Below are positions 1-64,000 of a DNA stretch of 64,000 nt, one piece after another. Every line of letters starts with the position of its first letter. Positions within the stretch are counted from its first letter, which is position 1. Both the position numbers and the translations under genes were made by a program. The notes under the pieces are model-generated. The model had not been told where the DNA came from. It saw only the letters and a program-made list of their open reading frames with translations, and searched no databases. The DNA comes from Mesorhizobium sp. SARCC-RB16n (lineage in GTDB: Bacteria; Pseudomonadota; Alphaproteobacteria; Rhizobiales; Rhizobiaceae): NCBI RefSeq assembly GCF_008520305.1, contig NZ_ML703254.1, positions 1-64,000 on the forward strand, written 5' to 3'.

Positions 1-196
1 CGGTCGAGCTTTGCAGCGCGATCGCGAGGCCCGTTCCAGCCAGCACCGCCATGACCGGATTGCGCATGGTGGCGCGGAGCCTGTGGCGCAGCACGTCGCC
101 ATAAGCGCGCTCGACGCCGGTCTTGACCATGCGGGTGGCAAACAGCATCAGCGCGACCGCGCCGGCCAGATGCAGAAGGACGACCGAGCCGCTCAT
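1..196 (-). CDS. Na/Pi cotransporter family protein, N-terminal part (runs off the left edge)
   Basis: Sixty-five codons are open from an ATG at 196 to the window edge. The translation begins MSGSVVLLHLAGAVALMLFA, then has RMVKTGVERAYG, a TMRNPVMAVLAGTGLAIAL stretch and an LQSST motif. The hydrophobic first helix, the MVxTGVxRA segment and the QSST signature are typical of the NptA/YjbB Na+/phosphate cotransporter repeat (PF02690), an inner-membrane phosphate transporter. The start is supported by a four-base overlap with the stop of a short upstream frame. Only the first repeat is visible, so subfamily and intactness are unknown. Confidence 0.8.
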   Translation of the reverse strand, partial: MSGSVVLLHLAGAVALMLFATRMVKTGVERAYGDVLRHRLRATMRNPVMAVLAGTGLAIALQSST

Positions 197-279
197 GCCG
201 GGCCACGCAGCCAGACAGCAGCCAGCGCCGTGGCCGCCATGACAGCAAAGGGGAAGATGACGGCGCGAGTCATGGACAT
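193..279 (-). CDS. small hydrophobic peptide overlapping the Na/Pi cotransporter start
   Basis: A 28-codon frame starts at the ATG at 279 and ends at a TGA sharing ATGA with the cotransporter start. The product begins MSMTRAVIFPFAVMAATALA and ends AAVWLRGPA, so it is a single putative membrane helix or signal-peptide-like peptide. The overlap suggests translational coupling, but the frame is short and I recognise no family. It could be a leader peptide or chance. Confidence 0.35.
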   Translation of the reverse strand: MSMTRAVIFPFAVMAATALAAVWLRGPA

Positions 280-732
280 TGCAAGCATCGACAATACCCC
301 GATTACTTTTAGCCGGCCAATCAATTTTGTCCAATGCACGTGGTCAAATTCGTGATGCCGGATCAATCACGTGCGGAGCAACCGCAGATATAATCCGGCG
401 CGATCAGCACCAACATTACGCAGAGTGTGAGTTTCAGCTTGTCCATGCTCGGTTAGGTAGGCGGTGAATGCCACGAGGTCCCAATTCCATGATCTCCGGT
501 CCAAAATAATTGGAACTTTTGCTGAAGTAGCGTTCGGCAATTCGAGAGGATGCGATCGCACACCGTCGGCGAACGGCTAGACGAATCATTCATCGGCGCG
601 ACGATGCAATCTTTCGGGATGAGTAGGCCAATGTCGTCTTGTCAGCTGCACCGTCCCCCAGACCTACGTTGCCGCAAGGGATTCAGCTCAGCCCGGGAAT
701 ACCCATGGTCGATCTCGTGCCGATGTCAAACA
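280..732. other. intergenic, no gene recognised
   Basis: This stretch contains only short open frames without a convincing ribosome binding site or any recognisable motif. A 64-codon minus-strand frame at 367-561 has no family resemblance that I can see. It is moderately AT-richer near 300-340 and 500-520. Confidence 0.5.
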
Positions 733-1527
733 TCAGCGCGAAGTGCATTTGTGATCGAGGAGGCGCTCGCCTGCCTGTCCTAAGTTCGCCAGAATGTAGA
801 AGCCGGGCTTCGCGTCAGCAAGCGTTGCACCGACGACTATGACGTTCAAGTCCTCTATGGCGCGTAGCGCGTGAGGCAATCCGCTCACAACGAGGCCGAC
901 CACATTGGTAGTTCGCAGATCCGGCTTGTCGACTGCCATTATCCAATAAGGTCGCCCTTTCAACATGATAGGAGATGGTTGCCAAGGCGCGGCTGTCTTC
1001 GGCCCGCCCAGGGCAAGCGTCCTTTCCACGGACTTCGACAAGCAATCGACATGAATGTGCATTTGGTCCTGGGACCGCTCGGTTCGGGAATTCACCGCCA
1101 GGCCAATGGCTGATCGTGGCAGGCTATGTCCGAGTTTCGCTTCAACTTTCCATCGCGCTTCCCATGCCTCGCTCCAAAGTTGGGCGCCGGCAGTAGAACG
1201 GGCAAGTGGGCTCTCTAAGCCCGTGACCGCAGAAATCGGGGTCAGGAGAAACTCGGTTCGCTGCAGAGGTGATTTGATGAGGGTCCATCCAAACTCCCCG
1301 TCCTGGGGAAGGATGACCTCCTCGCAAGGAAAGGCCGCGCCATAATGCACACTTGTGAGGGCGCAGATGCGCACCGCCTCCCACAGCACCTCGCGTTTGA
1401 AGGAAGCGCAGGCGACTGTAGCTGACACTCCCATCAGCAATACCACCATCAGTCGAAGCCACCTGTCCCCGGCGAAGAAGCCCTGCATCGCCATTGATAT
1501 CAATCCTGTACCTGAGCACGCGAGCAT
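733..1527 (-). CDS. cdh: CDP-diacylglycerol diphosphatase
   Basis: The 264-residue product belongs to the Cdh family (PF02611, HIT-like fold), which hydrolyses CDP-diacylglycerol to phosphatidate and CMP at the inner membrane. The diagnostic segments are the phospholipid-binding part SPLQRTEFLLTPISAVTGLE, the LAVNSRTERSQDQMHIHVDC block containing the HxHxxC signature, and a C-terminal DHKC. A hydrophobic anchor (about residues 24-42, WLRLMVVLLMGVSATVACAS) fits membrane attachment as in Escherichia coli Cdh. The start at 1527 is not certain: the internal Met12 at 1494 gives a more typical N terminus. Transposase remnants lie directly upstream, so the promoter may be altered. Confidence 0.85.
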   Translation of the reverse strand: MLACSGTGLISMAMQGFFAGDRWLRLMVVLLMGVSATVACASFKREVLWEAVRICALTSVHYGAAFPCEEVILPQDGEFGWTLIKSPLQRTEFLLTPISAVTGLESPLARSTAGAQLWSEAWEARWKVEAKLGHSLPRSAIGLAVNSRTERSQDQMHIHVDCLSKSVERTLALGGPKTAAPWQPSPIMLKGRPYWIMAVDKPDLRTTNVVGLVVSGLPHALRAIEDLNVIVVGATLADAKPGFYILANLGQAGERLLDHKCTSR

Positions 1528-1548
1528 CCGTTACATTGGTTTGAGTCA

Positions 1549-1875
1549 TCATACGATCGCTGGGCGCATGGCGCCAATGAGATGCAGCACTCGGCCGCAG
1601 CCCTTACAGGTTGTGTCATCGATATCGAGCCGAACATTCTCACGCGGCAGATGATCGGGCAGGGGTTTGTGGTCAGACGGCAGGTTGTGCTGCTGTCTCC
1701 CTACACGCGGACCGCGCTCCTCCTCGCGAGCGATATCGGCGTCAAGCTCTTCCAATGCGAGCGCCTGGTCGGGATCGAGCTGCTTGGAGCGGCGGCCGAA
1801 CTGACGCTGCAGCTGCTTGATGATGAATTTCATTTGACCGATTTTGCCATCGCGGTGCTCAACGAGTGCCGTCGC
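1549..1875 (-). pseudogene. IS66-family transposase (TnpC) remnant
   Basis: The readable protein contains IIKQLQRQFGRRSKQLDPDQ, then ALEELDADIAREEE, LPDHLPRENVRLDID and CKGCGRVLHLIG. That is the N-terminal coiled-coil and zinc-finger part of IS66 TnpC. A stop at 1549 follows directly after the LHLIG segment, so the catalytic DDE domain is missing. The frame is open upstream of the first ATG without a proper start. No IS66 terminal repeats or tnpA/tnpB partners are visible. Confidence 0.75.
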
Positions 1876-1982
1876 GCACGAGATGCTGCAGAAGAGCCGG
1901 TTCGCTGGGCAGTTTGTGGAGGTCGAGCCGCATATCCAATTCTACTCGAATCGGCTGATTCGAAGAAGCGGCTTGGCCCGAT

Positions 1983-2432
1983 TCAATGTAGATTTGTTGC
2001 ACTTTTCAGCCGGCCAGAAGCGGTCGCCAGAAGCGCTCCGGCGCACGTCGGTCGATGCCTTCGATGAGCATCGCAAGTTGCGCCGGCGATAGCGTCACCG
2101 AGCCGAGCCGCCAGGCTCGGCCAGGCCGGCCACCTGCCCGGCGACCATGATCCATCCGAACACCTCCTCAATGCGTTTGCGGATGCGCTGGCTGACGGCA
2201 TAGCCGCCGTGCCGCGTCGTGCCCCGTCGATCGCCGAACGACGGCCGTTGGTGTTCTGCGCCACGTGTGGCGTCACCTTCATCGCGCGCAACTCGTTGAT
2301 GAAGTCCTCAATGTCATAGACCTTGTCGGCGCCGAGCGTGATTGCCTGCGGCCTGTCGGCATAGGCTTCGATCATGTGCAGCGCCGCCACCCGTTCGGCA
2401 TGCCCGTTGCAAATCCCCGGTGTTGGAACCAA
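1983..2432 (-). pseudogene. IS5-type transposase remnant, frameshifted
   Basis: The fragment starts with GHAERVAALHMIEAYADRPQ, then ITLGADKVYDIEDFINELRA and TPHVAQNTNGRRSAIDG, which is the catalytic core around the second acidic residue of IS5-group transposases. After RRSAIDG the frame changes and the expected RIRKRIEE region continues in another frame, so the gene is broken. It ends against the neighbouring hydrolase. No N-terminal half is present. Confidence 0.7.
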
Positions 2433-2437
2433 GGACT

Positions 2438-3334
2438 TTACAGCCAGCTGCGGAGCTTGATGATCGCATCGGCAAATTGCTCAGGCTCTTGCTGCGGCAC
2501 GTTATGTCCTGCGGCCACGATGCGGTGCTCATGCATTCCGGCGAACAGTCCCGCATGGTCCGCGGTCCCGCCGGGTTTGAGCGGGTCGGCAGAACCGTCG
2601 ATCGTCACCGCCGCTACAGTTATCGGGGGCTTCTGCGCCAGACGGGCTTCGAGAGTCTGCAGCGCCGAGTCGCCTTTCTCCAGGCCAAAGATCCACCGGT
2701 AGGCATGGATCACGACGTCAACGAAGTCGGGATTGTCGAAGGACACCGCCGATCGGTCGAATGTCGCCTCAGCGAAATGCCAGCCAGGTGACCATTCGTA
2801 CCAAAGCAGCCTGCACAATTCGCGCCGATGCGCGGTCAGGCACTTGCGCCCGCGTTCGCTCTGAAAGAGATGTTGATACCAGAAGACGCGCTCAAGCGAT
2901 GCGGAGACCGGATTGCGTTGTGCGTCCACGTCAATGATGTCGTAGCCCGCATAGCAGACGAGCCCGCCGACGCGTTCCGGCCAAAGCGCCGCCGCTACGC
3001 AGGAGGCGTTGCCGCCCCAATCAAAGCCGGCGAGGATCGGACGGTTCAGTTCGAGCACCTCGGCAAGCTGAATGACGTCGAGACCGCGCGCAGCCTGTTG
3101 CCCATTGCGCATGGTATTGGCGGAAATGAAGCTCGTCGATCCGAATCCTCGCGCGTAGGGGACAATAACCCTCGCGCCGGCACCGGCTAGGATCGGCGCC
3201 ACTTGCTCGAAGGCATGCACGTCATATGGGAAGCCGTGCGACAGGATCACCGGCCAACCATTGGCCGGGCCCTGCTCGAAGTAGGCGATCCGCAGAGTTT
3301 CCGTCTGGGCGATTCTTGCCGGTTGCTCAGTCAT
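2438..3334 (-). CDS. alpha/beta hydrolase (haloalkane dehalogenase / epoxide hydrolase-like)
   Basis: The 298-residue protein has the alpha/beta-hydrolase order of motifs: oxyanion HGFPYD after strand 3, nucleophile elbow GFDWGGNAS with aspartate as nucleophile, and a late AAGHNVP segment with the catalytic histidine. An Asp rather than Ser nucleophile points to the dehalogenase/epoxide-hydrolase branch rather than esterases. The substrate cannot be told. I chose the start at MTEQPARIAQ (3334) because AAAGGA precedes it; the frame is open twelve codons further upstream. IS remnants lie immediately downstream and a second Asp-nucleophile hydrolase lies upstream on the same strand. Confidence 0.75.
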   Translation of the reverse strand: MTEQPARIAQTETLRIAYFEQGPANGWPVILSHGFPYDVHAFEQVAPILAGAGARVIVPYARGFGSTSFISANTMRNGQQAARGLDVIQLAEVLELNRPILAGFDWGGNASCVAAALWPERVGGLVCYAGYDIIDVDAQRNPVSASLERVFWYQHLFQSERGRKCLTAHRRELCRLLWYEWSPGWHFAEATFDRSAVSFDNPDFVDVVIHAYRWIFGLEKGDSALQTLEARLAQKPPITVAAVTIDGSADPLKPGGTADHAGLFAGMHEHRIVAAGHNVPQQEPEQFADAIIKLRSWL

Positions 3335-3532
3335 TGAACTGTCCTTTCGAAGTGCGGGGGCGCCGGTCACCTCAGCGTCGGCCCGAGGTTTGGTGTCTCA
3401 AGGCGGGGTCGATCACAGCAACCGGGGCGCGGCGAGGTTCAACAATTTCAAACCACGAGGAGCTTCGAATTTGCGCCGGACCGGTGCGATTGCATCAGCC
3501 GTTACCTGCGCAGTCGGCGTGCAGTTCCGAAC

Positions 3533-4669
3533 TCAGGACCGCCCTCGCATCACCTTGGCAATGAAGGCTCGAAGATCTGCCAACATCAGCGCAGGTTCTT
3601 CCAGAGCAGCGAAGTGGCCGCCTCTCGGCATATCGGTCCAATGAACGACGTTGTAGGTCTTCTCTACGAACGAGCGAGGCGTGGGCAGAAACACGGGGTC
3701 AGGAAATGCCGCGACACCCATCGGTGCTCGCACATGCGTGCCGGACGGAAGCCATTCCGATCCTTCGAGCCGCTTGCCGTGATAAATCCAAGTTGAGGTA
3801 ACGACCGAGGGCGGTGCGACATAGAGCATTATGTTTGTGAGCAGTTGCTCTTCGGAAAATTTGCTCCAGATGTCCGGGCTGCCGTCGGCAAGCTTGGGCA
3901 GGTCCGCCCATTTACCGAATTTCTCGAGTATCCACCCGGCCGCGCCCACGGGACTGTCGGCCATCGCCACGCCCAGCGTTTGCGGACGTGTCTCCTGCTC
4001 ATGATTGTAGCCGGTTTCCCAATCAAGGATTGCGGCGCGACGGGCCATAAAATCCCTTTCCTCGGCCGATGTCGCCGCGTCCTTGGGAAAGATGCTGACC
4101 ATATTAATGTGGAAGCCGAGCAGCGCGTCAGGTCGCTCGTTGGCGATCCAGCTCGCGATATGCGCGCCCCAGTCACCGCCTTGGACAACATAGCGGGTTC
4201 GCCTGAACAACTGAACCATTAGCTGGTGCATGAGCTCAGCGGCCCGACGCGGGCCAATTACCTCGGTAATCGGGGTCGAGAATGCAAAGCCGGGGAGCGA
4301 CGGGACGATTACATCGTGTCCGTCCGACGAAAGAGGATCCAGCAGTGGCTCGAACTCCAAGTAAGAGCCGGGCCACCCGTGGAGAAGTAGAACGGGCGGC
4401 TTCGAGCCGTCACCGCGCTTATGCAGGTAGTGAATGCGCTCGCCCTGGATTTCGGTCGTAAAGTTCGGCAAGCGGTTCAGGCGGCGCTCGACATCACGCC
4501 AGTCGAAATCGTTCTGCCAGTAGACGACGAGCCGCCTCAGGTCTTCGACGCCTACACCTGCCGACCATCCACCCGCGTCTGGAAGCTGATTCCAATCGTA
4601 GCCCGCAATCTTGGTCGCGATGGCAGCCAGCCTCTCCTCGGGTATGTTGATGGCGTAGGGGGCAACCAT
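3533..4669 (-). CDS. epoxide hydrolase (EHN domain plus alpha/beta hydrolase)
   Basis: The 378-residue product starts MVAPYAINIPEERL. Its first ~110 residues are the EHN cap typical of microsomal/juvenile-hormone-type epoxide hydrolases (DWRDVERRLNRLPNFTTEI). The hydrolase core follows with HGWPGSYLEF (oxyanion hole), QGGDWGAHIASW (Asp nucleophile) and a C-terminal MPRGGHFAALEEP carrying the catalytic histidine. It would open an epoxide to a diol; the substrate is unknown. The frame is open for 142 codons further upstream, but that extension has no family similarity and would cross the LysR gene. The divergent LysR gene at 4830 is the likely regulator. Confidence 0.85.
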   Translation of the reverse strand: MVAPYAINIPEERLAAIATKIAGYDWNQLPDAGGWSAGVGVEDLRRLVVYWQNDFDWRDVERRLNRLPNFTTEIQGERIHYLHKRGDGSKPPVLLLHGWPGSYLEFEPLLDPLSSDGHDVIVPSLPGFAFSTPITEVIGPRRAAELMHQLMVQLFRRTRYVVQGGDWGAHIASWIANERPDALLGFHINMVSIFPKDAATSAEERDFMARRAAILDWETGYNHEQETRPQTLGVAMADSPVGAAGWILEKFGKWADLPKLADGSPDIWSKFSEEQLLTNIMLYVAPPSVVTSTWIYHGKRLEGSEWLPSGTHVRAPMGVAAFPDPVFLPTPRSFVEKTYNVVHWTDMPRGGHFAALEEPALMLADLRAFIAKVMRGRS

Positions 4670-4829
4670 GGCGTTCTCCCGATCGCAGGTGTTCGGTGCC
4701 AAGGCCCGAGGAAATGGCTTTCCATACGGAAGAACTTGCACTGATTGATCCTTCCGCTGCAAAGATGGGGTATAGAATGCGAAAGTGTAGGGCCGGCTTC
4801 CGCAGAAGACCTTTGCATAGAGCGCACAA

Positions 4830-5735
4830 ATGAGCTTTTCCCCGGATTGGGGCAGTGATCTGGAGCTGTTCACACTCGTGGTCGATGCCGGGAGTTTCTC
4901 CGCCGCGGCTCGGCGCCTCAACCTTGTGCCCTCGTCGGTTTCGCGAGCAATCGATCGGATAGAGACTCGGCTTGGGGTTCGGCTGCTACTCAGGACCACA
5001 CGTTCTCTCACTGTCACGCCGGAGGGGGCGACGTATCTATCAGGCGCGCGAAGGATTCTCGCTGACTTCCGCGAAACCGAGGAGTTGGTGTCCAATCAAA
5101 GTTCACCGCGCGGGCGGCTGCGCGTGAGCACCTCTATTCTCTACGGCCGAATGTTCCTGGTGCCGGTTCTCGGCGACTTCATTCGGCGATATCCCGACAT
5201 CTTGCTGGACGTTAGCCTGACCGATACAGTCGTCGACATTGCCGGAGGGCAAGCGGACGTGGGCGTTCGATTCGGTCCGCTTTCCGATGGAGCCCTGACG
5301 ACGCGGAAACTCGGTGAGACCCATAAGGTAATCGTCGCCTCGCCTAATTACCTCTCGCGGCGCGGAACGCCCAAAGTTCCGGAAGATCTGCTTGAGCATG
5401 ATTGTCTGGGATTCAATTTTAGACGCGCTGCACCCACTTGGCCCTTCCGCAAAAACGGCCGCGACTATTCACTGACGATCAAGGGGAGTGTCGAGTCGAA
5501 CAATGGGGAAACGCTCGGTCAACTCGCGTCAGAGGGTGTTGGCATCACCCGGGTTGGGACCGAGACAGTTCAGGATCAAATTCGATCAGGCGCGCTCGTG
5601 CCACTGTTGGAAGAGTTCAATCCCGGTGACGTCGAGGAGATCAATGCGGTGTTTGTCGGCGGATCGCATACCCCGGTTCGCGTCCGTCGTTTCGTAGATT
5701 ATCTGGTAGAAGCCTTGCGGCAGCCACCCATTTAA
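4830..5735 (+). CDS. LysR-family transcriptional regulator
   Basis: The 301-residue protein has an N-terminal winged helix-turn-helix (LELFTLVVDAGSFSAAARRL, then PSSVSRAIDRIETRLGVRLL and TRSLTVTPEG) and a C-terminal LysR substrate-binding domain. It is divergently transcribed from the epoxide hydrolase with about 160 bases between the starts. That is the usual arrangement for a LysR regulator acting on its neighbour, here possibly in response to an epoxide or related ligand. The assignment to the family is firm; the target is inferred from context only. Confidence 0.9.
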   Translation: MSFSPDWGSDLELFTLVVDAGSFSAAARRLNLVPSSVSRAIDRIETRLGVRLLLRTTRSLTVTPEGATYLSGARRILADFRETEELVSNQSSPRGRLRVSTSILYGRMFLVPVLGDFIRRYPDILLDVSLTDTVVDIAGGQADVGVRFGPLSDGALTTRKLGETHKVIVASPNYLSRRGTPKVPEDLLEHDCLGFNFRRAAPTWPFRKNGRDYSLTIKGSVESNNGETLGQLASEGVGITRVGTETVQDQIRSGALVPLLEEFNPGDVEEINAVFVGGSHTPVRVRRFVDYLVEALRQPPI

Positions 5736-5899
5736 TGTCAGCCATACAGGATGGCCTTTGCCGGTGCGTAACCCTGCTTTGCCGATCGTAGGTTCGCGGC
5801 GCGGACCAAGACTTCTTCTCGCGCACGGATGGCTTTGCCGTCCTGACCGCTCGCTTCCTACCCCATTCAGGCAGCCCTGTGATGATCTGAGGCACGGCA

Positions 5900-6183
5900 C
5901 TCCCAGGGCTGACCAATCGGTGGCACTATCGCCGGTCAGGTGGATCACCGGCAAAATGGGACTGACGCTTCGCATGTGACGAGCGACTTCCCAGCCGGTA
6001 GGGCCATCTCCAAGTCTTGTGTCTGTTACGACGGCCGTAATCCGTTGGGGGCCACGATCAAGGGCCGCAAGGGCATCAACCCCTCTGGAGACACCAATCA
6101 CCTCAAAACCGACTTCGACAAGCGAGGTTTCGACGTCAAGGAGGACGACGCTTGCGTCTTCTATCTTCTACAACCAGGATGAG
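5900..6183 (-). pseudogene. CheY-like response regulator remnant
   Basis: Reading the minus strand gives LILVVED, a break, then GFEVIGVSRGVDALAALD and VVTDTRLGDGPTGWEVARHM with ILPVIHLTGDSA. That is a receiver domain with the phospho-acceptor Asp in VVTDTRL. The break coincides with a 7-base tandem duplication (AGAAGAT/AGAAGAC) after the VVED codons that shifts the frame. The C-terminal part after SALGVP is also unrecognisable. It is a decayed single-domain response regulator. Confidence 0.6.
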
Positions 6184-6861
6184 CCCTGCCACTTGACCTC
6201 GGTCCAACTCTATCGACGGATTGGCCCAGCTGACGGGCGGAGCTTAAATTGGTTCCTCATCACGCGACGCGGGGCAGGACGCCCGCCACAGCGGCCTAGA
6301 TCGTCGCCTTGTTGTGGGAGGCGATAGTCTCTTGTTATTTCAACGACTTACGGAAGTTCCATAAGATAGATTACGCAACATCGTCTTGTAGGAGCTAAGT
6401 TAAAATGTCCGGGTTTGGCAAAGTAGGAATGTCGCTCCTGCTTGTGCGCTGCCACTTAACATTGGTCGCCTCACCGAGGGTTGGTTAGAGGGCTCTCTCG
6501 CCACCTTGCGAGCAGCGGGAGAGCCCTATCGGCGCAGGAAGGGACATAGCTGCGCAGATATCGTTGGCAGCTCTCGTCAAACAAGAACCAAGCCGACAGG
6601 AAGTAGTCGCCACCGCGTATTCCGGTGCGAGCAACCAGCGTGCTGGCCAATGTTTTCCGTGAGCTTCCTCCTAAATTGCGACGATTAACGGCGCCAGTCG
6701 TCGGACGGTTCCTCGCCTTCACCAAAGCAAGACCTTTGCAGGTTGGTGCCTGGGTCCGAAGTCCGAGTTTGGTAAGGCCTAAGTCCCAGCCTCGGAACAT
6801 CTCGGATTTGGACACGTTGGGTCCCGGGCAATTGTGCCCGAGCTCTCAGGAAGGTTTTCAT
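6184..6861. other. intergenic, no gene recognised
   Basis: Six-frame reading gives only short frames (the longest a 114-codon minus-strand one at 6471-6815) without motif, start signal or neighbour logic. The last 20 bases hold the ribosome binding site of the following gene. Confidence 0.5.
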
Positions 6862-7155
6862 ATGAGAATGCATTTAATCGCTGCATCGTTTCTGCTCCTT
6901 GCCTCTGTCGGCGCGGCGGCGGCCCAGGACGTCGTTGTCGCCCCTGAGCAGGACACGGTCATTCAGGAGTACGTGCACAAGCAGCCCCTCGCTTCTGTGG
7001 AAGTTCCCGGCGTTGAACTCAACGTCGGCACTGCCCTTCCCGACACCGTCGAGCTTCGCGAAGTTCCCAACGTCAAGTACCGCTACGTCGTGGTCCACAA
7101 CCGGACAGTTCTCGTGGACCCGGGCACCCGGAAAATCATAAAGGTCTATAACTGA
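6862..7155 (+). CDS. DUF1236-type secreted protein
   Basis: The 97-residue product begins with a signal peptide (MRMHLIAASFLLLASVGAAA, cleavage predicted near AAAQ). A conserved-looking domain follows with VELREVPNVKYRYVVVHNRT and VDPGTRKIIKVY, the DUF1236 pattern found in rhizobial periplasmic proteins. The start at 6862 has AGGAAGG just upstream; the frame is open further upstream but that part is not protein-like. Function is unknown and it appears monocistronic. A stem-loop follows the stop. Confidence 0.75.
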   Translation: MRMHLIAASFLLLASVGAAAAQDVVVAPEQDTVIQEYVHKQPLASVEVPGVELNVGTALPDTVELREVPNVKYRYVVVHNRTVLVDPGTRKIIKVYN

Positions 7156-7168
7156 GCAAAGTGTTGTA

Positions 7169-7195
7169 GGCCCGTCGCTGCCAAGGCGACGGGCC
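7169..7195 (+). terminator. stem-loop after the DUF1236 gene
   Basis: A perfect 10-base stem (GGCCCGTCGC / GCGACGGGCC) with a 7-base loop begins 14 bases after the stop codon. There is no T-run after it, so intrinsic termination would be weak. Confidence 0.5.
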
Positions 7196-7535
7196 GCACC
7201 CAATTCAGGCGGTGAAGGCATTGGCAAAGACATTCTCACGGGCGATCGCCGATATGAGCTTCCTAGGGCGCGGGGCACCAGTGTTGTAATCCCCCCGGCA
7301 CGTCAGCGCTCGGCCTGCCGACCATCAACGTTGGGCCCTAGGGCCGCGACTACCATTGCTCGAGCGGACGCACGCGCCTTACACGTTCAAAACTTTACCG
7401 AACCTTATCGACCGGATCAGCCGCAATATCAGCTAGCATAGGTTCTTTGGGCAGAAGTCTCTTTCGAGACACTGCAGGAACCAAAGGCGCTGCCGCAGAT
7501 TGCGCTGAGACTGCAAACGCTTGATGAGGATGCCC
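7196..7535. other. intergenic, nothing recognised
   Basis: No frame here has a family match. The final bases contain GAGG seven bases before the ATG of the next gene. Confidence 0.4.
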
Positions 7536-7916
7536 ATGGAGAAAACGTTCAATCACCTGGCCAGCGCGGTTGCTCATGCCACCGGCCGCCCATGGGCGTT
7601 CGCGCTGTGCCTCGCCTCGGTCATCGTCTGGGCGGGCACTGGCCCGATCTACCATTATTCCGAGACCTGGCAGTTGGTGATCAACACCGGTACCACGATT
7701 GTCACCTTCCTGATGGTGTTCCTCATCCAGAACACGCAAAACCGGGACGGCGCGGCCATTCAGGCCAAGCTTGATGAACTGATCCGTTCGGGTGCCGGAA
7801 AAAATGACTTTATCGGAATTGAGCATCTTACGGAAGCCGAGGTCGAGGAGTTTAGATCATTGTGCGCGCGTGCCAAGGACCTCAAGACCCGGGATACCAG
7901 CGCAGCAAACGCCTAA
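7536..7916 (+). CDS. low-affinity iron permease family membrane protein
   Basis: The 126-residue protein starts MEKTFNHLASAVAHATGRP and has two predicted membrane segments (WAFALCLASVIVWAGTG and a LVINTGTTIVTFLMVFLIQ segment). They are followed by NTQNRDGAAIQAKLDELI and an acidic C-terminal tail. This is the pattern of the bacterial low-affinity iron permease family (PF04120), also annotated simply as a small membrane protein; transport activity in bacteria is not established. The ATG at 7536 is preceded by GAGG; two earlier in-frame ATGs (7521, 7530) are less well placed. Confidence 0.75.
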   Translation: MEKTFNHLASAVAHATGRPWAFALCLASVIVWAGTGPIYHYSETWQLVINTGTTIVTFLMVFLIQNTQNRDGAAIQAKLDELIRSGAGKNDFIGIEHLTEAEVEEFRSLCARAKDLKTRDTSAANA

Positions 7917-8955
7917 TTCGCCTCCGTTATCCGATTTCAATGATCCGCCGTTTTCGGGCTTCGCGCGCTTTGGGACAGGCCTGGGCGCCTTCCGTGCGGC
8001 ACCGGGCTTCGCTTGCCGTACGAGTACATCCGAAGTCCAGCGGGCTCGGGCGGAAGCCTGCGGCTAAGCCGGCGAAGAGCACAGGGAAAAAGCGCTCGAC
8101 CCGGTGACTGCGCATCCCTGCCCATTTTGCACGAGCTCCGATGTAAGGCCATACGTGACAGTCGAGGCGCGAGTAGTGGTGAATGCGACCACGGTGGTGC
8201 ATCCGGCCCTGTCTGCATCGACCAATTAAACGCGGTTAGAAGCTGGAATCGGCGTCCCGCCACACCTGATCAGGATAGGGATTGACGGCTGTGTCCAGCA
8301 AGCATTGTCAATCCGCCGAAACGTGATGTTGAGACTCGGGTGTGGAAGTGTATCATTTTAACACAATCGTCAATTTGTAGACTCCCGCGATGCATCGGCA
8401 GCTAGTGTCTCCGTCCAGGCTAAGGGCGGGAAAGCAGCGAACCCGGGAGGAAAACGATGTCTGTCCAAAAAGGCGACTTTCGAACGAACAGAGCCGACTA
8501 TTTGATCGCCGCGACGAAAGGCCGATCGGCCGTTGAACTCGGCCGCGATGAGATACTGGAAAGGAAATCTTTGTGGCTACGAGATCCGCGTACCGCCAGA
8601 TTCGGCGCGAATCCGCGTGATAGCGCTCCGGGGTCGAGAGCCAGACCCCGCGGCAATTAGCGGCTCTGGTACTTCCGACACACCCTGCCTTTGTGCAACC
8701 CAGCTTCGTCCTTATGGATGCCTGCCGATCATTCCGGCAGGGGCGTATATTTGTCGTCAGCCGGTGCCGTGTTTCGTTTCCGAGCCCCCGCCGGTTAGGC
8801 CAAGTGGCACGCCACCAAACCCGACGGCTACCGGGGCGCTCCCGTATCGGAACCAACTAGACCGCTTGCACGACACCCTAGCGCAATGAGGCGTGCACCA
8901 TAGACCCTGCCGTGCATGCCATAGTACATGCTCCATCACCGAGGCCGGAAGGGGA
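7917..8955. other. long intergenic stretch with little recognisable content
   Basis: About 1 kb between the permease and the end of virD4. Apart from one short frame with a good ribosome binding site at 8457 I see no recognisable gene, RNA or repeat. It may contain decayed sequence. Confidence 0.4.
8457..8660 (+). CDS. hypothetical protein, 67 residues
   Basis: The frame has a strong ribosome binding site (GGAGGAAAACG before ATG). It encodes MSVQKGDFRTNRADYLIAAT and a charged middle part, ending in a low-complexity Arg/Pro tail that suggests a frameshifted C terminus. I recognise no family. It stands alone between convergent genes. Confidence 0.3.
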   Translation: MSVQKGDFRTNRADYLIAATKGRSAVELGRDEILERKSLWLRDPRTARFGANPRDSAPGSRARPRGN

Positions 8956-10926
8956 TTATCCCGTCTCCAGCCCGAGTTCCGGTCCGGCATCTGGTACCGT
9001 CTCGTCGAATATTGCCGACCAGTCCCTCCCTCCTCTCCGGAATTTGAGAGCTCTCGACCTGATAGCAAGAGTCTTCAATCTCCGCGCAGCCGAATCGAAG
9101 CGAGCTTCGATTGCCTGCACTGTCTGCACTCCGCGCACCAATCCCTCAGAGTTGCCATTTCCTTTTGATGCGTCAGCAGGCACGGTCGAATATCGTTGGC
9201 TGGATGAAACTTCGCCGGTCTCACCCGAATTCTCATATGTCTCGGTCGTCGCAGGAACGGCCCTTCGCGGAAGGAATTCCATTGCCGGCACGGAAGGAAC
9301 GTGGCTGCGTGAGAAAGCCTCTATCTCGCGGAAAGGCTTCGTCGCGAAGAAGCGCAGCTTGTCAGCAAGGATCGGGTTCTGTCCCTCGACAAGCACGAGC
9401 ATCTTATCGGAGGGGAGCTGACGGACTTCCTGCGGCATTAGCAAGTCCCGCTCTCTTAGCTGCTCCACCTTGGTGCGGCGATGAAGACCCATCAACTCGA
9501 TCGTTCGCGACTCGGTCTTGTAGCGAACTGTGCGCCGACCAAGGCTTTTTGAGACGGCCTCGGCAGTCGCTTGATCGTTCGCACCAAGGACAAGCTGATA
9601 GCCGCAGTTTCCCATCAGGGAATGCCGCGCGGTCTCGCCGTAGATCTCGTCCAGGTTTTTCAGATCCTGGACGATGAAGGCCATCTTGATGTTGTAGCCG
9701 GCAACATAGGGCAGCTTGCTGGTGATCTCGCTGAGCTTCTTCAGTTGGCGGAACTCATCGAGGAGGAAATAGACCTGCAGCGGTCGCCGATCCTGCTCGA
9801 GCAGCAGTGTGTCGAGCGTCTGCTGGACGAAGAGCGCAAGCAAGGGCTTCAGCAATGTGACGTCGGTGATGTTCGGCGCCAGATAGATCGAGATAGGCCT
9901 GTACTTCAGGGCACGCAAATCCATATCTGTCACTGACGTCGCCGCGATCACGCGCTCGTTGCGGAAGGGCCGCAGGGCCTTCTGGATATCAAGCAAAGCG
10001 GACGCTGCGGTTCGCTCGGAAAGCGCAACATAGGCGTTGAAGCTCTCGACGGTGAAGCGAGAGAGGTTCGGCTCCTTTTCCTTGATGAGGGCCATGAGAG
10101 CCTGCAGGTTCGTTCCGCTGTTGAAGAAAGCCGTTACCTCGCCAAGATTGCGCCGGCCGCTGTAGAAGACGCTTTCGTTGATGTAGCTGATTGCGCCGGC
10201 CATTACCTGCTGGGCGGTCGCCTGCCAGATCGAATTTTCGGAGTCGACGCTTTCGGGAATCAGAATGTTGGCGATGTTTTGGATATCGGTCGTGCGGTCA
10301 CCGCGGTCGGGGCGGATGAAATCGAGCGGATTGTAGCGGTGCGTGCGATCCGAACCAGGCGCGAAGAGGAAGACCTGGTTGCCTTTCGATTTTCGGTAGC
10401 CGGCCGTCGACCGGAAAATCTCCCCCTTGAGGTCGGTGACGATCATTGATCCTTCATGGGTGAGCGCGTTCGGAATGACGTAGCAAGCACCCTTCCCTGA
10501 GCGGGTCGGTCCGATGACCAGGTGATGCCGCTCGTCATCGACGCGCAGGATCTGGCGGCTGAAACGCCCGAGAATGTGCCCTCTGCGGCGAAACCATTTG
10601 CCGCGGCAAAGCGATGCTAAGTTCTGAAAATGCGCATCGCCAAGGGGGTTGGATACTGGCCGAAGACCGACATAGGCAACAATGAAAGCGATGAAAAGCG
10701 CGGGGACGGCGGCTCCGAGACCGACCCGCTGGAGCACCGGATTGTCGGCATAGAGCGCGAGCTGCTGAACAGGTGCCCACGGGTTCCTGGTGATCGTGGC
10801 CTCGATGACGCGAGCGTCGCCGTAGAGAAGCTTCAACGCCAGGCCATAGCCAAGCAGCCAGATGGCGAATGCGATCGCCAGACAAAACCCGAGATAGACG
10901 AGGCGCAGGGTGCCGGTCATGGTCAT
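8956..10926 (-). CDS. virD4: VirD4/TraG-type coupling protein (T4CP)
   Basis: The 656-residue ATPase would recruit the relaxase-DNA complex and hand it to the VirB channel at the inner membrane. It has two N-terminal membrane helices (about residues 8-35 and 68-88), Walker A GPTRSGKG (139-146), a TDLKGE motif, and Walker B VYFLLDEF (385-392). An NCGYQLVLGANDQATAE segment typical of VirD4 follows. The last ~120 residues are low-complexity and probably the substrate-facing tail. It is the last gene of the secretion operon; its ATG overlaps the virB11 stop by four bases. Confidence 0.95.
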   Translation of the reverse strand: MTMTGTLRLVYLGFCLAIAFAIWLLGYGLALKLLYGDARVIEATITRNPWAPVQQLALYADNPVLQRVGLGAAVPALFIAFIVAYVGLRPVSNPLGDAHFQNLASLCRGKWFRRRGHILGRFSRQILRVDDERHHLVIGPTRSGKGACYVIPNALTHEGSMIVTDLKGEIFRSTAGYRKSKGNQVFLFAPGSDRTHRYNPLDFIRPDRGDRTTDIQNIANILIPESVDSENSIWQATAQQVMAGAISYINESVFYSGRRNLGEVTAFFNSGTNLQALMALIKEKEPNLSRFTVESFNAYVALSERTAASALLDIQKALRPFRNERVIAATSVTDMDLRALKYRPISIYLAPNITDVTLLKPLLALFVQQTLDTLLLEQDRRPLQVYFLLDEFRQLKKLSEITSKLPYVAGYNIKMAFIVQDLKNLDEIYGETARHSLMGNCGYQLVLGANDQATAEAVSKSLGRRTVRYKTESRTIELMGLHRRTKVEQLRERDLLMPQEVRQLPSDKMLVLVEGQNPILADKLRFFATKPFREIEAFSRSHVPSVPAMEFLPRRAVPATTETYENSGETGEVSSSQRYSTVPADASKGNGNSEGLVRGVQTVQAIEARFDSAARRLKTLAIRSRALKFRRGGRDWSAIFDETVPDAGPELGLETG

Positions 10927-11942
10927 TCCATGCGCGCGAAGAAGATCTCTGACACGCCGCGGCGGCCGCCGTCGCGGCGAAGCTGAATGACGATCGGGAT
11001 GACGCTTCGGATATAGGAGATCAGGTCAGCTTTTGGATAGGCGGCGGAAAGGCCCGACTGCATGACCATCATGGCAAGCTGCTCGTAAGCGCCGAGCGGG
11101 GTATCGGCATGCACCGTCGTCATCGAGCCTGGATGTCCGGTGTTGATTGCTCGAAGGAAAGAGAAGGCTTCCGATCCCCTCACCTCGCCGACGAACAAGC
11201 GATCCGGGCGCATGCGAAGCGAGGCCTCGAGCAGGCTCTGGATTGTCACACTGGCGGTGCCCTGGTCGCCCTTCGATGCCAAAAGATGTACCGAGTTGGC
11301 TTGGGGAGGAAACAACTCCCGCGTGTCTTCCAGCGTAACGATGCGTTCGCGGCTGTCGACTGACTTGAGGCAGGCATTGAGGAAGGTCGTCTTACCGCTC
11401 GAGGTGCCGCCGCTGATGAGGATCGAGACGCGATTGGCGATCGCTGACCGGACGAAGCCGTGGACATCCTCTGCGCGGAGGAGCCGGATCAGTTCGCGGT
11501 CGATATCACTCACACCACCGATGGCAACGGAAACCCGCTCGAACGCACCGTTATCGCGATAGTCGTCCAGGCTGAAATCGCTGACGACTTGCTTGCGCAG
11601 CGAGACGGCGCCGCCGTCGGGTGCCGCCGGCGGCAGCACGACCTGGATGCGCTCGCCCGTCGGCAAAGCAGCGCTCAAGATCGGGTTGGTGGGACTGATA
11701 AACTGGTTTGTCGAGGCCGCCACGCGCTCGCCGATGTTGACGATCTCTGCCGTCGTCAGCTCGGGAACGGAAAAGAACGCCATATGCTTGTCGCCTAGCC
11801 GCTCGACATAGACATGGCCCGGACGGTTGATCGAGACCTCCACGACACGAGGGTCATTGAGGAACGGCTTCAGCGGCTCCAGCGCGCGGTAGAGAAAATA
11901 ATGGCGATCGTTGCGGCCGAACTCAGTTGAGACCACGTTCAT
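10923..11942 (-). CDS. virB11: VirB11 secretion ATPase
   Basis: The 339-residue hexameric traffic ATPase starts MNVVSTEFGRNDRHYFLYRA. It carries an N-terminal domain, Walker A GGTSSGKT (about 178-185), an Asp box (TLEDTRELFP), Walker B-type LRMRPDRLFVGEVRG and a His box (INTGHPGSMTTVHAD). It powers assembly and substrate transfer with VirB4 and VirD4. The start at 11942 lies inside the 3' end of virB10 (20-base overlap); a longer open frame upstream is only the other-frame reading of virB10. Confidence 0.95.
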   Translation of the reverse strand: MNVVSTEFGRNDRHYFLYRALEPLKPFLNDPRVVEVSINRPGHVYVERLGDKHMAFFSVPELTTAEIVNIGERVAASTNQFISPTNPILSAALPTGERIQVVLPPAAPDGGAVSLRKQVVSDFSLDDYRDNGAFERVSVAIGGVSDIDRELIRLLRAEDVHGFVRSAIANRVSILISGGTSSGKTTFLNACLKSVDSRERIVTLEDTRELFPPQANSVHLLASKGDQGTASVTIQSLLEASLRMRPDRLFVGEVRGSEAFSFLRAINTGHPGSMTTVHADTPLGAYEQLAMMVMQSGLSAAYPKADLISYIRSVIPIVIQLRRDGGRRGVSEIFFARME

Positions 11943-13146
11943 GACGAATCTCCTTGAGCGCTTCGGATAAGGGGTCATCGTAGAGCGCCGAGAAGTCGAG
12001 GTCTTGGCGCGCGAATACGAATATGCGTTCGCCTTGAGCGACGCTGATGGTCGGCGGAATCTTGAGACTGTCGCTAAGCGCCTGATCGGCCATGTCGGAA
12101 AGGGTCTGGGCGAGCGTGGTGCGGGCGATGTCCTCGGCACGCTGACCGTCGTCGCTTTTATCGGTCGCGAATTGACTGCCGAAGCCGGTCAGATAGCTCG
12201 CGCCGCCACCGACGATCGAAAGCAGGATGGCGGCGCCGAAGCGCTCCCGGAACTTGTTGTCGATCCGTCCGGTCAGGCCGGAACGGCCGAGGCTGTCGGC
12301 ACCGATGGAATCGAGGCGAACGCTGACGCCGTCATCGCGAAGCATGCGCGTCCAGATCACGAAGATCCGCTTCTGGCCGCGCACGATGTCCGACTGATAT
12401 TCGCCGATGAGGCGCGTGCCGGTCGGAATGAGGACGCGCCTACCATCGAAGGAATAGATGTCCTGCGAGACGATGGCGCGGATCTGGCCGGGCAGGTCGC
12501 TGACGATCGCAGTCTCCAGGATGCCGGGGATCAGCGTTCCTTCCGGCACCAGGGCGTCGATGCGATCGATCTTCCGGGCCTTTGCCGCGCGGTCGCCGAG
12601 GCTGATCGCTGCCGCCAGGAATTTGCTGTTGCGATCCTCACCGGCGACGGTGGCGCCCTGCCCTTCCGTGGCTGCCGATCCGAGCTGGTCGCGGCTCGAA
12701 CCATTGTTGTCGAAGACGACCATGTTCGAGCGGTAGCGCTTCGGGAATTGATCATCCGGCGGGACCGCTGCCGTTTCGGGGGTGCGTGTGGCCGCGGGCG
12801 GAGGCGGAACGTTGAACTCCGTGGTATCGGAATGCTTTTCCTCCTTCGCCGGTGGCGGAGGTGGCGGGGGCAGCTGAATGATCTGGGGCTCAATTGGCTT
12901 TGGCTGCGGCTCACCATCGCGAACAAACGATGGCGGCCGAAACGTTGTGGTGGAGAACTCCTCGTCACCGGCGAGAATGTCGCGCTGCTGCGGCCGCCCG
13001 CCGGCGACGACGAAGTAGCCTGCAATCATGCCGGCCAGGATGAGAGTACCACCGCCGATCAACTGCTTGCGCCGAACGGTTCTGTCGGAGATTGTCGGCT
13101 CATCACTGCTAGCCAAGGCCACAAGCTCGGGGCTGCGCTGGATCAA
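11923..13146 (-). CDS. virB10: VirB10 energy-sensing channel scaffold
   Basis: The 407-residue protein spans the envelope. It has a cytoplasmic tail, one membrane helix (about 30-48, IGGGTLILAGMIAGYFVVAGG) and a proline-rich periplasmic rod (QLPPPPPPPAKE). A C-terminal TrbI/VirB10 beta-barrel follows (RIDALVPEGTLIPGILETAI, IPTGTRLIGEY, GRIDNKFRERFG). It links the inner-membrane ATPases to the outer-membrane ring of VirB7/VirB9. Translation starts at TTG in TTGA, overlapping the virB9 stop, which implies coupling. Confidence 0.95.
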   Translation of the reverse strand: MIQRSPELVALASSDEPTISDRTVRRKQLIGGGTLILAGMIAGYFVVAGGRPQQRDILAGDEEFSTTTFRPPSFVRDGEPQPKPIEPQIIQLPPPPPPPAKEEKHSDTTEFNVPPPPAATRTPETAAVPPDDQFPKRYRSNMVVFDNNGSSRDQLGSAATEGQGATVAGEDRNSKFLAAAISLGDRAAKARKIDRIDALVPEGTLIPGILETAIVSDLPGQIRAIVSQDIYSFDGRRVLIPTGTRLIGEYQSDIVRGQKRIFVIWTRMLRDDGVSVRLDSIGADSLGRSGLTGRIDNKFRERFGAAILLSIVGGGASYLTGFGSQFATDKSDDGQRAEDIARTTLAQTLSDMADQALSDSLKIPPTISVAQGERIFVFARQDLDFSALYDDPLSEALKEIRHERGLN

Positions 13147-13955
13147 TTGCCACTCCTGCTGCGCTTGATCGCGTGGGGATCCTCTTCCGGTCCAAGAACG
13201 TCAGGATCAGGGGCGCCAAAATCGGGTTTTCTGAGATTGAAGATGCAGACCCATTGGTCGCCGTCGCGCAGCGTGAACTGCGTAGCGGTCCCGTCGACGA
13301 CGATGTAGTCGCCCTCCTTGCGGAAATTCTCGAGTGTCTCGGAGAAGTCCGAGTTGACGGCAAAGATCGCCGGCACGCGACGGTCGAACTTGAAGAAAGT
13401 CTTTGCGCCGTCGTCGAAGACCATCAGTGGCTTGAGCCGTCCATCGCCCGAGAAGGAATAGTCGATATTGACGTTGGCCTTGTCGATGCCGGCAATGTTC
13501 GGCCAGGCCGCGCGCTGCTCGGCTTCCTTGCGCAAGGAAACGTTGAGGTTCTTCTCAGCATAGATGAAGCGGATGCCGAAGACCTCCCTAGCCGCTTCCG
13601 GCGCGTTGTCGCGCAGCTCGAGATAGTAGATGCGCTTGGTTGTGACCACGTTCATGTTGGTGGTGGCGTTCTTTGCGATCGGCTTGACGAAAAGGATGTT
13701 GCCCTTCTCCGCGGGGACGACCTGCCAGCTGTCGGTGTCGCCAAGCGAGATCGTCTGGAACTTCTCGTCCTCGTCGAAAATGAGCATGGTGGAGATGCCA
13801 TAGGTGGCAAGGACCTGGACGACGTTGTTCTCCTGATAGACGACGCTGGTGATACGCCGATCAAGGGCCCCGCCCTTCGGCATCTGCGCCGCATTTGCCA
13901 CCGAGCCGAGTACTGAAAGACACAACGCCGTGGCGAGGATTATCTGCGTCCCCAT
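13143..13955 (-). CDS. virB9: VirB9 outer-membrane core component
   Basis: The 270-residue product has a signal peptide (MGTQIILATALCLSVLGSVA, then NAAQMP). Two VirB9/CagX domains follow, with RITSVVYQENNVVQVLATYG, TTKRIYYLELRDN and the C-terminal DGTATQFTLRDGDQWVCIFN. It forms the outer ring with VirB10 and a VirB7-like lipoprotein. The ATG at 13955 overlaps the virB8 stop by one base (TGATG). The longer open frame upstream reads virB8 out of frame. Confidence 0.92.
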   Translation of the reverse strand: MGTQIILATALCLSVLGSVANAAQMPKGGALDRRITSVVYQENNVVQVLATYGISTMLIFDEDEKFQTISLGDTDSWQVVPAEKGNILFVKPIAKNATTNMNVVTTKRIYYLELRDNAPEAAREVFGIRFIYAEKNLNVSLRKEAEQRAAWPNIAGIDKANVNIDYSFSGDGRLKPLMVFDDGAKTFFKFDRRVPAIFAVNSDFSETLENFRKEGDYIVVDGTATQFTLRDGDQWVCIFNLRKPDFGAPDPDVLGPEEDPHAIKRSRSGN

Positions 13956-14677
13956 CACTCGCTCCCCGGCGTCACGGTCTCCTGGTCGCGCCGGTAGCTG
14001 GTGACCTGGAAGCCGAGCGGGTTCTCGAAGCGCCACTCGTTCTTGATCGGCGTGTCGGTGTAGCGGAAGCGGACGACGGAGATCCAATGCCGGTCGATTG
14101 TCTCGGTCTCGCTCTTCTCGGTGGTGGAGAAGCGCACGATCGCCGTCGATCTGTTGGGGAAGCTGACCGATTTGATGTCGACCAGCACCCGCTTCAGCCT
14201 GCCATAAACCTTGGCAGGGTTGTGCGGACTGGCGGCGCTGTAGAGCGCTTGCAGCTCGCGCGCGGCATCGCCAGTCGAAAGAAGGGCGGCGATCCCGAAG
14301 TTTTCGTCTATCGCATATGGGTCGTAGGCTTCGCGGTTGCGGATATAGCGCACGACATTGGCCTGAGTTACCGCCTCCTGCTCGGTGAGGTTGGCGGGCC
14401 GCGTCAGGCCCGACTTCACCTCGATGAAGCCGGTGTTCTTGTCGACCTCTACCAAGTAAGGCTCGAAGCTCTTCAGCGGCAGCATCAGCACGACGGCGAC
14501 GAGGCTGAACGCCGCGATACCCGCAAAAACCAGGGCGAAGAACCAGGCAACGCGGCTGGAGCGATTTGCCCGTTTGATGATCTCGGCCTCCCAGATCTCT
14601 CCTTCCTGGAAGTACGATCGTAGTCTGTCGTCGGTGCTGTCTGCCATGCTTTCCGTCGAGGTTGGTTCGGCGATCAT
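13955..14677 (-). CDS. virB8: VirB8 inner-membrane assembly factor
   Basis: The 240-residue bitopic protein has a short cytoplasmic N terminus (MIAEPTSTESMADSTDDRLR), one membrane helix (VAWFFALVFAGIAAFSLVAV, about 43-66) and a periplasmic VirB8 domain. That domain includes FEPYLVEVDKNTG, TQANVVRYIRNREAYD and the late RHWISVVRFRYTD. It nucleates assembly with VirB10 and VirB6. The start at MIAEPT (14677) is 17 bases after virB6; MADSTDD is a possible second start. Confidence 0.92.
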   Translation of the reverse strand: MIAEPTSTESMADSTDDRLRSYFQEGEIWEAEIIKRANRSSRVAWFFALVFAGIAAFSLVAVVLMLPLKSFEPYLVEVDKNTGFIEVKSGLTRPANLTEQEAVTQANVVRYIRNREAYDPYAIDENFGIAALLSTGDAARELQALYSAASPHNPAKVYGRLKRVLVDIKSVSFPNRSTAIVRFSTTEKSETETIDRHWISVVRFRYTDTPIKNEWRFENPLGFQVTSYRRDQETVTPGSE

Positions 14678-14694
14678 CGGTATCGTTCGATAGT

Positions 14695-15696
14695 CTATCC
14701 GGGCGTTCCGGTGGCCATGATCGCCCGCTGCATCGCGTCGCGCGCAAGCGTGCGCGGCGGATGAAGTTGCGCCTGCACCCTGTGGACGGCGGCCTGCATC
14801 TGACGCGAGGACGTACCGATCGTCATGCGCCCGAGCATGATGCCGCGGTCGGTGATGGCGCGTGATCGATGGCCGATTGGTGGGGCCAGACCGCCGACTA
14901 TGCCTTGGGCGAGCGACTGGATCTGGATGAGAACGAAGGAGCCTGCGAGACAAAGCATGATAAAGGCGGCGAAATCGCTGAGCTTCAGTTCCCGATTGCC
15001 GGAAATCGCGTTGATCTTCGTGAGTTCGGGCGCCATCGCCGCGATCAGGAAGGCGGCGATGACATAGACGAAGAGCGGGATCAGCGCATAAAGCAGTGAC
15101 TGATTCAGCCAACCGATCGCGTAGTTGCGTGTCGGATTGAAGAACATGCAGGAGATGAAGATCGGTGCGGTGCCAAGCAACACCCACAGGATCACCTTGG
15201 CAAGGACCAGGACGCCGAGCGCGATAGCCACGAAGAGCCCGGCGAAGACCATGATCCCCATGCCGATCAGCGCCGGGAGCACCGAAAAATAGCCGGCCTG
15301 TTCGGAAAAGGTTGAGGCCGCAACATTGGCCGTCTTCCAAATCTGCGAAAGCCCGTTGGTCGGCTCCGTGACGCCGGTACCCGAGGCGGCCAGCACCGCG
15401 CGGCCGGCAGCCTCCGGCACCTTCGTCAGCCAGTCATAGATGAGTGCATCGAAATTGGACCAGGTGCCGACAAGGATGAATATGATGATGACGCGGGCTA
15501 GACGGCTGATAATCTCGACGACGCTCAGCCGGGAGGTTCCTAGAAAAAGTTGCGTTCCATAGAACAGAACGACTAGAACGAAGAGCAGCCTCAACAGCGG
15601 CTCGATGTCCTTGGCTAACGCCTCGTATGCGCGATGCGAAAAATTCTCGCCGGATGCATCGATGCGCTGCAGCAGCTCTCCAATAAAATCCTCCAC
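14695..15696 (-). CDS. virB6: VirB6/TrbL polytopic inner-membrane protein
   Basis: The 333-residue protein has at least six predicted membrane helices between residues 33 and 265, for example LLRLLFVLVVLFYGTQLFLG and FAGLFVAIALGVLVLAKVIL. It also has the VirB6 segment GTAPIFISCMFFNPTRNYAI followed by GWLNQSLLYALIPLFVYVIA. It forms part of the inner-membrane channel. The start is GTG at 15696, nine bases after the lipoprotein gene. The hydrophilic C-terminal tail is variable in the family. Confidence 0.92.
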   Translation of the reverse strand: MEDFIGELLQRIDASGENFSHRAYEALAKDIEPLLRLLFVLVVLFYGTQLFLGTSRLSVVEIISRLARVIIIFILVGTWSNFDALIYDWLTKVPEAAGRAVLAASGTGVTEPTNGLSQIWKTANVAASTFSEQAGYFSVLPALIGMGIMVFAGLFVAIALGVLVLAKVILWVLLGTAPIFISCMFFNPTRNYAIGWLNQSLLYALIPLFVYVIAAFLIAAMAPELTKINAISGNRELKLSDFAAFIMLCLAGSFVLIQIQSLAQGIVGGLAPPIGHRSRAITDRGIMLGRMTIGTSSRQMQAAVHRVQAQLHPPRTLARDAMQRAIMATGTPG

Positions 15697-15705
15697 CGCC
15701 CTGCC

Positions 15706-15930
15706 CTACTCCGGTTGATTTGCGCGACTATCGATCGCCGCAAGCGCAGCGGTGCCATCCGGGTTGACCAGTCGCATGGAACCACACTCGGTACGGGTAT
15801 CCTCGGCATAGCCGGTGAGATTGGCCGGCCGCTTGCACGGCGCGGCCTTCTCCTTGGGCGTGCCGCAGCCTCCTGAGACAACTGTGATTGCGAGAACGAT
15901 CATACCCGTCAAAATCCTCGCCTTGCTCAT
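15706..15930 (-). CDS. small lipoprotein, VirB7-like or entry-exclusion (Eex) candidate
   Basis: The 74-residue protein has a lipoprotein signal ending in a lipobox-type VSGGC (MSKARILTGMIVLAITVVSG then GC). The mature part is small and Cys-containing (APCKRP, TECGSM). In Agrobacterium virB7 lies between virB6 and virB8, whereas this gene lies between virB5 and virB6, where several related systems carry the exclusion lipoprotein. Either role fits. Its ATG overlaps the virB5 stop (ATGA). Confidence 0.7.
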   Translation of the reverse strand: MSKARILTGMIVLAITVVSGGCGTPKEKAAPCKRPANLTGYAEDTRTECGSMRLVNPDGTAALAAIDSRANQPE

Positions 15931-16625
15931 TTGTAGGTGAGCGCTTTTCTGGTGTTGGAGATGTCGGTGAGCTTGCGCTGATTGTCGGCCTGCAGCGACT
16001 GCACGGCGCCGTTCATGGTCCCGATCATCTCGTTAAGCGTGAGACCGGTCTGCACCTGGAGCTGCGTATTCTGATCGATCGAACCCTTGATGTCCTTCGA
16101 GCTGCCGATCCCCTGCCCCGCACTTTCGAGCGCCGACCGCCGGGTCTCGACCGCCTGCTGCGAGCCCGTGATCAGCGCCGAAACGCCAAGGACGGTCTTC
16201 ACCAGCTCCTGATAGGACTTGTCGCTGGCGAACGAGCTGTCGTCCTTGCCCGAAAGCGACTTCACCAGCTGAAGCCCGTTCACGAAGAGCGTCGCCGCCT
16301 TGGCGATCTCAGGCCCCATCGAGCCGAAATTGGGCGTGCCGCTCTGCAGGAGGCTATCGAAGGACGGCATCGAGGTGACGCTGAAGCCCTTGCCGATCGC
16401 GATATCCTTCAGCGACGCGGCATCGCTGCCGCGGTCGCCGGTAACCGCCTGCAGCGTCTTATCGACCGTCGTCAGAATATCCCTGTTGGTGTCGAGGATC
16501 TTGGCGGTCTTCTCGGCAGTGTCCTTGGCGACCGCGTAATTTGTCTTGTCGATCACCGGAATGTCGGCATGCGCCACCGTCGTACCGATGGCGGTCGTGG
16601 CGACGAGAGCGAGAAAGCATTTCAT
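15927..16625 (-). CDS. virB5: VirB5 minor pilus component
   Basis: The 232-residue exported protein has a signal peptide (MKCFLALVATTAIGTTVAHA). The mature domain is mostly helical (VIDKTNYAVAKDTAEKTAKI and QSLQADNQRKLTDISNTRKA near the end). The size, helical character, operon position and C-terminal motif fit VirB5/TrbJ-like pilus-tip adhesins. The start at 16625 has GGAGG eight bases upstream, so the longer open frame is not used. Sequence conservation in this family is low. Confidence 0.85.
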   Translation of the reverse strand: MKCFLALVATTAIGTTVAHADIPVIDKTNYAVAKDTAEKTAKILDTNRDILTTVDKTLQAVTGDRGSDAASLKDIAIGKGFSVTSMPSFDSLLQSGTPNFGSMGPEIAKAATLFVNGLQLVKSLSGKDDSSFASDKSYQELVKTVLGVSALITGSQQAVETRRSALESAGQGIGSSKDIKGSIDQNTQLQVQTGLTLNEMIGTMNGAVQSLQADNQRKLTDISNTRKALTYK

Positions 16626-16638
16626 AGAGGGCCTCCGA

Positions 16639-17706
16639 TCATTGGGGGACGAGGAGCAGCTCGGCGTTTTTTTCGGTTTTCTTGACGCACGCCTTCGCCT
16701 TGGAATCCCAGAAGAGACCAGTGCGATCGTCACAGAAGCCTGTAACGTCTTGCGAACTTTCGCCGCCGCCGTCCTGATAGCGGCCCGAGCGGCTGGCTCC
16801 CGAAATGTCGCTCAGGGTAACCGCGTTTCTGGAATTGACGAGATCGGCGAAGATGGCCCCCAGCGCGACCAGACGGTTCAGCATGTCTATGTTGGCGTTG
16901 CGGGCGCCGGAGTTCTGGCCCCAGCTGTCCTGCACCGTGCCGGTTGCGGTTGCGCCGAACTGCTCGAACCAGGATGCGATATCACCTGACCCATCGCCTG
17001 TGGCCCTCGATAGACCCATGGCGTTGACGGTGCTTGAGCGCATGCCGTCATAGGCTGTGCTCGTACCGCCATAGTTCAGCGGAATGCCCGACTTGTCGGA
17101 TCCGCCAAAGGCCGGCAGCCATTTCTGGGTAATGTTGCGGACATAATCCTGCGTTTCGCGAAACGGCGGGACGCCGCCATAGCTCTCGACATTGCCCGAC
17201 CCGGAGTTATAGGCGGCAAGCGCCAAGAAGACGTTGCTATCGAAGCGTCGCAGCTGCTCCTTGAAGTAGCGCGCGCCACCGCGCAGGTTTTGCTCTATGT
17301 TGTAGGGATTGACGCCGAGATCCGCGGCTGTGCCCGGCATAAGCTGGGTTAGGCCGATCGCGCCGGCCCCGGATTTGGCGCAAGGGTTGAAGCGGCTCTC
17401 CTGATAGACCAGCGCCAGGAACTGGTTCTCGCCTATCCCCTCCTCCCGCGCCACGCGCCGCACCAGGCCGGCGATCGAGGGGTTGGCGTTGGCTGCCGCG
17501 ACCGGGTCATCCTTGCGGCCGGGTCGATAGACCGCGCAGGTAACGCTCTCATTGTTCGTGTAGCGGTCACGGTCGACCTTGTCGATCTCGGTGGTCTTGT
17601 CGTTGTGATCCCGGCGTTCATCCAGCACGGTCCCGTCGATAGTCGGTATGTCGGCCGCAGTAGGTGTGCTCAGAAGGATAAGCATGAGAGGGAGACGTCG
17701 AATCAT
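16639..17706 (-). CDS. lytic transglycosylase, second VirB1-like enzyme of the operon
   Basis: The 355-residue periplasmic protein has a signal peptide (MIRRLPLMLILLSTPTAADI) and an SLT domain around residues 85-200. That domain has the catalytic Glu in ALVYQESRFNP, plus GLTQLMPGTAADLGV and LALAAYNSGSGNVESYGG. A Ser/Gly-rich C-terminal part ends in a Cys-containing region (FCDDRTGLFWDSKAKACVKK) that may bind partners. It would open peptidoglycan for the channel. Its ATG overlaps the virB4 stop (ATGA), and an independent VirB1-type enzyme starts the operon. Confidence 0.88.
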   Translation of the reverse strand: MIRRLPLMLILLSTPTAADIPTIDGTVLDERRDHNDKTTEIDKVDRDRYTNNESVTCAVYRPGRKDDPVAAANANPSIAGLVRRVAREEGIGENQFLALVYQESRFNPCAKSGAGAIGLTQLMPGTAADLGVNPYNIEQNLRGGARYFKEQLRRFDSNVFLALAAYNSGSGNVESYGGVPPFRETQDYVRNITQKWLPAFGGSDKSGIPLNYGGTSTAYDGMRSSTVNAMGLSRATGDGSGDIASWFEQFGATATGTVQDSWGQNSGARNANIDMLNRLVALGAIFADLVNSRNAVTLSDISGASRSGRYQDGGGESSQDVTGFCDDRTGLFWDSKAKACVKKTEKNAELLLVPQ

Positions 17707-20123
17707 GTCGCTCTCCCCCAGCCGCAGAATTCGGAGAGCCATGCCCCCGGGTCCTCGCCTAAACGCGCCCTCAGCGCCGCGCAGGCCTCGATGGTGTCCT
17801 TGCGCCCGGACAGGACCTTGACGATGTCTGGCATCGCCGAGAGGTCCAACCGGGCGATGACGGAATCGTTGCCGTGCTTGATGAGGAAGGTCCGCCGCTC
17901 CGGCGGCGTGTTGCGGATAAAGGAGAATTCCTTGGCTGTCAGCCCGAAGCGACGGATGTAGCTTTCCTCATCCGCGCGCGGATTCGGAAAGTGCAGGTTT
18001 GTCGCGGATTGCTCGATCAGCGTATGTGACTGAGGCGCCTTCGCAATGTCGGCGGCGGATTGGGTGCCAAAGCCGACGATACCGTTCAGCTTGCGGATCG
18101 TCTTCATCTTATCGACGATGTAACTGGAGAAGGCTGGGTCCTGCAGCAGCTTCCAGCCCTCGTCCATGAAGATCAGGACAGGATTGCCGGTGAGCAACTC
18201 GTCGATGCGGTGAAAGAGGTACATCAGCGCCGGCGTGCGCACGTCGGCATTGTCGAGGACGTGCGTCGTGTCGAAGCCGAAGATGCGCCGGCCGGAAAAG
18301 GACAGCGCATCGCGCGGCGCGTTGAACAGCCAAGCCTTCTCGCCTTCGAACCAGGGCCTCAGCCGCGATTTCAGGTCGTTGGCCTCCGAGCGCGACCGCC
18401 CCATGAGAAGTCCGGAAAGATTGGCGAGGGTCCGCTGTTCAAGGGGCTCCTGGCAGATGCGGCCAATCGCCCGCTCGAGTGTGTCTTCCTCTTCCTGAGC
18501 GAAGCCGCGGCCGTCGGCGGGCTGCAGCATGGCCTTCAAAAGGCGGAGCAGGAACTCGCGGTTGGCGGCGGTGTTTTCCAGCTGAAGCGGATTGAAGCCG
18601 GTCGCCTGCCCCGGCTGCAGGACCTCGTAGTTGCCGCCGATGGCCCGTATGAAGATCGAGGCGCCTTCGTCCTTATCGAAGAAGACGGCTCTCGGCTCGG
18701 GCGCGACGCGAAACGCCTGCGCGAGCAGGAAGGTGAGCGCGACGGTCTTGCCAGACCCCGTCGGGCCGGTGACCAGGAAATGGCCGACGTCGCGCTGATG
18801 AAAGTTAAACCAGTAGGGCGTCTGCGACGTCGTCTCCAGGATCGAGATCGGCCGACCCCAATGCATGCCTGACGTCCTCCCTGTCGCAAAATTGTGGAGG
18901 GAAGAAAAGCCGGCGAAATTGGTGCTCGACAGCATGCAGGAGCGGGCTATGTAGGTGTGATTGCCGGGAAGCTGCGCCCAGAACGAGGCCTCCATGTTGA
19001 GGTCTTCGCGCAGCCAGTTGACGTTCATGTCGGTGAGGCAGGCGCCGAGTTCCGACACGGCTTTGTCCAGCCCGGTCAGATCGCCCGACAGGCAAAGCAG
19101 GCTGAAATGGTGGTAGCCGAAGACGGCCTCCTGGTTGAGGAGGCTATTCAGGGCAAAGTCGATGTCGGTCTCGACCGTGCTGCCCGCCTCATCGGAGGCG
19201 CGGATCTGCCGCTGCAGACGCGAGATCCGTTCCTGTGCGACCGGCTTGTCGGCCAGCGTGAAGGACTGGGTGAGGATGAACTCGTGGTTGACCTGCAGCA
19301 GCCCGTCGAGCATGCCAGGACCCGAAAACGGCGGATATTCCTTGATCGACAGCATGGCGCCGAAGCGATTGTCGGTCTCCGTCGGTCCTTGCGCTAGCAA
19401 GGTCCGCCTGGAGAAGTGCAGCCGCGATGTTCCGACGTAGCTCCGGATCCCCATCCGTGGCAGGCGCATCGGCCGCGACAGGCCGCAGGTCAGTATGGCG
19501 TTGAAGAAAGCGCATGGCTCTGAATAAGGCTCGCCGTCGCGATAGGTGATGCCAAGACCACGCGCACCGTATTTCTGCAACTCGCGCGTGACGTTGCCGA
19601 TGACCTCTTCCAGTTCGTTTATGCGTTCATGCGTGCGCTGTTGACGAACTTCCGGTCTGGCAGATCGATCGAACAGCCGTGAAATCGCCTCGGCGCTTCC
19701 AAGCGGCCCGCGCATGCCGGCCCGCACGATTGTGAGGTACAGCTCGTTTGTGAACATGCGCTTCTCGCGAAGCGCCGCCATATAGCGTCCATTGAGAAGA
19801 TCGCAGAAGGGATCGGGGAATGACCCACCAAGCTCCGGTTTGACTTGGCTGCGGATGACCGTCGACCAAAGGGAATAGCGGCTTGATCCGAGCGCCCTGA
19901 TCAAGGTGTTCTGGACGCTGGCCCGCATATTGAGCTCGGCCTGGTCCTCGGTCTGGAAGAACAGACCATCGAGCTTAATCACGGAGAGCACCGAGCCGCT
20001 TTCGAGACCGATCACGGTGTCGGAGAGATGCCGCATATAGGGAATGTGCGTCGCGATCGACCGTTCACGCCGATGCTCGCGTCCAAAGCCCAGCTCATTC
20101 GCAACGACGCTCAACATGATCAT
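17703..20123 (-). CDS. virB4: VirB4 ATPase
   Basis: The 806-residue protein is the largest ATPase of the channel and also acts in pilin extraction. It has an N-terminal VirB4 domain and a C-terminal RecA-like domain with Walker A GPTGSGKT (about 453-460) and Walker B PVLIFMDEGWKLL (about 648-660). GIVGFGTQSAADIA follows. The ATG at 20123 overlaps the virB3 stop (ATGA). The open frame continues upstream only as an other-frame reading of virB3. Confidence 0.96.
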   Translation of the reverse strand: MIMLSVVANELGFGREHRRERSIATHIPYMRHLSDTVIGLESGSVLSVIKLDGLFFQTEDQAELNMRASVQNTLIRALGSSRYSLWSTVIRSQVKPELGGSFPDPFCDLLNGRYMAALREKRMFTNELYLTIVRAGMRGPLGSAEAISRLFDRSARPEVRQQRTHERINELEEVIGNVTRELQKYGARGLGITYRDGEPYSEPCAFFNAILTCGLSRPMRLPRMGIRSYVGTSRLHFSRRTLLAQGPTETDNRFGAMLSIKEYPPFSGPGMLDGLLQVNHEFILTQSFTLADKPVAQERISRLQRQIRASDEAGSTVETDIDFALNSLLNQEAVFGYHHFSLLCLSGDLTGLDKAVSELGACLTDMNVNWLREDLNMEASFWAQLPGNHTYIARSCMLSSTNFAGFSSLHNFATGRTSGMHWGRPISILETTSQTPYWFNFHQRDVGHFLVTGPTGSGKTVALTFLLAQAFRVAPEPRAVFFDKDEGASIFIRAIGGNYEVLQPGQATGFNPLQLENTAANREFLLRLLKAMLQPADGRGFAQEEEDTLERAIGRICQEPLEQRTLANLSGLLMGRSRSEANDLKSRLRPWFEGEKAWLFNAPRDALSFSGRRIFGFDTTHVLDNADVRTPALMYLFHRIDELLTGNPVLIFMDEGWKLLQDPAFSSYIVDKMKTIRKLNGIVGFGTQSAADIAKAPQSHTLIEQSATNLHFPNPRADEESYIRRFGLTAKEFSFIRNTPPERRTFLIKHGNDSVIARLDLSAMPDIVKVLSGRKDTIEACAALRARLGEDPGAWLSEFCGWGRAT

Positions 20124-20428
20124 GGTCCGTAGGAGTTCGTGCCCCAGAACAGCTTGTTCGGCGTGCGGGGTGTGCGGCGGCCGGCGACCTGGGCGAGGTC
20201 TAGGATACGGATGTCGCGGCTGGTGAGGGCAAAGAGCGCCAGATAGGCGACCGGCGCGATGGCCGCGGCCCAGAAGCTGGTCGTCACCAGGAATGCGATC
20301 AGGGTTACGCCAATGATGAGATAGAAGGCGGTGAGCGGAATGCCCCACATCATCGGCGGCCGCGTCAAGCCAATTACCAGCGGCGTCAGATAAGGCTTGT
20401 CGTCAGACGTCTCGTTGTTCATGCTCAC
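20120..20428 (-). CDS. virB3: VirB3 inner-membrane protein
   Basis: The 102-residue protein contains TPLVIGLTRPPMMWGIPLTA and a hydrophobic hairpin (AFYLIIGVTLIAFLV and FWAAAIAPVAYLALFAL). RDIRILDLAQV and a C-terminal KLFWGTNSYGP follow, as in VirB3. It works with VirB4. Translation may begin at GTG (20428, overlapping the virB2 stop as GTGA) or at ATG two codons later (20422). Confidence 0.93.
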   Translation of the reverse strand: MSMNNETSDDKPYLTPLVIGLTRPPMMWGIPLTAFYLIIGVTLIAFLVTTSFWAAAIAPVAYLALFALTSRDIRILDLAQVAGRRTPRTPNKLFWGTNSYGP

Positions 20429-20763
20429 TTCCCGACCGCCGAGATCATCTGGTCGACGATCGCCGGCGCGCCAAAGACCAGGCCGATGCCGATGACGACG
20501 GCGCCGGCGGTAAACCAGGAGAGGCGACCGGCGAAGGCGAGGAAGCCGAGACCGATGACCGCGATTATCGCGAGCAGCCGCCCGAATGGTCCGGTGATGA
20601 AATCCACGATCATCTGCACGGCGGTCTCGAGTGGTGCGAAAGCGCCTGACGTCTGGGCAACGGCCGGTTCAGCGGCCGTGACAGCCAGTGCCGCAACGAT
20701 CAGCAGAAGAAATGCGGGCCGCGCCATTGGCGACGCGAAATTCGGGACGATCTGGTTCTTCAT
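20425..20763 (-). CDS. virB2: VirB2 major pilin
   Basis: The 112-residue prepilin has a long signal sequence (ending near AEPAVAQ) and two hydrophobic helices (MIVDFITGPFGRLLAIIAVI and LSWFTAGAVVIGIGLVFGAP) separated by a small polar loop, the VirB2/TrbC pattern. It is processed to the conjugative pilus subunit. The ATG at 20763 is preceded by AAGGAGG. The gene follows virB1 by 12 bases. Confidence 0.93.
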   Translation of the reverse strand: MKNQIVPNFASPMARPAFLLLIVAALAVTAAEPAVAQTSGAFAPLETAVQMIVDFITGPFGRLLAIIAVIGLGFLAFAGRLSWFTAGAVVIGIGLVFGAPAIVDQMISAVGK

Positions 20764-20775
20764 GTCGGCCTCCTT

Positions 20776-21675
20776 CTAGAATTGCATGACGCCGCCAACC
20801 CACCGGCGGTCTTCTCCGGTGGCCAGCACGCCGGTCTCCGCACTGTCGTCAGTCTTCGGGTACGAGGACACTTTCCTGCCACCGTCCTTCGGTCGCGGCG
20901 TTTGCAGACCGAGCTGGCGATTGACCACCTTGACGACGAAGCGGACGGTTTCCGGGAACGGCGGGATGCCGCCATATTTCTGCACGTTGGCTTCACCGGC
21001 GTTATAGGCGGCAGCCACGATCAGCGGATTGCGATAGGTCTCGAACAGCGATTTGAGGAACCGCACACCACCATCGATGTTCTCGGCAGGATCGCAGATG
21101 TCTGCCACGCCGAGAAACGCCGCCGTCGAGGGCATAAGCTGCATTGGTCCGCGCGCGCCCTTGGGCGAGTTGCGATCGCGGTCCAGCTGGCTCTCCGTTG
21201 TCGCGATCGCGAGCGCAAAGTCGGGATCCACCCCATGGCGTCGCGCCACCCCGACAACCAGCTGGGCGATCTGTGAAGTTGTCAGCGGTGAAGGGCCACA
21301 AGAGTATCCGGTTCCGGTCAATGAAAAGTCAAATTGACTATGTTCGTCAACGCTGCCATCGCTGCTTACGGCGACGTTTTCCCCTTCTGCACGGCGAACC
21401 GCTAGCGGAGTGTCGGACAGTTGGACGTTGCCATCGCTTCCGACGATATATTGCCTGCCCCTATCGACCCAACGGTTGCGAAAAACGGTGTCGACCGCGG
21501 CTGGAAAGGCGGCGGAATTCGCAAGCAGTTTCGAATGGCTGGGAGATTCTGCTTCCTTATCGAGTTGTCCGGCGGCTGAAGAAGCAGGCACGGCGAAATG
21601 CAAGTTCGCGACCGTGAGCAGGACCTGCGCCGCTGCGAGGCGCCATGCTTGGGAGTGAATGCGGGTGCGGGCCAA
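20776..21675 (-). CDS. virB1: VirB1 lytic transglycosylase
   Basis: The 299-residue periplasmic protein has an N-terminal export signal and a linker containing RNRWVDRGRQYIVGSDGNVQ. The SLT domain (about residues 130-265) has catalytic Glu in AIATTESQLD, PMQLMPSTAAFLGV and VAAAYNAGEANVQKYGGIPP. It is the first gene of the secretion operon. The only available start is TTG at 21675, a weak start that may keep its level low. The promoter should lie in the 150 bases shared with the divergent nuclease-like gene. Confidence 0.9.
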   Translation of the reverse strand: MARTRIHSQAWRLAAAQVLLTVANLHFAVPASSAAGQLDKEAESPSHSKLLANSAAFPAAVDTVFRNRWVDRGRQYIVGSDGNVQLSDTPLAVRRAEGENVAVSSDGSVDEHSQFDFSLTGTGYSCGPSPLTTSQIAQLVVGVARRHGVDPDFALAIATTESQLDRDRNSPKGARGPMQLMPSTAAFLGVADICDPAENIDGGVRFLKSLFETYRNPLIVAAAYNAGEANVQKYGGIPPFPETVRFVVKVVNRQLGLQTPRPKDGGRKVSSYPKTDDSAETGVLATGEDRRWVGGVMQF

Positions 21676-21825
21676 TGCAGGTCATCCAAAGCTAACAGCG
21701 CCGAATAATGAATCGGTATGACAGAACAAAAAGAATGTCAATTTGCCCATGATTTTTTCTTGCAGCAAGCGTGCGAAAAGAGCAGATTGCGATCAGCGAC
21801 TACGCGATTGCGGAGGATGGTTGGT

Positions 21826-22431
21826 ATGAAACGATGCCTTTGCAGCCTTGGTCTTTCCTTGGCGATGGCTATGCCGGCTCTCGCAGCCGGACCTGTCGAT
21901 CAGGCCTACATTCGCTCGCTTGCGGCACCGGGAAAGACGGTGCTGGTCATCGAGTACTATGACGGCACGGGCGGCGTGGGCGACCGCACGGGCTTCGCTT
22001 CAGCAAGCGGGTTCAAGGCGGTCTCGCCCACCGATTTCGCGGCCAACGACAAGATCACAATTCATCTCTTCGGCATCGACCCGTGCGACGGGAACATGGT
22101 GAACCGCCGTGAGAATTTCGCCGGCAGCTGCGCTGATTATGCCGAGCGTGGGCTCTCGACGCTGTTGAAGTCACCGAAGGTTATCTATTGCCGGGCCTTC
22201 GTCAGCGAAGCCAACGCCCCGGTCCAGGATGCGACCTGCTATGGCTACTACAACTACCCCGGCAGCCTCGACACGGTCGACATGTTCGAGGAGCAGCTCG
22301 TCTCGCTTGGTACGCATCGGATCGCAAAGAAGGCGGACGGCAGTCTCGCGCGGCCCGATCTCGAACAAGCCGAAAAGATCGGCCGCGGCGGGTACGGTAT
22401 GTGGGCCGATCCCAGGATCAAAGCCCAATGA
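21826..22431 (+). CDS. staphylococcal-nuclease-like secreted protein 1
   Basis: The 201-residue protein has a signal peptide (MKRCLCSLGLSLAMAMPALA). Its mature region follows the SNase (PF00565) layout: HLFGIDPCDGN (equivalent to the GIDAPE strand), CADYAERGLSTLL, VIYCRAFV and a final YGMWADPR (equivalent to GLW). The catalytic Arg/Glu set is poorly preserved, so nuclease activity is doubtful. The start is set by GGAGG ten bases before ATG. It is first in a row of three related genes with ATGA overlaps, divergent from the secretion operon. Confidence 0.7.
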   Translation: MKRCLCSLGLSLAMAMPALAAGPVDQAYIRSLAAPGKTVLVIEYYDGTGGVGDRTGFASASGFKAVSPTDFAANDKITIHLFGIDPCDGNMVNRRENFAGSCADYAERGLSTLLKSPKVIYCRAFVSEANAPVQDATCYGYYNYPGSLDTVDMFEEQLVSLGTHRIAKKADGSLARPDLEQAEKIGRGGYGMWADPRIKAQ

Positions 22432-22958
22432 GGGTCCTTGCCGTCCTCATCGCCGTTTCCCTCTCGGGGCCTGCCGCCACCGCGCCGGCAGGGTATTTTG
22501 ATCTGCGGCCCGGGGTGGCACTCGAAAGTGGCGACAGCTGGACGGATGGCGGCGTGAGATACCATCTCTACGGCGTCCAAGCCTGCCTGCGCGGCACGTT
22601 TTATACGGATCGATCCGGCCATCGCGCCGATTGCGGCGAAGCCTCTTTGGCCGTCCTGGCGGCATTCATTGCCGATACCAGGCCCGTTTGCGCACCCGTG
22701 GCCACCATCGGCAACGTCGCCCACGTTGTCTGCTACGCCTCGGTCGGCGCCGACCGGCTGGATCTCGGCAATCTGGTGGTTACGTCTGGCTACGCTTTTG
22801 CGGCACTGCAGCCAGACGGCCTGCCCTATTCTCCCGCCTATGCCGTTGCCGAGCAGGTCGCCCGCGAAAAACATGCCGGTCTCTGGCAGTTCAAGGATGT
22901 GCAATACCCCGCAATCTTGCTTGGCCGTGCCGCAGCGGGAAATTCGAGAGACCGATGA
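22428..22958 (+). CDS. staphylococcal-nuclease-like secreted protein 2
   Basis: The 176-residue product starts with a signal peptide (MRVLAVLIAVSLSGPAATAP). SNase-like elements follow: YHLYGVQACLRGT, CGEASLAVLAAF, VVCYASVGADRLDLGNLVV and the C-terminal AREKHAGLWQF, a close match to the GLW end of thermonucleases. Conserved cysteines suggest a disulfide-stabilised periplasmic form. The ATG overlaps the previous stop (ATGA), implying coupled translation. A degenerate active site means binding or inhibition is as likely as cleavage. Confidence 0.7.
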   Translation: MRVLAVLIAVSLSGPAATAPAGYFDLRPGVALESGDSWTDGGVRYHLYGVQACLRGTFYTDRSGHRADCGEASLAVLAAFIADTRPVCAPVATIGNVAHVVCYASVGADRLDLGNLVVTSGYAFAALQPDGLPYSPAYAVAEQVAREKHAGLWQFKDVQYPAILLGRAAAGNSRDR

Positions 22959-23631
22959 GAACCCGAACGACCTGGTTGGCTTGGCTGCTCGCGACGTCAG
23001 TCGCCTTACCCTCCCCTTGCTGGCCAGCCGACGCCGTTGGGCTGGAGACGGCGCCGCAGGCGATCAACGAGTCTGTTTCAAGAATGATCGTCGGTCGGGT
23101 GGCGGTGATCGATGGGCGCACTCTCTGGTTCCCGCGATCAGCGCAAAAAGTCCGCCTCGCCGGTATCGATGCCTGCGAACTGCCGCAATGGACCTTCGAT
23201 CCTACGCGATACGGCAAGAGCACCCTCAAGCCCGTACCGTGCGGATCCCTCGCCAGAGCTTGGCTGAAACGCACGGTGAGCGATAGCCGGGTGACGTGCA
23301 CGGCGAACGCTTTCGATTCAGACGGCGGCTATATGGGACTTGCTCCGCGCGTGGACACGACGTCGCTGTCGAAATGCTCCGTGTTGGCTGGGCACGGGTA
23401 AACTCCTCCTCCTCTCCGGGGTACGTCCGTTGGCAAAACTACGCGATGGCCGCTCGCCATGGCATGTGGGCCACCTACGTCCTCGACATGGATGAGTGGC
23501 GCGCCGGGGCAGTCGATCGAACGCTGCAAAGGCAACCGATCGCCGACTTCAATCTGCTGTCGGAACGAAAGCGCGAGATCGCTCCGCCGTTCATAGACGC
23601 GCGGAAACGACCGACGCAAACCGACCGGTAA
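22955..23631 (+). pseudogene. staphylococcal-nuclease-like secreted protein 3, frameshifted
   Basis: The N-terminal frame (from the ATG at 22955, again ATGA with the previous stop) gives a signal peptide, then GRVAVIDGRTLWFPRSAQKV and RLAGIDACELPQW, a clear SNase start. After DSDGGYMGL near 23335 the family sequence continues in another frame as GTCSARGHDVAVEMLRVGWA and AARHGMWATY, ending at 23631. A single indel (or sequencing error) separates the halves. If the shift is real, the product lacks the C-terminal third of the domain. Confidence 0.7.
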
Positions 23632-23657
23632 ATTGTGCATGTTCAGGAGGCAGGATC

Positions 23658-24116
23658 ATGCGGCTCATCAAATCCATCACCACGGTCGCGGCGATGGCAG
23701 TCATTTCACCTTCAGTGGCTAGCGAATGGGGATGCGAAGTTTTGCTATGTGCATCGTCCACGAGTCCTTCCTGGCACGGGGTCCCCGCCTGCCACCCGCC
23801 AATGGAACGGCTTATTGCCGCCATGGCCAGTTGGGGGTTTTCGTGGCCGACCTGTCCCGAGGCTGGAACCGGCAAACCGGGCTATGAAAAATACGCCGAT
23901 TGCCCGGCTGGTTGGATCGTGGGGCACAGCGAAGTCCGGCATGGAAGCCGCAGCGAGCCGAATCTCTGCGTCAAACACAGCGGGGATTGCGGTCGACGCG
24001 ACGGATGCCGCGAGACGGCCTCGATCGTGAGGCCAGTACGTGACGACCCCTATTATTTCGACATTCCGGCCGATAGCGGGCCGGCAGCGAGACATTGGTT
24101 CAATCTACGGCACTAG
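23658..24116 (+). CDS. trbM: TrbM-family protein
   Basis: The 152-residue exported protein has a signal peptide (MRLIKSITTVAAMAVISPSV). The TrbM start EWGCEVLLCASSTSPSWHGV is followed by CHPPMERLIAAM and FSWPTCPEA (PF07424). TrbM is encoded in conjugation regions; its role is not well defined. The start is supported by AGGAGG seven bases upstream. After about residue 75 the protein is Cys-rich and less conserved. It closes the plus-strand operon that begins at 21826. Confidence 0.8.
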   Translation: MRLIKSITTVAAMAVISPSVASEWGCEVLLCASSTSPSWHGVPACHPPMERLIAAMASWGFSWPTCPEAGTGKPGYEKYADCPAGWIVGHSEVRHGSRSEPNLCVKHSGDCGRRDGCRETASIVRPVRDDPYYFDIPADSGPAARHWFNLRH

Positions 24117-24181
24117 CCATCGATCCCAATCCGAGCGCACTTCGATCGCAACTACGAAGTTGAGGCGGCCGGTTCGCAGTG

Positions 24182-24571
24182 CTATCGGCCAACTTTTCCT
24201 AGCAATTCACCGAGTCGCCCTTTGAACTTGGCCACGCTAGCGACGATTTCGGAGACATCGCCGTCCTGCATTGTTTTTGGTCGCGCGAATATCGCAGCGA
24301 TCACGTAGAGGGATTTTTGCTCAGCCTCTAACATGGTGCGAGCCTGACGCTGAGCCAGATGTCGCCACGCGGTCCGTTCGAGAAACCGACTAATCTTTAA
24401 CCCGGTCAAGATCGCAATGTTATGCAGGGCGCTGGTGCCGAGCCTATCCCTTCGCCTGGAGAACCAACTTGCACTTAGCAGCGAGCGTCGATGCAGCTCG
24501 ATACACCAAGCCATGCCACCAAGTCTGCCAAGACGTCTGAACAAAGTCTGTATTTTGAATTGCTGGTTCAT
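24182..24571 (-). CDS. hypothetical protein, 129 residues
   Basis: The frame starts MNQQFKIQTLFRRLGRLGGM and has a basic helical middle (RHLAQRQARTMLEAEQK) and a C-terminal IVASVAKFKGRLGELLGKVG. I recognise no domain. It lies 91 bases downstream of the autoinducer synthase on the same strand and may be in its transcript. The start and the coding status are uncertain. Confidence 0.4.
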   Translation of the reverse strand: MNQQFKIQTLFRRLGRLGGMAWCIELHRRSLLSASWFSRRRDRLGTSALHNIAILTGLKISRFLERTAWRHLAQRQARTMLEAEQKSLYVIAAIFARPKTMQDGDVSEIVASVAKFKGRLGELLGKVGR

Positions 24572-24662
24572 TCACGAATAGGCGATCTCGCGACAATCGA
24601 TCGCGACCGAACATAGATCATTGGTTGCGTGGCAGGTCGCGCTGGTCTGTTTCGCATGAATG

Positions 24663-25229
24663 TCAGCTGTCCCAGCCGATTGCGCGGCCCGACGCCGAAG
24701 CCTCCTGAATGTCGATCTGCGCTGCGGCGAGTTGCATGCCGGCGGTTTCGACAAACGACCCAAGCAGTTGGTAGCGAAAGCGGGCGGCGTCGAAGCGTGA
24801 CAGCCATTCAGGCTCAATGACGCTGGTGAGACTGGTTATGCCAAGGAGCTGGCACGCCCCTGGGACGGAGCCGATCAATTGCCGGAAGAGACTTCCTCCG
24901 CGATAGCCCTCTCTTATGAAGAACCGCGACCATTCGTGGATCTCGCGCCCACGCGGCACCGGTCCGTCGACCAGATGTGAAAAACGATCCTGCAGAAGGT
25001 GGGGGGCGGTCGTCGGCAATAATCTGTATCCGCCGACGACGCCACCGTCGTCGAGCGCGAGCACGTAAATGGTCTGCGGCGTATCATAAGCGTCGATCTC
25101 GCGCCTGTCGGGTCGGGCGATCGCTGACCACCCGCGTTCGCCAACAAATATCTCGTGACGCAACCTGTAGTGCTCTTCAAGGAGATCCTGATGGCGGGGG
25201 TCGGCGCTCCCGGTGATGAGGCGAATCAT
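24663..25229 (-). CDS. acyl-homoserine-lactone synthase (LuxI/TraI family)
   Basis: The 188-residue enzyme makes an AHL signal from S-adenosylmethionine and an acyl-ACP. The conserved residues of the family are visible: LRHEIFVGERGW (Arg, Phe, Trp), the YD after EIDA, GGVVGGYRLLPT (Asp/Arg core) and EWSRFFI. The acyl-chain specificity cannot be read. The start MIRLITGSAD at 25229 fits the family; an upstream in-frame ATG adds eleven unrelated residues. It follows the LuxR gene by 88 bases on the same strand. Confidence 0.93.
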   Translation of the reverse strand: MIRLITGSADPRHQDLLEEHYRLRHEIFVGERGWSAIARPDRREIDAYDTPQTIYVLALDDGGVVGGYRLLPTTAPHLLQDRFSHLVDGPVPRGREIHEWSRFFIREGYRGGSLFRQLIGSVPGACQLLGITSLTSVIEPEWLSRFDAARFRYQLLGSFVETAGMQLAAAQIDIQEASASGRAIGWDS

Positions 25230-25317
25230 GATGGCTGCCACTCCTGTTGGAGCGACATTCACCGTGAGGCACCTGCGCCGCCATGGCCATCCTTAGCCAT
25301 TGACGCACAGGCTCCGT

Positions 25318-26040
25318 TCAGCCGGCTATCTCCATCGCGGTTAAAGCCCTGGCGACGGCCTGTGTGCGGGTGACAGAGCCCGTTTTCCGCATGGCGCCGG
25401 CGATGTGCTTGTTGACAGTGGAGTCGGATATCCCGAGGATCCGGGAAATCTCCCATGCCGTCTTGCCCTCTGACACCCACATCAGAACTTCACGTTCTCG
25501 CTCCGAAAGCATCAAACCTTTAGGCCGGCGCTTATGGTCGACCAGCAACTGGAGCCTGCTTGCGAAGGTAAGAGAAAGAACGTTCAGGGGTCCGATGGCA
25601 TTTGTCTCGGTGATCGGCACTTCTCCTGCGAGCGAAATGCAGCCGGCGAGCGCGTTGCGCACAGGAATGGGTACACATACGCCGTCCCTGAGGCCGGCAT
25701 CGGCTGCTTCCATCATGATGCGGTCGCTGGCGGGGCCTAACGCACTGGCGCGTAGCCTAGCCTCGTTCCAGGTGAAGGGCGTGCTGAGCACATTGGAAGC
25801 AATCGCGACCGGATCGCGCTTGATATAATCGCGCGAGACATAGTGCGACATCCAGTCTTCAGGCCAGAAGCGCTCTAGAACCAGATTTTCGAAACGCTGC
25901 CCGCGGCCCGGCAAGCCCGTGACTATGAAGTGGCTGAACCCGAAATGGTCGATTGCCGTGCGATAAAGGCCGACTAGTGCCTCCATGCTGGTGGCGTTAG
26001 CCAGCTGCAGTGCGTTGTGAAGCACTTGCGCGGTATTCAT
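25318..26040 (-). CDS. LuxR-family quorum-sensing regulator
   Basis: The 240-residue protein has an AHL-binding domain with FWPEDWMSHYVSRDYIKRDP, in which the Trp, Tyr and Asp that contact the signal in TraR/LasR are present. The C-terminal GerE helix-turn-helix reads LSEREREVLMWVSEGKTAWE and ISDSTVNKHIAGAMRKTGS. The start at MNTAQVLHNALQ (26040) has GGGAG upstream; a longer reading adds 43 unrelated residues. It likely controls the adjacent synthase and, by analogy with TraR, the transfer genes, although no obvious tra box was found. Confidence 0.93.
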   Translation of the reverse strand: MNTAQVLHNALQLANATSMEALVGLYRTAIDHFGFSHFIVTGLPGRGQRFENLVLERFWPEDWMSHYVSRDYIKRDPVAIASNVLSTPFTWNEARLRASALGPASDRIMMEAADAGLRDGVCVPIPVRNALAGCISLAGEVPITETNAIGPLNVLSLTFASRLQLLVDHKRRPKGLMLSEREREVLMWVSEGKTAWEISRILGISDSTVNKHIAGAMRKTGSVTRTQAVARALTAMEIAG

Positions 26041-26211
26041 TGCCTCGCTCCCTCGCATGAACGCCACGGAAACTACGGGAGCTTTGTTATGTAAGCCCGC
26101 TGGAATTATTTTTAGCCTATGGAAGCTATGACGCAAGCTGAAGTTGCACAGGCCTCGATGCTGCAACAATAATCGGGCGAGATGCGTCTTTAGTCTTCCT
26201 TGCCGCAGTGG

Positions 26212-26493
26212 TTACGGAGCGGCCGGCCCAACATCATCCGACCGGCGAGCTTTCTGCATTGGAGGCTCATCTCTCTCCTGCTGTCTTAGTTGCGAAAAGA
26301 CAGTGAACCAAAATTGAAAATCGTCCTCGCGACCGGCATAGCGCGCGGTAAAGGCCGCGGACGCGGCTGCGAGCGATGCCTTCGAACCGTAAAGGCCAAC
26401 AGCCGCATCTACAGCTTCAGAGGGACTGCCGAAATGCCACAATGTCAACGGATTGCCGCCTGCCAGTATGTCCTCGTAATCGTTCTGTGCCAT
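26212..26493 (-). CDS. hypothetical small protein, 93 residues
   Basis: The product begins MAQNDYEDILAGGNPLTLWH, has a helical Ala-rich centre (SKASLAAASAAFTARYAGRE) and DDFQFWFTVFSQLRQQE before a charged tail. No domain is recognised. It is transcribed toward the LuxR gene and away from the regulator at 26907. The 26494-26906 gap between them holds two palindromes. Confidence 0.55.
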   Translation of the reverse strand: MAQNDYEDILAGGNPLTLWHFGSPSEAVDAAVGLYGSKASLAAASAAFTARYAGREDDFQFWFTVFSQLRQQERDEPPMQKARRSDDVGPAAP

Positions 26494-26709
26494 GCCAAAA
26501 TCTCCCGCGGGTTGCGTCCGGCGCGGGCGGAGGGAGCCTTAAGGCCGGACGTTGAAACCCACGGAAATGAGCCACAGTCTCGGGCGTTTGCCCGGACGTT
26601 TCGTGCCGTCCCTGGCCTTGCGATTGAGGCGCGGCATCGATGCCGTTAAGCCCCACTGGCGTCAGTGACTATTTCAGATCGATGCTGCAAAGGCAAATCG
26701 CAGGTAGTG

Positions 26710-26756
26710 TTCCGGACCCGGAAAATCGTTCCGAGAAGGTGGTAATTCTACCACCT
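26710..26756. promoter_or_regulatory. two palindromes in the divergent intergenic region
   Basis: Positions 26710-26723 hold TTCCGG-AC-CCGGAA, and 26737-26756 hold an 8-base inverted repeat AGGTGGTA/TACCACCT with a 4-base spacer. They lie between the 93-residue gene (start 26493) and the PhoB-type regulator (start 26907). The 20-base one has the size of a lux/tra-box operator but not the classical sequence. The rest of 26494-26906 shows no gene. Confidence 0.45.
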
Positions 26757-26906
26757 ATGCCGCTGCCGCCGATTGCGCTAACCGTGGGCGCTGACTGTGT
26801 CATCTATTAGCTGGTTAACCAGAGAGGGTGGCAGAGTTCCGGCGAGAAGAGAACGCCCGTGCGCTCTCGCATGTCAGGACCCGCTCGCCTTCGACTGGGA
26901 GCGGGC

Positions 26907-27611
26907 ATGCCGATGGAACCTGTGGCGATTATCTGCTCACAAGACGCAGAACTCTATATTATCCTCGATTACATCCTAAGTCTCGACGGATACAAAACCG
27001 TTCTCGCCGGCAATGTCGAGGAGGCGGCGGAACGGACCAGGGAAACGTCGCCCGCAGCCATCATTTTAGACTGTCGCCGAGGCGGGCTTCCGGTTGCCGC
27101 GTTGTGCGATCGACTGAAGCAGGACCCGGCGACCCGCGCTGTATTGACTATCGCGCTAATCGCACCGGGCGCGGAAGACCAGCATATCGCGCTTTTGAAA
27201 GCAGGCGTGGACGACAGCCTCGTGCGGCCTTTGGTACCGGCAAAGCTGATTGCCTCCCTGCGCTCGAAGCGAACGGCGGAGGCTCGCAGCAATGTCGGCC
27301 ACCGCGTTCTCATCTTCGGCGACATGGAGATGCGCTCCGAAAGCTTTCGTGTCCGGCGTGGTGAAAGCGAAATCCAGCTCGGCGCGATCGAATTCCGTTT
27401 GTTGCGACACCTGCTCGAAAATCCAGGCGGAACTTTCAGTCGCGAGGACCTGATCGCCGTTGCCTGGCCAAACAATATTCATGTCAGCGCCCGTACGGTA
27501 GACGTGCATGTAAGCCGGCTGCGCAAATCGCTGCTGAGGCTTAGCCTTGGTGGGGTCATCCGGACGGTCCGGTCCGCAGGCTACATGCTTGATTACAAGA
27601 ACGGTCCCTGA
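26907..27611 (+). CDS. PhoB/OmpR-type response regulator with degenerate receiver
   Basis: The 234-residue protein starts MPMEPVAIICSQDAELYIIL. The receiver (about 5-120) keeps the phospho-acceptor in AIILDCRRGG but has CSQD where an acidic pocket is usual and Arg in place of the KP lysine (SLVRPLVP). The C-terminal winged helix (about 135-230) is clear: LGAIEFRLLRHLLENPGGTF, ARTVDVHVSRLRKSL and VIRTVRSAGYML. No histidine kinase is nearby. GGGAG precedes the ATG at 26907. It may work without phosphorylation. Confidence 0.85.
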   Translation: MPMEPVAIICSQDAELYIILDYILSLDGYKTVLAGNVEEAAERTRETSPAAIILDCRRGGLPVAALCDRLKQDPATRAVLTIALIAPGAEDQHIALLKAGVDDSLVRPLVPAKLIASLRSKRTAEARSNVGHRVLIFGDMEMRSESFRVRRGESEIQLGAIEFRLLRHLLENPGGTFSREDLIAVAWPNNIHVSARTVDVHVSRLRKSLLRLSLGGVIRTVRSAGYMLDYKNGP

Positions 27612-27761
27612 GCGACAGAACCGTTGTCGCGTTGGGGGCGACCGGAGGTAAGCGCCTGCTGGCGCTTCAGCGATCAAAACGAGTTCGCAAGTGACACGGC
27701 TGCTCGCATCTGTTATGTTCGACAAAATAACGAAAATGGCTAACAACGGGGAGATAGTGGT

Positions 27762-28118
27762 ATGACCAAGACGCTGAAAAGGCCGTCGTCATCGACGGCT
27801 CCGCAGCAGCGCCTCGTCGCGAAAAAGAAGCGCACCCGGAGTCTCGCCAACAACGACATGCCGCGCGAGCAGAAGTTTGTCGTTCGGCAGACGCTTCGTG
27901 CTGCCATTCGCAAAGGCCTGATCGGCTCTAAGGACGAGCGGATCACCGCGCGTTTGAGCCATGCCCTCATCGAGCAGGCCAAGCGCCAGACGGGTATTGA
28001 GGGCGACACCGAGCTGCTTGAATTCGCTCTCGCGAATGTTGCGCTCGAGGACAACTTTCCCGCAACCATGAACAAGCTCGCGGGAACCATCGATCCAGAC
28101 ATCAAGCTCGGCTTCTGA
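27762..28118 (+). CDS. putative antitoxin of a PIN toxin pair
   Basis: The 118-residue protein has a very basic N terminus (RLVAKKKRTRSLANNDMPRE). A helical region follows (ALIEQAKRQTGIEGDTELLE and FALANVALEDNF). It is encoded 11 bases before a PIN-domain protein in the same direction, the usual order of a type II antitoxin and toxin. I do not recognise a named antitoxin family, so the role rests on position and size. Confidence 0.6.
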   Translation: MTKTLKRPSSSTAPQQRLVAKKKRTRSLANNDMPREQKFVVRQTLRAAIRKGLIGSKDERITARLSHALIEQAKRQTGIEGDTELLEFALANVALEDNFPATMNKLAGTIDPDIKLGF

Positions 28119-28129
28119 TTGAGGTTTGA

Positions 28130-28690
28130 GTGTCAGAATTCGATGTTGAAGCAGCCCTTCGCTCGCTGCGTGGCTTTCCAACCAAAACACTTGCTCGCCG
28201 ACCTGATGATCAACTGCCCTTCGTGAACGAGGGCGAGCTCGGTGGGCAGACCCTCTTGCTCGACACCTGTGTGTACATCGACAGGCTCCAAGGCAGAGCC
28301 CCTGCGTTGGTTAAGCAGATCATGGACGCTCGGCACAATAACCATTCATCTGTCTGCATCCAGGAGTTGGCCCATACGCTTGGTGTCCTGAAGCCCGACG
28401 ATCCCCGCACCGCAGCCGTGCATAAGGCCCTGTCCGAGCTCATCCGATCGATGCCCGGGCACCGAATCCTTACGCCCGATGCCGACGTCCTAGGCCGCGC
28501 TGCTATTATGAGTGGGGTGCTCTGTCGCCTGCAAGGCTACCAAAACGACCGGAAGCTGCGCTGCCTGCATGACTGCACTCTTTATCTGCAGGCATCGAAA
28601 TCGGGGCTGGTCCTGTTGACTCGGAACATCGCCGACTACGACTTCTGCCGACAACTCGTCCCTACTGGCAAGGTCCTTTTCTACAGATAG
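28130..28690 (+). CDS. PIN-domain protein, probable toxin
   Basis: The 186-residue product has PIN-type acidic motifs: LLLDTCVYIDRLQGR (first Asp), a central helix with IQELAHTLGVL (Glu) and the C-terminal LVLLTRNIADYDFCRQLVPT with the late Asp. PIN toxins are Mg-dependent RNases, often VapC-like. The start is GTG at 28130, directly after the putative antitoxin gene. The chain is longer than classical VapC (about 130 residues) by an N-terminal ~40-residue extension. Confidence 0.75.
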   Translation: MSEFDVEAALRSLRGFPTKTLARRPDDQLPFVNEGELGGQTLLLDTCVYIDRLQGRAPALVKQIMDARHNNHSSVCIQELAHTLGVLKPDDPRTAAVHKALSELIRSMPGHRILTPDADVLGRAAIMSGVLCRLQGYQNDRKLRCLHDCTLYLQASKSGLVLLTRNIADYDFCRQLVPTGKVLFYR

Positions 28691-28952
28691 CGCCACATCT
28701 GCGTTCGCACCCCAAGATCTCGAAATAGCCATTCGCCGTAAACGGCTGAATGGGATGGTGGTCTGCTGCCAAAATCGTGATGGTTTGTTTTGATGGATGG
28801 CCCGCCCTCAAGCCTTTTCCAGCGCAATTGTGACGCCTGCCGCCACAATTATTCAACGATCACGCAAAAACTCTTAATATTAATTCACGCACAAAATACA
28901 GATTTTAGCGTATTACCAGCTTTAACAAAGATTTTTCAATAAACCGACTGGA

Positions 28953-28988
28953 TTGACTAGCCTCCTTCTACAATTTCTAATTTGTGAA
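28953..28988 (+). promoter_or_regulatory. putative sigma-70-type promoter of the metabolic island
   Basis: TTGACT (28953-28958) and TCTAAT (28976-28981) are separated by 17 bases and precede the ribosome binding site AAAGGAAA and ATG at 29001. The upstream 100 bases are markedly AT-rich compared with the surroundings. I found no nod box or sigma-54 motif here. Confidence 0.4.
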
Positions 28989-29000
28989 AGGAAATTTTCG

Positions 29001-30257
29001 ATGAAAACAACAGAGGCTTCAGGCGGTGGGCGCACCGGTCGTTTCCGCAACACCGCTTCGGTGATCGATCGGACGCGATTGTATTTCGAAGAGGCTCACC
29101 GCCGCGGGCTCATGGCCGTTTATGGCCGCTCTGTGCCGGGGAGGGCTATATCGCTGACGGGAGGGGAGCGCAGAGGCAATACCATCACAGACTACGTGCG
29201 TTGTTCCTACCTCGGCCTGGACAATCATCCAGCCATCGTCGCCGGCGCAATTGGCGCAATAGAACAGTATGGAGCACTCCACTGGTCGTGTGCGCGTACG
29301 CGGCTGAACTTCGCACTCATAGGCGATCTTGAGGAGACGCTTTCCCAACTTTTTCGGGCACGCGTCATTGCGTATTCAACGGTCATGGTCGCCAATATGG
29401 GCGCGCTGCCTATCATTGCCTCCGGCCATCTGACGCGCGGGCAGAGACCCGTGATGGTCTTCGACCGCCTTGCCCATGCCTCGCTTGCCTTCCACAAGCC
29501 AGTGGTGGCGGAGGAGACGCAAGTCGAGGCAATTTCTCACAACGATCTCGATGCCTTGGAGCAGATTTGCCGTAAGCATCCGGTCGTCGCCTATGTGTGC
29601 GACGGCGTCTATTCGATGGGCGGCTTCGCGCCGATCGGAGGGCTTCTTCAATTGCAGGAGAAGTACGGGCTTTTTCTCTACATCGATGACGCGCACGGAA
29701 TTTCGCTGTTTGGCGACAATGGTGAAGGCTTTGCGCGCTCGCTATTGCCGCGTGACCTCGGCGAGCGGACCATCGTCGCGGCCTCGCTCGGCAAGGGCTT
29801 CGGCGCGTCGGGTGGCATGCTCATGCTTGGAACGGCGCGTCAGGAAACTCTGTTTCGCCGCTACTCGATGCCACATGCGTTCTCGGCTTCGCCGAACGTC
29901 GCAGCCATCGGCGCCGCCCTCGCCTCGGCCGACATTCACCGCACCACCGAGCTCCAGACGCGCCAAGGCCGTTTGGCAGAGCGCATTGCCTTCTTCGACG
30001 AGCGCATCGATACGGATCAGCGCAACACACCCTTGCCCATTCGTATGATCAAGGTGGGCGACGAACTCGCCTCCATCGATTTCGCCGAGCGGCTGCTCGA
30101 TGAGGGCTACTACACCTCCGTGACATTCTTCCCGACGGTTGCCCACGGCCACGCCGGCATACGGATCTGCCTGACCGCAAGCCATGACCTGACGGACTTA
30201 GAACGGCTCTGCGCCAAGATCCTGAGCTACGGACAACAAACACTGACTGCGGCCTGA
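29001..30257 (+). CDS. alpha-oxoamine synthase family PLP enzyme
   Basis: The 418-residue fold-type I enzyme resembles 8-amino-7-oxononanoate synthase, KBL and CqsA/LqsA. Those enzymes condense an acyl thioester with an amino acid, usually with decarboxylation. Visible motifs are RCSYLGLDNHP, the Asp/His pair in YIDDAHGISLFG, and the PLP lysine in AASLGKGFGASGG (about K265). The usual GSRLxxG substrate loop reads WSCARTRLNFALIGDLEETL, so specificity is probably unusual. The start at 29001 follows AAAGGAAA. It is first of five same-strand genes with a class III aminotransferase, exporter, acetyltransferase and amidohydrolase. Confidence 0.85.
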   Translation: MKTTEASGGGRTGRFRNTASVIDRTRLYFEEAHRRGLMAVYGRSVPGRAISLTGGERRGNTITDYVRCSYLGLDNHPAIVAGAIGAIEQYGALHWSCARTRLNFALIGDLEETLSQLFRARVIAYSTVMVANMGALPIIASGHLTRGQRPVMVFDRLAHASLAFHKPVVAEETQVEAISHNDLDALEQICRKHPVVAYVCDGVYSMGGFAPIGGLLQLQEKYGLFLYIDDAHGISLFGDNGEGFARSLLPRDLGERTIVAASLGKGFGASGGMLMLGTARQETLFRRYSMPHAFSASPNVAAIGAALASADIHRTTELQTRQGRLAERIAFFDERIDTDQRNTPLPIRMIKVGDELASIDFAERLLDEGYYTSVTFFPTVAHGHAGIRICLTASHDLTDLERLCAKILSYGQQTLTAA

Positions 30258-30358
30258 GCCACCCACATCATCGAAGCCGACAACTCGGCTCACATCGAGG
30301 CAGCTCTTCTCCGAACGAAGTCTCATCCGGACGACACTGACTACTGGAGGTTCGAATC

Positions 30359-31696
30359 ATGGCCAGCCATGACAAACTTGCGATCTCCCGCCTTGCGCAT
30401 GAGCGTGCCAAGAAGGTCATGCCAGGAGGCAACACGCGCAGCAGCGTCTATGAGACGCCCTTTCCGCTTTATCTGGCAGCAGGAAAGGGAGCGTATGTGA
30501 CCGACATCGACGGGAACTCCTACCTGGATTTCCAGAACAATTTCACGGCGCTGATCCACGGTTATGGCCACAGCGATGTCAATGCGGCCCTCGCGGCGCA
30601 AATCGGCAAGGGGCTCAGTTTCGCCAATCCGACTGAGTGCGAGATCGATCTCGCCGAGATCGTTTGCGCAAGAGTGCCCTTCTTCGAGCAGGTGCGCTTT
30701 ACAAACACCGGATCGGAAGCGGTGATGATGGCCATCAAGGCAGCACGCGCCATCACCGGGCGCCCGAAGATCGCCAAGTGTGAAGGCGCCTATCACGGCA
30801 ATCACGACTTTGTGGAAACGAGTTTGGATCCCGCTCCTGCCGACTGGCAAACGAGAGCCGCAGAAGCAAAGGCATACAACCGAGGGACCCCGGAGTCCGT
30901 CTTGGGCGAAGTGATTGTCATTCCGTTCAACGACGTTGTTGCGACGAAGCTGGTCCTGGAGCGCCACAAGCAGACGCTGGCATGCGTTATCATCGATCCG
31001 CTTCCATCGCGGGTCGGGCTTGTGCCCGCTGATCTCGCATATCTGCGTTTTCTGCGCGAGTTCACGGACCGCCACGGAATTCTGCTCATTTCGGATGAAG
31101 TTCTGAGTTTCCGGCTGAGCTATCGCGGGGCGATCGCCACCTACGGGATTGAACCGGACCTATGCACCTTCGGCAAGATCGTTGGCGGCGGCCTGCCGAT
31201 TGGCGCCGTTGCCGGCCGAGCCGAGACGATGCGGGTATTTGACCCCAGCCGTGGCAAACCGCCCGTCTCACAGGCCGGCACCTTCACCGCCAATCCACTG
31301 AGTATGGTGGCGGGGGCTGCCGCCATGCGCGCCCTGACCGAAGTCGAGATCGAGCGGCTCAATGCTCTCGGAGCACAAACGCGGTCTGAACTTAACCAAG
31401 CGCTCGCCGCCTCCGACATAGGAGGTCATGTTACCGGCGCCGGTTCTCTGTTTTGCATATTCATCGGTGATAGGGACGTGAAGGACTACGCAAGCGCCTA
31501 TCATGCCTGGCAGCAAAGGCAGCGCCTCTCCCAGTTGATCTCGTTCTGTCGCGACGAAGGGGTTCTGCTTTCGCGCATCGGTCTGGGCGCCCTCTCCACT
31601 CCCATGGCTGACGCCGAGATCGCAGCGCTGGTCGTCCGGTTCGGTCGGGCTTTGGCCAGGCTTGCAGACACAGCGCTTTCCCCCGCCGTCGCATGA
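30359..31696 (+). CDS. class III aminotransferase (glutamate-1-semialdehyde aminomutase-like), copy A
   Basis: The 445-residue PLP enzyme follows the HemL-type layout: VMPGGNTRS, YLDFQNNFTALIHGYGH, FTNTGSEAVMMAIKAARAIT, the SDEVLSFR Asp, PLP lysine in FGKIVGGGLPIGAV (about K273) and GTFTANPLSM. It is not the haem-pathway enzyme judging by context; such homologues transaminate amine or semialdehyde substrates. A clear paralogue (copy B) lies at 38646-40016 on the other strand. It sits 101 bases after the oxoamine synthase. Confidence 0.88.
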   Translation: MASHDKLAISRLAHERAKKVMPGGNTRSSVYETPFPLYLAAGKGAYVTDIDGNSYLDFQNNFTALIHGYGHSDVNAALAAQIGKGLSFANPTECEIDLAEIVCARVPFFEQVRFTNTGSEAVMMAIKAARAITGRPKIAKCEGAYHGNHDFVETSLDPAPADWQTRAAEAKAYNRGTPESVLGEVIVIPFNDVVATKLVLERHKQTLACVIIDPLPSRVGLVPADLAYLRFLREFTDRHGILLISDEVLSFRLSYRGAIATYGIEPDLCTFGKIVGGGLPIGAVAGRAETMRVFDPSRGKPPVSQAGTFTANPLSMVAGAAAMRALTEVEIERLNALGAQTRSELNQALAASDIGGHVTGAGSLFCIFIGDRDVKDYASAYHAWQQRQRLSQLISFCRDEGVLLSRIGLGALSTPMADAEIAALVVRFGRALARLADTALSPAVA

Positions 31697-31705
31697 GGCT
31701 GGAGA

Positions 31706-32632
31706 ATGACGGACATGAAGAGCGCCCTTGCCGCTGCGAGCGACCGCTTTTCGCTCCTGGCCTACTGCCTGCTTGCCCTCGTCTCCATTTGGTGGGCGGG
31801 CTCCTATCTTCTGATTAAGATTGCCGTTGTCGATGTGCCGCCAGCGACGCTTGCCACGGCAAGGCTCCTGATCGCGTCCTCCGTGTTGCTCGTCTGGCTG
31901 AGGCTCAGCCGTGCGGGCTCGCTTCCCTCGAAGCTCGGTTCATGGGCCGGTTATGCCCGGATTGCGCTGTTCGGCCACGCTCTTCCCCTTTATCTCATCG
32001 CTTGGGCATCGATGACCGTGCCGGTCCGCGAAATGGCGATCCTGGTTGCCACTACCCCTCTCTTCGCAGCGTTCTTTGCCCATGTTTCGCAGCGCGAGTG
32101 GCCGTCGAGCGCGACCGTCTTCGGTCTATTGGTTGGCTTTTTCGGTCTAGCCGCATTCCTGGGCCATTCCGCGGGATCCATTTTGCACTCGAACGCGAGC
32201 GCGGCACCGCGTCTGGCCCTTTTTGCCGCAGCCGCAAGCTATGCTCTATCCAGTAGCTCGGTGGCCCGGCTGAAGGACGCAAATGCCATCGTGACGGGAA
32301 CGGCAGTGATGATCTGCGCCATTCCCATGCTGCTGCCGCTGAGCCTGGCCTTCGAGCGTCCTTGGGCGATCGCCCCGACGGCTCCCGCTCTCACAGCCCT
32401 GCTGCTGCTTGGCGTGATGTCCACGGCAGTGGTCTACGTCGCCTACTATCGACTGATAAGACTGAGCGGGCCTGCCTTCGCCAGCATGCATCACTACCTT
32501 GTTCCGGCTGCAAGCATCACGCTTGGCGCGGTATTTTTGGATGAAAGATTAGATCTAGACCAGATCGCATTCATGACGCCGGTAATCGCGAGCGTCTTCA
32601 TTGCGCGCGGATTGATATCACGAAAATTGTGA
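31706..32632 (+). CDS. DMT/EamA-family transporter, probable exporter
   Basis: The 308-residue protein has about ten predicted membrane helices and two EamA repeats. The first opens with LALVSIWWAGSYLLIKIAVV; the second includes LGVMSTAVVYVAYYRLIRL and VPAASITLGAVFLDERL, the usual end of EamA repeats. These transporters mostly export amino acids and related metabolites, so it may release the cluster's product. It starts nine bases after the aminotransferase and its end overlaps an upstream start of the acetyltransferase frame. Confidence 0.88.
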   Translation: MTDMKSALAAASDRFSLLAYCLLALVSIWWAGSYLLIKIAVVDVPPATLATARLLIASSVLLVWLRLSRAGSLPSKLGSWAGYARIALFGHALPLYLIAWASMTVPVREMAILVATTPLFAAFFAHVSQREWPSSATVFGLLVGFFGLAAFLGHSAGSILHSNASAAPRLALFAAAASYALSSSSVARLKDANAIVTGTAVMICAIPMLLPLSLAFERPWAIAPTAPALTALLLLGVMSTAVVYVAYYRLIRLSGPAFASMHHYLVPAASITLGAVFLDERLDLDQIAFMTPVIASVFIARGLISRKL

Positions 32633-32655
32633 CCCGACTTTTAGGGAGAACGATC

Positions 32656-33219
32656 ATGCCTGTGCTTGAGACGCCACGACTTTCCATGCGCCCCGTGGCT
32701 ATGTCGGACTTCGAAGCCATTCATCGCCTTCATACCGATCCTCTTGTCGTGCAATCGCTGTTTTCCGGAGAGCCTCCATCGCGCGAGAGCACGGGCGAAA
32801 AGGTCGAGCTATATGTGCGTGACTGGCAGCAGAACGGCTTCGGCTTTTTCTCGGTGTTCCTGAGAGGAAATTTACAGGAGCAAAGCGAGTTCGCCGGCCG
32901 GGCAGGCTTGCGCCGCTTCGAGGACACGAGCGATGTCGAATACGGCCTTTGCCTGTTTGGCCATATTGTCGGTCGCGGGCTCGGCCCAGAACTCGGCCGG
33001 GCGATCCTGCGCCACGCATTCGAGGAACTCGGTCTGGAGCGCGTGGTCGCGCTGATCCGGCCGGAGAACGAGCGTGCTGTTCGCGCGGCGCAAAAGATTG
33101 GGTTCAGCCACGTCGAAGATCGACGACATGGCGACCGCGTGAAGGGCTTCTACGACGTGCGCCCAAGCCAGTACGGAGTCGCCCTGAAGACCAGTGGATC
33201 CGGGAGGCATGCGAGCTGA
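32656..33219 (+). CDS. GNAT acetyltransferase, RimJ/RimL-like
   Basis: The 187-residue enzyme starts MPVLETPRLSMRPVAMSDFE, typical of the RimJ/RimL acetyltransferase group. Its acetyl-CoA loop region reads GRGLGPELGRAILRHAFEEL and the family end reads RVVALIRPENERAVRAAQKI with GF. It would transfer an acetyl group to an amine, either on the cluster's metabolite or on a protein. The start at 32656 is preceded by GGGAGA; an upstream GTG (32629) is less likely. Confidence 0.85.
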   Translation: MPVLETPRLSMRPVAMSDFEAIHRLHTDPLVVQSLFSGEPPSRESTGEKVELYVRDWQQNGFGFFSVFLRGNLQEQSEFAGRAGLRRFEDTSDVEYGLCLFGHIVGRGLGPELGRAILRHAFEELGLERVVALIRPENERAVRAAQKIGFSHVEDRRHGDRVKGFYDVRPSQYGVALKTSGSGRHAS

Positions 33220-33257
33220 ACTCGGGCGCCCGTTCGCCTGTAACATGGAGAGAACTC

Positions 33258-34652
33258 ATGAACATGGTCACCACGGACATCGGTGAGAAGCAGGTTTGCG
33301 ATCTCGTTGTTCACAACGCAGTGCTTCTGACGGTCGATGAAGCGGACCGGGTTATCGCGAACGGCGCCATCGCGGTTCGTGACGGCGCGATTGCTGCCGT
33401 CGGCGCCGCTCAGGACATCCTCGCCAGGTACAATCCCCGGCGGTTCCTCGATGCCGGCGGCGGTATTGTCCATCCAGGATTCATCGACGCTCACGTTCAT
33501 ATTTCCCAGTACACTTCTCGCAGCGTTCTCTCCTGCATGGAGGGAACCGGCGTGACGATGGGTGACTGGAAGAGCGCGCTTACGCCAGAAGATGAGCACG
33601 CCAGCGCAGCCCTGGCAGCCATGGACTACCTCAAGAGCGGTTACACCGGTTTCGTCGACCCAGGGACGATCTTCTCGCCGGACGCAGTCGCGTCGGTGGC
33701 GGAAGAATTCGGTATTCGCATATGGCTGACCGACCCTTATGTCGCTGACGCCGGCGTGGAGCTCAAGAAGCACTTTCCGGAACTTGTCAGCGATTCGTTT
33801 CTTGCCCGCTGGCCGAAAAATCAGGAGGAAGCCTTTCGCCGCCTGGGCTCTCAACTTTTTCGGAACAAAGAGCGGAACAGTCTCGTGAGGGCCTTTATCG
33901 GTCTTTATGGCGAAGGCACGGATTCTGAAGGGCTGTTTCGCGCCGCCTTCGACCTCGCCCGCCAGCACGGCGTGCAGATGCAGGAGCATCTGGGCTACTC
34001 GCCCCTCCCATACCGTCAGCGGGAATCCGCATTTGGGGTAAGCATGATGCAGCACATGTCCGAAGAGGGCCTTCTCAACGGCCATGTCACCTTTGTGCAC
34101 ATGAACGCTGTCCACGGCGGCGACGTCCCGATCCTGGCGGCGCATGAGGTCGGCATCGTATGGTGCCCTTACGGGCAACTTCAAATGCTCGGCCGAGGCG
34201 GCGCCGAAGGCCGGATGGTGGAATTGCACCGCGCAGGCGTAAAGGTCGGCATCGCCAGCGACATTCCTCGCGCTGTCCATTTCAGCGGCCTCGGATCATT
34301 GGCCGCGGTCACTGCCGCGGCAACGGGCCTGGCTGCGTCGGGCCGCGAAATCCTGCGCATGCGCACGAGTGGATCCGCGGCCACGGTAGGCGCCGCCTCG
34401 GAGCTCGGCAGCCTCGAAGTCGGAAAGCGCGCCGATTTCGTGGTCCGCAGGCCAGACGTCTCCGAAAATCTAGGGCGCGATTACGCCCTGGAATTCGCGG
34501 TCATTGCCGATGCCAACAGTATCGAGTTCGTTTTCGTCAACGGCGAATGCGTCGTAAGCCAGGGCGAGGTCCTGCGCGCCGACGATCATGCCGTGATTTC
34601 TCGCGCCCGGGATTCGGTGCGCGGACTTGCCGCCCGCATTGGCCTTGCCTAA
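33258..34652 (+). CDS. metal-dependent amidohydrolase (cytosine deaminase/chlorohydrolase-like), copy A
   Basis: The 464-residue enzyme has the composite beta domain at both ends and a TIM barrel. Metal-binding motifs are PGFIDAHVHISQY (HxH), MQEHLGY (His), VTFVHMN (His) and ASDIPR (Asp). LGSLEVGKRADFVV near the C terminus is typical of the TrzA/AtzA/SsnA type. Members deaminate or hydrolyse heterocycles and guanidino or amide compounds. The start at 33258 follows TGGAGAG. A paralogue (copy B, 471 residues) is encoded convergently, the two stops being only eight bases apart. Confidence 0.88.
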   Translation: MNMVTTDIGEKQVCDLVVHNAVLLTVDEADRVIANGAIAVRDGAIAAVGAAQDILARYNPRRFLDAGGGIVHPGFIDAHVHISQYTSRSVLSCMEGTGVTMGDWKSALTPEDEHASAALAAMDYLKSGYTGFVDPGTIFSPDAVASVAEEFGIRIWLTDPYVADAGVELKKHFPELVSDSFLARWPKNQEEAFRRLGSQLFRNKERNSLVRAFIGLYGEGTDSEGLFRAAFDLARQHGVQMQEHLGYSPLPYRQRESAFGVSMMQHMSEEGLLNGHVTFVHMNAVHGGDVPILAAHEVGIVWCPYGQLQMLGRGGAEGRMVELHRAGVKVGIASDIPRAVHFSGLGSLAAVTAAATGLAASGREILRMRTSGSAATVGAASELGSLEVGKRADFVVRRPDVSENLGRDYALEFAVIADANSIEFVFVNGECVVSQGEVLRADDHAVISRARDSVRGLAARIGLA

Positions 34653-34660
34653 CGAGTGCC

Positions 34661-36076
34661 TCAGGCGCGAACGCCAATTCGGGAAGCGAGCGATCGTGCC
34701 GATCGATGCGCGTCGGCGACAATGGCGCCCGCGTCCAGATTGGCGACCTGCCCGCGGTCAACGACTTGGCGGCCGCCGACGAACACGGCTTCGACCGTGT
34801 CGCGACCGCCTATCACAGCCATTTCAAGCGCTGGATCGAAGCCGAAATTGACGGACGTGGTGGGGCACCGGACGACGAAATCGGCGCGCTTGCCGAGCTC
34901 AAGGCTGCCCAGATCTCCCTCGGCGCCGACGGTTGCAGCGGCACCGTGGGTGCGCATCCGCAGGATTTCACGTGGCGTTGCCGGCCGTCCAGAAGCCGCG
35001 GCCGCGGACATCGCCAGCGTTCCGAGCGCGTCGAAATCCGCGACCCGGGGGATGTCGCTTGCAATGCCGACGGCCACGCCCGACCGCTGCAGTTCAACCA
35101 TGCGCGCCTGTGCATCGGGTTGCCCGAGCATCTGCAACTGGCCCCATGGGCACCAGACAACGCGCACCCCATGCTTGGAGAGAAGGGAAATCTCGTCTTC
35201 GCGAACCAGGTTCATGTGGACAAAAGTTACATGCGGAGCCAGGAAGCCGCGTTCCTCGAACCATTTCAGCAGCGGCCGCCTCAGCATTAGCTCCCGCTTG
35301 CGCTGAAAGGCGGGAAGGTATCCAAGATGCTCTTGCAGCCGCACACCATGACCCTGGGCTAGGTCGAATGCGGCTTTGTAGAGTTCTGGCGAGTCGGTCG
35401 CCTCGCCGTAGAGACCCACAAAAGCCTTTACCAGGCTATCCGGATCTCTGTTTCGAAAAAGCTGCGACCCCAGTCTCTTCAGCGCTTCGTCCTGAGTTCT
35501 TGGCCAGCGCGCAAGAAAATTCGGGCTGACCAGTTCAGGCAGATTTTCGGCCAGCGCCTCGGCACCGTCAGCGACATAGGGATCGGTGAGCCAGATGCGA
35601 ATGCCAGCTTCGTCCGCGACAGCCGCGACCGCGTCCGGCGAAAAAATGGTGCCGGGATCGACGAACCCCGTATACCCACATTTCAGGTAGTCGAGAGAGG
35701 CCAGAAGCGCGCTCGCATGCTCATCTTCGGGCGTCAGCGCGCCTTTCCAGTGCCCCATCGTAACGGAGGTCCCTTCCATCAAGGGCAGGACGCTGCGCGC
35801 CGTGTATTGGGAGATATGGACATGGGGGTCGATGAAGCCCGGATGGACCACCCCACCGTTCGCATCGTACAGCGTATCCGAGGTGTAATGGCCGAAGATC
35901 CGCGCTTGGGCGTCGAGTGCGGCAATGCGCCCGTCTCGCACGGCAAAGGCGCCGTCGACAACGACGCGATTATGCGCATCGATCGTGAGGATCGTGGCAT
36001 TGTGGACAATGAGATCACAGCGTTGTGGTTGCCCTGACTCGGACGGTTCTTTGAAGGTGGTGGTTGAGATGGGCAT
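34661..36076 (-). CDS. metal-dependent amidohydrolase, copy B
   Basis: The 471-residue product is colinear with copy A and shares long identical stretches, for example LTPEDEHAS, SGYTGFVDPGTIFSPDAV (here CGYTGFVDPGTIFSPDAV) and IRIWLTDPYVAD. All metal ligands are kept: HVHISQY, LQEHLGY, VTFVHMN and ASDIPR. Two active paralogues suggest successive steps on related substrates or transfer of one copy from a related cluster. It is the last gene of a minus-strand operon with an SDR, a ThDP enzyme and aminotransferase copy B. Confidence 0.88.
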   Translation of the reverse strand: MPISTTTFKEPSESGQPQRCDLIVHNATILTIDAHNRVVVDGAFAVRDGRIAALDAQARIFGHYTSDTLYDANGGVVHPGFIDPHVHISQYTARSVLPLMEGTSVTMGHWKGALTPEDEHASALLASLDYLKCGYTGFVDPGTIFSPDAVAAVADEAGIRIWLTDPYVADGAEALAENLPELVSPNFLARWPRTQDEALKRLGSQLFRNRDPDSLVKAFVGLYGEATDSPELYKAAFDLAQGHGVRLQEHLGYLPAFQRKRELMLRRPLLKWFEERGFLAPHVTFVHMNLVREDEISLLSKHGVRVVWCPWGQLQMLGQPDAQARMVELQRSGVAVGIASDIPRVADFDALGTLAMSAAAASGRPATPREILRMRTHGAAATVGAEGDLGSLELGKRADFVVRCPTTSVNFGFDPALEMAVIGGRDTVEAVFVGGRQVVDRGQVANLDAGAIVADAHRSARSLASRIGVRA

Positions 36077-36124
36077 GATACGGTTCCGAGATAGATCAGC
36101 GGTGTCGAAGGCGACCTAAAGGAC

Positions 36125-36904
36125 TTACGGCGGCGTGAATTCACCGCCGTTGAGGTCGAGCACCGCGCCATTCACGAAGTCGGCGTCCGGCGCCACTAGG
36201 AACGCGACGGCGCGAGCAACGTCCTCTGGCCGACCTAGACGGCCAATGGGTATGCGCGCCAGCGATTCCTTGTTGATGGGCGACTCCGTGGGACCCGCCA
36301 TATCGGTGACGATGCGACCGGGCGTAATCGTGTTGGCCGTGATGCCAAATTGCGAGTATTCGCTCACGATAGAGCGCGCCAGGCCGACAAGGCCGCTTTT
36401 GGATGCCGTGTAGGCGGCGCCAGCGATCCGCGGCATCGTTCGACCGGCGAGCGAACCGATGAAGACGATGCGCCCGTATCGACGCTCGGCCATGGTAGGC
36501 AGCACGCATTGGCAGCAAACCAGCGCACCTGTTAAATTGATCGCCAAGACTTCGTGCCATTCGGCGAGGTCGATTTCTTCGATGGGAACGCGCCCGCCAT
36601 TGCGTTTCGGGGAGTATCCGGCATTGCAGACGAGGACCGCCGGCCCCGGCCAATCCGCTTTGAGATCTGTGAAGAATCCACGCACGGCCTCTGGATCGCG
36701 TAGATCGACAACCGCGGATCGTACGCGCTCGTTCCCATAAGAACCGGCCAAGGCGCGGGTGGATGTCGCAACCCGATCCGGCTGCTGACTGAAGAAGGCC
36801 ACACGGTAGCCGGCCCGCAGGAGGGCATCGGCGCTTGCAAAGCCTATGCCGCTTGAGGCGCCGGTGATGACAGCAACCGGTATCTCGTCGCCGAGCTCCA
36901 CCAT
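36125..36904 (-). CDS. short-chain dehydrogenase/reductase (SDR)
   Basis: The 259-residue oxidoreductase has the classical SDR motifs: VITGASSGIGFAS (NAD(P) binding, about 12-24), CNAGYS, FIGSLAG (Ser) and YTASKSG (catalytic Tyr and Lys). It ends with an LDLNGG segment. The FSQQPDR segment after the second strand, with no Asp, leans toward NADP. It probably reduces or oxidises a carbonyl formed by the neighbouring ThDP enzyme, with which it overlaps by one base (TGATG). Confidence 0.9.
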   Translation of the reverse strand: MVELGDEIPVAVITGASSGIGFASADALLRAGYRVAFFSQQPDRVATSTRALAGSYGNERVRSAVVDLRDPEAVRGFFTDLKADWPGPAVLVCNAGYSPKRNGGRVPIEEIDLAEWHEVLAINLTGALVCCQCVLPTMAERRYGRIVFIGSLAGRTMPRIAGAAYTASKSGLVGLARSIVSEYSQFGITANTITPGRIVTDMAGPTESPINKESLARIPIGRLGRPEDVARAVAFLVAPDADFVNGAVLDLNGGEFTPP

Positions 36905-38646
36905 CAGACCTCCTCCATGAGAGCGCGAGACGGTTCAGACCGGTCGAGTGTTCCATCAAAGAGAGACAACGGCGGGTGGGCATCGGGGTCCGTGACGATG
37001 TCGATCAACCAGGGTCCGTCTTCAGAAAGTGCGCGTCGAAGCGCGGGGAGAATGTCCTCCTGATGTTCGACTTTTATGGCGTTGCAGCCACATGCGCTGG
37101 CAATCGCGGCATGGTCGACCGGTGCGAAGTGGCAAGCGCTGGTGTATTGGCCAAATTTCACGGTTTCGGCATCCTTCTGATAGCCGAGGACGCCGTTGTT
37201 AAGGACGATGACAGTGAGGTCGATGCCAAGGCGTACCATTGTTTCAAGCTCCGCCCAGGAGTGGGCAAATCCGCCATCGCCGACCAAGGCGATAACGGGC
37301 GCGTCGAAGTCAGCGAGTTTTGCGCCAATGGCCATGGGCAGCCCCCAGCCAAGACCGGCGAGGCCACGCGGCGTGAGGAAGCGCTGACCCGCTTTCAAGG
37401 CGGTGAGTTGGCCGACCACCCACATCGAAGAATAGCTGGCATCCGCCACCACCGTCGTCTGGGGCGTAAGGCAGCTCTGGAGCTCCATCATGATGCGCTC
37501 AGGGCGAAGCAGCGCAGCGTTGCGCGCCAAAATCGCGCCGCGATCTGCTTCAAACGCAGCACGCACTTGCGCGATTTTTCCCTCCAGTTGATCGCGTCCC
37601 GCCAGGCGATGCGAAAGGTCACGGCAATTGAGCATCTCCGACAGGGCTACCAGCGTCTCCGCCGCATCGCCGACGAGACGGAGCGCCTCGTAGTTACGGC
37701 CGATCTCGACTGGATCGACATCGAGGTGAATGATGCGGGCGGAGCGGGGAATCGAGCGCCAGCTGTCAGTTCCGTTCTGATTGGTGCGCGTCCCGACAAG
37801 CAGGATCACATCCGCCTCTTCCAGAAAGCGTCTCGAATGGCGCCCCAATGATCCTGGCCCGTTGAGCGGGCCAAGCACGCCCAGCGAAAGTGGGTGGGTT
37901 TCATCCACGGCCCCCTTGCCCATGGGGGTCGTCATCACGGGCAAGTTTGCCAAGTCCTGCAGGCGAGCAAGCGCCTGCGGAGCACCGGTCGTCAGGGCCC
38001 CGCCGCCGGCCATGACGACAGGCTGGCGCGCCTCTGCCAGCAGCTCCACTGCCGCAGAAATGGCTGCATCGCCTGGGCGCGATCTGTCGATTGGCCATGA
38101 GCCGAGCGCCGCCAGGCGCGGATGCCCAGTTTCGGGCGCAATCTCCCGCAACAAATCCGCGGGCAGCAACAACACTGCTGGACCAGGCCGACCACTGCCC
38201 GCCGCTGCGAAGGCGGCATCGACATAGTCATCCACGCGGTCCGCGGTAATGATGCGCCTGACCCATTTGGCGCAGGCCTGGAACAGGGCTATGTGATCGA
38301 GTTCCTGAAAAGCGTTGCGATCGAGATAGGGGCGCTCCACCTCCTGGACGAGCGCCACGATTGGCACGCTTGCCTTCAGCGCTTCGGCGAGTGGCGGAAC
38401 CAGCAACGTAGCCGCCGGGCCGTTCTGGGCTGCGACCACGGAAATGCGGCCGGATCGTCGGGCATATCCATCGGCCATTGCGCCGCCCATATTCTCTTGG
38501 CGGTAGGCGATCTGGCGAATACCAACCGCCTCGGCCGCCAGGATGACCGCCGACGGAAGACTTTGCGCGAAAATGAGCTCAACGCCGTGGCGTTTTAAGG
38601 CCTTGGCGATACGCATGGCGACGGTTTCGGCACAAGGCATGGACAT
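36904..38646 (-). CDS. thiamine-diphosphate enzyme, acetolactate-synthase-like
   Basis: The 580-residue protein has the three ThDP-enzyme domains: an N-terminal PYR domain with the catalytic Glu in AYRQENMGGAMADGYAR, a central domain, and a C-terminal PP domain. The cofactor motif starts GDGGFAHSWAELETM and ends VIVLNNG (about 456-486). It is closest in outline to acetohydroxyacid synthase/benzoylformate decarboxylase-type carboligases, but substrate residues cannot be read. No regulatory subunit is nearby, so a role in branched-chain synthesis is unlikely. It overlaps the aminotransferase stop (TAATG) and the SDR start. Confidence 0.88.
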   Translation of the reverse strand: MSMPCAETVAMRIAKALKRHGVELIFAQSLPSAVILAAEAVGIRQIAYRQENMGGAMADGYARRSGRISVVAAQNGPAATLLVPPLAEALKASVPIVALVQEVERPYLDRNAFQELDHIALFQACAKWVRRIITADRVDDYVDAAFAAAGSGRPGPAVLLLPADLLREIAPETGHPRLAALGSWPIDRSRPGDAAISAAVELLAEARQPVVMAGGGALTTGAPQALARLQDLANLPVMTTPMGKGAVDETHPLSLGVLGPLNGPGSLGRHSRRFLEEADVILLVGTRTNQNGTDSWRSIPRSARIIHLDVDPVEIGRNYEALRLVGDAAETLVALSEMLNCRDLSHRLAGRDQLEGKIAQVRAAFEADRGAILARNAALLRPERIMMELQSCLTPQTTVVADASYSSMWVVGQLTALKAGQRFLTPRGLAGLGWGLPMAIGAKLADFDAPVIALVGDGGFAHSWAELETMVRLGIDLTVIVLNNGVLGYQKDAETVKFGQYTSACHFAPVDHAAIASACGCNAIKVEHQEDILPALRRALSEDGPWLIDIVTDPDAHPPLSLFDGTLDRSEPSRALMEEV

Positions 38647-40016
38647 TACGATATCTCCTCAAGGAGCGCGGAATTTTCGGCAAGAAATGTTTCAAGGGCG
38701 GCGGCGATCGCATCGACCTCCGCGTCGCCCATGGACGTCGAAAGACAGGCCGCCGCGCCAACTGGCAGAACGATGCCGTGCGCCGCGAAAAATCGCGACA
38801 TCTCTTTCAGGACCTTGGCTTCGGCAGGGCTCAAATGCGCTTCCCGGAATTCGCGCGGAGGCGTCGGCTTCGGGTGAAGGCGGAAGAGCGAAGCCGCCCC
38901 GGTAATGCTAAGCGGCGCATTAGCCCGTGCAATGGCGTCCACCAAACGGCCGCGCAGTCCGTCACCCAACCGTTCAAGCCGGGCGAAGGCAATTTGATCG
39001 AGGGCGTTCATCGCGGCGTGGCCAGCCACCATCGAGATCGGGTTCGCGGAAAATGTCCCCCCTTGCGGAAGCAACGGGCGGCCGCGGCTGCCGTCGAACA
39101 CGCTCATGACGTCACCCAGACCACCGACCGCTCCAATCGGGAAGCCGCCTCCGATAATCTTACCCAAGGCGAACAGGTCCGGCCGTAGGCCATAGCGCGC
39201 CGCGGCGCCGCGATAGTCCTGACGAAAATTGAGGACCTCATCGCTGATAATGAGAATCCCGTGCTCGCGTGCCGTTTCCTGGAGTGCGGAAACGAATTCC
39301 GGTGCGGGAGCGATCAGTCCGGCACGGCTCGGCATCGGATCGATCAGCACGGCGGCGATGTCACTGCCGTGCCGCGACAGCAACTGACGCGCTCCAGCTG
39401 GATCGTTGAACCGAAGCACCACCACCTCGTCGAGCACCGAAGCCGGCATGCCGCGGTAATAAGGCGTCGCCGCCGGGCGATCCGGGGGTCCCCAGTTATC
39501 CGGCACGCTTGTCTGAGCGACCTCCACCCAATCATAGGCACCGTGATAGGCGCCTTCGATCTTGGCGATCCGGGATCGTCCGGTGAACGCGCGGGCTGCC
39601 TTGATGGCGAACATGACGGCTTCCGTGCCTGTATTGACGAAGCGGATGCGCTCGAGCCGAGGCACGCGGGCGCATAAGAGGGAGGCGAGCTCGACTTCCG
39701 CCTCCGTAGGGTTGGCAAAGCAGGTGCCGTTCCTCATCTGGCTTTCGACAGCTGCGCGCACCGGTTCAAAACCATGCCCGTGAATGAGCGTGGTGAAGTT
39801 CAGATTGAGGTCGAGGAAGCGTCTTCCGTCGACATCGATCAGATAGGCTCCCTCTGCGCGGGCAATGTAGCGGGGAACCGGATCCCGTTCGATGGTGACG
39901 CGTGTCGTGCCATCCGGGAAGACGGCATGAGCGCGCTCAAACAACGCATGTGAAAGCGGTCCACATGAGGACGCGGCTGCTTGTATCCTTCGTGAACTGG
40001 CCGGGACAGGGACCAC
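38646..40016 (-). CDS. class III aminotransferase (glutamate-1-semialdehyde aminomutase-like), copy B
   Basis: The 456-residue enzyme is a paralogue of the product at 30359: LNLNFTTLIHGHGFEPVRAA, RFVNTGTEAVMFAIKAARAF, ISDEVLNFRQDYRGA, PLP lysine in LGKIIGGGFPIGAVGG (about K286) and GTFSANPISM. It has a longer N terminus and an internal insertion near PKPTPPREF. It heads the minus-strand operon, 96 bases from the GntR gene. The start at 40016 is the first in-frame ATG; a start near MSHAL-like positions inside is not excluded. Confidence 0.87.
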   Translation of the reverse strand: MVPVPASSRRIQAAASSCGPLSHALFERAHAVFPDGTTRVTIERDPVPRYIARAEGAYLIDVDGRRFLDLNLNFTTLIHGHGFEPVRAAVESQMRNGTCFANPTEAEVELASLLCARVPRLERIRFVNTGTEAVMFAIKAARAFTGRSRIAKIEGAYHGAYDWVEVAQTSVPDNWGPPDRPAATPYYRGMPASVLDEVVVLRFNDPAGARQLLSRHGSDIAAVLIDPMPSRAGLIAPAPEFVSALQETAREHGILIISDEVLNFRQDYRGAAARYGLRPDLFALGKIIGGGFPIGAVGGLGDVMSVFDGSRGRPLLPQGGTFSANPISMVAGHAAMNALDQIAFARLERLGDGLRGRLVDAIARANAPLSITGAASLFRLHPKPTPPREFREAHLSPAEAKVLKEMSRFFAAHGIVLPVGAAACLSTSMGDAEVDAIAAALETFLAENSALLEEIS

Positions 40017-40112
40017 ACCTCGCCTCCATGATCGGTCGCCGCATCGAGCGATGCGGCCTTAGGAATACGGCGTGAGGAAAAGCAGATTTTGAAATTTGAT
40101 GCAACAAAAAAA

Positions 40113-40856
40113 TTAGGAACGCGATTCTCCACCCTGCTCCCCGACAGCAGCGAGTTGCGAGGACAAGCGCCGGTAGCCGCTGCGGATGTCGTTTTCGATT
40201 GCCCCTCGCACCGCCGCGGGATCGCGGTCATGCAATCCTCGCAAAGCCCACAAATGGTTGGAAACGCCCGTGCGCGACTGCGCGAACTCCGGATAGAGGC
40301 CATTAAACGCCGGTCCCATGCGAAGCCACAACGATTCAATGATGGTAACGAGCCGACGCATGCCGGAGCGGCGATAGATCAGGAAGTGAAAATCCTTGTT
40401 GGCATCGAGCACATCCGTGTATCGCCCTTCGTCCAGGCCACGATTGATGCGCTCCTGTAGGTTTTCCAATTCGTGGATCTCCGCCTCGGTCACGTGGTTG
40501 GTGGCCTGCTCGGCCGCCAGGCCCTCCAAGGAAAGGCGAATTGCCGTGATCTCGTCGAGGTCTGGAAGGCTCAGATAAGGCACGATGACGGTTTTGGGGC
40601 CGGCGTTGATCAGTCCTCCCTCCCCGATCAGCCGTGTGATGGCATCACGTGCCGGCGTGGTACTGACCTCGAGGACTTGGGCGACCGAACGAAGCGTAAG
40701 CTTGGTGCCTGGCTGCATCGCTCCTCGAATAAGCGAGTCTTTCAAGGTCGCGTAGGCGCTCTCGCCAAGGCTGCTGTGCCGATCAATCGGAGCAAGATCG
40801 CCTAGAAGCGCTTCCTTCCCTTTTTTTGGCGCAGCAAACATCGGTGAACCATCCAT
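40113..40856 (-). CDS. GntR-family regulator, FCD type
   Basis: The 247-residue protein has an N-terminal winged helix (LGESAYATLKDSLIRGAMQP, then LTLRSVAQVLEVSTTPARDA). A C-terminal FCD helical ligand domain follows, with metal-site-type residues (DANKDFHFLIYR and SNHLWALRGLHDRD). FCD regulators usually respond to small organic acids or amino-acid derivatives. It lies between the minus-strand operon and the divergent ABC-transporter operon, so it is the obvious candidate regulator of both halves of the island. Confidence 0.9.
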   Translation of the reverse strand: MDGSPMFAAPKKGKEALLGDLAPIDRHSSLGESAYATLKDSLIRGAMQPGTKLTLRSVAQVLEVSTTPARDAITRLIGEGGLINAGPKTVIVPYLSLPDLDEITAIRLSLEGLAAEQATNHVTEAEIHELENLQERINRGLDEGRYTDVLDANKDFHFLIYRRSGMRRLVTIIESLWLRMGPAFNGLYPEFAQSRTGVSNHLWALRGLHDRDPAAVRGAIENDIRSGYRRLSSQLAAVGEQGGESRS

Positions 40857-40977
40857 CCTGTCATGCGTGCGATCGAGAAGCTATGAGCCCCCCGCCCGAT
40901 TCGCTGCGAAATTGCGGCTAAACCCTAGTCTTGGGGCGTGCCCTGCGCCAGAGGGCGACAACGAGGGTTTCGGCGGC

Positions 40978-41017
40978 TTGACAAAAGTATGAATGGTTTG
41001 TTACACCAAATTTCATA
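40978..41017 (+). promoter_or_regulatory. putative promoter/operator of the ABC transporter operon
   Basis: TTGACA (40978-40983) is followed after 17 bases by TTACAC (41001-41006) as a possible -10. The -10 lies inside TGGT-TTGTTAC-ACCA, an imperfect inverted repeat of the size GntR regulators use. About 60 bases of leader precede the ATG at 41067. Confidence 0.35.
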
Positions 41018-41066
41018 TTTTAAAAAGGACGACACATTCAGCCACGCAGCACCGGGAGGATGGACA

Positions 41067-42212
41067 ATGGGCAAATTGCAAATCGAGGGAGCGCCGATAG
41101 ACAGGCGCAAAATGCTTAGCCTAGCCGCTGAGGCGGTGGCGGCCGCGAGCGTTGGCCTGACATGGCCCGAGCTTGTCATGGCTGCCCCTTTGGATGAACT
41201 CGTCGAACGCGCACGCCAGGCTGGCGAGCGACAAGTGGTGGTGGCCGGCGGCACCGGCGCCTATGGGGATCTTGTCAAGAAACACTTCTATCTACCGTTC
41301 ACGGAAGCCACGGGCATAGAGGTGGTCGCCACCGGCGGCGGCTATGGCGAGAAGCTCGCCAAGCTAAAGGCGATGGCATCGGTTGGAAAGGTCGAATGGG
41401 ACGTCATTACCCTTTCGATCGACTCGCTCGCCCCAGACGTCACGACCCTGCTTCGCGACCTTGGTGATTGCGCCGGCTTGCCGGACGTTGTCAGCCAGGG
41501 TGTCGACGGTTCGTGTCTGCGCGAGGGCGTGATGTTTGATATCGGAGGCGGCGTCCTTGCTTTCGACAAACGCAGCTTTCCCGAAGGCCAGGCACAGCCG
41601 GCAAGCTGGGCGGATTTTTGGGATGTGAAGGTCTTCCCTGGACCGAGGGCGCTGCCGAACATCGGCAATCCGTGGTGGGCATTGATTGCGGCGCTTGAGG
41701 CGGATGGCGTGAGCCGAGATGCGCTGTTCCCGCTGGACATCAATCGCGCCTTTCGCAAGCTGGACGAGATCAAGCCGCACGTCACTGTATGGTGGAAGAG
41801 TGGCGACCAGAGCCAGCAGATCTTTCGCACGCGCGAAGTGGCGATGGCTATGCTGTTTTCGGGCCGCGCTTTCCGGCTGCGCAGCGAGGGAATTCCGCTC
41901 GGCATCACCTGGAACGGTGCGCCTCTGGACGCGGCGTTTTGGGCCGTGACCAGAGCGGCTCTGCATCCAAACGCCGCGCTTGCGCTGCTCGATTTCATCT
42001 ACACGCGACCGAAAGCGCATGCCGAATTCGCGGCGGAGTCTTTCGGCTCGACGGCCCAGCGCGGAGCCCTCGATTTCCTGCCAGCGGACGCCAAGCTTTC
42101 AAGCGTGCTGCAGCCAGCCAACTGGTCAAACATCGTTCGTGTCGACCGCGGATGGCTTGCTGCAAACCGCGAGAAGGTCTTGCAGCTCTGGAGCACATGG
42201 ATCGCAAGCTGA
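41067..42212 (+). CDS. ABC transporter substrate-binding protein (polyamine/extracellular-binding type)
   Basis: The 381-residue protein carries a twin-arginine-type export signal (IDRRKMLSLAAEAVAAASV). Its mature domain resembles PotD/AfuA-like solute-binding proteins (VVVAGGTGAYGDLVKKHFYL, then FTEATGIEVV and ASWADFWDVKVFPGPRALP). The start at 41067 is set by GGGAGG seven bases upstream. It begins an operon with an ATPase and two permeases. Homologues bind polyamines and other cationic or amine compounds; the actual ligand is unknown. Confidence 0.88.
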   Translation: MGKLQIEGAPIDRRKMLSLAAEAVAAASVGLTWPELVMAAPLDELVERARQAGERQVVVAGGTGAYGDLVKKHFYLPFTEATGIEVVATGGGYGEKLAKLKAMASVGKVEWDVITLSIDSLAPDVTTLLRDLGDCAGLPDVVSQGVDGSCLREGVMFDIGGGVLAFDKRSFPEGQAQPASWADFWDVKVFPGPRALPNIGNPWWALIAALEADGVSRDALFPLDINRAFRKLDEIKPHVTVWWKSGDQSQQIFRTREVAMAMLFSGRAFRLRSEGIPLGITWNGAPLDAAFWAVTRAALHPNAALALLDFIYTRPKAHAEFAAESFGSTAQRGALDFLPADAKLSSVLQPANWSNIVRVDRGWLAANREKVLQLWSTWIAS

Positions 42213-42307
42213 ACTGTTTTCTGAATGCCAGGACTGCCGGAACCCTTGGCCTTGGCAATCCTAAGATGTTGTCCCTGAACTTGGGACTTTTTGGAGGTAG
42301 CCGAGCA

Positions 42308-43411
42308 GTGGATGGAGCAAGTGTTTCGGTTCAGGGGCTAGGCAAGCGGTACGGCGCGGTTCGCGCCGTGAAGGCGCTGGGCATCGAGGTTCGTTCCGGC
42401 GAGTTCCTCTCGCTGCTGGGACCATCAGGGTCCGGCAAGACGACACTCCTTATGATGATTGCCGGCTTCGAGATGCCAACTGAGGGCGCGATCCGGATTG
42501 GCGATCGGGACGTGACCTATGTTGCGCCGAACCGGCGCAATATCGGCATGGTGTTCCAGCGGTACGCGCTATTTCCCCACATGACGGTAGCCGACAACGT
42601 CGCCTTTCCGCTGCGCATGCGCAAAGTTGTGAAAGCCGAGATAGCGCGTCGCGTCGCCGACGCCCTCGCGCTGGTGCAACTTCAAGACTTTGGCAAACGT
42701 CTGCCGAGCGAGCTGTCGGGTGGCCAACAACAGCGCGTTGCGGTGGCGCGCGCTCTGGTGTTCGAGCCGCCCGTACTTCTCATGGATGAGCCACTGGGCG
42801 CGCTCGACAAGAAGCTGCGTGAGCAGATGCAAATCGAGATAAAGCGCCTGCAGCGGCGATTGGGTGTGACCGTCATCTATGTGACTCACGATCAGGAGGA
42901 GGCGCTCACCATGTCGGACCGTATCGCAGTGATGCGCAACGGCTCGCTGGAGCAGATCGGTTCACCGATCGCGCTCTATGACAACCCCGCCACGCCATTT
43001 GTGGCCGATTTCGTCGGTAAGACGAACTTCCTGGAAGCTGTTTGTCACAGCTGCAACGGAACCGGTCTGGAGTTCGGCCTTGGCCAAAGCGGCTTCATTC
43101 ACCTGAAAGAATGCCCGCCCACCCTGCCGTCGCCGCCCCGGCCAGGCGACAAAATACGTCTGGCCGTGCGCCCGGAGCAGATACGAATCTTGCGTCTGGG
43201 AGACAGCGATAGGCCGCCGCTCAACGGCGTCGTTGAGGCCATAATATTTGTCGGCTCATTCCGCACGTTTTTGGTGCGGCTTGCCGGAGGCGAGCTCGTC
43301 CATGTCCAGGCCGGCACGGATCATGGCATGGCGTATCCGCAAGAAGGCGAGCGCGTCGGCCTGACCATACCAAGCCAGGCAGTGCAGGTCTTTCCTGATC
43401 GGAGGCAGTGA
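42308..43411 (+). CDS. ABC transporter ATPase, PotA-like
   Basis: The 367-residue ATPase has Walker [14 protein letters not shown], the Q-loop [13 protein letters not shown], signature [15 protein letters not shown], Walker [13 protein letters not shown], the H-loop VTHDQEEAL and a C-terminal TOBE domain ([16 protein letters not shown]). It powers import of the solute bound by the preceding protein. I prefer the GTG at 42308, ten bases after GGAGG; an in-frame ATG at 42266 gives 14 more residues. Confidence 0.92.
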
Positions 43412-43413
43412 CG

Positions 43414-44301
43414 ATGCACGCCAAACCGTCCGCGGAGGGTTCTCTTGGGAGCCGCCCAACTTCGGCGAGGGAATATGGGCCGGTGCTGTCGCTGCTTCTC
43501 GTCAGTCCACTTGTCCTGCTTCTCGTCGGGGGTTTCCTTTATCCGGTCGGAAAGCTCTTTTGGGGCAGTATCTTCGTTCCGGAAGCGTCGTTTGCGAATT
43601 ACGCGCGCATCCTGCAGGAGCCGCTGTTCCTGCTTGTCCTGCGGCGGACGTTCGAGATCGGCTTCGTCGTTACCGCTCTCGCCTTGCTGCTCGGCTATCC
43701 CGTGGCTCTGGCGATGGCGCGCGTTCCAGGGCGCGCGGCAATACTGATCGCCGCTTGCGTTCTCATCCCGTTATGGACGAGCGTTCTCGTTCGCTCCTAT
43801 GCATGGATTGTGCTCCTCCAGCGCAATGGGGTCGTGAACAATGCACTGATCGAGACAGGGCTGACCGACACGCCGTTGCGGCTTCTCTATACACAAGGCG
43901 CCGTGATCGCGGCAATGACGCAGGTGCTGCTGCCCTTCATGATCTTGCCGATCTATTCAGTGGTCCGCAACATTCCCGACGACCTTGTAAGGGCGGCGCG
44001 CAATCTCGGTGCCGGCAGCCTCCTGGCCTTCGTTCGCGTCACGCTGCCACTGAGCCTTCCCGGCGTGACGGCAGGAGTGCTCATCACCTTCATTTTGTCG
44101 CTCGGGTTCTACATCACGCCAGCGCTCGTTGGCGGGCCAAGCACGCTCATGATGTCTACTTTGATTGGCCAGCAGACGACGGAACTCCTTGACTGGCCGT
44201 TCGCAGGAGCGCTGGCCGCCATTCTGCTGCTCGCCACGCTCCTTCTGGTCATTGTCTTCCGACGCACGCTGGCATTCAACAAGGGGTTCAAACTTGGCTA
44301 A
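43414..44301 (+). CDS. ABC transporter permease 1, PotB-like
   Basis: The 295-residue inner-membrane protein has six predicted helices and the permease EAA-type loop (DDLVRAARNLGAGSLLAFVR then VTLPLSLPGV) that docks on the ATPase. GGAGG lies eight bases before the ATG at 43414; a GTG at 43408 overlapping the ATPase stop is an alternative. It is followed by the second permease with an eight-base overlap. Confidence 0.92.
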   Translation: MHAKPSAEGSLGSRPTSAREYGPVLSLLLVSPLVLLLVGGFLYPVGKLFWGSIFVPEASFANYARILQEPLFLLVLRRTFEIGFVVTALALLLGYPVALAMARVPGRAAILIAACVLIPLWTSVLVRSYAWIVLLQRNGVVNNALIETGLTDTPLRLLYTQGAVIAAMTQVLLPFMILPIYSVVRNIPDDLVRAARNLGAGSLLAFVRVTLPLSLPGVTAGVLITFILSLGFYITPALVGGPSTLMMSTLIGQQTTELLDWPFAGALAAILLLATLLLVIVFRRTLAFNKGFKLG

Positions 44302-45145
44302 CGCTGACCTAGTTCTTTCTGAACGTGCCGTTCGAGGAAAAGGCCATATCGTCAACAGTGCGGCTGCATTTCTGGCAGCGCTGGCGATCGGGCTGATCCT
44401 GTTCTTCCTTCTGCTGCCGACGCTCATCGTCATCCCGATGTCCATCGGCACCTCACCCTACATTGAGTTCCCGCCACGGGGGCTCACCTTCAAGTGGTAC
44501 GAGGCGTATTTCAGCGATCCGGACTGGATGGCGGCGACCTGGTTCAGCGTTCGCATTGCGGTTGCGACAACAATGTCGGCCACGGTCATCGGAACGCTTG
44601 CTGCCGTCGCTTTGGTTCGGGGCCGGCTGCCTGGCAAGGAGTTCCTGCAGGCGTTCACCCTGGCTCCCCTGATCGTTCCCCACATCGTCATAGCCGTGGC
44701 GCTCTATCTAGTCTTCGCCCCGCTTGGTCTGACCGGCAGTTTCTACGGGTTCGTCATTGCCCATTCGATGCTCGCGGTGCCCTATGTGGTGATCACGGTC
44801 AGCGCTGCCCTCCAGCGCTTTGACCAGAACCTCGAGCTCGCGGCGCTCAATTGCGGCGCCACGCGACTGCAGGCGTTCCTTCATGTCGTGCTGCCGAATA
44901 TACGGCCCGGCGTCGCCGCGGGTGCCGTCTTCGCCTTCCTCGCCTCTTTCGATGAGGCAACTGTCGCCTTTTTCATTTCGGGGATCGAGGGCAAGACCAT
45001 CACGCGCAAGATGTTCGAAGACATCGATTTCAATCTGACGCCGGTCATCGCGGCGGTTTCGACCGTTCTCACCCTGGTCTCGCTCGTCCTCATGAGCTCG
45101 ATCGAGATCGCGCGACAGCGCAGCGGGAACGGCCGCCTCGGCTGA
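44294..45145 (+). CDS. ABC transporter permease 2, PotC-like
   Basis: The 283-residue permease has six predicted helices and the docking loop ELAALNCGATRLQAFLHVVL with PNIRPGV. The start appears to be TTG at 44294 (AAGGGG eight bases upstream), overlapping the previous stop by eight bases; the open frame further upstream reads permease 1 in the wrong frame. With the three preceding genes it completes a polyamine/spermidine-type importer. Confidence 0.92.
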   Translation: MANADLVLSERAVRGKGHIVNSAAAFLAALAIGLILFFLLLPTLIVIPMSIGTSPYIEFPPRGLTFKWYEAYFSDPDWMAATWFSVRIAVATTMSATVIGTLAAVALVRGRLPGKEFLQAFTLAPLIVPHIVIAVALYLVFAPLGLTGSFYGFVIAHSMLAVPYVVITVSAALQRFDQNLELAALNCGATRLQAFLHVVLPNIRPGVAAGAVFAFLASFDEATVAFFISGIEGKTITRKMFEDIDFNLTPVIAAVSTVLTLVSLVLMSSIEIARQRSGNGRLG

Positions 45146-45206
45146 AGCACCTGGGCGTCAATTGCGCCGTCGCGCCCGAAGTGTGAGACAAATTGGAGCG
45201 AGAACT

Positions 45207-46766
45207 ATGCCCGAACCGAAACATCGCCCCAGGAAACAATTCGCCCGTCCACGTATCCTAGTCGGGCGCTTCTTTCATGAATCGCACAGTTTTAGCCCGC
45301 AGATTACTTCGAGCGACCGTTTCGAAATCAGGCAGGGCGAAGGGCTGATTGCACACGCAAGGCTGTCCGGGACCACCCTTGGCGGCATCGTCAATCGGAC
45401 CGAGGAACTTGGTTACGAGGCGGTCCCCACGGTTTCGGCCGTTGCTCCACCCGGCGGTCTCGTGGATCACGACTTTTATGTTCAGATTCGCGACAGGCTG
45501 ATCGCTCTGGCACGCCAGGAGAAATACGACGCCATCGCGCTTGAATTGCATGGCGCCATGGCAACGGCCGAACTTCCCGACGCGGAAGGGGATCTTCTTA
45601 CGCGATTGCGCGAGGCGGTTGGATCGCATGTTCCGATTGGTATCGGCCTCGATCTGCACGCCCACGTCACGCATTCCATGCTGCGGTCGGTCGACATCTG
45701 CATTGCATGCAAGGAGAACCCGCATTCCGACGTGGTTTCCTGTGGCGAGCGCGTTGTCGACTGCGTGGCAGCCGTTCTCGATGGTGAGCTTGAGCCGGTT
45801 CTCACCATGGCCAAGGTACCCATGATCCTGCCGGGTGCTGCTGAAACCGGTGCCGGCCCGCTTGCCGAGCTTCATGCGCGTGCGCGGGCCCTTGCCAAGG
45901 GGCATCCGCAGATCCGGGACATCTCCCTGTTCAATGTCTATCCTCATGCCGACGACGCCGATATTGGCCAGGCAGTGGTCGTGCTGACGGATGGTCCGAG
46001 TAGGCTGGCGCATGCGGTTGCGACGGAACTCGCCCAGCTCTTTTGGTCCTGGCGCAAGCACTTTCGGGACGATCTTCTTACGATCGATGGTGCCCTTGAT
46101 CTCGTTGCGCGAGATGCCAGCCGGCGCCCATACATTCTCGCCGACATGGGCGATCGGGTTCTGGCCGGAGCGCCTGGCGACAGCATTGCTATCATTGAAC
46201 GCGCGCTGGCTCGGGGCGATCGCCTGCGCGGTGCCATACCTCTGACTGATCCTGAGAGTGTCGAGACCGCCACAACGGCCAGGCCCGGCGCGCATGTCAC
46301 GCTCGACATTGGCGGCCGCATGACACCGGGGTTCGCGCCTCTCACGGTTTCCGGCTTTGTCGCAGACGTAGGTGACGGCCGCTTCGTGATAACGGGCCCG
46401 TTCGGTGCCGGCGAAGAGTCGTCACTCGGGCGTACCGCGGTGCTCGTTGTCGATGACCGGCTAAGCATCCTTCTGACAAGCAAGCCGGGCCTCACACACG
46501 ACCCGGCAGCCTTTGTAAGCCAGGGCATCGATGTCGCTGCCCAGGATTTCGTCGTCGTGAAATCCGGCTATCACTTCAAGCTGAATTTCGCCAAGATCGG
46601 CACGCCGCTGAGCGTCGCAACGCCGGGAATTGGCTACTACACCCCAAGGCTACTGCAGCGCAAGAAGGCCAGATTCTGGCCCGAGCACGAAATCTCCGAA
46701 CCTCAGATCAGGTCCGTTGTATATGGCAAATCCGTGAGGGTGGCGACAGCACTGAGCGACCATTAA
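45207..46766 (+). CDS. M81 family metallopeptidase (MlrC-like)
   Basis: The 519-residue protein has the two domains of microcystinase C-type proteins. The N-terminal DUF1485 half contains ILVGRFFHESHSFSP, IALELHGAMATAELPDAEGD and IGIGLDLHAHVT, with likely metal-binding His and Asp. The C-terminal half has ILADMGDRVLAGAPGDS and ends YTPRLLQRKKARFWP. Known MlrC cleaves the linear tetrapeptide of microcystin; most homologues sit beside ABC transporters and amidohydrolases and act on unknown small amides. It ends the transporter operon. GGAG precedes the ATG at 45207. Confidence 0.88.
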   Translation: MPEPKHRPRKQFARPRILVGRFFHESHSFSPQITSSDRFEIRQGEGLIAHARLSGTTLGGIVNRTEELGYEAVPTVSAVAPPGGLVDHDFYVQIRDRLIALARQEKYDAIALELHGAMATAELPDAEGDLLTRLREAVGSHVPIGIGLDLHAHVTHSMLRSVDICIACKENPHSDVVSCGERVVDCVAAVLDGELEPVLTMAKVPMILPGAAETGAGPLAELHARARALAKGHPQIRDISLFNVYPHADDADIGQAVVVLTDGPSRLAHAVATELAQLFWSWRKHFRDDLLTIDGALDLVARDASRRPYILADMGDRVLAGAPGDSIAIIERALARGDRLRGAIPLTDPESVETATTARPGAHVTLDIGGRMTPGFAPLTVSGFVADVGDGRFVITGPFGAGEESSLGRTAVLVVDDRLSILLTSKPGLTHDPAAFVSQGIDVAAQDFVVVKSGYHFKLNFAKIGTPLSVATPGIGYYTPRLLQRKKARFWPEHEISEPQIRSVVYGKSVRVATALSDH

Positions 46767-46780
46767 AAGCATCCCGGGCG

Positions 46781-47692
46781 TCAACCGCCGGCGGCTTCCT
46801 TCAGCCGTGTCAGGTGGGCTTGGCAGATCTCTTTCACGAGCCTGTGCAGTTCGTCAGTGCGCCCCCCGAGCCAGACAAGCGCTTCCTCACTGATCGCGTA
46901 ATGCTTGGAGTAGCGGGCTTTGACATAGGCTTCGTTGAGCGTGTTGAACCACGCGCGGTAGCGCTGCTGGTCGCGCGGCCATGCTTCGGCGAGCCGCCGG
47001 TCTTGCTCCTCTGCAAGCGCCCGGAGGAATGTGAGTTTGTGAGATGGCGGACTGTAATTTGTGAACACTAAGAGAAGCGCTGCATAGGTGTTCTCAATTG
47101 CCTGATGTAGCTGAAAAGACGCGTTCTTCAGCCGTCCTTTCTCCAGCGCAAACCTAAAGGCGTCAAGAAAGTCTCGTGCGCCCGGTATGCGATCATCAAA
47201 ATGCTCTTCGGCAAACTTATAGGCAGCCGCAGGCGTAATCGCCTTCGGCTCGGCGAGCGGCTCTTCGTCGAGCTCGTAGAGCACGATGCCGTCGCGGCGA
47301 ATGTCGGTGAAGAAATACTGTCCCTCGCGCAGCGCCGTGTTCACCTCTCGCCGTGAATGTGTGATGAAGCTGGTCGGCGTCTTGATGCCCCTGTCGCGTA
47401 TGAGCCGGTCCTTTGCCTTGTACCAGTACGCGAAGTCCGCGAGCTTGCGGTTGTTGACGACGATCAGCAGGTCGTAGTCCGATCGGTAGCCTTTCATCGT
47501 GTGCGGCTCGTCGACCCAATCGCCGCGCGCATAGGAGCCGAACAGGATGATCTTCAGGATACGGCCCTTTTTCTTGAACTCGGCCGTGCCGTTGTCCAGC
47601 GCATCGTCGAACTCCTCGTGCAGGATATCGACAATCCGGCCGAGCTCGCCCTGCTTGTGCTCAGGCAGATGATCGATGCTGGTCTTCATCAT
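46781..47692 (-). CDS. nucleotidyltransferase fused to a HEPN domain
   Basis: The 303-residue protein begins MMKTSIDHLPEHKQGELGRI. Its MNT-type nucleotidyltransferase domain has IILFGSYARGDW and the acidic YRSDYDLLIVV. A HEPN domain follows (about 165-300; FAEEHFDDRIPGARDFLDAF, then LHQAIENTYAALLLVF and KARYSKHYAI). Separate MNT and HEPN proteins form antitoxin-toxin pairs in which the former AMPylates the latter; here both are in one chain. The preferred start is ATG-ATG at 47692; the frame is open to 47749. Confidence 0.82.
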   Translation of the reverse strand: MMKTSIDHLPEHKQGELGRIVDILHEEFDDALDNGTAEFKKKGRILKIILFGSYARGDWVDEPHTMKGYRSDYDLLIVVNNRKLADFAYWYKAKDRLIRDRGIKTPTSFITHSRREVNTALREGQYFFTDIRRDGIVLYELDEEPLAEPKAITPAAAYKFAEEHFDDRIPGARDFLDAFRFALEKGRLKNASFQLHQAIENTYAALLLVFTNYSPPSHKLTFLRALAEEQDRRLAEAWPRDQQRYRAWFNTLNEAYVKARYSKHYAISEEALVWLGGRTDELHRLVKEICQAHLTRLKEAAGG

Positions 47693-47903
47693 TGCGGGGT
47701 GTTGCGATCCGGATCGAGAGAAAGAGGACGGCTCTAACGCTTCTGTCATCGCCGCCGGTTAAGGAAAGTTCGCCAATGAAGGGAATGCCTCTCTCATCGA
47801 TCAGCGACGATGCCTTATTGGGTTGTGCTGCGCAACCTTCGCGGTTGGAATAGTGGGCCATATCTGGCGCGTGTTTCAGGATCTCTTTCACGAGGCGTTC
47901 CAA
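47661..47903 (-). CDS. possible small ORF upstream of the MNT-HEPN gene
   Basis: An 80-codon frame reads MERLVKEILKHAPDMAHYSN and QPNKASSLIDERGIPFIGEL, which looks protein-like. It then overlaps the next gene in another frame with a poor tail. It could be a truncated remnant of a formerly longer gene. I recognise no family. Confidence 0.25.
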   Translation of the reverse strand: MERLVKEILKHAPDMAHYSNREGCAAQPNKASSLIDERGIPFIGELSLTGGDDRSVRAVLFLSIRIATPRNDEDQHRSSA

Positions 47904-47914
47904 TGGGATGACGA

Positions 47915-48130
47915 CTAGCCCAAGAGCCAGTCTCGAATTGGCAGGAGCAAGCTTTCGAGCATTTCATAGGCGCGCAGCAGGCAAGTCTCCACAGCACCCA
48001 GCTGATGTCCGAAATAAATCATGGGACCAATCACGATCAGAGCCCATAGCGCGAGTCCCACAGAACCGTCTGGGCGATCCGAACTCTCGTCAGGCGGTGG
48101 AAGTGGGTTGACGTGCCAATGCTGCTTCAT
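47915..48130 (-). CDS. small membrane protein downstream of the relaxase
   Basis: The 71-residue product starts MKQHWHVNPLPPPDESSDRP and has one clear membrane helix (VGLALWALIVIGPMIYFGHQ) followed by an amphipathic tail. It begins ten bases after the relaxase stop on the same strand, so it belongs to the relaxase transcript. Small membrane proteins in this place can act in surface or entry exclusion, but no family is recognised. Confidence 0.55.
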   Translation of the reverse strand: MKQHWHVNPLPPPDESSDRPDGSVGLALWALIVIGPMIYFGHQLGAVETCLLRAYEMLESLLLPIRDWLLG

Positions 48131-48140
48131 TGTTTAAGAC

Positions 48141-50969
48141 CTAGCGTTCCCGGTCTTCAAGCGTGCGATGATGGCGTTCTTCGACTTCGCGCTCCAATTC
48201 GCGTAGCCGCGGAACTTGCTGCTGCGGTGGATCCGCCCTGTGGTCCTGGGTCATCCGCGCGGTACGATCGCCCGACTCGGACGGTCGGGTTGCCTCGCGT
48301 ACATTCTCGTGAGGTCCTCGTTCAGCTTCTGCGCGACGCCGGCTTTCCAAGTGGATTTCGTTGTTGAGGTCGTGTCTGATCGTTGCCCTGCTACGGATAT
48401 AGCCGTTGCCGTCGAGAGCGGCCCGGGCCGCTTCCCGCAGCAGATCCGCATGTCTGATTTCGGCCTCCCTCAGCCCCGCAATCCGAGCGACACCCTCGGC
48501 TTCGCCTTCCACACGACCAGACCTCACCGTCGAACGAATGTCCCGCGCTTCAAGCTCATAATAACGATGGACATCTCTCTTTGCGGCGTCGATCTGGGCG
48601 AACAACGCGTCGCCGGCGCGAACCGCCTGCGCGTCATGTTGCCTCGCGGGGAGGTTCCGTGTGGGATCGTACATATCGAACGCCCGACGGGAAGCTTGGA
48701 CCTGAGCCTCGTCGTTCATTACCTGAAGCAGGTTTTGCTCTCCCTTTGATCGCTCGTAGAGATAGGTGTTCCCGTCAAGGGCTTCCCGGGCGTATCGGTG
48801 GAGCAAGGTGTCATATCGATTTGACGCCGCAAAATACTCAGCGTGAACGGCTGCACGTTCATCATCGGATATGTCAGCGCGGAAATACTCGGACGAGTAT
48901 CTGTCGGTCGCGCGATCAAGCGAGTGGAAAGCAGCATCGTACTCCGCCAGCATCTCGTCTCCTTCACGCACCGCACTCTCGCCATGGCGAGCGACTGCAT
49001 CATCGAACGGGCTGTCCCGAGACGTGCTTGGCTGCCCATCGTTGTGCTGCTGATCCCGATCGGTGCTCGGTCTTCCTTCGATCCGTTTCTCGCCATCGTC
49101 GCGCTCGGTCGGCTGAAATCCACCCACCTCCTGAAGATGCTGCTCGTCCCAGGTGGAAGTCTGTTTGCCATTGTCATCGCGATCAGCCTCGACAGGCTTA
49201 ATCCCACCCTGTCGTTCTGAAAGTTCGAGATATTCGCGGCGAATGTTCACCACCTCGCGCGCGGTCGCGGCGACCTCGTCGAATTCCTTGCGCTCGGCGG
49301 GCTCGATCGAAGCTTCGACAGCTGCCAGCACGGCTTCAACACGCTTTCCATAAGCCTCGAATTCTGGTCGCGTCATCGCGCGCATGGGAGTCTCTCCGGC
49401 TCCGATCACCTTATCAAGCTCTATCATATTGGCATTCAGATTTGTAGGGATGAGCGACTTATCAAATTTATTGATGTCGATTTGACTTTCTCGTAGTGCC
49501 GCCTGTAGCCGGCCGATCTGCTCGGCAGCGAACTCGGAAACGGCCTTGTCGGAATGCGAGCGCACGACCTCGCCCCAGGCCTGCGCCGCTTCGACGGCAT
49601 ACCCGACGCTGCGCTCCGATCGTGCCGCAGAGTGCCGGTTGGCGCGCTTGGCATCGTAACGGGCCTGTGCGGCGCGGCTTGTGCCTTCATGCTCGGTTCG
49701 CCCGACATAGCTCACCGCCCGCGCCTGATTGCGGCCATAGGCCGGCGGGCTGGCAAGATCGCGCCGGTCGGTGAGCTCCATGTCAATGCGATGCTCGCGC
49801 GCTTTCTCGGCCATCAAAGCACGCCATTGCCGAAACACCTGCGGGCTGGTCTGGATCCGCTCGCCTGTCTCAGAGCGAATGGTGACGATGGCATGGGCGT
49901 GGATGTGCGGCCGCCGACCGCCCTGCCCTGTCCCCTTCGGGTCATCGGCAGGATCGTGGAGCGCAAAAATATAGCGATGTCCACCAAACTGCTCGCCGAG
50001 AAAATCGCGCACCGCGCCTTGGAATGCTGTCGCATTCGTTCCGGCGCGCGCCGAGACGATGAGATGCATGACGTCCCTCCCCTTACGGCTGTGCAGTTCG
50101 CGCCGCCACTCCTTCTGAACCAGATCGCCCGCCTGATCGAACGTCTGGATCGCCCGGCCCGTCTCGTCCTGGACGTCGCCTTGCGCGCGCTCAACGAGCT
50201 CCCGTACCCGCGCCGTCGCGAACTCAACGCCGTTGCCATGACCGCGGAACCGGAAACGGGCTTCCACTTCACAGCCGACCTCGGAATTCTCAAACCTCTC
50301 CTGGGCAATGCCTGCTGCCTTGGCGTCAGCAGTCAGGCGCTCGCCGTTCCGGTCACGCAGCACGACTACCCCACGTGCCTCGATCTCGCCGGCATTCCCC
50401 TTCTCGACGGCATAAACAAAACGCCGGTCTCCAAAGCCCGCGCTCAGTATCTCGTGAACGAGTTCCTGCCTGCCACGGCCGACGGGCGGGTCGGCAATCG
50501 TAACCGCAAAGATGCCGACATCGCGGCTGGCGGCCCGGTTGTCGAATAGATGCTCCCAATCGCCGCGCTGTTCGGCGAGCGCCGCCTTTCCGGTGATGTG
50601 TTCGCCCCTCTCATTCTCTACCGGCAATTCCCCTCCGCGCGAGGCGTAGCTCATCATTGCAGCCGCCCGAACGCCGCCACCATAGGAGGCAAGCTTGACT
50701 ACAGCCGGCTGGCTTCCCCGCGCAAGCGCCGCGAATCGGACAGACATCGGCCGAGCAGTTCCGCCCCGGAAGGCGGCACCGCTTCCGCCGCCGGGCCTCC
50801 TGCCGCCGCGCTGTCGCCGACCAGCGCCCTCCGCCGGCAGATGCGCCGCCCCTCCCCTTCGCGGTCTGTCCCAGTCGATCCCCTCATGCTCGCCCATTTG
50901 CAACTCGTGCAGCAGTGTAGCGCGCCGGCGCTCCCAATCCCGTTCGAAGGCCCCGAGAAAAAACTCCAT
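48141..50969 (-). CDS. relaxase, MOBP (VirD2-like) type
   Basis: The 942-residue protein is the strand-transferase of conjugation. The relaxase core contains DVMHLIVSARAGTN (about 299), RYIFALHDP (about 332-340) and the metal-binding HxH motif RRPHIHAHAIVTI (about 352-364). Candidate catalytic tyrosines are in KLASYGGGV (95) and MMSYASRGGE (107). The long C-terminal half is charged and helical and probably includes the secretion signal. The start at 50969 overlaps the mobC stop (TGATG). It lies just left of the oriT candidate and is transcribed away from it. Confidence 0.88.
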   Translation of the reverse strand: MEFFLGAFERDWERRRATLLHELQMGEHEGIDWDRPRRGGAAHLPAEGAGRRQRGGRRPGGGSGAAFRGGTARPMSVRFAALARGSQPAVVKLASYGGGVRAAAMMSYASRGGELPVENERGEHITGKAALAEQRGDWEHLFDNRAASRDVGIFAVTIADPPVGRGRQELVHEILSAGFGDRRFVYAVEKGNAGEIEARGVVVLRDRNGERLTADAKAAGIAQERFENSEVGCEVEARFRFRGHGNGVEFATARVRELVERAQGDVQDETGRAIQTFDQAGDLVQKEWRRELHSRKGRDVMHLIVSARAGTNATAFQGAVRDFLGEQFGGHRYIFALHDPADDPKGTGQGGRRPHIHAHAIVTIRSETGERIQTSPQVFRQWRALMAEKAREHRIDMELTDRRDLASPPAYGRNQARAVSYVGRTEHEGTSRAAQARYDAKRANRHSAARSERSVGYAVEAAQAWGEVVRSHSDKAVSEFAAEQIGRLQAALRESQIDINKFDKSLIPTNLNANMIELDKVIGAGETPMRAMTRPEFEAYGKRVEAVLAAVEASIEPAERKEFDEVAATAREVVNIRREYLELSERQGGIKPVEADRDDNGKQTSTWDEQHLQEVGGFQPTERDDGEKRIEGRPSTDRDQQHNDGQPSTSRDSPFDDAVARHGESAVREGDEMLAEYDAAFHSLDRATDRYSSEYFRADISDDERAAVHAEYFAASNRYDTLLHRYAREALDGNTYLYERSKGEQNLLQVMNDEAQVQASRRAFDMYDPTRNLPARQHDAQAVRAGDALFAQIDAAKRDVHRYYELEARDIRSTVRSGRVEGEAEGVARIAGLREAEIRHADLLREAARAALDGNGYIRSRATIRHDLNNEIHLESRRRAEAERGPHENVREATRPSESGDRTARMTQDHRADPPQQQVPRLRELEREVEERHHRTLEDRER

Positions 50970-51366
50970 CAGGCCGCCTCGCCACGCCGGGCAGCACCGG
51001 CGCGCTTCGTCATGGACGCGAGTTCCGCGGCCACGGTGATGGCTATCGCACGGGCGTCGTCGATCGCTCCCGTGAGATCCGAACCCTCCGCCGCCCGACT
51101 TGCGTTGAGGGCACGGGCGATCTGGTTGAGATTGCCGCCGACGGCGCGCATGTCCTGGACTCGATGATCGCCCGGTCTTGCTTGCTCATAAACGGTCGGA
51201 CACCGGCGCCTTCCAACGAGAGTGATCGCATAAAGCTCGAAACCGAAAGTCCGGCCCGTTCCGCCGCGCCTTCTACAGCCGACATTTCATCGTCGGAAAA
51301 GCGGATGTGGGCGACCCTTTCCCGCCGGGCGGGCTTCCTGGGAGGCGATCCGTTCGACGGCGTCAT
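50969..51366 (-). pseudogene. mobC: MobC-like relaxosome protein, frameshifted
   Basis: The N-terminal frame (51366 leftward) gives RVAHIRFSDDEMSAVEGAAE, a ribbon-helix-helix-like part, and RPFMSKQDRAIIES. The expected MobC C-terminal motif DMRAVGGNLNQIARALN continues in a different frame to the stop at 50969. The break is near 51160 (GAGTCCAGG), consistent with loss of one G. MobC proteins assist strand opening at oriT. Either this is a true inactivation, a programmed shift or a sequence error. Confidence 0.75.
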
Positions 51367-51385
51367 CGATGATCCTTTTGGCTTT

Positions 51386-51500
51386 GCGGCCGCAGGCCGC
51401 GGATCGAGGGCTTGTCCCTCGATTGTCAGGAAAAATGTATCACATTTTACCGTATCCTGCCAACCAAAAAGACATCAGAATTACGTACTTTTTGGCAAAT
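51386..51500 (+). other. candidate origin of transfer (oriT) with nic site
   Basis: Between the divergent mobC and ParA genes, an AT-rich region carries the inverted repeat AAAATGT-ATC-ACATTTT (51432-51448). Four bases later comes TATCCTG (51453-51459) followed by C. ATCCTG|C is the nic consensus of MOBP systems (RP4, Ti, rhizobial plasmids), so the predicted nick is between 51459 and 51460 on the + strand. Further stem-loops are 51386-51400 (GCGGCC/GGCCGC), 51403-51423 (ATCGAGGG/CCCTCGAT) and 51464-51495 (CCAAAAAG/CTTTTTGG). Confidence 0.8.
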
Positions 51501-51630
51501 CGTCATTTTTCTATGGTCAATATGACCTCACATTTCTATATTCATCTGAGCCTTGAGTCACATGAATCCACATTCGTGCAAACGCGGACTCGTGTGTGAA
51601 TAGAAACACATTTTTATAGGAGGAGGCAGA

Positions 51631-52332
51631 ATGCCGACCGTGATCTCCGCGATCAATGGCAAGGGAGGCGCAGGCAAAACCACCGCTCTCATGAACATCG
51701 CCGGCGAGTATGCCCTTCGAGGTCGAGCCGTGGCGATGATCGACATGGATGCGCGAAGCAATCTGACCAAGTGGTGGAGCGACTGCCGGGAGAAGGAAGC
51801 CCAGGCTGAGCGCATCGATGTCGTTGGCCACAAGACGGCCAAGGCGGTCGGCACTTATCTGGATCGCGCAGGCGCCGGCTTCGACTACATTCTGATCGAC
51901 ACGCCGGGCGAGGACACGGCGATCGTCGATCCGGTGGTTGGATGGTCCGATCTTGTCATCTCGCCGGTCCAGGCATCGAAACGGGAGGTACTCGGCGCGA
52001 TCGACTGTTTTGAATCCGTCCTGCGCGTCAACGAGGCGCTCGGCCGCGGCTGCCGTCATGGTGTGCTGCGGACGCGGGTCTCGTTGACCGTGCGCCACAC
52101 CGAACTTTATCGGAAGATCCGGCCGATCATGGAGGACAAGGTCGGAACCTATCTCTTCCGGACCGAGGTGATGGAGCGCAACGTGTACAAGGATATCCAG
52201 AACGGCATCGGGACCTTGCAGATGCAGGAACTGACGGAAGCTATCGCGAAGGCACGTCGGGAGACGCAAGGCGTTGTGAAGGAGATCGACGAGCTTCTGG
52301 GCGCTGATGGAGAGAGGGGGGGCGGTCGGTGA
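51631..52332 (+). CDS. ParA-family ATPase, VirC1-like
   Basis: The 233-residue protein has a deviant Walker A (GKGGAGKTT, residues 10-18), a MIDMDARSN segment and YILIDTPGEDT. It resembles ParA/MinD proteins and, from its size and position beside oriT, VirC1, which binds near T-DNA borders and brings the relaxosome to the pole. The ribosome binding site AGGAGGAGG is strong. It is co-transcribed with a small downstream protein (GTGA overlap), as virC1 is with virC2. Confidence 0.88.
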   Translation: MPTVISAINGKGGAGKTTALMNIAGEYALRGRAVAMIDMDARSNLTKWWSDCREKEAQAERIDVVGHKTAKAVGTYLDRAGAGFDYILIDTPGEDTAIVDPVVGWSDLVISPVQASKREVLGAIDCFESVLRVNEALGRGCRHGVLRTRVSLTVRHTELYRKIRPIMEDKVGTYLFRTEVMERNVYKDIQNGIGTLQMQELTEAIAKARRETQGVVKEIDELLGADGERGGGR

Positions 52333-52670
52333 GCGGAAAAGAGCATCTATCGCTCGATGAGTTCGTGACCGCTCCCAAAAAGAAGGTCGCTGTCGACGTG
52401 CCGGACGCGCACGCGCCTGAGACAGATGCGAGGCTGCCGGCGCCTCCGGCCAACAAGGCGGATGCCGATATCAGTGTCCGTCAGGAGGCGAGAAAGGCGC
52501 TGCGGCGGGTGAAACGGGAGCGCGTGAAAGGGGAGAGCTTTTTCGTCAATGTGAGCCTTGATCGGCGGACCAAGCGCCGGCTGAAGCTGGCATCGTTCAA
52601 TGCGGAGACATCGATGCAGGCGATCATCGAGGCGGCGGTCGTCAAATATCTCGACGAGATTGGCGCTTGA
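52329..52670 (+). CDS. small ribbon-helix-helix-like partner of the ParA protein (VirC2-like)
   Basis: The 113-residue protein has a disordered, charged N-terminal half (KEHLSLDEFVTAPKKKVAVD) and a compact C terminus. That part reads FFVNVSLDRRTKRRLKLASF and SMQAIIEAAVVKYLDEIG, a likely ribbon-helix-helix DNA-binding unit. It starts with GTG overlapping the ParA stop. Position and architecture match VirC2 or a ParB-like centromere binder; no ParB nuclease domain is present. Confidence 0.7.
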   Translation: MSGKEHLSLDEFVTAPKKKVAVDVPDAHAPETDARLPAPPANKADADISVRQEARKALRRVKRERVKGESFFVNVSLDRRTKRRLKLASFNAETSMQAIIEAAVVKYLDEIGA

Positions 52671-52761
52671 TAGGCCGATCGGGTTCCAGGTTCCAGGCTC
52701 CCGGCTCGCTGTCCAAGGACATTTGATCGGAGGGCCTGTTTGCTGCTAGGCTGATGTCAAA

Positions 52762-53340
52762 TTGGTCCTGATTTCACAGTGGAAGGACCAATGGGGAGAA
52801 GACACGCGTCATAGCGAGGTGTTTTCACGGCAACAGGAGCGGGCCAAAGCCTTCGCCATGGCGATCAAGGACGTCCAGAAATATATCGACGAATGTGGGC
52901 TCGTCGAAACGAGCGACGAAGAATCGGAGAAACCGATCTATCGAAAGCCAGGTTTCGAGGGCATTCGAAGCTTCCGCGAGATGGAGCAGATATTCAGCCA
53001 GTTCATCCGCGAGCATCGCGACACAAAGCGGCTCAATCGCGCCCAGGTCGGCATGATGGTCGGACTGCATGAGACGATTTTCGCGCGCTATGAGCGGGCG
53101 TTTTCGAAGCTGCATGCGACGCGGCTGATCCACCTTTGCGAAATCCTCGACTGTTCGCCGGTGGAGATGATCCACGCCGCCGCCCCGCATTTATTCGGCG
53201 AAAGCCGAAAGGAGGCCGACGACAAGCTGAAGCTCGTGCTGCGCATTCTGGACATGCCCGCCTCGACGGCATCCAGCCTGCTCAGCATGATCGAAGGTCT
53301 GGTGGGGGAAGACAGAAGCTCCGAGCAGCCATCGAGGTAG
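52762..53340 (+). CDS. helix-turn-helix protein
   Basis: The 192-residue frame contains REMEQIFSQFIREHRDTKRL. An XRE-like helix-turn-helix follows (RAQVGMMVGLHETIFARYER and HATRLIHLCEILDCSPVEMI), then a helical C-terminal tail. It is probably a transcription regulator of the transfer or leading region. The start is uncertain: TTG at 52762 has no good ribosome binding site; GTG at 52819 and ATG at 52858 (MAIKDVQKYI) are alternatives. Confidence 0.65.
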   Translation: MVLISQWKDQWGEDTRHSEVFSRQQERAKAFAMAIKDVQKYIDECGLVETSDEESEKPIYRKPGFEGIRSFREMEQIFSQFIREHRDTKRLNRAQVGMMVGLHETIFARYERAFSKLHATRLIHLCEILDCSPVEMIHAAAPHLFGESRKEADDKLKLVLRILDMPASTASSLLSMIEGLVGEDRSSEQPSR

Positions 53341-53528
53341 CGGGCAAAGACGCCGACTGGCGCGGCGAGAGGGATCGTCGCCGGCGGCCGAGAGGGCGAA
53401 GCCGGCTCCGGGAGCGGCGGCACGCCGTAAGTTGAGCCCGACCGCCAAGGTGCCTTTCCCAAAGCTAACCACGCATCAGAATCGTGAATCGATGAAGCCG
53501 GACTGATTCATCGAACTCGTTGGACGAG

Positions 53529-53810
53529 ATGGATATAAGTGGCGAATGTCGTGTCATGCCGACAGATGCCGCGACGACACGTCTCCACCGCATCGATCCC
53601 GCGTGCAACATGGCACGGTACTATAGCTTGTCGACAACGCCGAGCCTATTTGGCGACATCTGTGTTGTACGGGAGTGGGGGAGGATCGGCCGGCCGGGCC
53701 GTATCCGTATCGACCTCTACGGGGAAGCAGAGGAGGCTCACGCGGCTCGGTTGGTGATCGAGCACGTCAAGCGGCGACGCGGCTATCGTGATGTGTCAGG
53801 GAATGGCTGA
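53529..53810 (+). CDS. WGR-domain protein
   Basis: The 93-residue product contains LHRIDPACNMARYYSLSTTP, then VVREWGRIGRPGRIRIDLYG with the WGR signature, and VKRRRGYRD near the end. Stand-alone WGR proteins are common on rhizobial plasmids; in PARPs the domain binds nucleic acids. I set the start at ATG 53529; TTG 53520 and ATG 53556 are possible. Confidence 0.8.
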   Translation: MDISGECRVMPTDAATTRLHRIDPACNMARYYSLSTTPSLFGDICVVREWGRIGRPGRIRIDLYGEAEEAHAARLVIEHVKRRRGYRDVSGNG

Positions 53811-53863
53811 CGATCGGGACATCATCGGCGCGACTGCAAAACGCCTGCCCTCCTGTCCAGTGA

Positions 53864-54190
53864 TTATTCGAAGTGCGGCTTTCGCAGAGGTTCGCCGAGA
53901 CAGCCGCCGTGGCGTGGCCGGCCGGCGTGTTTCGCCTTGTCGGCCGCGAGTTGCGCGGCGACTTCCTCGGCAATCGGCGCGAAGTCGTACCCTTTGGCAA
54001 AGGCTGCTGCGTGCAGGGCGACAATCGTGTCGAAGTCCCGCTCGTATGTGCCGAGCCACAGCGCCGGTTCGTCGGTCTCTTCGTGGGGGAACGCCTGCAG
54101 GAAATAGGTTTGCAGCGGCGGGTCGTACCCGATGATGGCCTCGGGGTCCGAGCGGCCGCGTCCGGTGACGGTGATGGTATAGCGGCTCAT
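53864..54190 (-). CDS. conserved-looking hypothetical protein downstream of DUF736
   Basis: The 108-residue protein begins MSRYTITVTGRGRSDPEAII and contains PLQTYFLQAFPHEETDEPAL and IVALHAAAFAKGYDFAPIAE. It ends with a charged tail. I do not recognise a named domain. AAGGAGG lies five bases before the ATG at 54190, which excludes the longer open frame. It follows the DUF736 gene on the same strand, with a stem-loop between. Confidence 0.65.
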   Translation of the reverse strand: MSRYTITVTGRGRSDPEAIIGYDPPLQTYFLQAFPHEETDEPALWLGTYERDFDTIVALHAAAFAKGYDFAPIAEEVAAQLAADKAKHAGRPRHGGCLGEPLRKPHFE

Positions 54191-54221
54191 CATAGCCTCC
54201 TTGTTCCGGAAAGTGAGGTGA

Positions 54222-54250
54222 AGGGGCCGGCCCTTTCGACGCCGGCCCCT
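54222..54250. terminator. perfect stem-loop between the DUF736 gene and its downstream neighbour
   Basis: A 10-base perfect stem AGGGGCCGGC/GCCGGCCCCT with a 9-base loop lies between the two minus-strand genes. Twenty-three bases of it (54223-54245) recur in inverted orientation at 55167-55189. No T-run follows on either strand, so it may be an RNA processing or attenuation element rather than a full terminator. Confidence 0.45.
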
Positions 54251-54258
54251 CGTGGCTG

Positions 54259-54582
54259 TCACTGCGGGTTGTTCCAGAGGATGACCTTCTTGTTCTCCTC
54301 GCCGCCCGGGGCGGGAGCGAGATTGCCGAAGATGACGCCGATCTCGGGAGCTTCCAGTTTGACCGAGAGGTACTCCTCGCCCGAACGCTGGGAGACGCGG
54401 TGCCAGCCGGCTCCGATCTCGAAGCCTGTGCGCTTGTTGACGATCCGGTAGTCGGGGGCGTCCTCGCGCGACTTGTTGGGGTTGGGGATGAGGGTGATCG
54501 GAGCGTTGACCCGGAGCGTGGCGAAGACGCCTTCCATCGAGCCGTCCGCCTTGGTGGTGAGGTTTGCGATCGTGGTGGCCAT
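54259..54582 (-). CDS. DUF736 family protein
   Basis: The 107-residue protein has the DUF736 pattern: MATTIANLTTKADGSMEGVF, then ATLRVNAPITLIPNPNKS, PDYRIVNKRTGFEIGAGWHR and EYLSVKLEAPEI. It ends with a Gly/Asn-rich tail. The family is almost confined to alphaproteobacterial plasmids and ICEs and its function is unknown. GGAGAAC precedes the ATG. A large cruciform lies just upstream at 54661-54756. Confidence 0.92.
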   Translation of the reverse strand: MATTIANLTTKADGSMEGVFATLRVNAPITLIPNPNKSREDAPDYRIVNKRTGFEIGAGWHRVSQRSGEEYLSVKLEAPEIGVIFGNLAPAPGGEENKKVILWNNPQ

Positions 54583-54660
54583 GGTAGTTCTCCTTCGGTT
54601 GCATCGGGACCATTCCCGATGGCGCCAAAGGAGAGGGCCGTCCTGCTGCGGTCATCGCGA

Positions 54661-54756
54661 CGAAAATTCCGGAAAATTCTATTTGCCGAAAAAAGTGCGG
54701 GCAGGCCCTTCGCCTGCCCGCTGATAAAACAGGAATCGAATTTTCCTGAATTTTCG
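54661..54756. repeat. nested inverted repeat (cruciform) upstream of DUF736
   Basis: The outer arms 54661-54679 and 54738-54756 are complementary at 18 of 19 positions. Each consists of two copies of GAAAATTC (or its complement GAATTTTC) two bases apart. Inside is a perfect 10-base hairpin GCGGGCAGGC/GCCTGCCCGC (54697-54721, 5-base loop) with a T6 run next to it on the minus strand. It could be an operator with four half-sites, a terminator, or a single-strand promoter. Confidence 0.8.
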
Positions 54757-55140
54757 CCGCGTGTACCCCCAGCGGGGGTTGACCGCACAAAGCAGGCGGT
54801 CGTCTACAAAGGCGACATGAAACGGGAATGGCCCCGGATGCAGCAGATGGACAAGAACCCAGGCCGCCATCGCAGGCTGCCCACTCAACCCTGCCGGATC
54901 GCAGGAACATGCTTGCCCCGCCAGGTCATGTCGCCGCAATACCTCGAATAGCAGCACGGCGCGTGAACCGCCTTGCGTGCCCGCCATGGCAGGACCGCGT
55001 TTCGAGATCGAAGCCGGATGGTAGCGAACCTCACAAACAGGCAGTGGCGATGCCTCGCGGCCAAGTTGGATGACCTTGCAAGACCGCATGTTCGGTACGT
55101 TGCACCTGCTTCAGATAAAGACGGATGAGGATGATCATCT
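54757..55140. other. stretch without a firmly supported gene
   Basis: A minus-strand frame ending at 54679 reads through this stretch (for example VLLFEVLRRHDLAGQACSCD and HPGPFPFHVAFVDDRLLCAV) and looks partly protein-like. It has no recognised family, and its C-terminal part crosses the cruciform. I leave it unnamed. Confidence 0.3.
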
Positions 55141-55611
55141 TCACACGCCCCGCTGCCTCGAGTGGACCGGCGTCGAAAGGGCCGGCCCCGGACGTTCACA
55201 GCATAGTTGAGGCGCGCGGCTCACGCATATCGGATCGGGCCTGCCGGTGGACCGCGTGGACATCATCCTGGCAACGCCCAGACGCTCATCCGGTGTCATG
55301 CGGGCCGCGAGCCGATCATTCTCCCCGGAACCGTTCCGTATACCAGGTGATCTTACCTCAACCTTCATCGGCCTGTGAATCATCAGGCTCTTGGGAAGGT
55401 GCTCGGGATGAAACTCCAGCAGCGTGATCTTCACTTGCGGCTTACACCGGTTACAGTCGAATTTCAGCTTCAGCGGGTCGACGCCGCCTCCATAGACCAT
55501 CATCAGATCAGCCGATCTGCAGTAGCGGACATTCCCGCAACTGCATTCCACCTTCACAAGCATGTTGTGCCGGGTCGCCTTTCCCAGGGTGTCGATCGGA
55601 TCGTGCGCCAT
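55141..55611 (-). CDS. hypothetical zinc-ribbon-like protein
   Basis: The 156-residue frame begins MAHDPIDTLGKATRHNMLVK and has two CxxC-type pairs (CSCGNVRYC and CNRCKPQ) around a VYGGGVDPLKLKFD segment, a likely zinc ribbon. After MKVEVRSPG the protein is less convincing, and its last residues are encoded by the repeat at 55167-55189, so the original C terminus may be lost. Function unknown. Confidence 0.55.
   Translation of the reverse strand: MAHDPIDTLGKATRHNMLVKVECSCGNVRYCRSADLMMVYGGGVDPLKLKFDCNRCKPQVKITLLEFHPEHLPKSLMIHRPMKVEVRSPGIRNGSGENDRLAARMTPDERLGVARMMSTRSTGRPDPICVSRAPQLCCERPGPALSTPVHSRQRGV
55167..55189. repeat. inverted copy of the 54223-54245 sequence
   Basis: This 23-base sequence is the exact reverse complement of 54223-54245. 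The two copies are about 920 bases apart and flank the DUF736 upstream region with the cruciform. Confidence 0.85.
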
Positions 55612-55670
55612 GAGAACGAATAAGGAACAAATTTCTTGCCCGTCAAGACGTCTTGTGGAATCTATCCAGC

Positions 55671-55859
55671 ATGAGCGACGAACCTACCAAGCTTGCCGAC
55701 GGCATGACGTCGGTATCGCGCCAGCGCGCCACAGTGCTGGGTCACGTCTGCGAGCGCAAGGGATGCATCAGGTATGCAGGCTTCGGTTTTGCCCGGCCGG
55801 GCCAGGAACCGCACTGGTTCTGTTTCGAGCATCGCGGCGATGGCGAGCGGTATTTGTGA
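55671..55859 (+). CDS. hypothetical protein, 62 residues
   Basis: The product starts MSDEPTKLADGMTSVSRQRA and contains two Cys (HVCERKGC) and a Cys/His pair (HWFCFEHRGDGE). It may bind a metal as a small zinc-finger-like domain. No family is recognised. It is followed after six bases by another small gene in the same direction. Confidence 0.5.
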   Translation: MSDEPTKLADGMTSVSRQRATVLGHVCERKGCIRYAGFGFARPGQEPHWFCFEHRGDGERYL

Positions 55860-55865
55860 GGTACG

Positions 55866-56153
55866 ATGGCTGAGAAAGCGAATGATGAAATGCTGCCGCC
55901 GGTGCGCGGATGCACGCTCGACGTGGATGACAAGGATATGCCGAGGTCGTGCCTGGTAGGACTGTTGACCGAAGAGGGCACCAAATCCTTTACACTGAAC
56001 GAGCATGGCGCACGCACCATGATGCTTGCGCTGCAGACGTTTCTCGACCTTGTCGCCGCCAACAAGACAGAAAACCTGTCGACCGCGCGCAATCGAACTG
56101 AGCCGATCAGACGTCGAACAAGTCTGAAGGCCCCAGCCCGATCTCGTCGATGA
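55866..56153 (+). CDS. hypothetical protein, 95 residues
   Basis: The product begins MAEKANDEMLPPVRGCTLDV and has KSFTLNEHGARTMMLALQTF then LDLVAAN. Its Arg-rich end overlaps the convergent SRAP gene by 47 bases. No domain is recognised. GAGG precedes the ATG. It probably shares a transcript with the preceding 62-residue gene. Confidence 0.5.
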   Translation: MAEKANDEMLPPVRGCTLDVDDKDMPRSCLVGLLTEEGTKSFTLNEHGARTMMLALQTFLDLVAANKTENLSTARNRTEPIRRRTSLKAPARSRR

Positions 56154-56826
56154 TGTCGGGCGTGTTGTTTCGTGGCGAACCGACCTTGCTGTCGATCGGC
56201 CACATCTTCATCAGGTCGGACGGGAACGGCTTCATCAGGTCGCGCGGATCCTGCTCCGGTCCAAGCCAGCGCATGTAGTCGGCCGGCGCCAGGATGACCG
56301 GCATGCGGTCGTGGATGGTCGCCATCAGTTCGTTCGGCTCACAGGTGGCAATGGCAAAGGTCCGGATCAATTCGCCCGTCACCTTGTCGGAGTATTCCTC
56401 CCAGATCCCGGCCATGGCAAAGGGCTCGCCGGATTTCATGGCGACGGCATAGGGCTGTTTCTTCTTCCCCGAGGCGTCGAGCTTCTGCCATTCGAAATAA
56501 CCGTCCACAGGCACAAGGCAACGGCGCGCCGCATAGGCCTTCTTGAACATGCCATTGCTGGCAATCGTCTCGCATCGCGCATTGACCGGAGGCGGCCGGC
56601 CGCCGCCCTCCCTCGCCCAACCAGGTACGAGACCCCAACGGGCGGAGACAAAGCCGGCCATGCTGGTCGACAGCTCTTCACGGATAACGATCGGATAAGT
56701 CAGGCTCGGCGCGCCATTCCAGAGCGGAAAGCTGTTGCCCAGGCGCTCGACTTCGCCAGGATGGGCGAACTCAAACCTCCGCATCATGTCAGGGATTGTG
56801 GTCTTTACGAAAACGCGTCCGCACAT
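56107..56826 (-). CDS. SRAP protein (YedK/HMCES-like abasic-site shield)
   Basis: The 239-residue protein begins MCGRVF, exposing the catalytic Cys2 after Met removal. It also has PVNARCET (Asn about 82), RRCLVPVDGYFEW (Glu about 112) and TIHDRMPVIL (His), the full active-site set of the SRAP family. SRAP proteins form a covalent crosslink with abasic sites in single-stranded DNA. The start at 56826 is fixed by the need for MCG. In a leading region it could protect incoming single strands. Confidence 0.95.
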   Translation of the reverse strand: MCGRVFVKTTIPDMMRRFEFAHPGEVERLGNSFPLWNGAPSLTYPIVIREELSTSMAGFVSARWGLVPGWAREGGGRPPPVNARCETIASNGMFKKAYAARRCLVPVDGYFEWQKLDASGKKKQPYAVAMKSGEPFAMAGIWEEYSDKVTGELIRTFAIATCEPNELMATIHDRMPVILAPADYMRWLGPEQDPRDLMKPFPSDLMKMWPIDSKVGSPRNNTPDIIDEIGLGPSDLFDV

Positions 56827-56899
56827 TTCGGAGCCGGCCTCGTCACGTCGGGGAAGATCAAAATGGGAACACAATGGGAACGAGTCAAGGCAATCATTC

Positions 56900-57121
56900 T
56901 CACTCCGGCAGACCCGGATCGAAGTGCCCAATCGCATCGAGGATGGTGCGATAAAGGCTGTCCACCTCCTCATCGATCTCGACCCGCTTTTTGCCGAGCG
57001 ACTTGGCATCGGCAATGAGCTTGTCGGTCAATTCATCAACCGAGATGACATCCGCCTTGGCTGTTTCGGGAACGTTGTTGGCAATCCATTGGTCCAGAAA
57101 ATTGATGCCGCGTGCGCTCAT
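56900..57121 (-). CDS. DUF768 family protein
   Basis: The 73-residue product reads MSARGINFLDQWIANNVPET, then VDELTDKLIADAKSLG and IDEEVDSLYRTILDAIGHF, the signature of DUF768, a small helical family found mainly in Mesorhizobium. Function unknown. A TTG one codon upstream is an alternative start. A decayed second copy lies at 58598-58818. Confidence 0.88.
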   Translation of the reverse strand: MSARGINFLDQWIANNVPETAKADVISVDELTDKLIADAKSLGKKRVEIDEEVDSLYRTILDAIGHFDPGLPE

Positions 57122-57218
57122 CAATCAACAATCTGCCAACGAATATTAGGTTCCGCTTGCGCTGCAAGCCGCTGGAATCGTGGGGAACAAAAGACAAGAA
57201 CGCAGGTTCGTCTAGGCT

Positions 57219-57461
57219 ATGCCGCTTTACTTCTTCGATACAATCGAGAATGGCCAGATCACCCGCGACGATCTGGGCGTAGACATGAGCCCGGCCGACA
57301 TGCGCCGGGAGGCGAAGCGCCTGCTGCCTTCACTCGTGATAGAGCATTCTCTGCCGGCCGACCTCAATGACTTTGCGGTATGGGTCCGTGACGACACCGG
57401 GCGTTGCGTCTATGAGGCTAGCCTAACGCTGGTCACAAGGTCGCTGTCTGCGCCAGCGTAA
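57219..57461 (+). CDS. DUF6894-type small protein
   Basis: The 80-residue protein starts MPLYFFDTIENGQITRDDLG and contains ADMRREAKRLLPSLVIEHSL and FAVWVRDDTGRCVYEASLTL. It has the MPxYFFD start and VRDxxGxxVYxAxL end of the DUF6894 family, common in rhizobia. Function is unknown. It is convergent with the first ligase gene, the stops being five bases apart. Confidence 0.85.
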   Translation: MPLYFFDTIENGQITRDDLGVDMSPADMRREAKRLLPSLVIEHSLPADLNDFAVWVRDDTGRCVYEASLTLVTRSLSAPA

Positions 57462-57466
57462 CCCTT

Positions 57467-58345
57467 TCAGTCAGACGACGGCAGCGGTTCCTCATCTCTG
57501 AAATCCTGCAGCGAGGCGTGGCGCAAATCCTCGTCGCCGCGCAAGTGCTTCACGCGCCCGATGATACCGGGCTTCACCCATAGCGTCGCCGGCCGTTTCA
57601 TGCCCCTGGGCGCCGGACCGGCGTGCTCTTGGACGCGCTTCCATAGCCGTTCTCGGATGGCATGGCTCGAGTTGATGAAGGCCGAGCCGACATACTGCCC
57701 CGTCGTCCGATCGGCCATAAGGGCAAAAGCCGGCTTCCCGGGCTCCCGCTCGACGCCTAGCAGTTCGTATTCCTCGACCGTGTAGCACTTCGCCTTCAGC
57801 CAGTTGGTCGACGGGCCGCTGCGGTATTTGCTGTCGCGGCGCTTTGACACCATGCCCTCCAGGCCAGCCTGTTCGGCAAGGTGGAAGATGGCGCTCGCCT
57901 CCCCGGGTAGCGCCTGGCTGAATTGGATGCGCTGTTCCTCGGGGATCATCTCGGTAAGGACCTCGCGTCGGTCTTCCAGCGGCATGTCGCGCAGATCGTG
58001 GCCGTTGACGTGGAGGAGATCAAACGCAACGAAATACAAGTCATGCTGCCGGCTGGTGATGGCCTTGCGCAGGGCACCGAAGTCCGACAGGCCTGCGTCG
58101 TTTAACACGATGATCTCGCCGTCTATGATGGCGCTCTCGACATCGAGGCCAGCGGCGGCTTTGGCGAGATCTCGGTATTTGTCCGTCCAGTCGAGACCGC
58201 GACGCGTGAAGATCCGCACGCCGGTCTCATCCTTGATGATCTGCGAGCGGTAGCCATCGAACTTGATCTCGTGAATCCAGCCTGCTCCCTCGGGAGGCTT
58301 CTCAACCAAGGTCGGCAACAGAGGAGCGACAAACTTCAAACGCAT
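57467..58345 (-). CDS. ATP-dependent DNA ligase (LigC/LigD ligase-domain type), copy 1
   Basis: The 292-residue enzyme has the nucleotidyltransferase motifs: motif I EIKFDGYR (adenylated Lys), FTRRGLDW, IIDGEIIVL, FVAFDLLHVNG and motif IV LEGMVSKRRDS. Motif V is YTVEEYELLGV, and an OB-fold end follows (YVGSAFINSSHAI). It matches stand-alone ligase domains of bacterial NHEJ ligases, without polymerase or nuclease domains. It would seal nicks with ATP. A second, diverged copy is at 62287. Confidence 0.93.
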   Translation of the reverse strand: MRLKFVAPLLPTLVEKPPEGAGWIHEIKFDGYRSQIIKDETGVRIFTRRGLDWTDKYRDLAKAAAGLDVESAIIDGEIIVLNDAGLSDFGALRKAITSRQHDLYFVAFDLLHVNGHDLRDMPLEDRREVLTEMIPEEQRIQFSQALPGEASAIFHLAEQAGLEGMVSKRRDSKYRSGPSTNWLKAKCYTVEEYELLGVEREPGKPAFALMADRTTGQYVGSAFINSSHAIRERLWKRVQEHAGPAPRGMKRPATLWVKPGIIGRVKHLRGDEDLRHASLQDFRDEEPLPSSD

Positions 58346-58597
58346 GCACGAGACTCGCGGAGCCGCGATTCAATTAGCATGCCCTTAATTAGTTCCGGAA
58401 AAATTTAACGGTTCGTTGACCGCGCTGTCCTAATTTGGAACAGCGCGGTCAAACCCAACCGGACTGCGCGGGCGGCTCCGGCATAACACCCGCCGCAAAG
58501 TCGGAGCCGCCACCCTACCTTCTAAATACCAGCAATGGTTGAATCAACAGTTACCGAACGTGCCTTCCGGTACGTCGTCCAGGTCGTTAGACTTGTC

Positions 58598-58818
58598 TCA
58601 ATCCGCCAAGCCCGTATCATGATGAACGATCGCATCCAGGATCGCTTCATAGACGCTGCCGGTGTCTTCCTCGATCTCGTCACTGCCGATTCCGACCACT
58701 TTGGCGCCGGCTAGACTAAAAGCTTCTGGGTCAACTCTGCGAGATAAATCAGCCCGACCGTCTTGGGAACGTTGTTGCCTATCCACCGGTCCAAGAAGTT
58801 TATGCCGCGCGTGCTCAT
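58598..58818 (-). pseudogene. DUF768 family protein, frameshifted second copy
   Basis: The N-terminal frame reads MSTRGINFLDRWIGNNVPKT and ELTQKLLV then stops. The remainder (IGSDEIEEDTGSVYEAILDA, ending HHDTGLAD) continues in the next frame to 58598. Compared with the intact copy at 56900 one frameshift near 58715 explains the break. Confidence 0.75.
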
Positions 58819-59027
58819 TGCCAGGCCTCCGAAAAGTGATGGCCCGCGCCTGCCCAACCCTTGGGCGCGCGCCGACCGAGTTTTGGAGGGAACTTGGTCA
58901 GCGGCAGTCAACACCGGCTGCCGGCGATTCAGTTAGCACTCGCTAGAATAGTTCCGAAGCTTCAAACTACGGCGCAACAAACCACGGTGCGCCACGTTGC
59001 CCACCACACCATCGGAATGAGGCGACG

Positions 59028-59245
59028 ATGACGAAGTACCAGGTGGAAGAGATTTACGGCGACACGGTGGTTTCATCGGGCACCGTCGTGGAGAACGATC
59101 CCATGAAAGCGCCGAAGCGACGGCGGGACAAAGGGTCTCGCCGCGGGCACTACAGGATCATTGGTTCCGGGTGGTCGATGAAGATCAAGCTGCCGTATAC
59201 GAGTACAGCTTGGTCGGACCCGACGAGCGGGTAGACCTCTTGGAA
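59028..59245 (+). pseudogene. small hypothetical protein, frameshifted and fused to the next frame
   Basis: The first frame reads MTKYQVEEIYGDTVVSSGTV and VENDPMKAP. The continuation RALQDHWFRVVDEDQAAVYE with YSL lies in the next frame, the break being near 59110 (AAAGCGCCG, one base probably lost). In the second frame no stop intervenes before the zinc-ribbon protein that begins at 59246. I recognise the ALQDHWFRVVDE pattern from small plasmid proteins but not a function. Confidence 0.55.
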
Positions 59246-59464
59246 TTGACGAAGTTATCCGACCTCGGTCCGCCGATCCCTGGCAAGGTGCATGGACCTG
59301 AACTCGCCAAGGAGCAGGATCATTTCTACAATTGTCCCGAATGCGGTCAGCCGGTTGATCAACGAGATTTTCGTCAGGTGTTCTGGCATGAAGAACCCGG
59401 CCATGCGCCGCTGGATCCGCAAGATGGCGCAACGATCCTTTTATTCCCAGGGCTGCGGAAATAA
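59246..59464 (+). CDS. small zinc-ribbon-like protein, copy 1
   Basis: Taking TTG at 59246 as start gives 72 residues: TKLSDLGPPIPGKVHGPELA, FYNCPECGQPVDQRDFRQVF and PLDPQDGATILLFPGLRK. The CPEC pair plus a late His suggest a half zinc ribbon. Copy 2 at 63261-63479 is the same length and very similar. The TTG is not well supported by a ribosome binding site, and this copy is in frame with the preceding broken gene. Confidence 0.6.
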   Translation: MTKLSDLGPPIPGKVHGPELAKEQDHFYNCPECGQPVDQRDFRQVFWHEEPGHAPLDPQDGATILLFPGLRK

Positions 59465-59700
59465 CTCCCCTGTGCAGCCGGGGGAAAAAGCCGCTGGTGG
59501 ACAAGCCGACATGAGTTGCGCGGGACGAATTCGCGTTCCGTGAAGAGCAGCATCGGCAGCTCACGATCACGCCGCTTGACGCCCATTCGTCAGGCGCTAC
59601 GTTTGCCACCCGGCGGACCTATCGGACGCCACCGGCCGGCGCTCATTCTAAACCCCGAAGTCCCCCCGCCTACTGAGCTCCGGCCGACCTTAAAGGCGGC
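59412..59700 (+). repeat. duplicated block, copy 1 (3' end of the zinc-ribbon gene plus downstream non-coding DNA)
   Basis: From the GATGGCGCAACGATCC region through about 59700 the sequence is nearly identical to 63428-63722. Both contain long matches such as ATAACTCCCCTGTGCAGC, GAAGAGCAGCATCGGCAGCT and GCGGACCTATCGGACGCCA. Several single-base indels lie in the part after the stop codon, so conservation there is not of a protein. Confidence 0.8.
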
Positions 59701-59781
59701 CGTTCTCGGTATCAACCGACGTTTGAATCGTTCTGAGTGCTGCTAAATAGGGCAATTAAAATCTGGCTGTTGGAGGCCGCT

Positions 59782-60030
59782 ATGACGGAGGGCCGTCCAG
59801 ACCTCGCGCGGGCGGTGGTTGACGCCAGTTTCCTGTCTCAGCACCGCTCCAGGGCCTACATTACCTCAATTCGTGCTGACATAGCTCAAATCCGCCGGGC
59901 AATCGCCGCGTCTCACGAGCTTCTGAAGCGGCATCGCCAGCCCAAGCTAGACGAGGCGCTCAGAGATGAGCGGCACCTGTGTCCGCGTTCCATGCAGAAA
60001 TTGTCCAGTCTGTGTTTCGAACCTTGGTGA
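59782..60030 (+). CDS. small hypothetical protein, copy 1
   Basis: The 82-residue product starts MTEGRPDLARAVVDASFLSQ and has IRADIAQIRRAIAASHELLK and a basic end. TTGGAGG precedes the ATG at 59782. The gene at 63875 begins with a similar protein (MIEVRTDVARAMIDATFVSQ), so the pair belongs to the duplicated cassette. It looks helical; no family is recognised. Confidence 0.6.
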   Translation: MTEGRPDLARAVVDASFLSQHRSRAYITSIRADIAQIRRAIAASHELLKRHRQPKLDEALRDERHLCPRSMQKLSSLCFEPW

Positions 60031-60261
60031 CGGAAACTAACGTGCCCCCATGTGAATGGCGCAACCTGGCTAGGAGCCTCATCTTGGAGCTTACCGGGTG
60101 CGAGCGCGTCGACGCTGCCTTGGTGGATTGGGATCATCAGGAGGTAAGGGGGGCCGCCATGGGGTGGCGGGGAAGCGGGCCCCGCCAGGGGGAGCCCGAC
60201 CAGCAGCGGCGAGCTGCCCTCTTTCAAACCTGCCGAACATTCAAGTTCCCACATCGCGCAC

Positions 60262-60364
60262 AAAAAGCCCGCCGGCCGGAGCCAGCGGGCAGCTGACAGA
60301 AGTGGAGGGGGCCGCCGGGACTAAGCGGCCGGCTCACGAACCTTTGTCTGTGACACATGTTCCA
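60262..60364 (-). ncRNA. terminator-ended RNA-like unit A of a tandem array
   Basis: On the minus strand the unit begins TGGAACATGTGTCACAGACA, has a variable hairpin (GGCCGC/GCGGCC, 60310-60330), a conserved CTTCTGTCAGCTG linker, and ends in a 9-base terminator stem (60267-60290) followed by T5. Units B and C have the same plan. No convincing protein is encoded, although an ATG occurs in the conserved 5' part. Confidence 0.55.
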
Positions 60365-60373
60365 GCTGGCAAT

Positions 60374-60406
60374 AAAAAAAACCCGCCACTGAGGGGACGG
60401 TGGCGG
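60374..60406 (-). terminator. intrinsic terminator between array units
   Basis: On the minus strand a CCGCCAC/GTGGCGG stem (60383-60406, 10-base loop) is followed by eight T. It lies directly upstream of unit A. Confidence 0.75.
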
Positions 60407-60515
60407 ATTCTGTTTGAAAGCTGATCTCAGCTCTCTTGCGCCTCTAACTGAGGGGGAGGTGTTATGGGCGCCAGGGAATGAACTAGGGCCAACAGAAAGT
60501 GTTCCAGACGGAAAC

Positions 60516-60646
60516 AAAAAGGGCCGCCGGCGGGAGCCAGCAGGCAGCTGACAGAGTGGAGGGACGCCCGGAGTGAGGCGTCCGGCTCAGAATCTTTGTC
60601 TGTGGATATTGAGGCCCGCGCCCCACCCAACAAAGGGGCGCGGGCC
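60516..60646 (-). ncRNA. terminator-ended RNA-like unit B with upstream 12-base hairpin
   Basis: Minus strand: a perfect 12-base stem GGCCCGCGCCCC/GGGGCGCGGGCC (60613-60646) leads into CCACAGACAAAGATTC. The variable hairpin GGACGCC/GGCGTCC (60562-60583), the linker CTCTGTCAGCTG and the terminator stem (60522-60545) with T5 follow. The variable stem differs in sequence from units A and C but keeps pairing. Confidence 0.55.
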
Positions 60647-60728
60647 GGCCAGCGTCGCGAAAAGACCCAGACGCGCCGCCGCCTTGGCCCGAACTTGCGA
60701 CTGGTCGAGCTGTTCCCGACAGAACACT

Positions 60729-60830
60729 AAAAAAGCCCGCCGGCCGGAGCCAGCGGGCAGCTGACCGAAGGAGAGAGCCGTCCAGGGAAGGCGGCCCGCT
60801 CCCGAACACTTGGCTGTGACACATGTTCCA
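60729..60830 (-). ncRNA. terminator-ended RNA-like unit C
   Basis: Minus strand: TGGAACATGTGTCACAGCCA at the 5' end, the variable hairpin GCCG-CC/GG-CGGC (60777-60795), linker CCTTCGGTCAGCTG and a terminator stem identical to that of unit A (60735-60758) with T6. Confidence 0.55.
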
Positions 60831-60837
60831 GCCGGAT

Positions 60838-60869
60838 AAAAAACCCGCCAGGGCGGGGCCCCCGGCGGG
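60838..60869 (-). terminator. intrinsic terminator upstream of unit C
   Basis: On the minus strand CCCGCC/GGCGGG (outer stem 60844-60869) with a GC-rich inner part is followed by six T. Confidence 0.7.
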
Positions 60870-60972
60870 CAAGGCTTCTGGAGTACAGGCGCCCAGTCAG
60901 CATAGTTCAACGCCGGACGGAGCAGTTGGTTGCCATTGGGAGGCCCGCGAAGCGCAGCTGCGGCTGAAACCC

Positions 60973-61005
60973 AAAAAAGATCCCCACCGGCCGAAGCCGA
61001 TGGGG
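60973..61005 (-). terminator. intrinsic terminator with UUCG tetraloop
   Basis: On the minus strand CCCCATCGGC-TTCG-GCCGGTGGGG (60982-61005) is followed by GATC and six T. The CGGC(UUCG)GCCG core is an extra-stable tetraloop. It ends the transcript of the small gene starting at 61338. Confidence 0.8.
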
Positions 61006-61185
61006 AGACTGGAAATGATGAGAAGAATGCTGGCCGGCAGGCGCAGCCGGTGCCGCGACCGGAGGAAGCTTCGCGGTGCTTGCCGCGATCGCTGCGGTGT
61101 TGGCATCGATGATCTCGGCGACGGCGTTGAGTACTTCCTCGCTGTCACCTGGGGTGGCGCTTCCGATGCCGGCGGCTACAGTTGC

Positions 61186-61338
61186 CTAAACAGCGGTGGT
61201 GTTCGCAGGGACGTCAGCGGTCTGAGCGGCGGCCGAGGCGTTCAGACGGTTCCAAAGCTGTGGGGGTCCTTCGAGCAGCGAATACAACAGCTCGTGAGTG
61301 TGCTGGAGCATCCGTTTCAGTTCTTGGTTGGAGCTCAT
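61186..61338 (-). CDS. small protein interrupted by an in-frame amber codon
   Basis: From the ATG at 61338 (GGAG nine bases upstream) the frame encodes MSSNQELKRMLQHTHELLYS, LLEGPPQLWNRLNASAAAQT and ADVPANTTAV, then TAG at 61186-61188. The same frame continues protein-like for about 50 codons (ATVAAGIGSATPGDSEEVLN, AVAEIIDANTAAIAA, STAKLPPVAAPAAPAG), up to the UUCG terminator. Either a nonsense mutation or readthrough. It may be phasin-like in character, but no family is certain. Confidence 0.5.
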   Translation of the reverse strand: MSSNQELKRMLQHTHELLYSLLEGPPQLWNRLNASAAAQTADVPANTTAV

Positions 61339-61546
61339 TTGGGTTCGCTCCGGGATCGGGGGGTTACTCAGGGGGAACGCTTACTGGTACGGTCTTCGGA
61401 CAAGGGGAAGAGACCCCGCGCTGGTGCAGTTGGCGGTCCTAGCCATCGGCCCGAATAGGGCGTAGGCTTCTGTGGTCGTCCGTGCACAACCGGCAATCGG
61501 ACGCTTGAAAGAGAACACCAGGCTTTCGCCCAACGGGAGGAAAGCC

Positions 61547-61717
61547 ATGTCCGACGAGCGAGATTGCGAGCTTCACGCCGCCAAGGAAAAGCACGCCAGC
61601 TGGCTTGTAGCCAAAACGGGCATCACCCATAGCCAGGCTCGCGAGCTTATCGATTTGCTTGGCGTTGGCAGTCTGTCATCGCTGGTGCGCGAAGCGCTCC
61701 TGCTCACGAAAAAGTAG
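61547..61717 (+). CDS. DUF3606-like small protein
   Basis: The 56-residue product reads MSDERDCELHAAKEKHASWL, VAKTGITHSQARELIDLLGV and GSLSSLVREALLL. That resembles the short helical DUF3606 family (W-K-GVT-L--AV-VG pattern). GGGAGG lies six bases upstream of the ATG. Function unknown. Confidence 0.6.
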   Translation: MSDERDCELHAAKEKHASWLVAKTGITHSQARELIDLLGVGSLSSLVREALLLTKK

Positions 61718-61726
61718 CCGAATGGA

Positions 61727-61924
61727 TCAGGGCTGCTGGGGCAGAGAGCTTGCTTCAGCTCGCTTCTGCGGGGAGATGGCGTCGATCTTCTGAGAAAGCA
61801 CCTCGACCTTGGTTGACAGGCCGTGGACGCGGTCGCGCATGCCATCGATTTTGGTGCCGAGCATCTGGAGGTATTGGTCCATCCGCAGGTTGGTCTGCGT
61901 CAAGCCGCGCTCGACGACATTCAT
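61727..61924 (-). CDS. small coiled-coil protein
   Basis: The 65-residue product starts MNVVERGLTQTNLRMDQYLQ and continues MLGTKIDGMRDRVHGLSTKV and EVLSQKIDAI, a heptad-like coiled coil. Its ATG overlaps the stop of the preceding broken gene (ATGA). A longer frame exists upstream, but that part is coding in another frame. Function unknown. Confidence 0.55.
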   Translation of the reverse strand: MNVVERGLTQTNLRMDQYLQMLGTKIDGMRDRVHGLSTKVEVLSQKIDAISPQKRAEASSLPQQP

Positions 61925-62297
61925 CCGGAAGGAAGGGTCGACAAAAGTTGAAGTTGCTGGCGGATGTCTTCCGAGTTTTTGTCGGAGGCCGTTCATGTTT
62001 GCGCCAGCGGTTGCCGTGGGTGCCGATCGACCAAAGCCATTTCCCGGCACTTGGCGGATGCTGCTGGCCCCGAATGCGGCCGATGCTGTCAGAGCCCAGG
62101 AAGTTTGCCGAGAAGTCATACGGCGCGGTCTGCCCGCCAATGACGGTGCGCCCCCAATCAAGCCAGAGGCGCGCACCGCGCTCGCGGACCGCCCTCCCAG
62201 CCTCCACGATGGTGGCGAAGGTTCCGATCACGTCGTCGCCGTCGTGCACCTCAAAAGCTCCGTCAACTTCACGGACCTTCAATCGATCAGACGGCAT
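61921..62297 (-). pseudogene. hypothetical protein, frameshifted
   Basis: The frame from the ATG at 62297 reads MPSDRLKVREVDGAFEVHDG, DDVIGTFATIVEAGRAVRER and SIGRIRGQQHPPSAGKWLWS. After NRWRKHE near 62003 the natural end appears in another frame as TASDKNSEDIRQQLQLLSTL then PSG and TGA at 61921. One indel joins them. It overlaps the ligase 2 stop by 11 bases. Confidence 0.5.
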
Positions 62298-63177
62298 CGT
62301 CCTTTTCCCGCATATCCTGCACCGAAGCGTGGCGCAGCTTCGATTCGCCGCGAAGGTACCGCACGCTGGCCGTGATGCCAGGGCCTACCCATTCAACGTC
62401 GTCGACAACGGCAGTGGGAACGCCGGGTGGTTGCCGAGCTCTCGCCTGTTCCACGCGCCGCCATAGCCGTTCCTTGATGGAGCGGTTTACCGCGATCGCT
62501 GCCTTGCCGACATACTTCCCATCCTTCGCGAACAGGCCCTCGGTGATCTTCCCCGGCTCGCGCTTGATACCCAAGAGTTCGAAATCGGCCACGTCCCAGC
62601 ATTTCGTCTTGACCCAGTAATCAGTCTTGCCGCTGTGGTAGGCCGCGCTCTGCCGCTTCGAGACGATGCCTTCCAGCCCCATCTTGTCGGTCGCCGCGTA
62701 GAATTCGGCGCCATTTCCCGCGACATGCTGGCTGTATTGGATCATGCCGGTGGCCGGCTTGACCAGCTCCCACAACTGCGCCTTGCGCTCGACCGCCGGC
62801 AAGGTCCCCAGATCATGCCCGTCAAGGTGCATGATATCGAAGGCGACAAAGGCCAGCAGCTCGGCGTTCCAGGCCATACGAGAATGCATGGCGTGAAAGT
62901 TCGGCCGGCCGTCGGGCTCGGGCGCGATCATCTCGCCGTCGATGATGAAGGATTTCGCGGCGAGCTTTTCAGCGGCATCGATGACGGGCCAGTAGCGCTT
63001 CGACCAGTCGATGCCGGTCCTGGTGACGGCGCGCGCGCCGGCCCAGTCCAGGATGAGCTGCGTCCGGAAGCCATCATATTTGATCTCGTGCAGCCAATCG
63101 TCGCTGACTGGCGCTTCGAGCACCAGGATCGGTTCCTGCGGCTTAATGAACTTCAAACGCGCTGCGGCATTACTCAT
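62287..63177 (-). CDS. ATP-dependent DNA ligase (LigC/LigD ligase-domain type), copy 2
   Basis: The 296-residue enzyme has motif I EIKYDGFR, VTRTGIDWSKRYW, IIDGEMIAPE, FVAFDIMHLDGHD, LEGIVSKRQS, WDVADFELLGIKREPGK and an OB-fold end (YVGKAAIAVNRSI). It is a diverged paralogue of copy 1 (57467), with the same organisation of downstream small genes, so the ligase plus zinc-ribbon cassette has been duplicated. Catalytic motifs appear intact in both. Confidence 0.93.
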   Translation of the reverse strand: MSNAAARLKFIKPQEPILVLEAPVSDDWLHEIKYDGFRTQLILDWAGARAVTRTGIDWSKRYWPVIDAAEKLAAKSFIIDGEMIAPEPDGRPNFHAMHSRMAWNAELLAFVAFDIMHLDGHDLGTLPAVERKAQLWELVKPATGMIQYSQHVAGNGAEFYAATDKMGLEGIVSKRQSAAYHSGKTDYWVKTKCWDVADFELLGIKREPGKITEGLFAKDGKYVGKAAIAVNRSIKERLWRRVEQARARQPPGVPTAVVDDVEWVGPGITASVRYLRGESKLRHASVQDMREKDDAV

Positions 63178-63260
63178 GCACGCTACTCCGGCCGCGATTC
63201 AAGGGCTGAGCCACGATTCAGTTCCGGAACATTTTAGCTAATTTGAATGTTCGAAAGGCT

Positions 63261-63479
63261 ATGACAAAGCTTTCAGACCTTGGAACATCAATCCCCGGCA
63301 AGCGGCACGAAGGCGAGCCCGATGATGAGGACGAAAACTTCTATAAGTGCGAGATCTGCGGACAGCGGCTCGACGTGCGCGATCTGCGTCAGGTGATGTC
63401 GCACGAGCAGCCGAGCCATGAACCACTGGACCCGCAAGATGGCGCAACGATCCTTTTATTCCCAAGGCTGCGGAAATAA
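63261..63479 (+). CDS. small zinc-ribbon-like protein, copy 2
   Basis: The 72-residue product reads MTKLSDLGTSIPGKRHEGEP, FYKCEICGQRLDVRDLRQVM and PLDPQDGATILLFPRLRK. It has the CxxC pair, here CEIC. GAAAGG lies shortly before the ATG; a TTG at 63243 would add six residues. It is the counterpart of 59246-59464. Function unknown. Confidence 0.7.
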   Translation: MTKLSDLGTSIPGKRHEGEPDDEDENFYKCEICGQRLDVRDLRQVMSHEQPSHEPLDPQDGATILLFPRLRK

Positions 63480-63722
63480 CTCCCCTGTGCAGCACCCATA
63501 AACCCGCAAGACACACGGAAGAAGCCGCTGGTGGACAAGCCGCGTGAGTGGTGCGGGGACGAGCTTTCCGTGAAGAGCAGCATCGGCAGCTCATCATCAC
63601 GCCCGCTTGACGCCCATTCGTCGGGCGCTACATTGCCACGCGGCGGACCTATCGGACGCCAGCGGCCGGCGCTCATTCTAGACCCTGAAGTTCCCCCCGC
63701 CCACTGAGCGCCGGCCGACCTT
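63428..63722 (+). repeat. duplicated block, copy 2
   Basis: Counterpart of 59412-59700. The match covers the C-terminal codons of the zinc-ribbon gene and about 240 bases after its stop, ending near GCCGGCCGACCTT. Confidence 0.8.
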
Positions 63723-63874
63723 TTTCGATCAGCTCCCGAGATAGGCGCACCTATCGCGCCCCAGGCCGCGGCCGGCGGAAAGGCTGCCTTTCTTGGTATG
63801 AAACCGACATTTGAATCGATCGGGGACCGGGTTTAAATAAATGTACTTTCAATCTTGGCTATTGGGAGGTAGCT

Positions 63875-64000
63875 ATGATCGAAGTCCGCACAGACGTCGC
63901 GCGTGCGATGATCGACGCCACGTTCGTCTCTCAGCACCGCTCTATAAATGACATCGCCGCAATTCGCCGCGATCTAGACCAATCCCGCCGTGCAATCGCA
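63875..64000 (+). CDS. small hypothetical protein, copy 2 (runs off the right edge)
   Basis: Forty-two codons are visible from the ATG at 63875 (GGGAGG upstream): MIEVRTDVARAMIDATFVSQ, HRSINDIAAIRRDLDQSRRA, IA. It is similar to the protein at 59782 (DLARAVVDASFLSQHRS). Confidence 0.65.
   Translation, partial: MIEVRTDVARAMIDATFVSQHRSINDIAAIRRDLDQSRRAIA

Follow-up and report, generated by a model that had tools for sequence, protein, structure and literature searches.

A predicted tandem array of general-stress small RNA genes, probably EcfG-driven, in Mesorhizobium

Introduction

EcfG-driven small RNAs have so far been described mostly as single genes. GsrN of Caulobacter is reported to have a SigT/EcfG promoter, a length of about 100 nt, a 5' hairpin with a C-run in its loop, and a terminator. 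It is described as acting on mRNA targets by pairing with katG, and its gene in Caulobacter crescentus is placed distal to ecfG-nepR-phyR (PMC5869019). In Rhizobium etli, the 88-nt small RNA ReC64 is reported to be EcfG-driven and was proposed as a GsrN relative, and the EcfG1 motif is given as GGAAC-N16-CGTT (PMC3892343).

Loci with several small RNAs have been described as well. CcsR1-4 of Rhodobacter sphaeroides are reported as homologous small RNAs that share a locus and are controlled by alternative stress sigma factors (PMC8307010). AbcR1 and AbcR2 (ar15) of Sinorhizobium are described as tandem sibling small RNAs with anti-Shine-Dalgarno stretches (PMC7143759). The ar14 family is defined, as the sources have it, by CCUCCUCCC in all three loops (PMC10746234, PMC7143759).

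In this study, we analyzed a stretch of Mesorhizobium DNA of 64,000 nucleotides (hereafter the window, meaning the whole stretch) and compared it with related genomes. On the evidence of sequence comparison and predicted folds, the minus strand at 60145-60830 is quite likely to be a tandem array of general-stress small RNA genes, which would be driven by EcfG and would probably act in trans, on an island of stress and DNA-repair genes.

Results

Layout of the array

Six predicted small RNA genes of four types appear to lie head to tail on the minus strand at 60145-60830, and a possible leading gene stands upstream of them. From 5' to 3' on the minus strand, the order is the possible leading gene, I-C, III, I-B, II, I-A and IV. 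The elements are as follows.

60909-60933, minus strand: candidate weak EcfG-like promoter GCAAC-N17-GTT, with one mismatch, of the possible leading gene (low confidence; fold z -1.87)
60838-60870, minus strand: intrinsic terminator of the possible leading gene, from the terminator scan; its T-run stops 8 nt ahead of the next -35 box
60804-60829, minus strand: EcfG-type promoter GGAAC-N17-GTTC of unit C, from the motif search
60729-60803, minus strand: predicted type I small RNA copy C, with outer stem, inner hairpin, linker and terminator (87.7 bits; model-building sequence)
60691-60716, minus strand: EcfG-type promoter GGAAC-N17-GTTC of type III, from the motif search
60610-60690, minus strand: predicted type III small RNA with a perfect 12-bp hairpin at 60613-60646, without a T-run (fold z -2.4; homologues in G001 and G097)
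60516-60589, minus strand: predicted type I small RNA copy B, its own promoter degenerate (71.7 bits; model-building sequence; no promoter match)
60480-60505, minus strand: EcfG-type promoter GGAAC-N17-GTTC of type II, from the motif search
60376-60479, minus strand: predicted type II small RNA, with a hairpin bearing the C-rich loop ACCTCCCCCTCA, a second hairpin, and a terminator with the loop CGTCCCCTCA (fold z -6.1)
60338-60363, minus strand: EcfG-type promoter GGAAC-N17-GTTC of unit A, from the motif search
60262-60337, minus strand: predicted type I small RNA copy A (84.1 bits; model-building sequence)
60227-60249, minus strand: EcfG-type promoter GGAAC-N15-GTT of type IV, from the motif search
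60145-60225, minus strand: predicted type IV RNA of three hairpins, a degenerate copy without a T-run (C-rich loops in several relatives)

The promoter motif is present for five of the six RNAs (I-A, I-C, II, III and IV) and missing from I-B. Since type III lacks a T-run, its transcript probably runs on into copy B, and copy B is probably the 3' part of a transcript that starts behind 60716. The T-runs in the array stop 8-12 nt ahead of the following -35 box on the minus strand, and no complete reading frame lies inside any of the six predicted RNAs. Between 59000 and 62500, both strands together hold 13 terminator-like sites, where shuffled sequences have 4.0 (sd 2.1); some of the 13 overlap and represent a single stem. 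A repeat search found a 46-nt repeat (D1), the copies of which are 80% and 93% identical, with a fourth copy of 61% at 60977, and a 74-nt repeat (D2) of 76% identity.

Much of what the initial annotation had described here was recovered. The three related minus-strand units that it placed at 60262-60364, 60516-60605 and 60729-60830 came out of the repeat search and the folds, the terminators at the unit ends and at 60374, 60838 and 60973 came out of the terminator scan, and the perfect 12-base hairpin at 60613-60646 is present. The terminators and this hairpin had been regarded as separators between the units. They do stand there, but the terminator at 60374 belongs to type II and the hairpin to type III. 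The type IV RNA at 60145-60225 was absent from that annotation, as were the GGAAC and GTT boxes on either side of the 5' box that it described. Its proposal of a family of small RNAs is supported by the promoter motif, the folds, the terminators and the homologues described below, but there are four types rather than one family of three.

The EcfG-type promoter motif

The pattern GGAAC-N15-18-GTT, which resembles the motif published for the general stress sigma factor EcfG (GGAAC-N16-CGTT for EcfG1 of R. etli), has five exact minus-strand sites within 690 nt of the array, with observed spacers of N15-17. The Markov mean is 0.039 sites, and none of 5000 random sequences reached even 4 sites. 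The remaining 127 kb, counted over both strands, holds 13 sites of this pattern. The E. coli-type sigma-70 consensus has no minus-strand site between 59000 and 62500. The box GTGTCACAG in units A and C sits between GGAAC and GTTC, within the 17 nt ahead of GTT. Two other RNAs of the array (at 60505 and 60716) likewise have GGAAC and GTTC upstream, and a fifth pair of boxes, with N15, is found at 60249. The conserved 5' box noted in the initial annotation is thus real, but it is mostly the spacer of a promoter and not a box of the RNA.

In G001, the nearest genome compared (28% of sampled words in common), the NepR gene is preceded by GGAAC-N17-GTT. Ten EcfG-type sites were found in the 14 kb around this gene (L100, G001:C1:1455001-1469000, at 3329-10237), and nine of them have CGTT. 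The base ahead of GTT in the five array sites is A, G or T, and never C. Among the relatives of type II described below, C stands ahead of GTT in 5 of 23, and CGTT is present in one type II subgroup (L104-L106 and L108).

The whole G001 genome contains 302 sites of GGAAC-N15-18-GTTC, compared with 333 for the reversed pattern, which is the background level. The motif alone is therefore no proof of a promoter, and only its local clustering and its tie to the RNAs count. Moreover, duplicated copies such as the sisters A and C inherit their promoters by descent, and the five sites are therefore not fully independent. The putative EcfG-type promoter is the feature common to all RNA types, which are otherwise unrelated.

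Folds and covariation

The predicted folds were compared with those of shuffled sequences. Units A, B and C of type I gave z values of -3.4, -2.3 and -4.5, and four type II RNAs gave -6.1, -6.1, -6.3 and -4.8. The window stretch 60160-60230, which overlaps type IV, folded no better than its shuffles (z -0.15).

Covariation is modest for type II and weak for types I and IV. In an alignment of 11 type II sequences, 98.6% of the cells pair, against 41-47% in slid structures. Two-sided changes were found in 9 cells on 4 of 26 pairs. None of 500 shuffles reached 9 cells; 13 reached 4 pairs and 219 the observed further pair types. A slide of +2 likewise yields 9 cells, and 5 of the 9 observed cells come from one terminator pair. 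The counts of pairs and of further pair types thus stand out less than that of cells, and the paired fraction is the stronger evidence. A second type II subgroup of 12 sequences showed no two-sided change.

For the nine copies of type I, two-sided changes were found in 3 of 20 pairs, a count equaled by 4 of 500 shuffles. The further pair types in these copies were not unusual (135 of 500 shuffles), and the terminator stem showed no two-sided change. The compensatory changes reported in the initial annotation are real in this sense, but few. In ten type IV sequences, 2 of 22 pairs changed on both sides, and 50 of 500 shuffles were as high.

Type II homologues and their promoters

Three type II RNAs, with the promoters left out, were used to build a covariance model (R2). 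At E<=0.01, it gave matches in 36 of the 146 Mesorhizobium genomes, weak ones included. Scores of at least 84 bits come from G001, G064 and two copies in G143; 12 more genomes score 39-48 bits and the rest lower, and some of the weak matches lie outside the type II family. GGAAC-N15-18-GTT occurs in the 65 nt around the RNA start in 24 of 33 fetched matches, whereas the background within these loci is 174/27470 (0.63%). Two of the 33 (L101 and L102) were model-building sequences, and without them the count is 22 of 31. As for the nine matches without the exact motif, L107 and L111 have one mismatch in the -35 box, L131-L133 are family-level matches, and L114, L121, L126 and L129 have none.

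A de novo count, with no pattern set beforehand, led to the same motif. Of all 5-mers, GGAAC was the most enriched ahead of 29 Mesorhizobium type II matches (23 of 29 against 1.8); in this count L101 and three family-level loci were dropped and the model-building L102 was kept. The spacer is 17 in 22 of 23 type II motif sites, though its letters vary between subfamilies. As a negative control, the EcfG motif was found at none of ten true ar14 loci of Mesorhizobium.

Hairpins 1 and 2 of type II and the promoter are kept in a dozen or more genomes, and a promoter-bearing relative of type II is present in M. loti DSM 2626. In type II and most of its relatives, a 5' hairpin with an exposed C-rich loop is followed by a terminator; the copy L087 of G143 lacks the C-rich loop. 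A DNA search with type II gave a match in 1 of 61 genomes, and the wider family therefore rests on the covariance model. Among plasmid records, the type II DNA gave no match. At E<=0.01, R2 matched 12 of 199 genomes of the family and 3 of 289 of the class, each count including G001. Besides G001, all of these matches score at most 32.1 bits, and the three examined (L131-L133) have no promoter. The expectation of many homologues with covarying stems, raised in the initial annotation, was thus partly borne out for type II and hardly at all for type I.

Type II matches and NepR were located in 16 genomes: in 8 they share a contig, with 1 Mb or more between them, and in the other 8 they are on different contigs. 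The idea that type II loci are generally packed in tandem was rejected. A terminator lies just upstream in 5 of 30 loci by a strict stem test, and other motif sites within 700 nt on the same strand (13) are not above those on the opposite strand (23).

Type I and its terminator

The type I covariance model (R1), of which the window copies A, B and C were among the building sequences, matched 70 of 146 Mesorhizobium genomes at E<=0.001. For the promoter check we took 51 of 64 R1 matches, as duplicate loci and some weak ones were dropped. The motif was found at 13 of these 51, compared with a background of 3.1% in the wider, 100-nt stretch used here, a weaker outcome than for type II. Twelve matches reach at least 50 bits and eight of them have the motif, although nine of the twelve were model-building sequences. 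In the three outside the model (from G097, G030 and G015), the motif is exact once and has one mismatch twice. Among the 51, most matches below 45 bits have little in common beyond the terminator, and the exact 24-nt linker pattern of type I was found in no stretch of the genome contigs searched. We therefore rejected type I as a genus-wide family: the R1 matches are mostly the common terminator, and scores of at least 50 bits are confined to G001, G097, G030 and G015 (4 of 146 genomes).

The terminator GCCCGCTGGCTCCGGCCGGCGGGC with its T-run (window 60267-60290) recurs across Mesorhizobium and is therefore not by itself a mark of the type I family. It could be a dispersed terminator cassette. 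A further RNA group with GC-rich arms and the common terminator follows an EcfG-type motif at L058:1501-1583, L061:1501-1580 and L057:2024-2104, and by eye it is unlike types I-IV. Near position 1501 of L054, L057, L060, L064, L074 and L075, short hairpins built around CTCGGTCCTGGCGGGTCCGAG form another group; the common terminator follows them, and the exact EcfG motif is missing. The reading of TGTGTCACA as a conserved palindrome (a regulator site or a box of the ECF41 type) was dropped; the other copies read TGTGTCAG, TGTGTGGG and ACGTGGCAC.

Comparison with Rfam and the literature

The whole window and 14 type II relatives were searched against Rfam at the curated cut-offs, and nothing was found; the Rfam hit that, by the initial annotation, would have spoken against it was thus absent. 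In a loose search with type II, ar14 (RF02344) aligned over its full model with 27.4 bits (E 0.0063), below its cut-off of 58.8. It was the sole match with E<0.1, and the rest of the 17 were at chance level. Three of 15 type II relatives scored 31-34 bits against ar14. On L116, the sX13 model scored 39.9 bits, above ar14 on the same locus (31.9) and below its own cut-off of 50. Two families with C-rich loops therefore compete for this locus, and neither reaches its cut-off. The true ar14 genes are separate loci, five in G001, three of them in tandem. This tandem triple lies at G001:C1:3619171-3619630 (88-91 bits), and similar triples were seen in G031, G064, G075 and G143, that is, in 5 of 5 genomes examined.

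Among the titles and abstracts on EcfG and stress and on Mesorhizobium small RNAs, none describes the array; the small RNA set of M. huakuii 7653R could overlap type II (PMC5596092).

Related genomes and surroundings

The array was seen in the window and in G001, and partly in G097. G001 carries most of the array elements at 5.094 Mb, in a somewhat different order, with further parts at 3.334 Mb and, on the plasmid, at 262 and 273 kb; G097 also contains parts. The DNA search with the array over the 146 genomes, in which only three candidates per genome were scored, served for orientation. Plasmid records gave two matches to the array, both from Mesorhizobium.

The G001 array lies within 7 kb of LigD, Ku and a SRAP fragment (20.6 bits, below cut-off), and the copies on the G001 plasmid are near CsbD, ferritin-like and Hsp20 genes. 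The last 10 kb of the window contain a SRAP gene, two genes with ATP-dependent DNA ligase domains, and DUF768 and DUF6894 genes. Two small protein genes start directly behind an exact motif, at 57184-57461 (plus strand, DUF6894) and at 63226-63479 (plus strand). The short product of the latter weakly resembles the desulfoferrodoxin N-terminal domain, with a score below the cut-off. With these two genes behind EcfG-type motifs, the window's end has the appearance of an island of general-stress genes.

The window also encodes conjugation functions: a relaxase and a coupling protein for type IV secretion, at distances of about 10 and 50 kb from the array. None of the window's conjugation genes was found among the array neighbours read in G001. 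As a separate observation, an autoinducer synthase and a LuxR-type regulator form a pair at 24663-26169 on the minus strand of the window, which also carries the coupling protein, a VirC1-like ATPase and the relaxase.

Discussion

Beyond the motif and its enrichment, the folds, the terminators, the lack of complete frames and the homologues in the genus, all of which were computed, we infer transcription, EcfG dependence, action in trans and targets. A typical gene of the array would consist of the EcfG-type promoter GGAAC-N17-GTTC, a non-coding RNA of 74-104 nt, and an intrinsic terminator. The predicted RNAs have one or two hairpins bearing C/U-rich unpaired stretches. Under stress, EcfG would be released from NepR and the genes of the array would be switched on together. 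The RNAs might then act in trans, with the C-rich stretches pairing with G-rich mRNA leaders, by analogy with GsrN on katG. Pairing of the loops with 40 annotated translation starts of the G001 plasmid was no more specific than base content would explain. Starts paired slightly better than control stretches with the type I linker and with loop 1 of type II, but 37 and 43 of 100 shuffled loops, respectively, did equally well. Shuffled loops were as good in 80 of 100 cases for the type II terminator loop, in 97 for the M. loti loop and in 15 for the ar14 loop.

It is worth noting that there are other possible interpretations of the array. The same small RNA array could depend on a different ECF sigma factor, or on an EcfG paralogue whose promoter preference is its own, instead of the main EcfG. 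R. etli is reported to have two EcfG factors that prefer their own promoters (PMC3892343), and this explanation is live because C stands ahead of GTT at nine of ten sites in the nepR region and at none of the five in the array. However, the GGAAC and GTT boxes and their spacing equal those of the G001 nepR promoter, the type II subgroup of L104-L106 and L108 does have CGTT, and the neighbours are of the stress type, so that another sigma factor seems unlikely to us. The RNAs could also be transcribed and serve as decoys or sponges, for an RNA-binding protein such as Hfq or another small RNA, instead of pairing with mRNAs. Such a role would fit the pairing result, in which the C-rich loops had no advantage over shuffled ones at translation starts, and also the presence of several copies of one stem-loop with diverged stems. 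A common bait, however, would not call for unpaired stretches that vary from type to type, as they do here, and the precedents GsrN and ReC64 are described as EcfG-driven, GsrN with mRNA targets (PMC5869019, PMC3892343). We judge a sponge to be unlikely.

The hairpins could instead be mainly strong terminators and leftovers of short genes, an insulating clutter without regulatory RNAs. The wide distribution of the type I terminator among the R1 matches, most of which below 45 bits are mainly terminator, speaks for this, but the short distance from promoter to terminator, without a complete reading frame, and the conservation of the type II promoter with both hairpins make it improbable. The proposal of the initial annotation that folded elements act on the transferred strand belongs to a related explanation, in which REP-like or single-strand DNA elements function in conjugation or recombination. 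Elements of this kind are palindromes without a promoter of their own and are linked to a transposase or relaxase. The relaxase and the coupling protein are in the window, and copies are scattered over the G001 chromosome and plasmid. On the other hand, the units have a one-sided orientation, the promoter motif at five of six, and a T-run in most, and the copies in G001 lie beside Ku and LigD on the chromosome and stress genes on the plasmid, not beside a transposase, a relaxase or other conjugation genes. Nor would a single-strand DNA element be expected to conserve promoter boxes around a diverging spacer. This explanation is very improbable, and the claim about the transferred strand found no support here.

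If the array is one of EcfG-driven small RNA genes, as we prefer to read it, a wider picture may be drawn tentatively. The locus would be a small-RNA island, on which four unrelated riboregulators, all controlled by a single stress sigma factor, are lined up as promoter-RNA-terminator cassettes. Genes for DNA repair and stress would be their neighbours, and copies would be spread over chromosome and plasmid in Mesorhizobium. It would form a mobile, multi-copy RNA arm of the stress response, of which one part is a GsrN-like family known so far from this genus alone and placed away from ecfG. A C-loop family with EcfG-type promoters off the ecfG locus in many Mesorhizobium genomes, together with the array of four types, would illustrate how RNA regulators are acquired and multiplied within a stress regulon. 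Strains with a type II relative and its promoter, such as M. loti DSM 2626, make the EcfG dependence directly testable.

Among the known systems, the ar14 or cuckoo RNAs and NfeR1 are like type II in having three stem-loops, C-rich loops, and a similar motif in hairpin 1 and the terminator. The loop is different, however, ACCTCCCCCTCA or TCCCCC in type II and CCUCCUCCC in ar14, and an EcfG-type motif stands in type II where a sigma-70 promoter is described for NfeR1. AbcR1 and AbcR2 are described as one family with RpoD promoters, whereas the array has four types and no ar15 match at the Rfam cut-offs. CcsR1-4 resemble the array in that several small RNAs lie in one locus under stress sigma control. 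They are, however, reported to be matured by RNase E from one precursor with ccaF1, while the array consists of different types, with a separate promoter motif for each of five of the six RNAs and a separate terminator for most. GsrN has the same layout as type II, with a promoter, a C-rich 5' loop and a terminator, a likeness drawn from the descriptions of GsrN. Tien et al. are reported to have sought GsrN relatives beside the ecfG-phyR locus, whereas type II is distal to NepR in the 16 genomes. GsrN is known as a single gene, and here four RNA types appear to stand in tandem.
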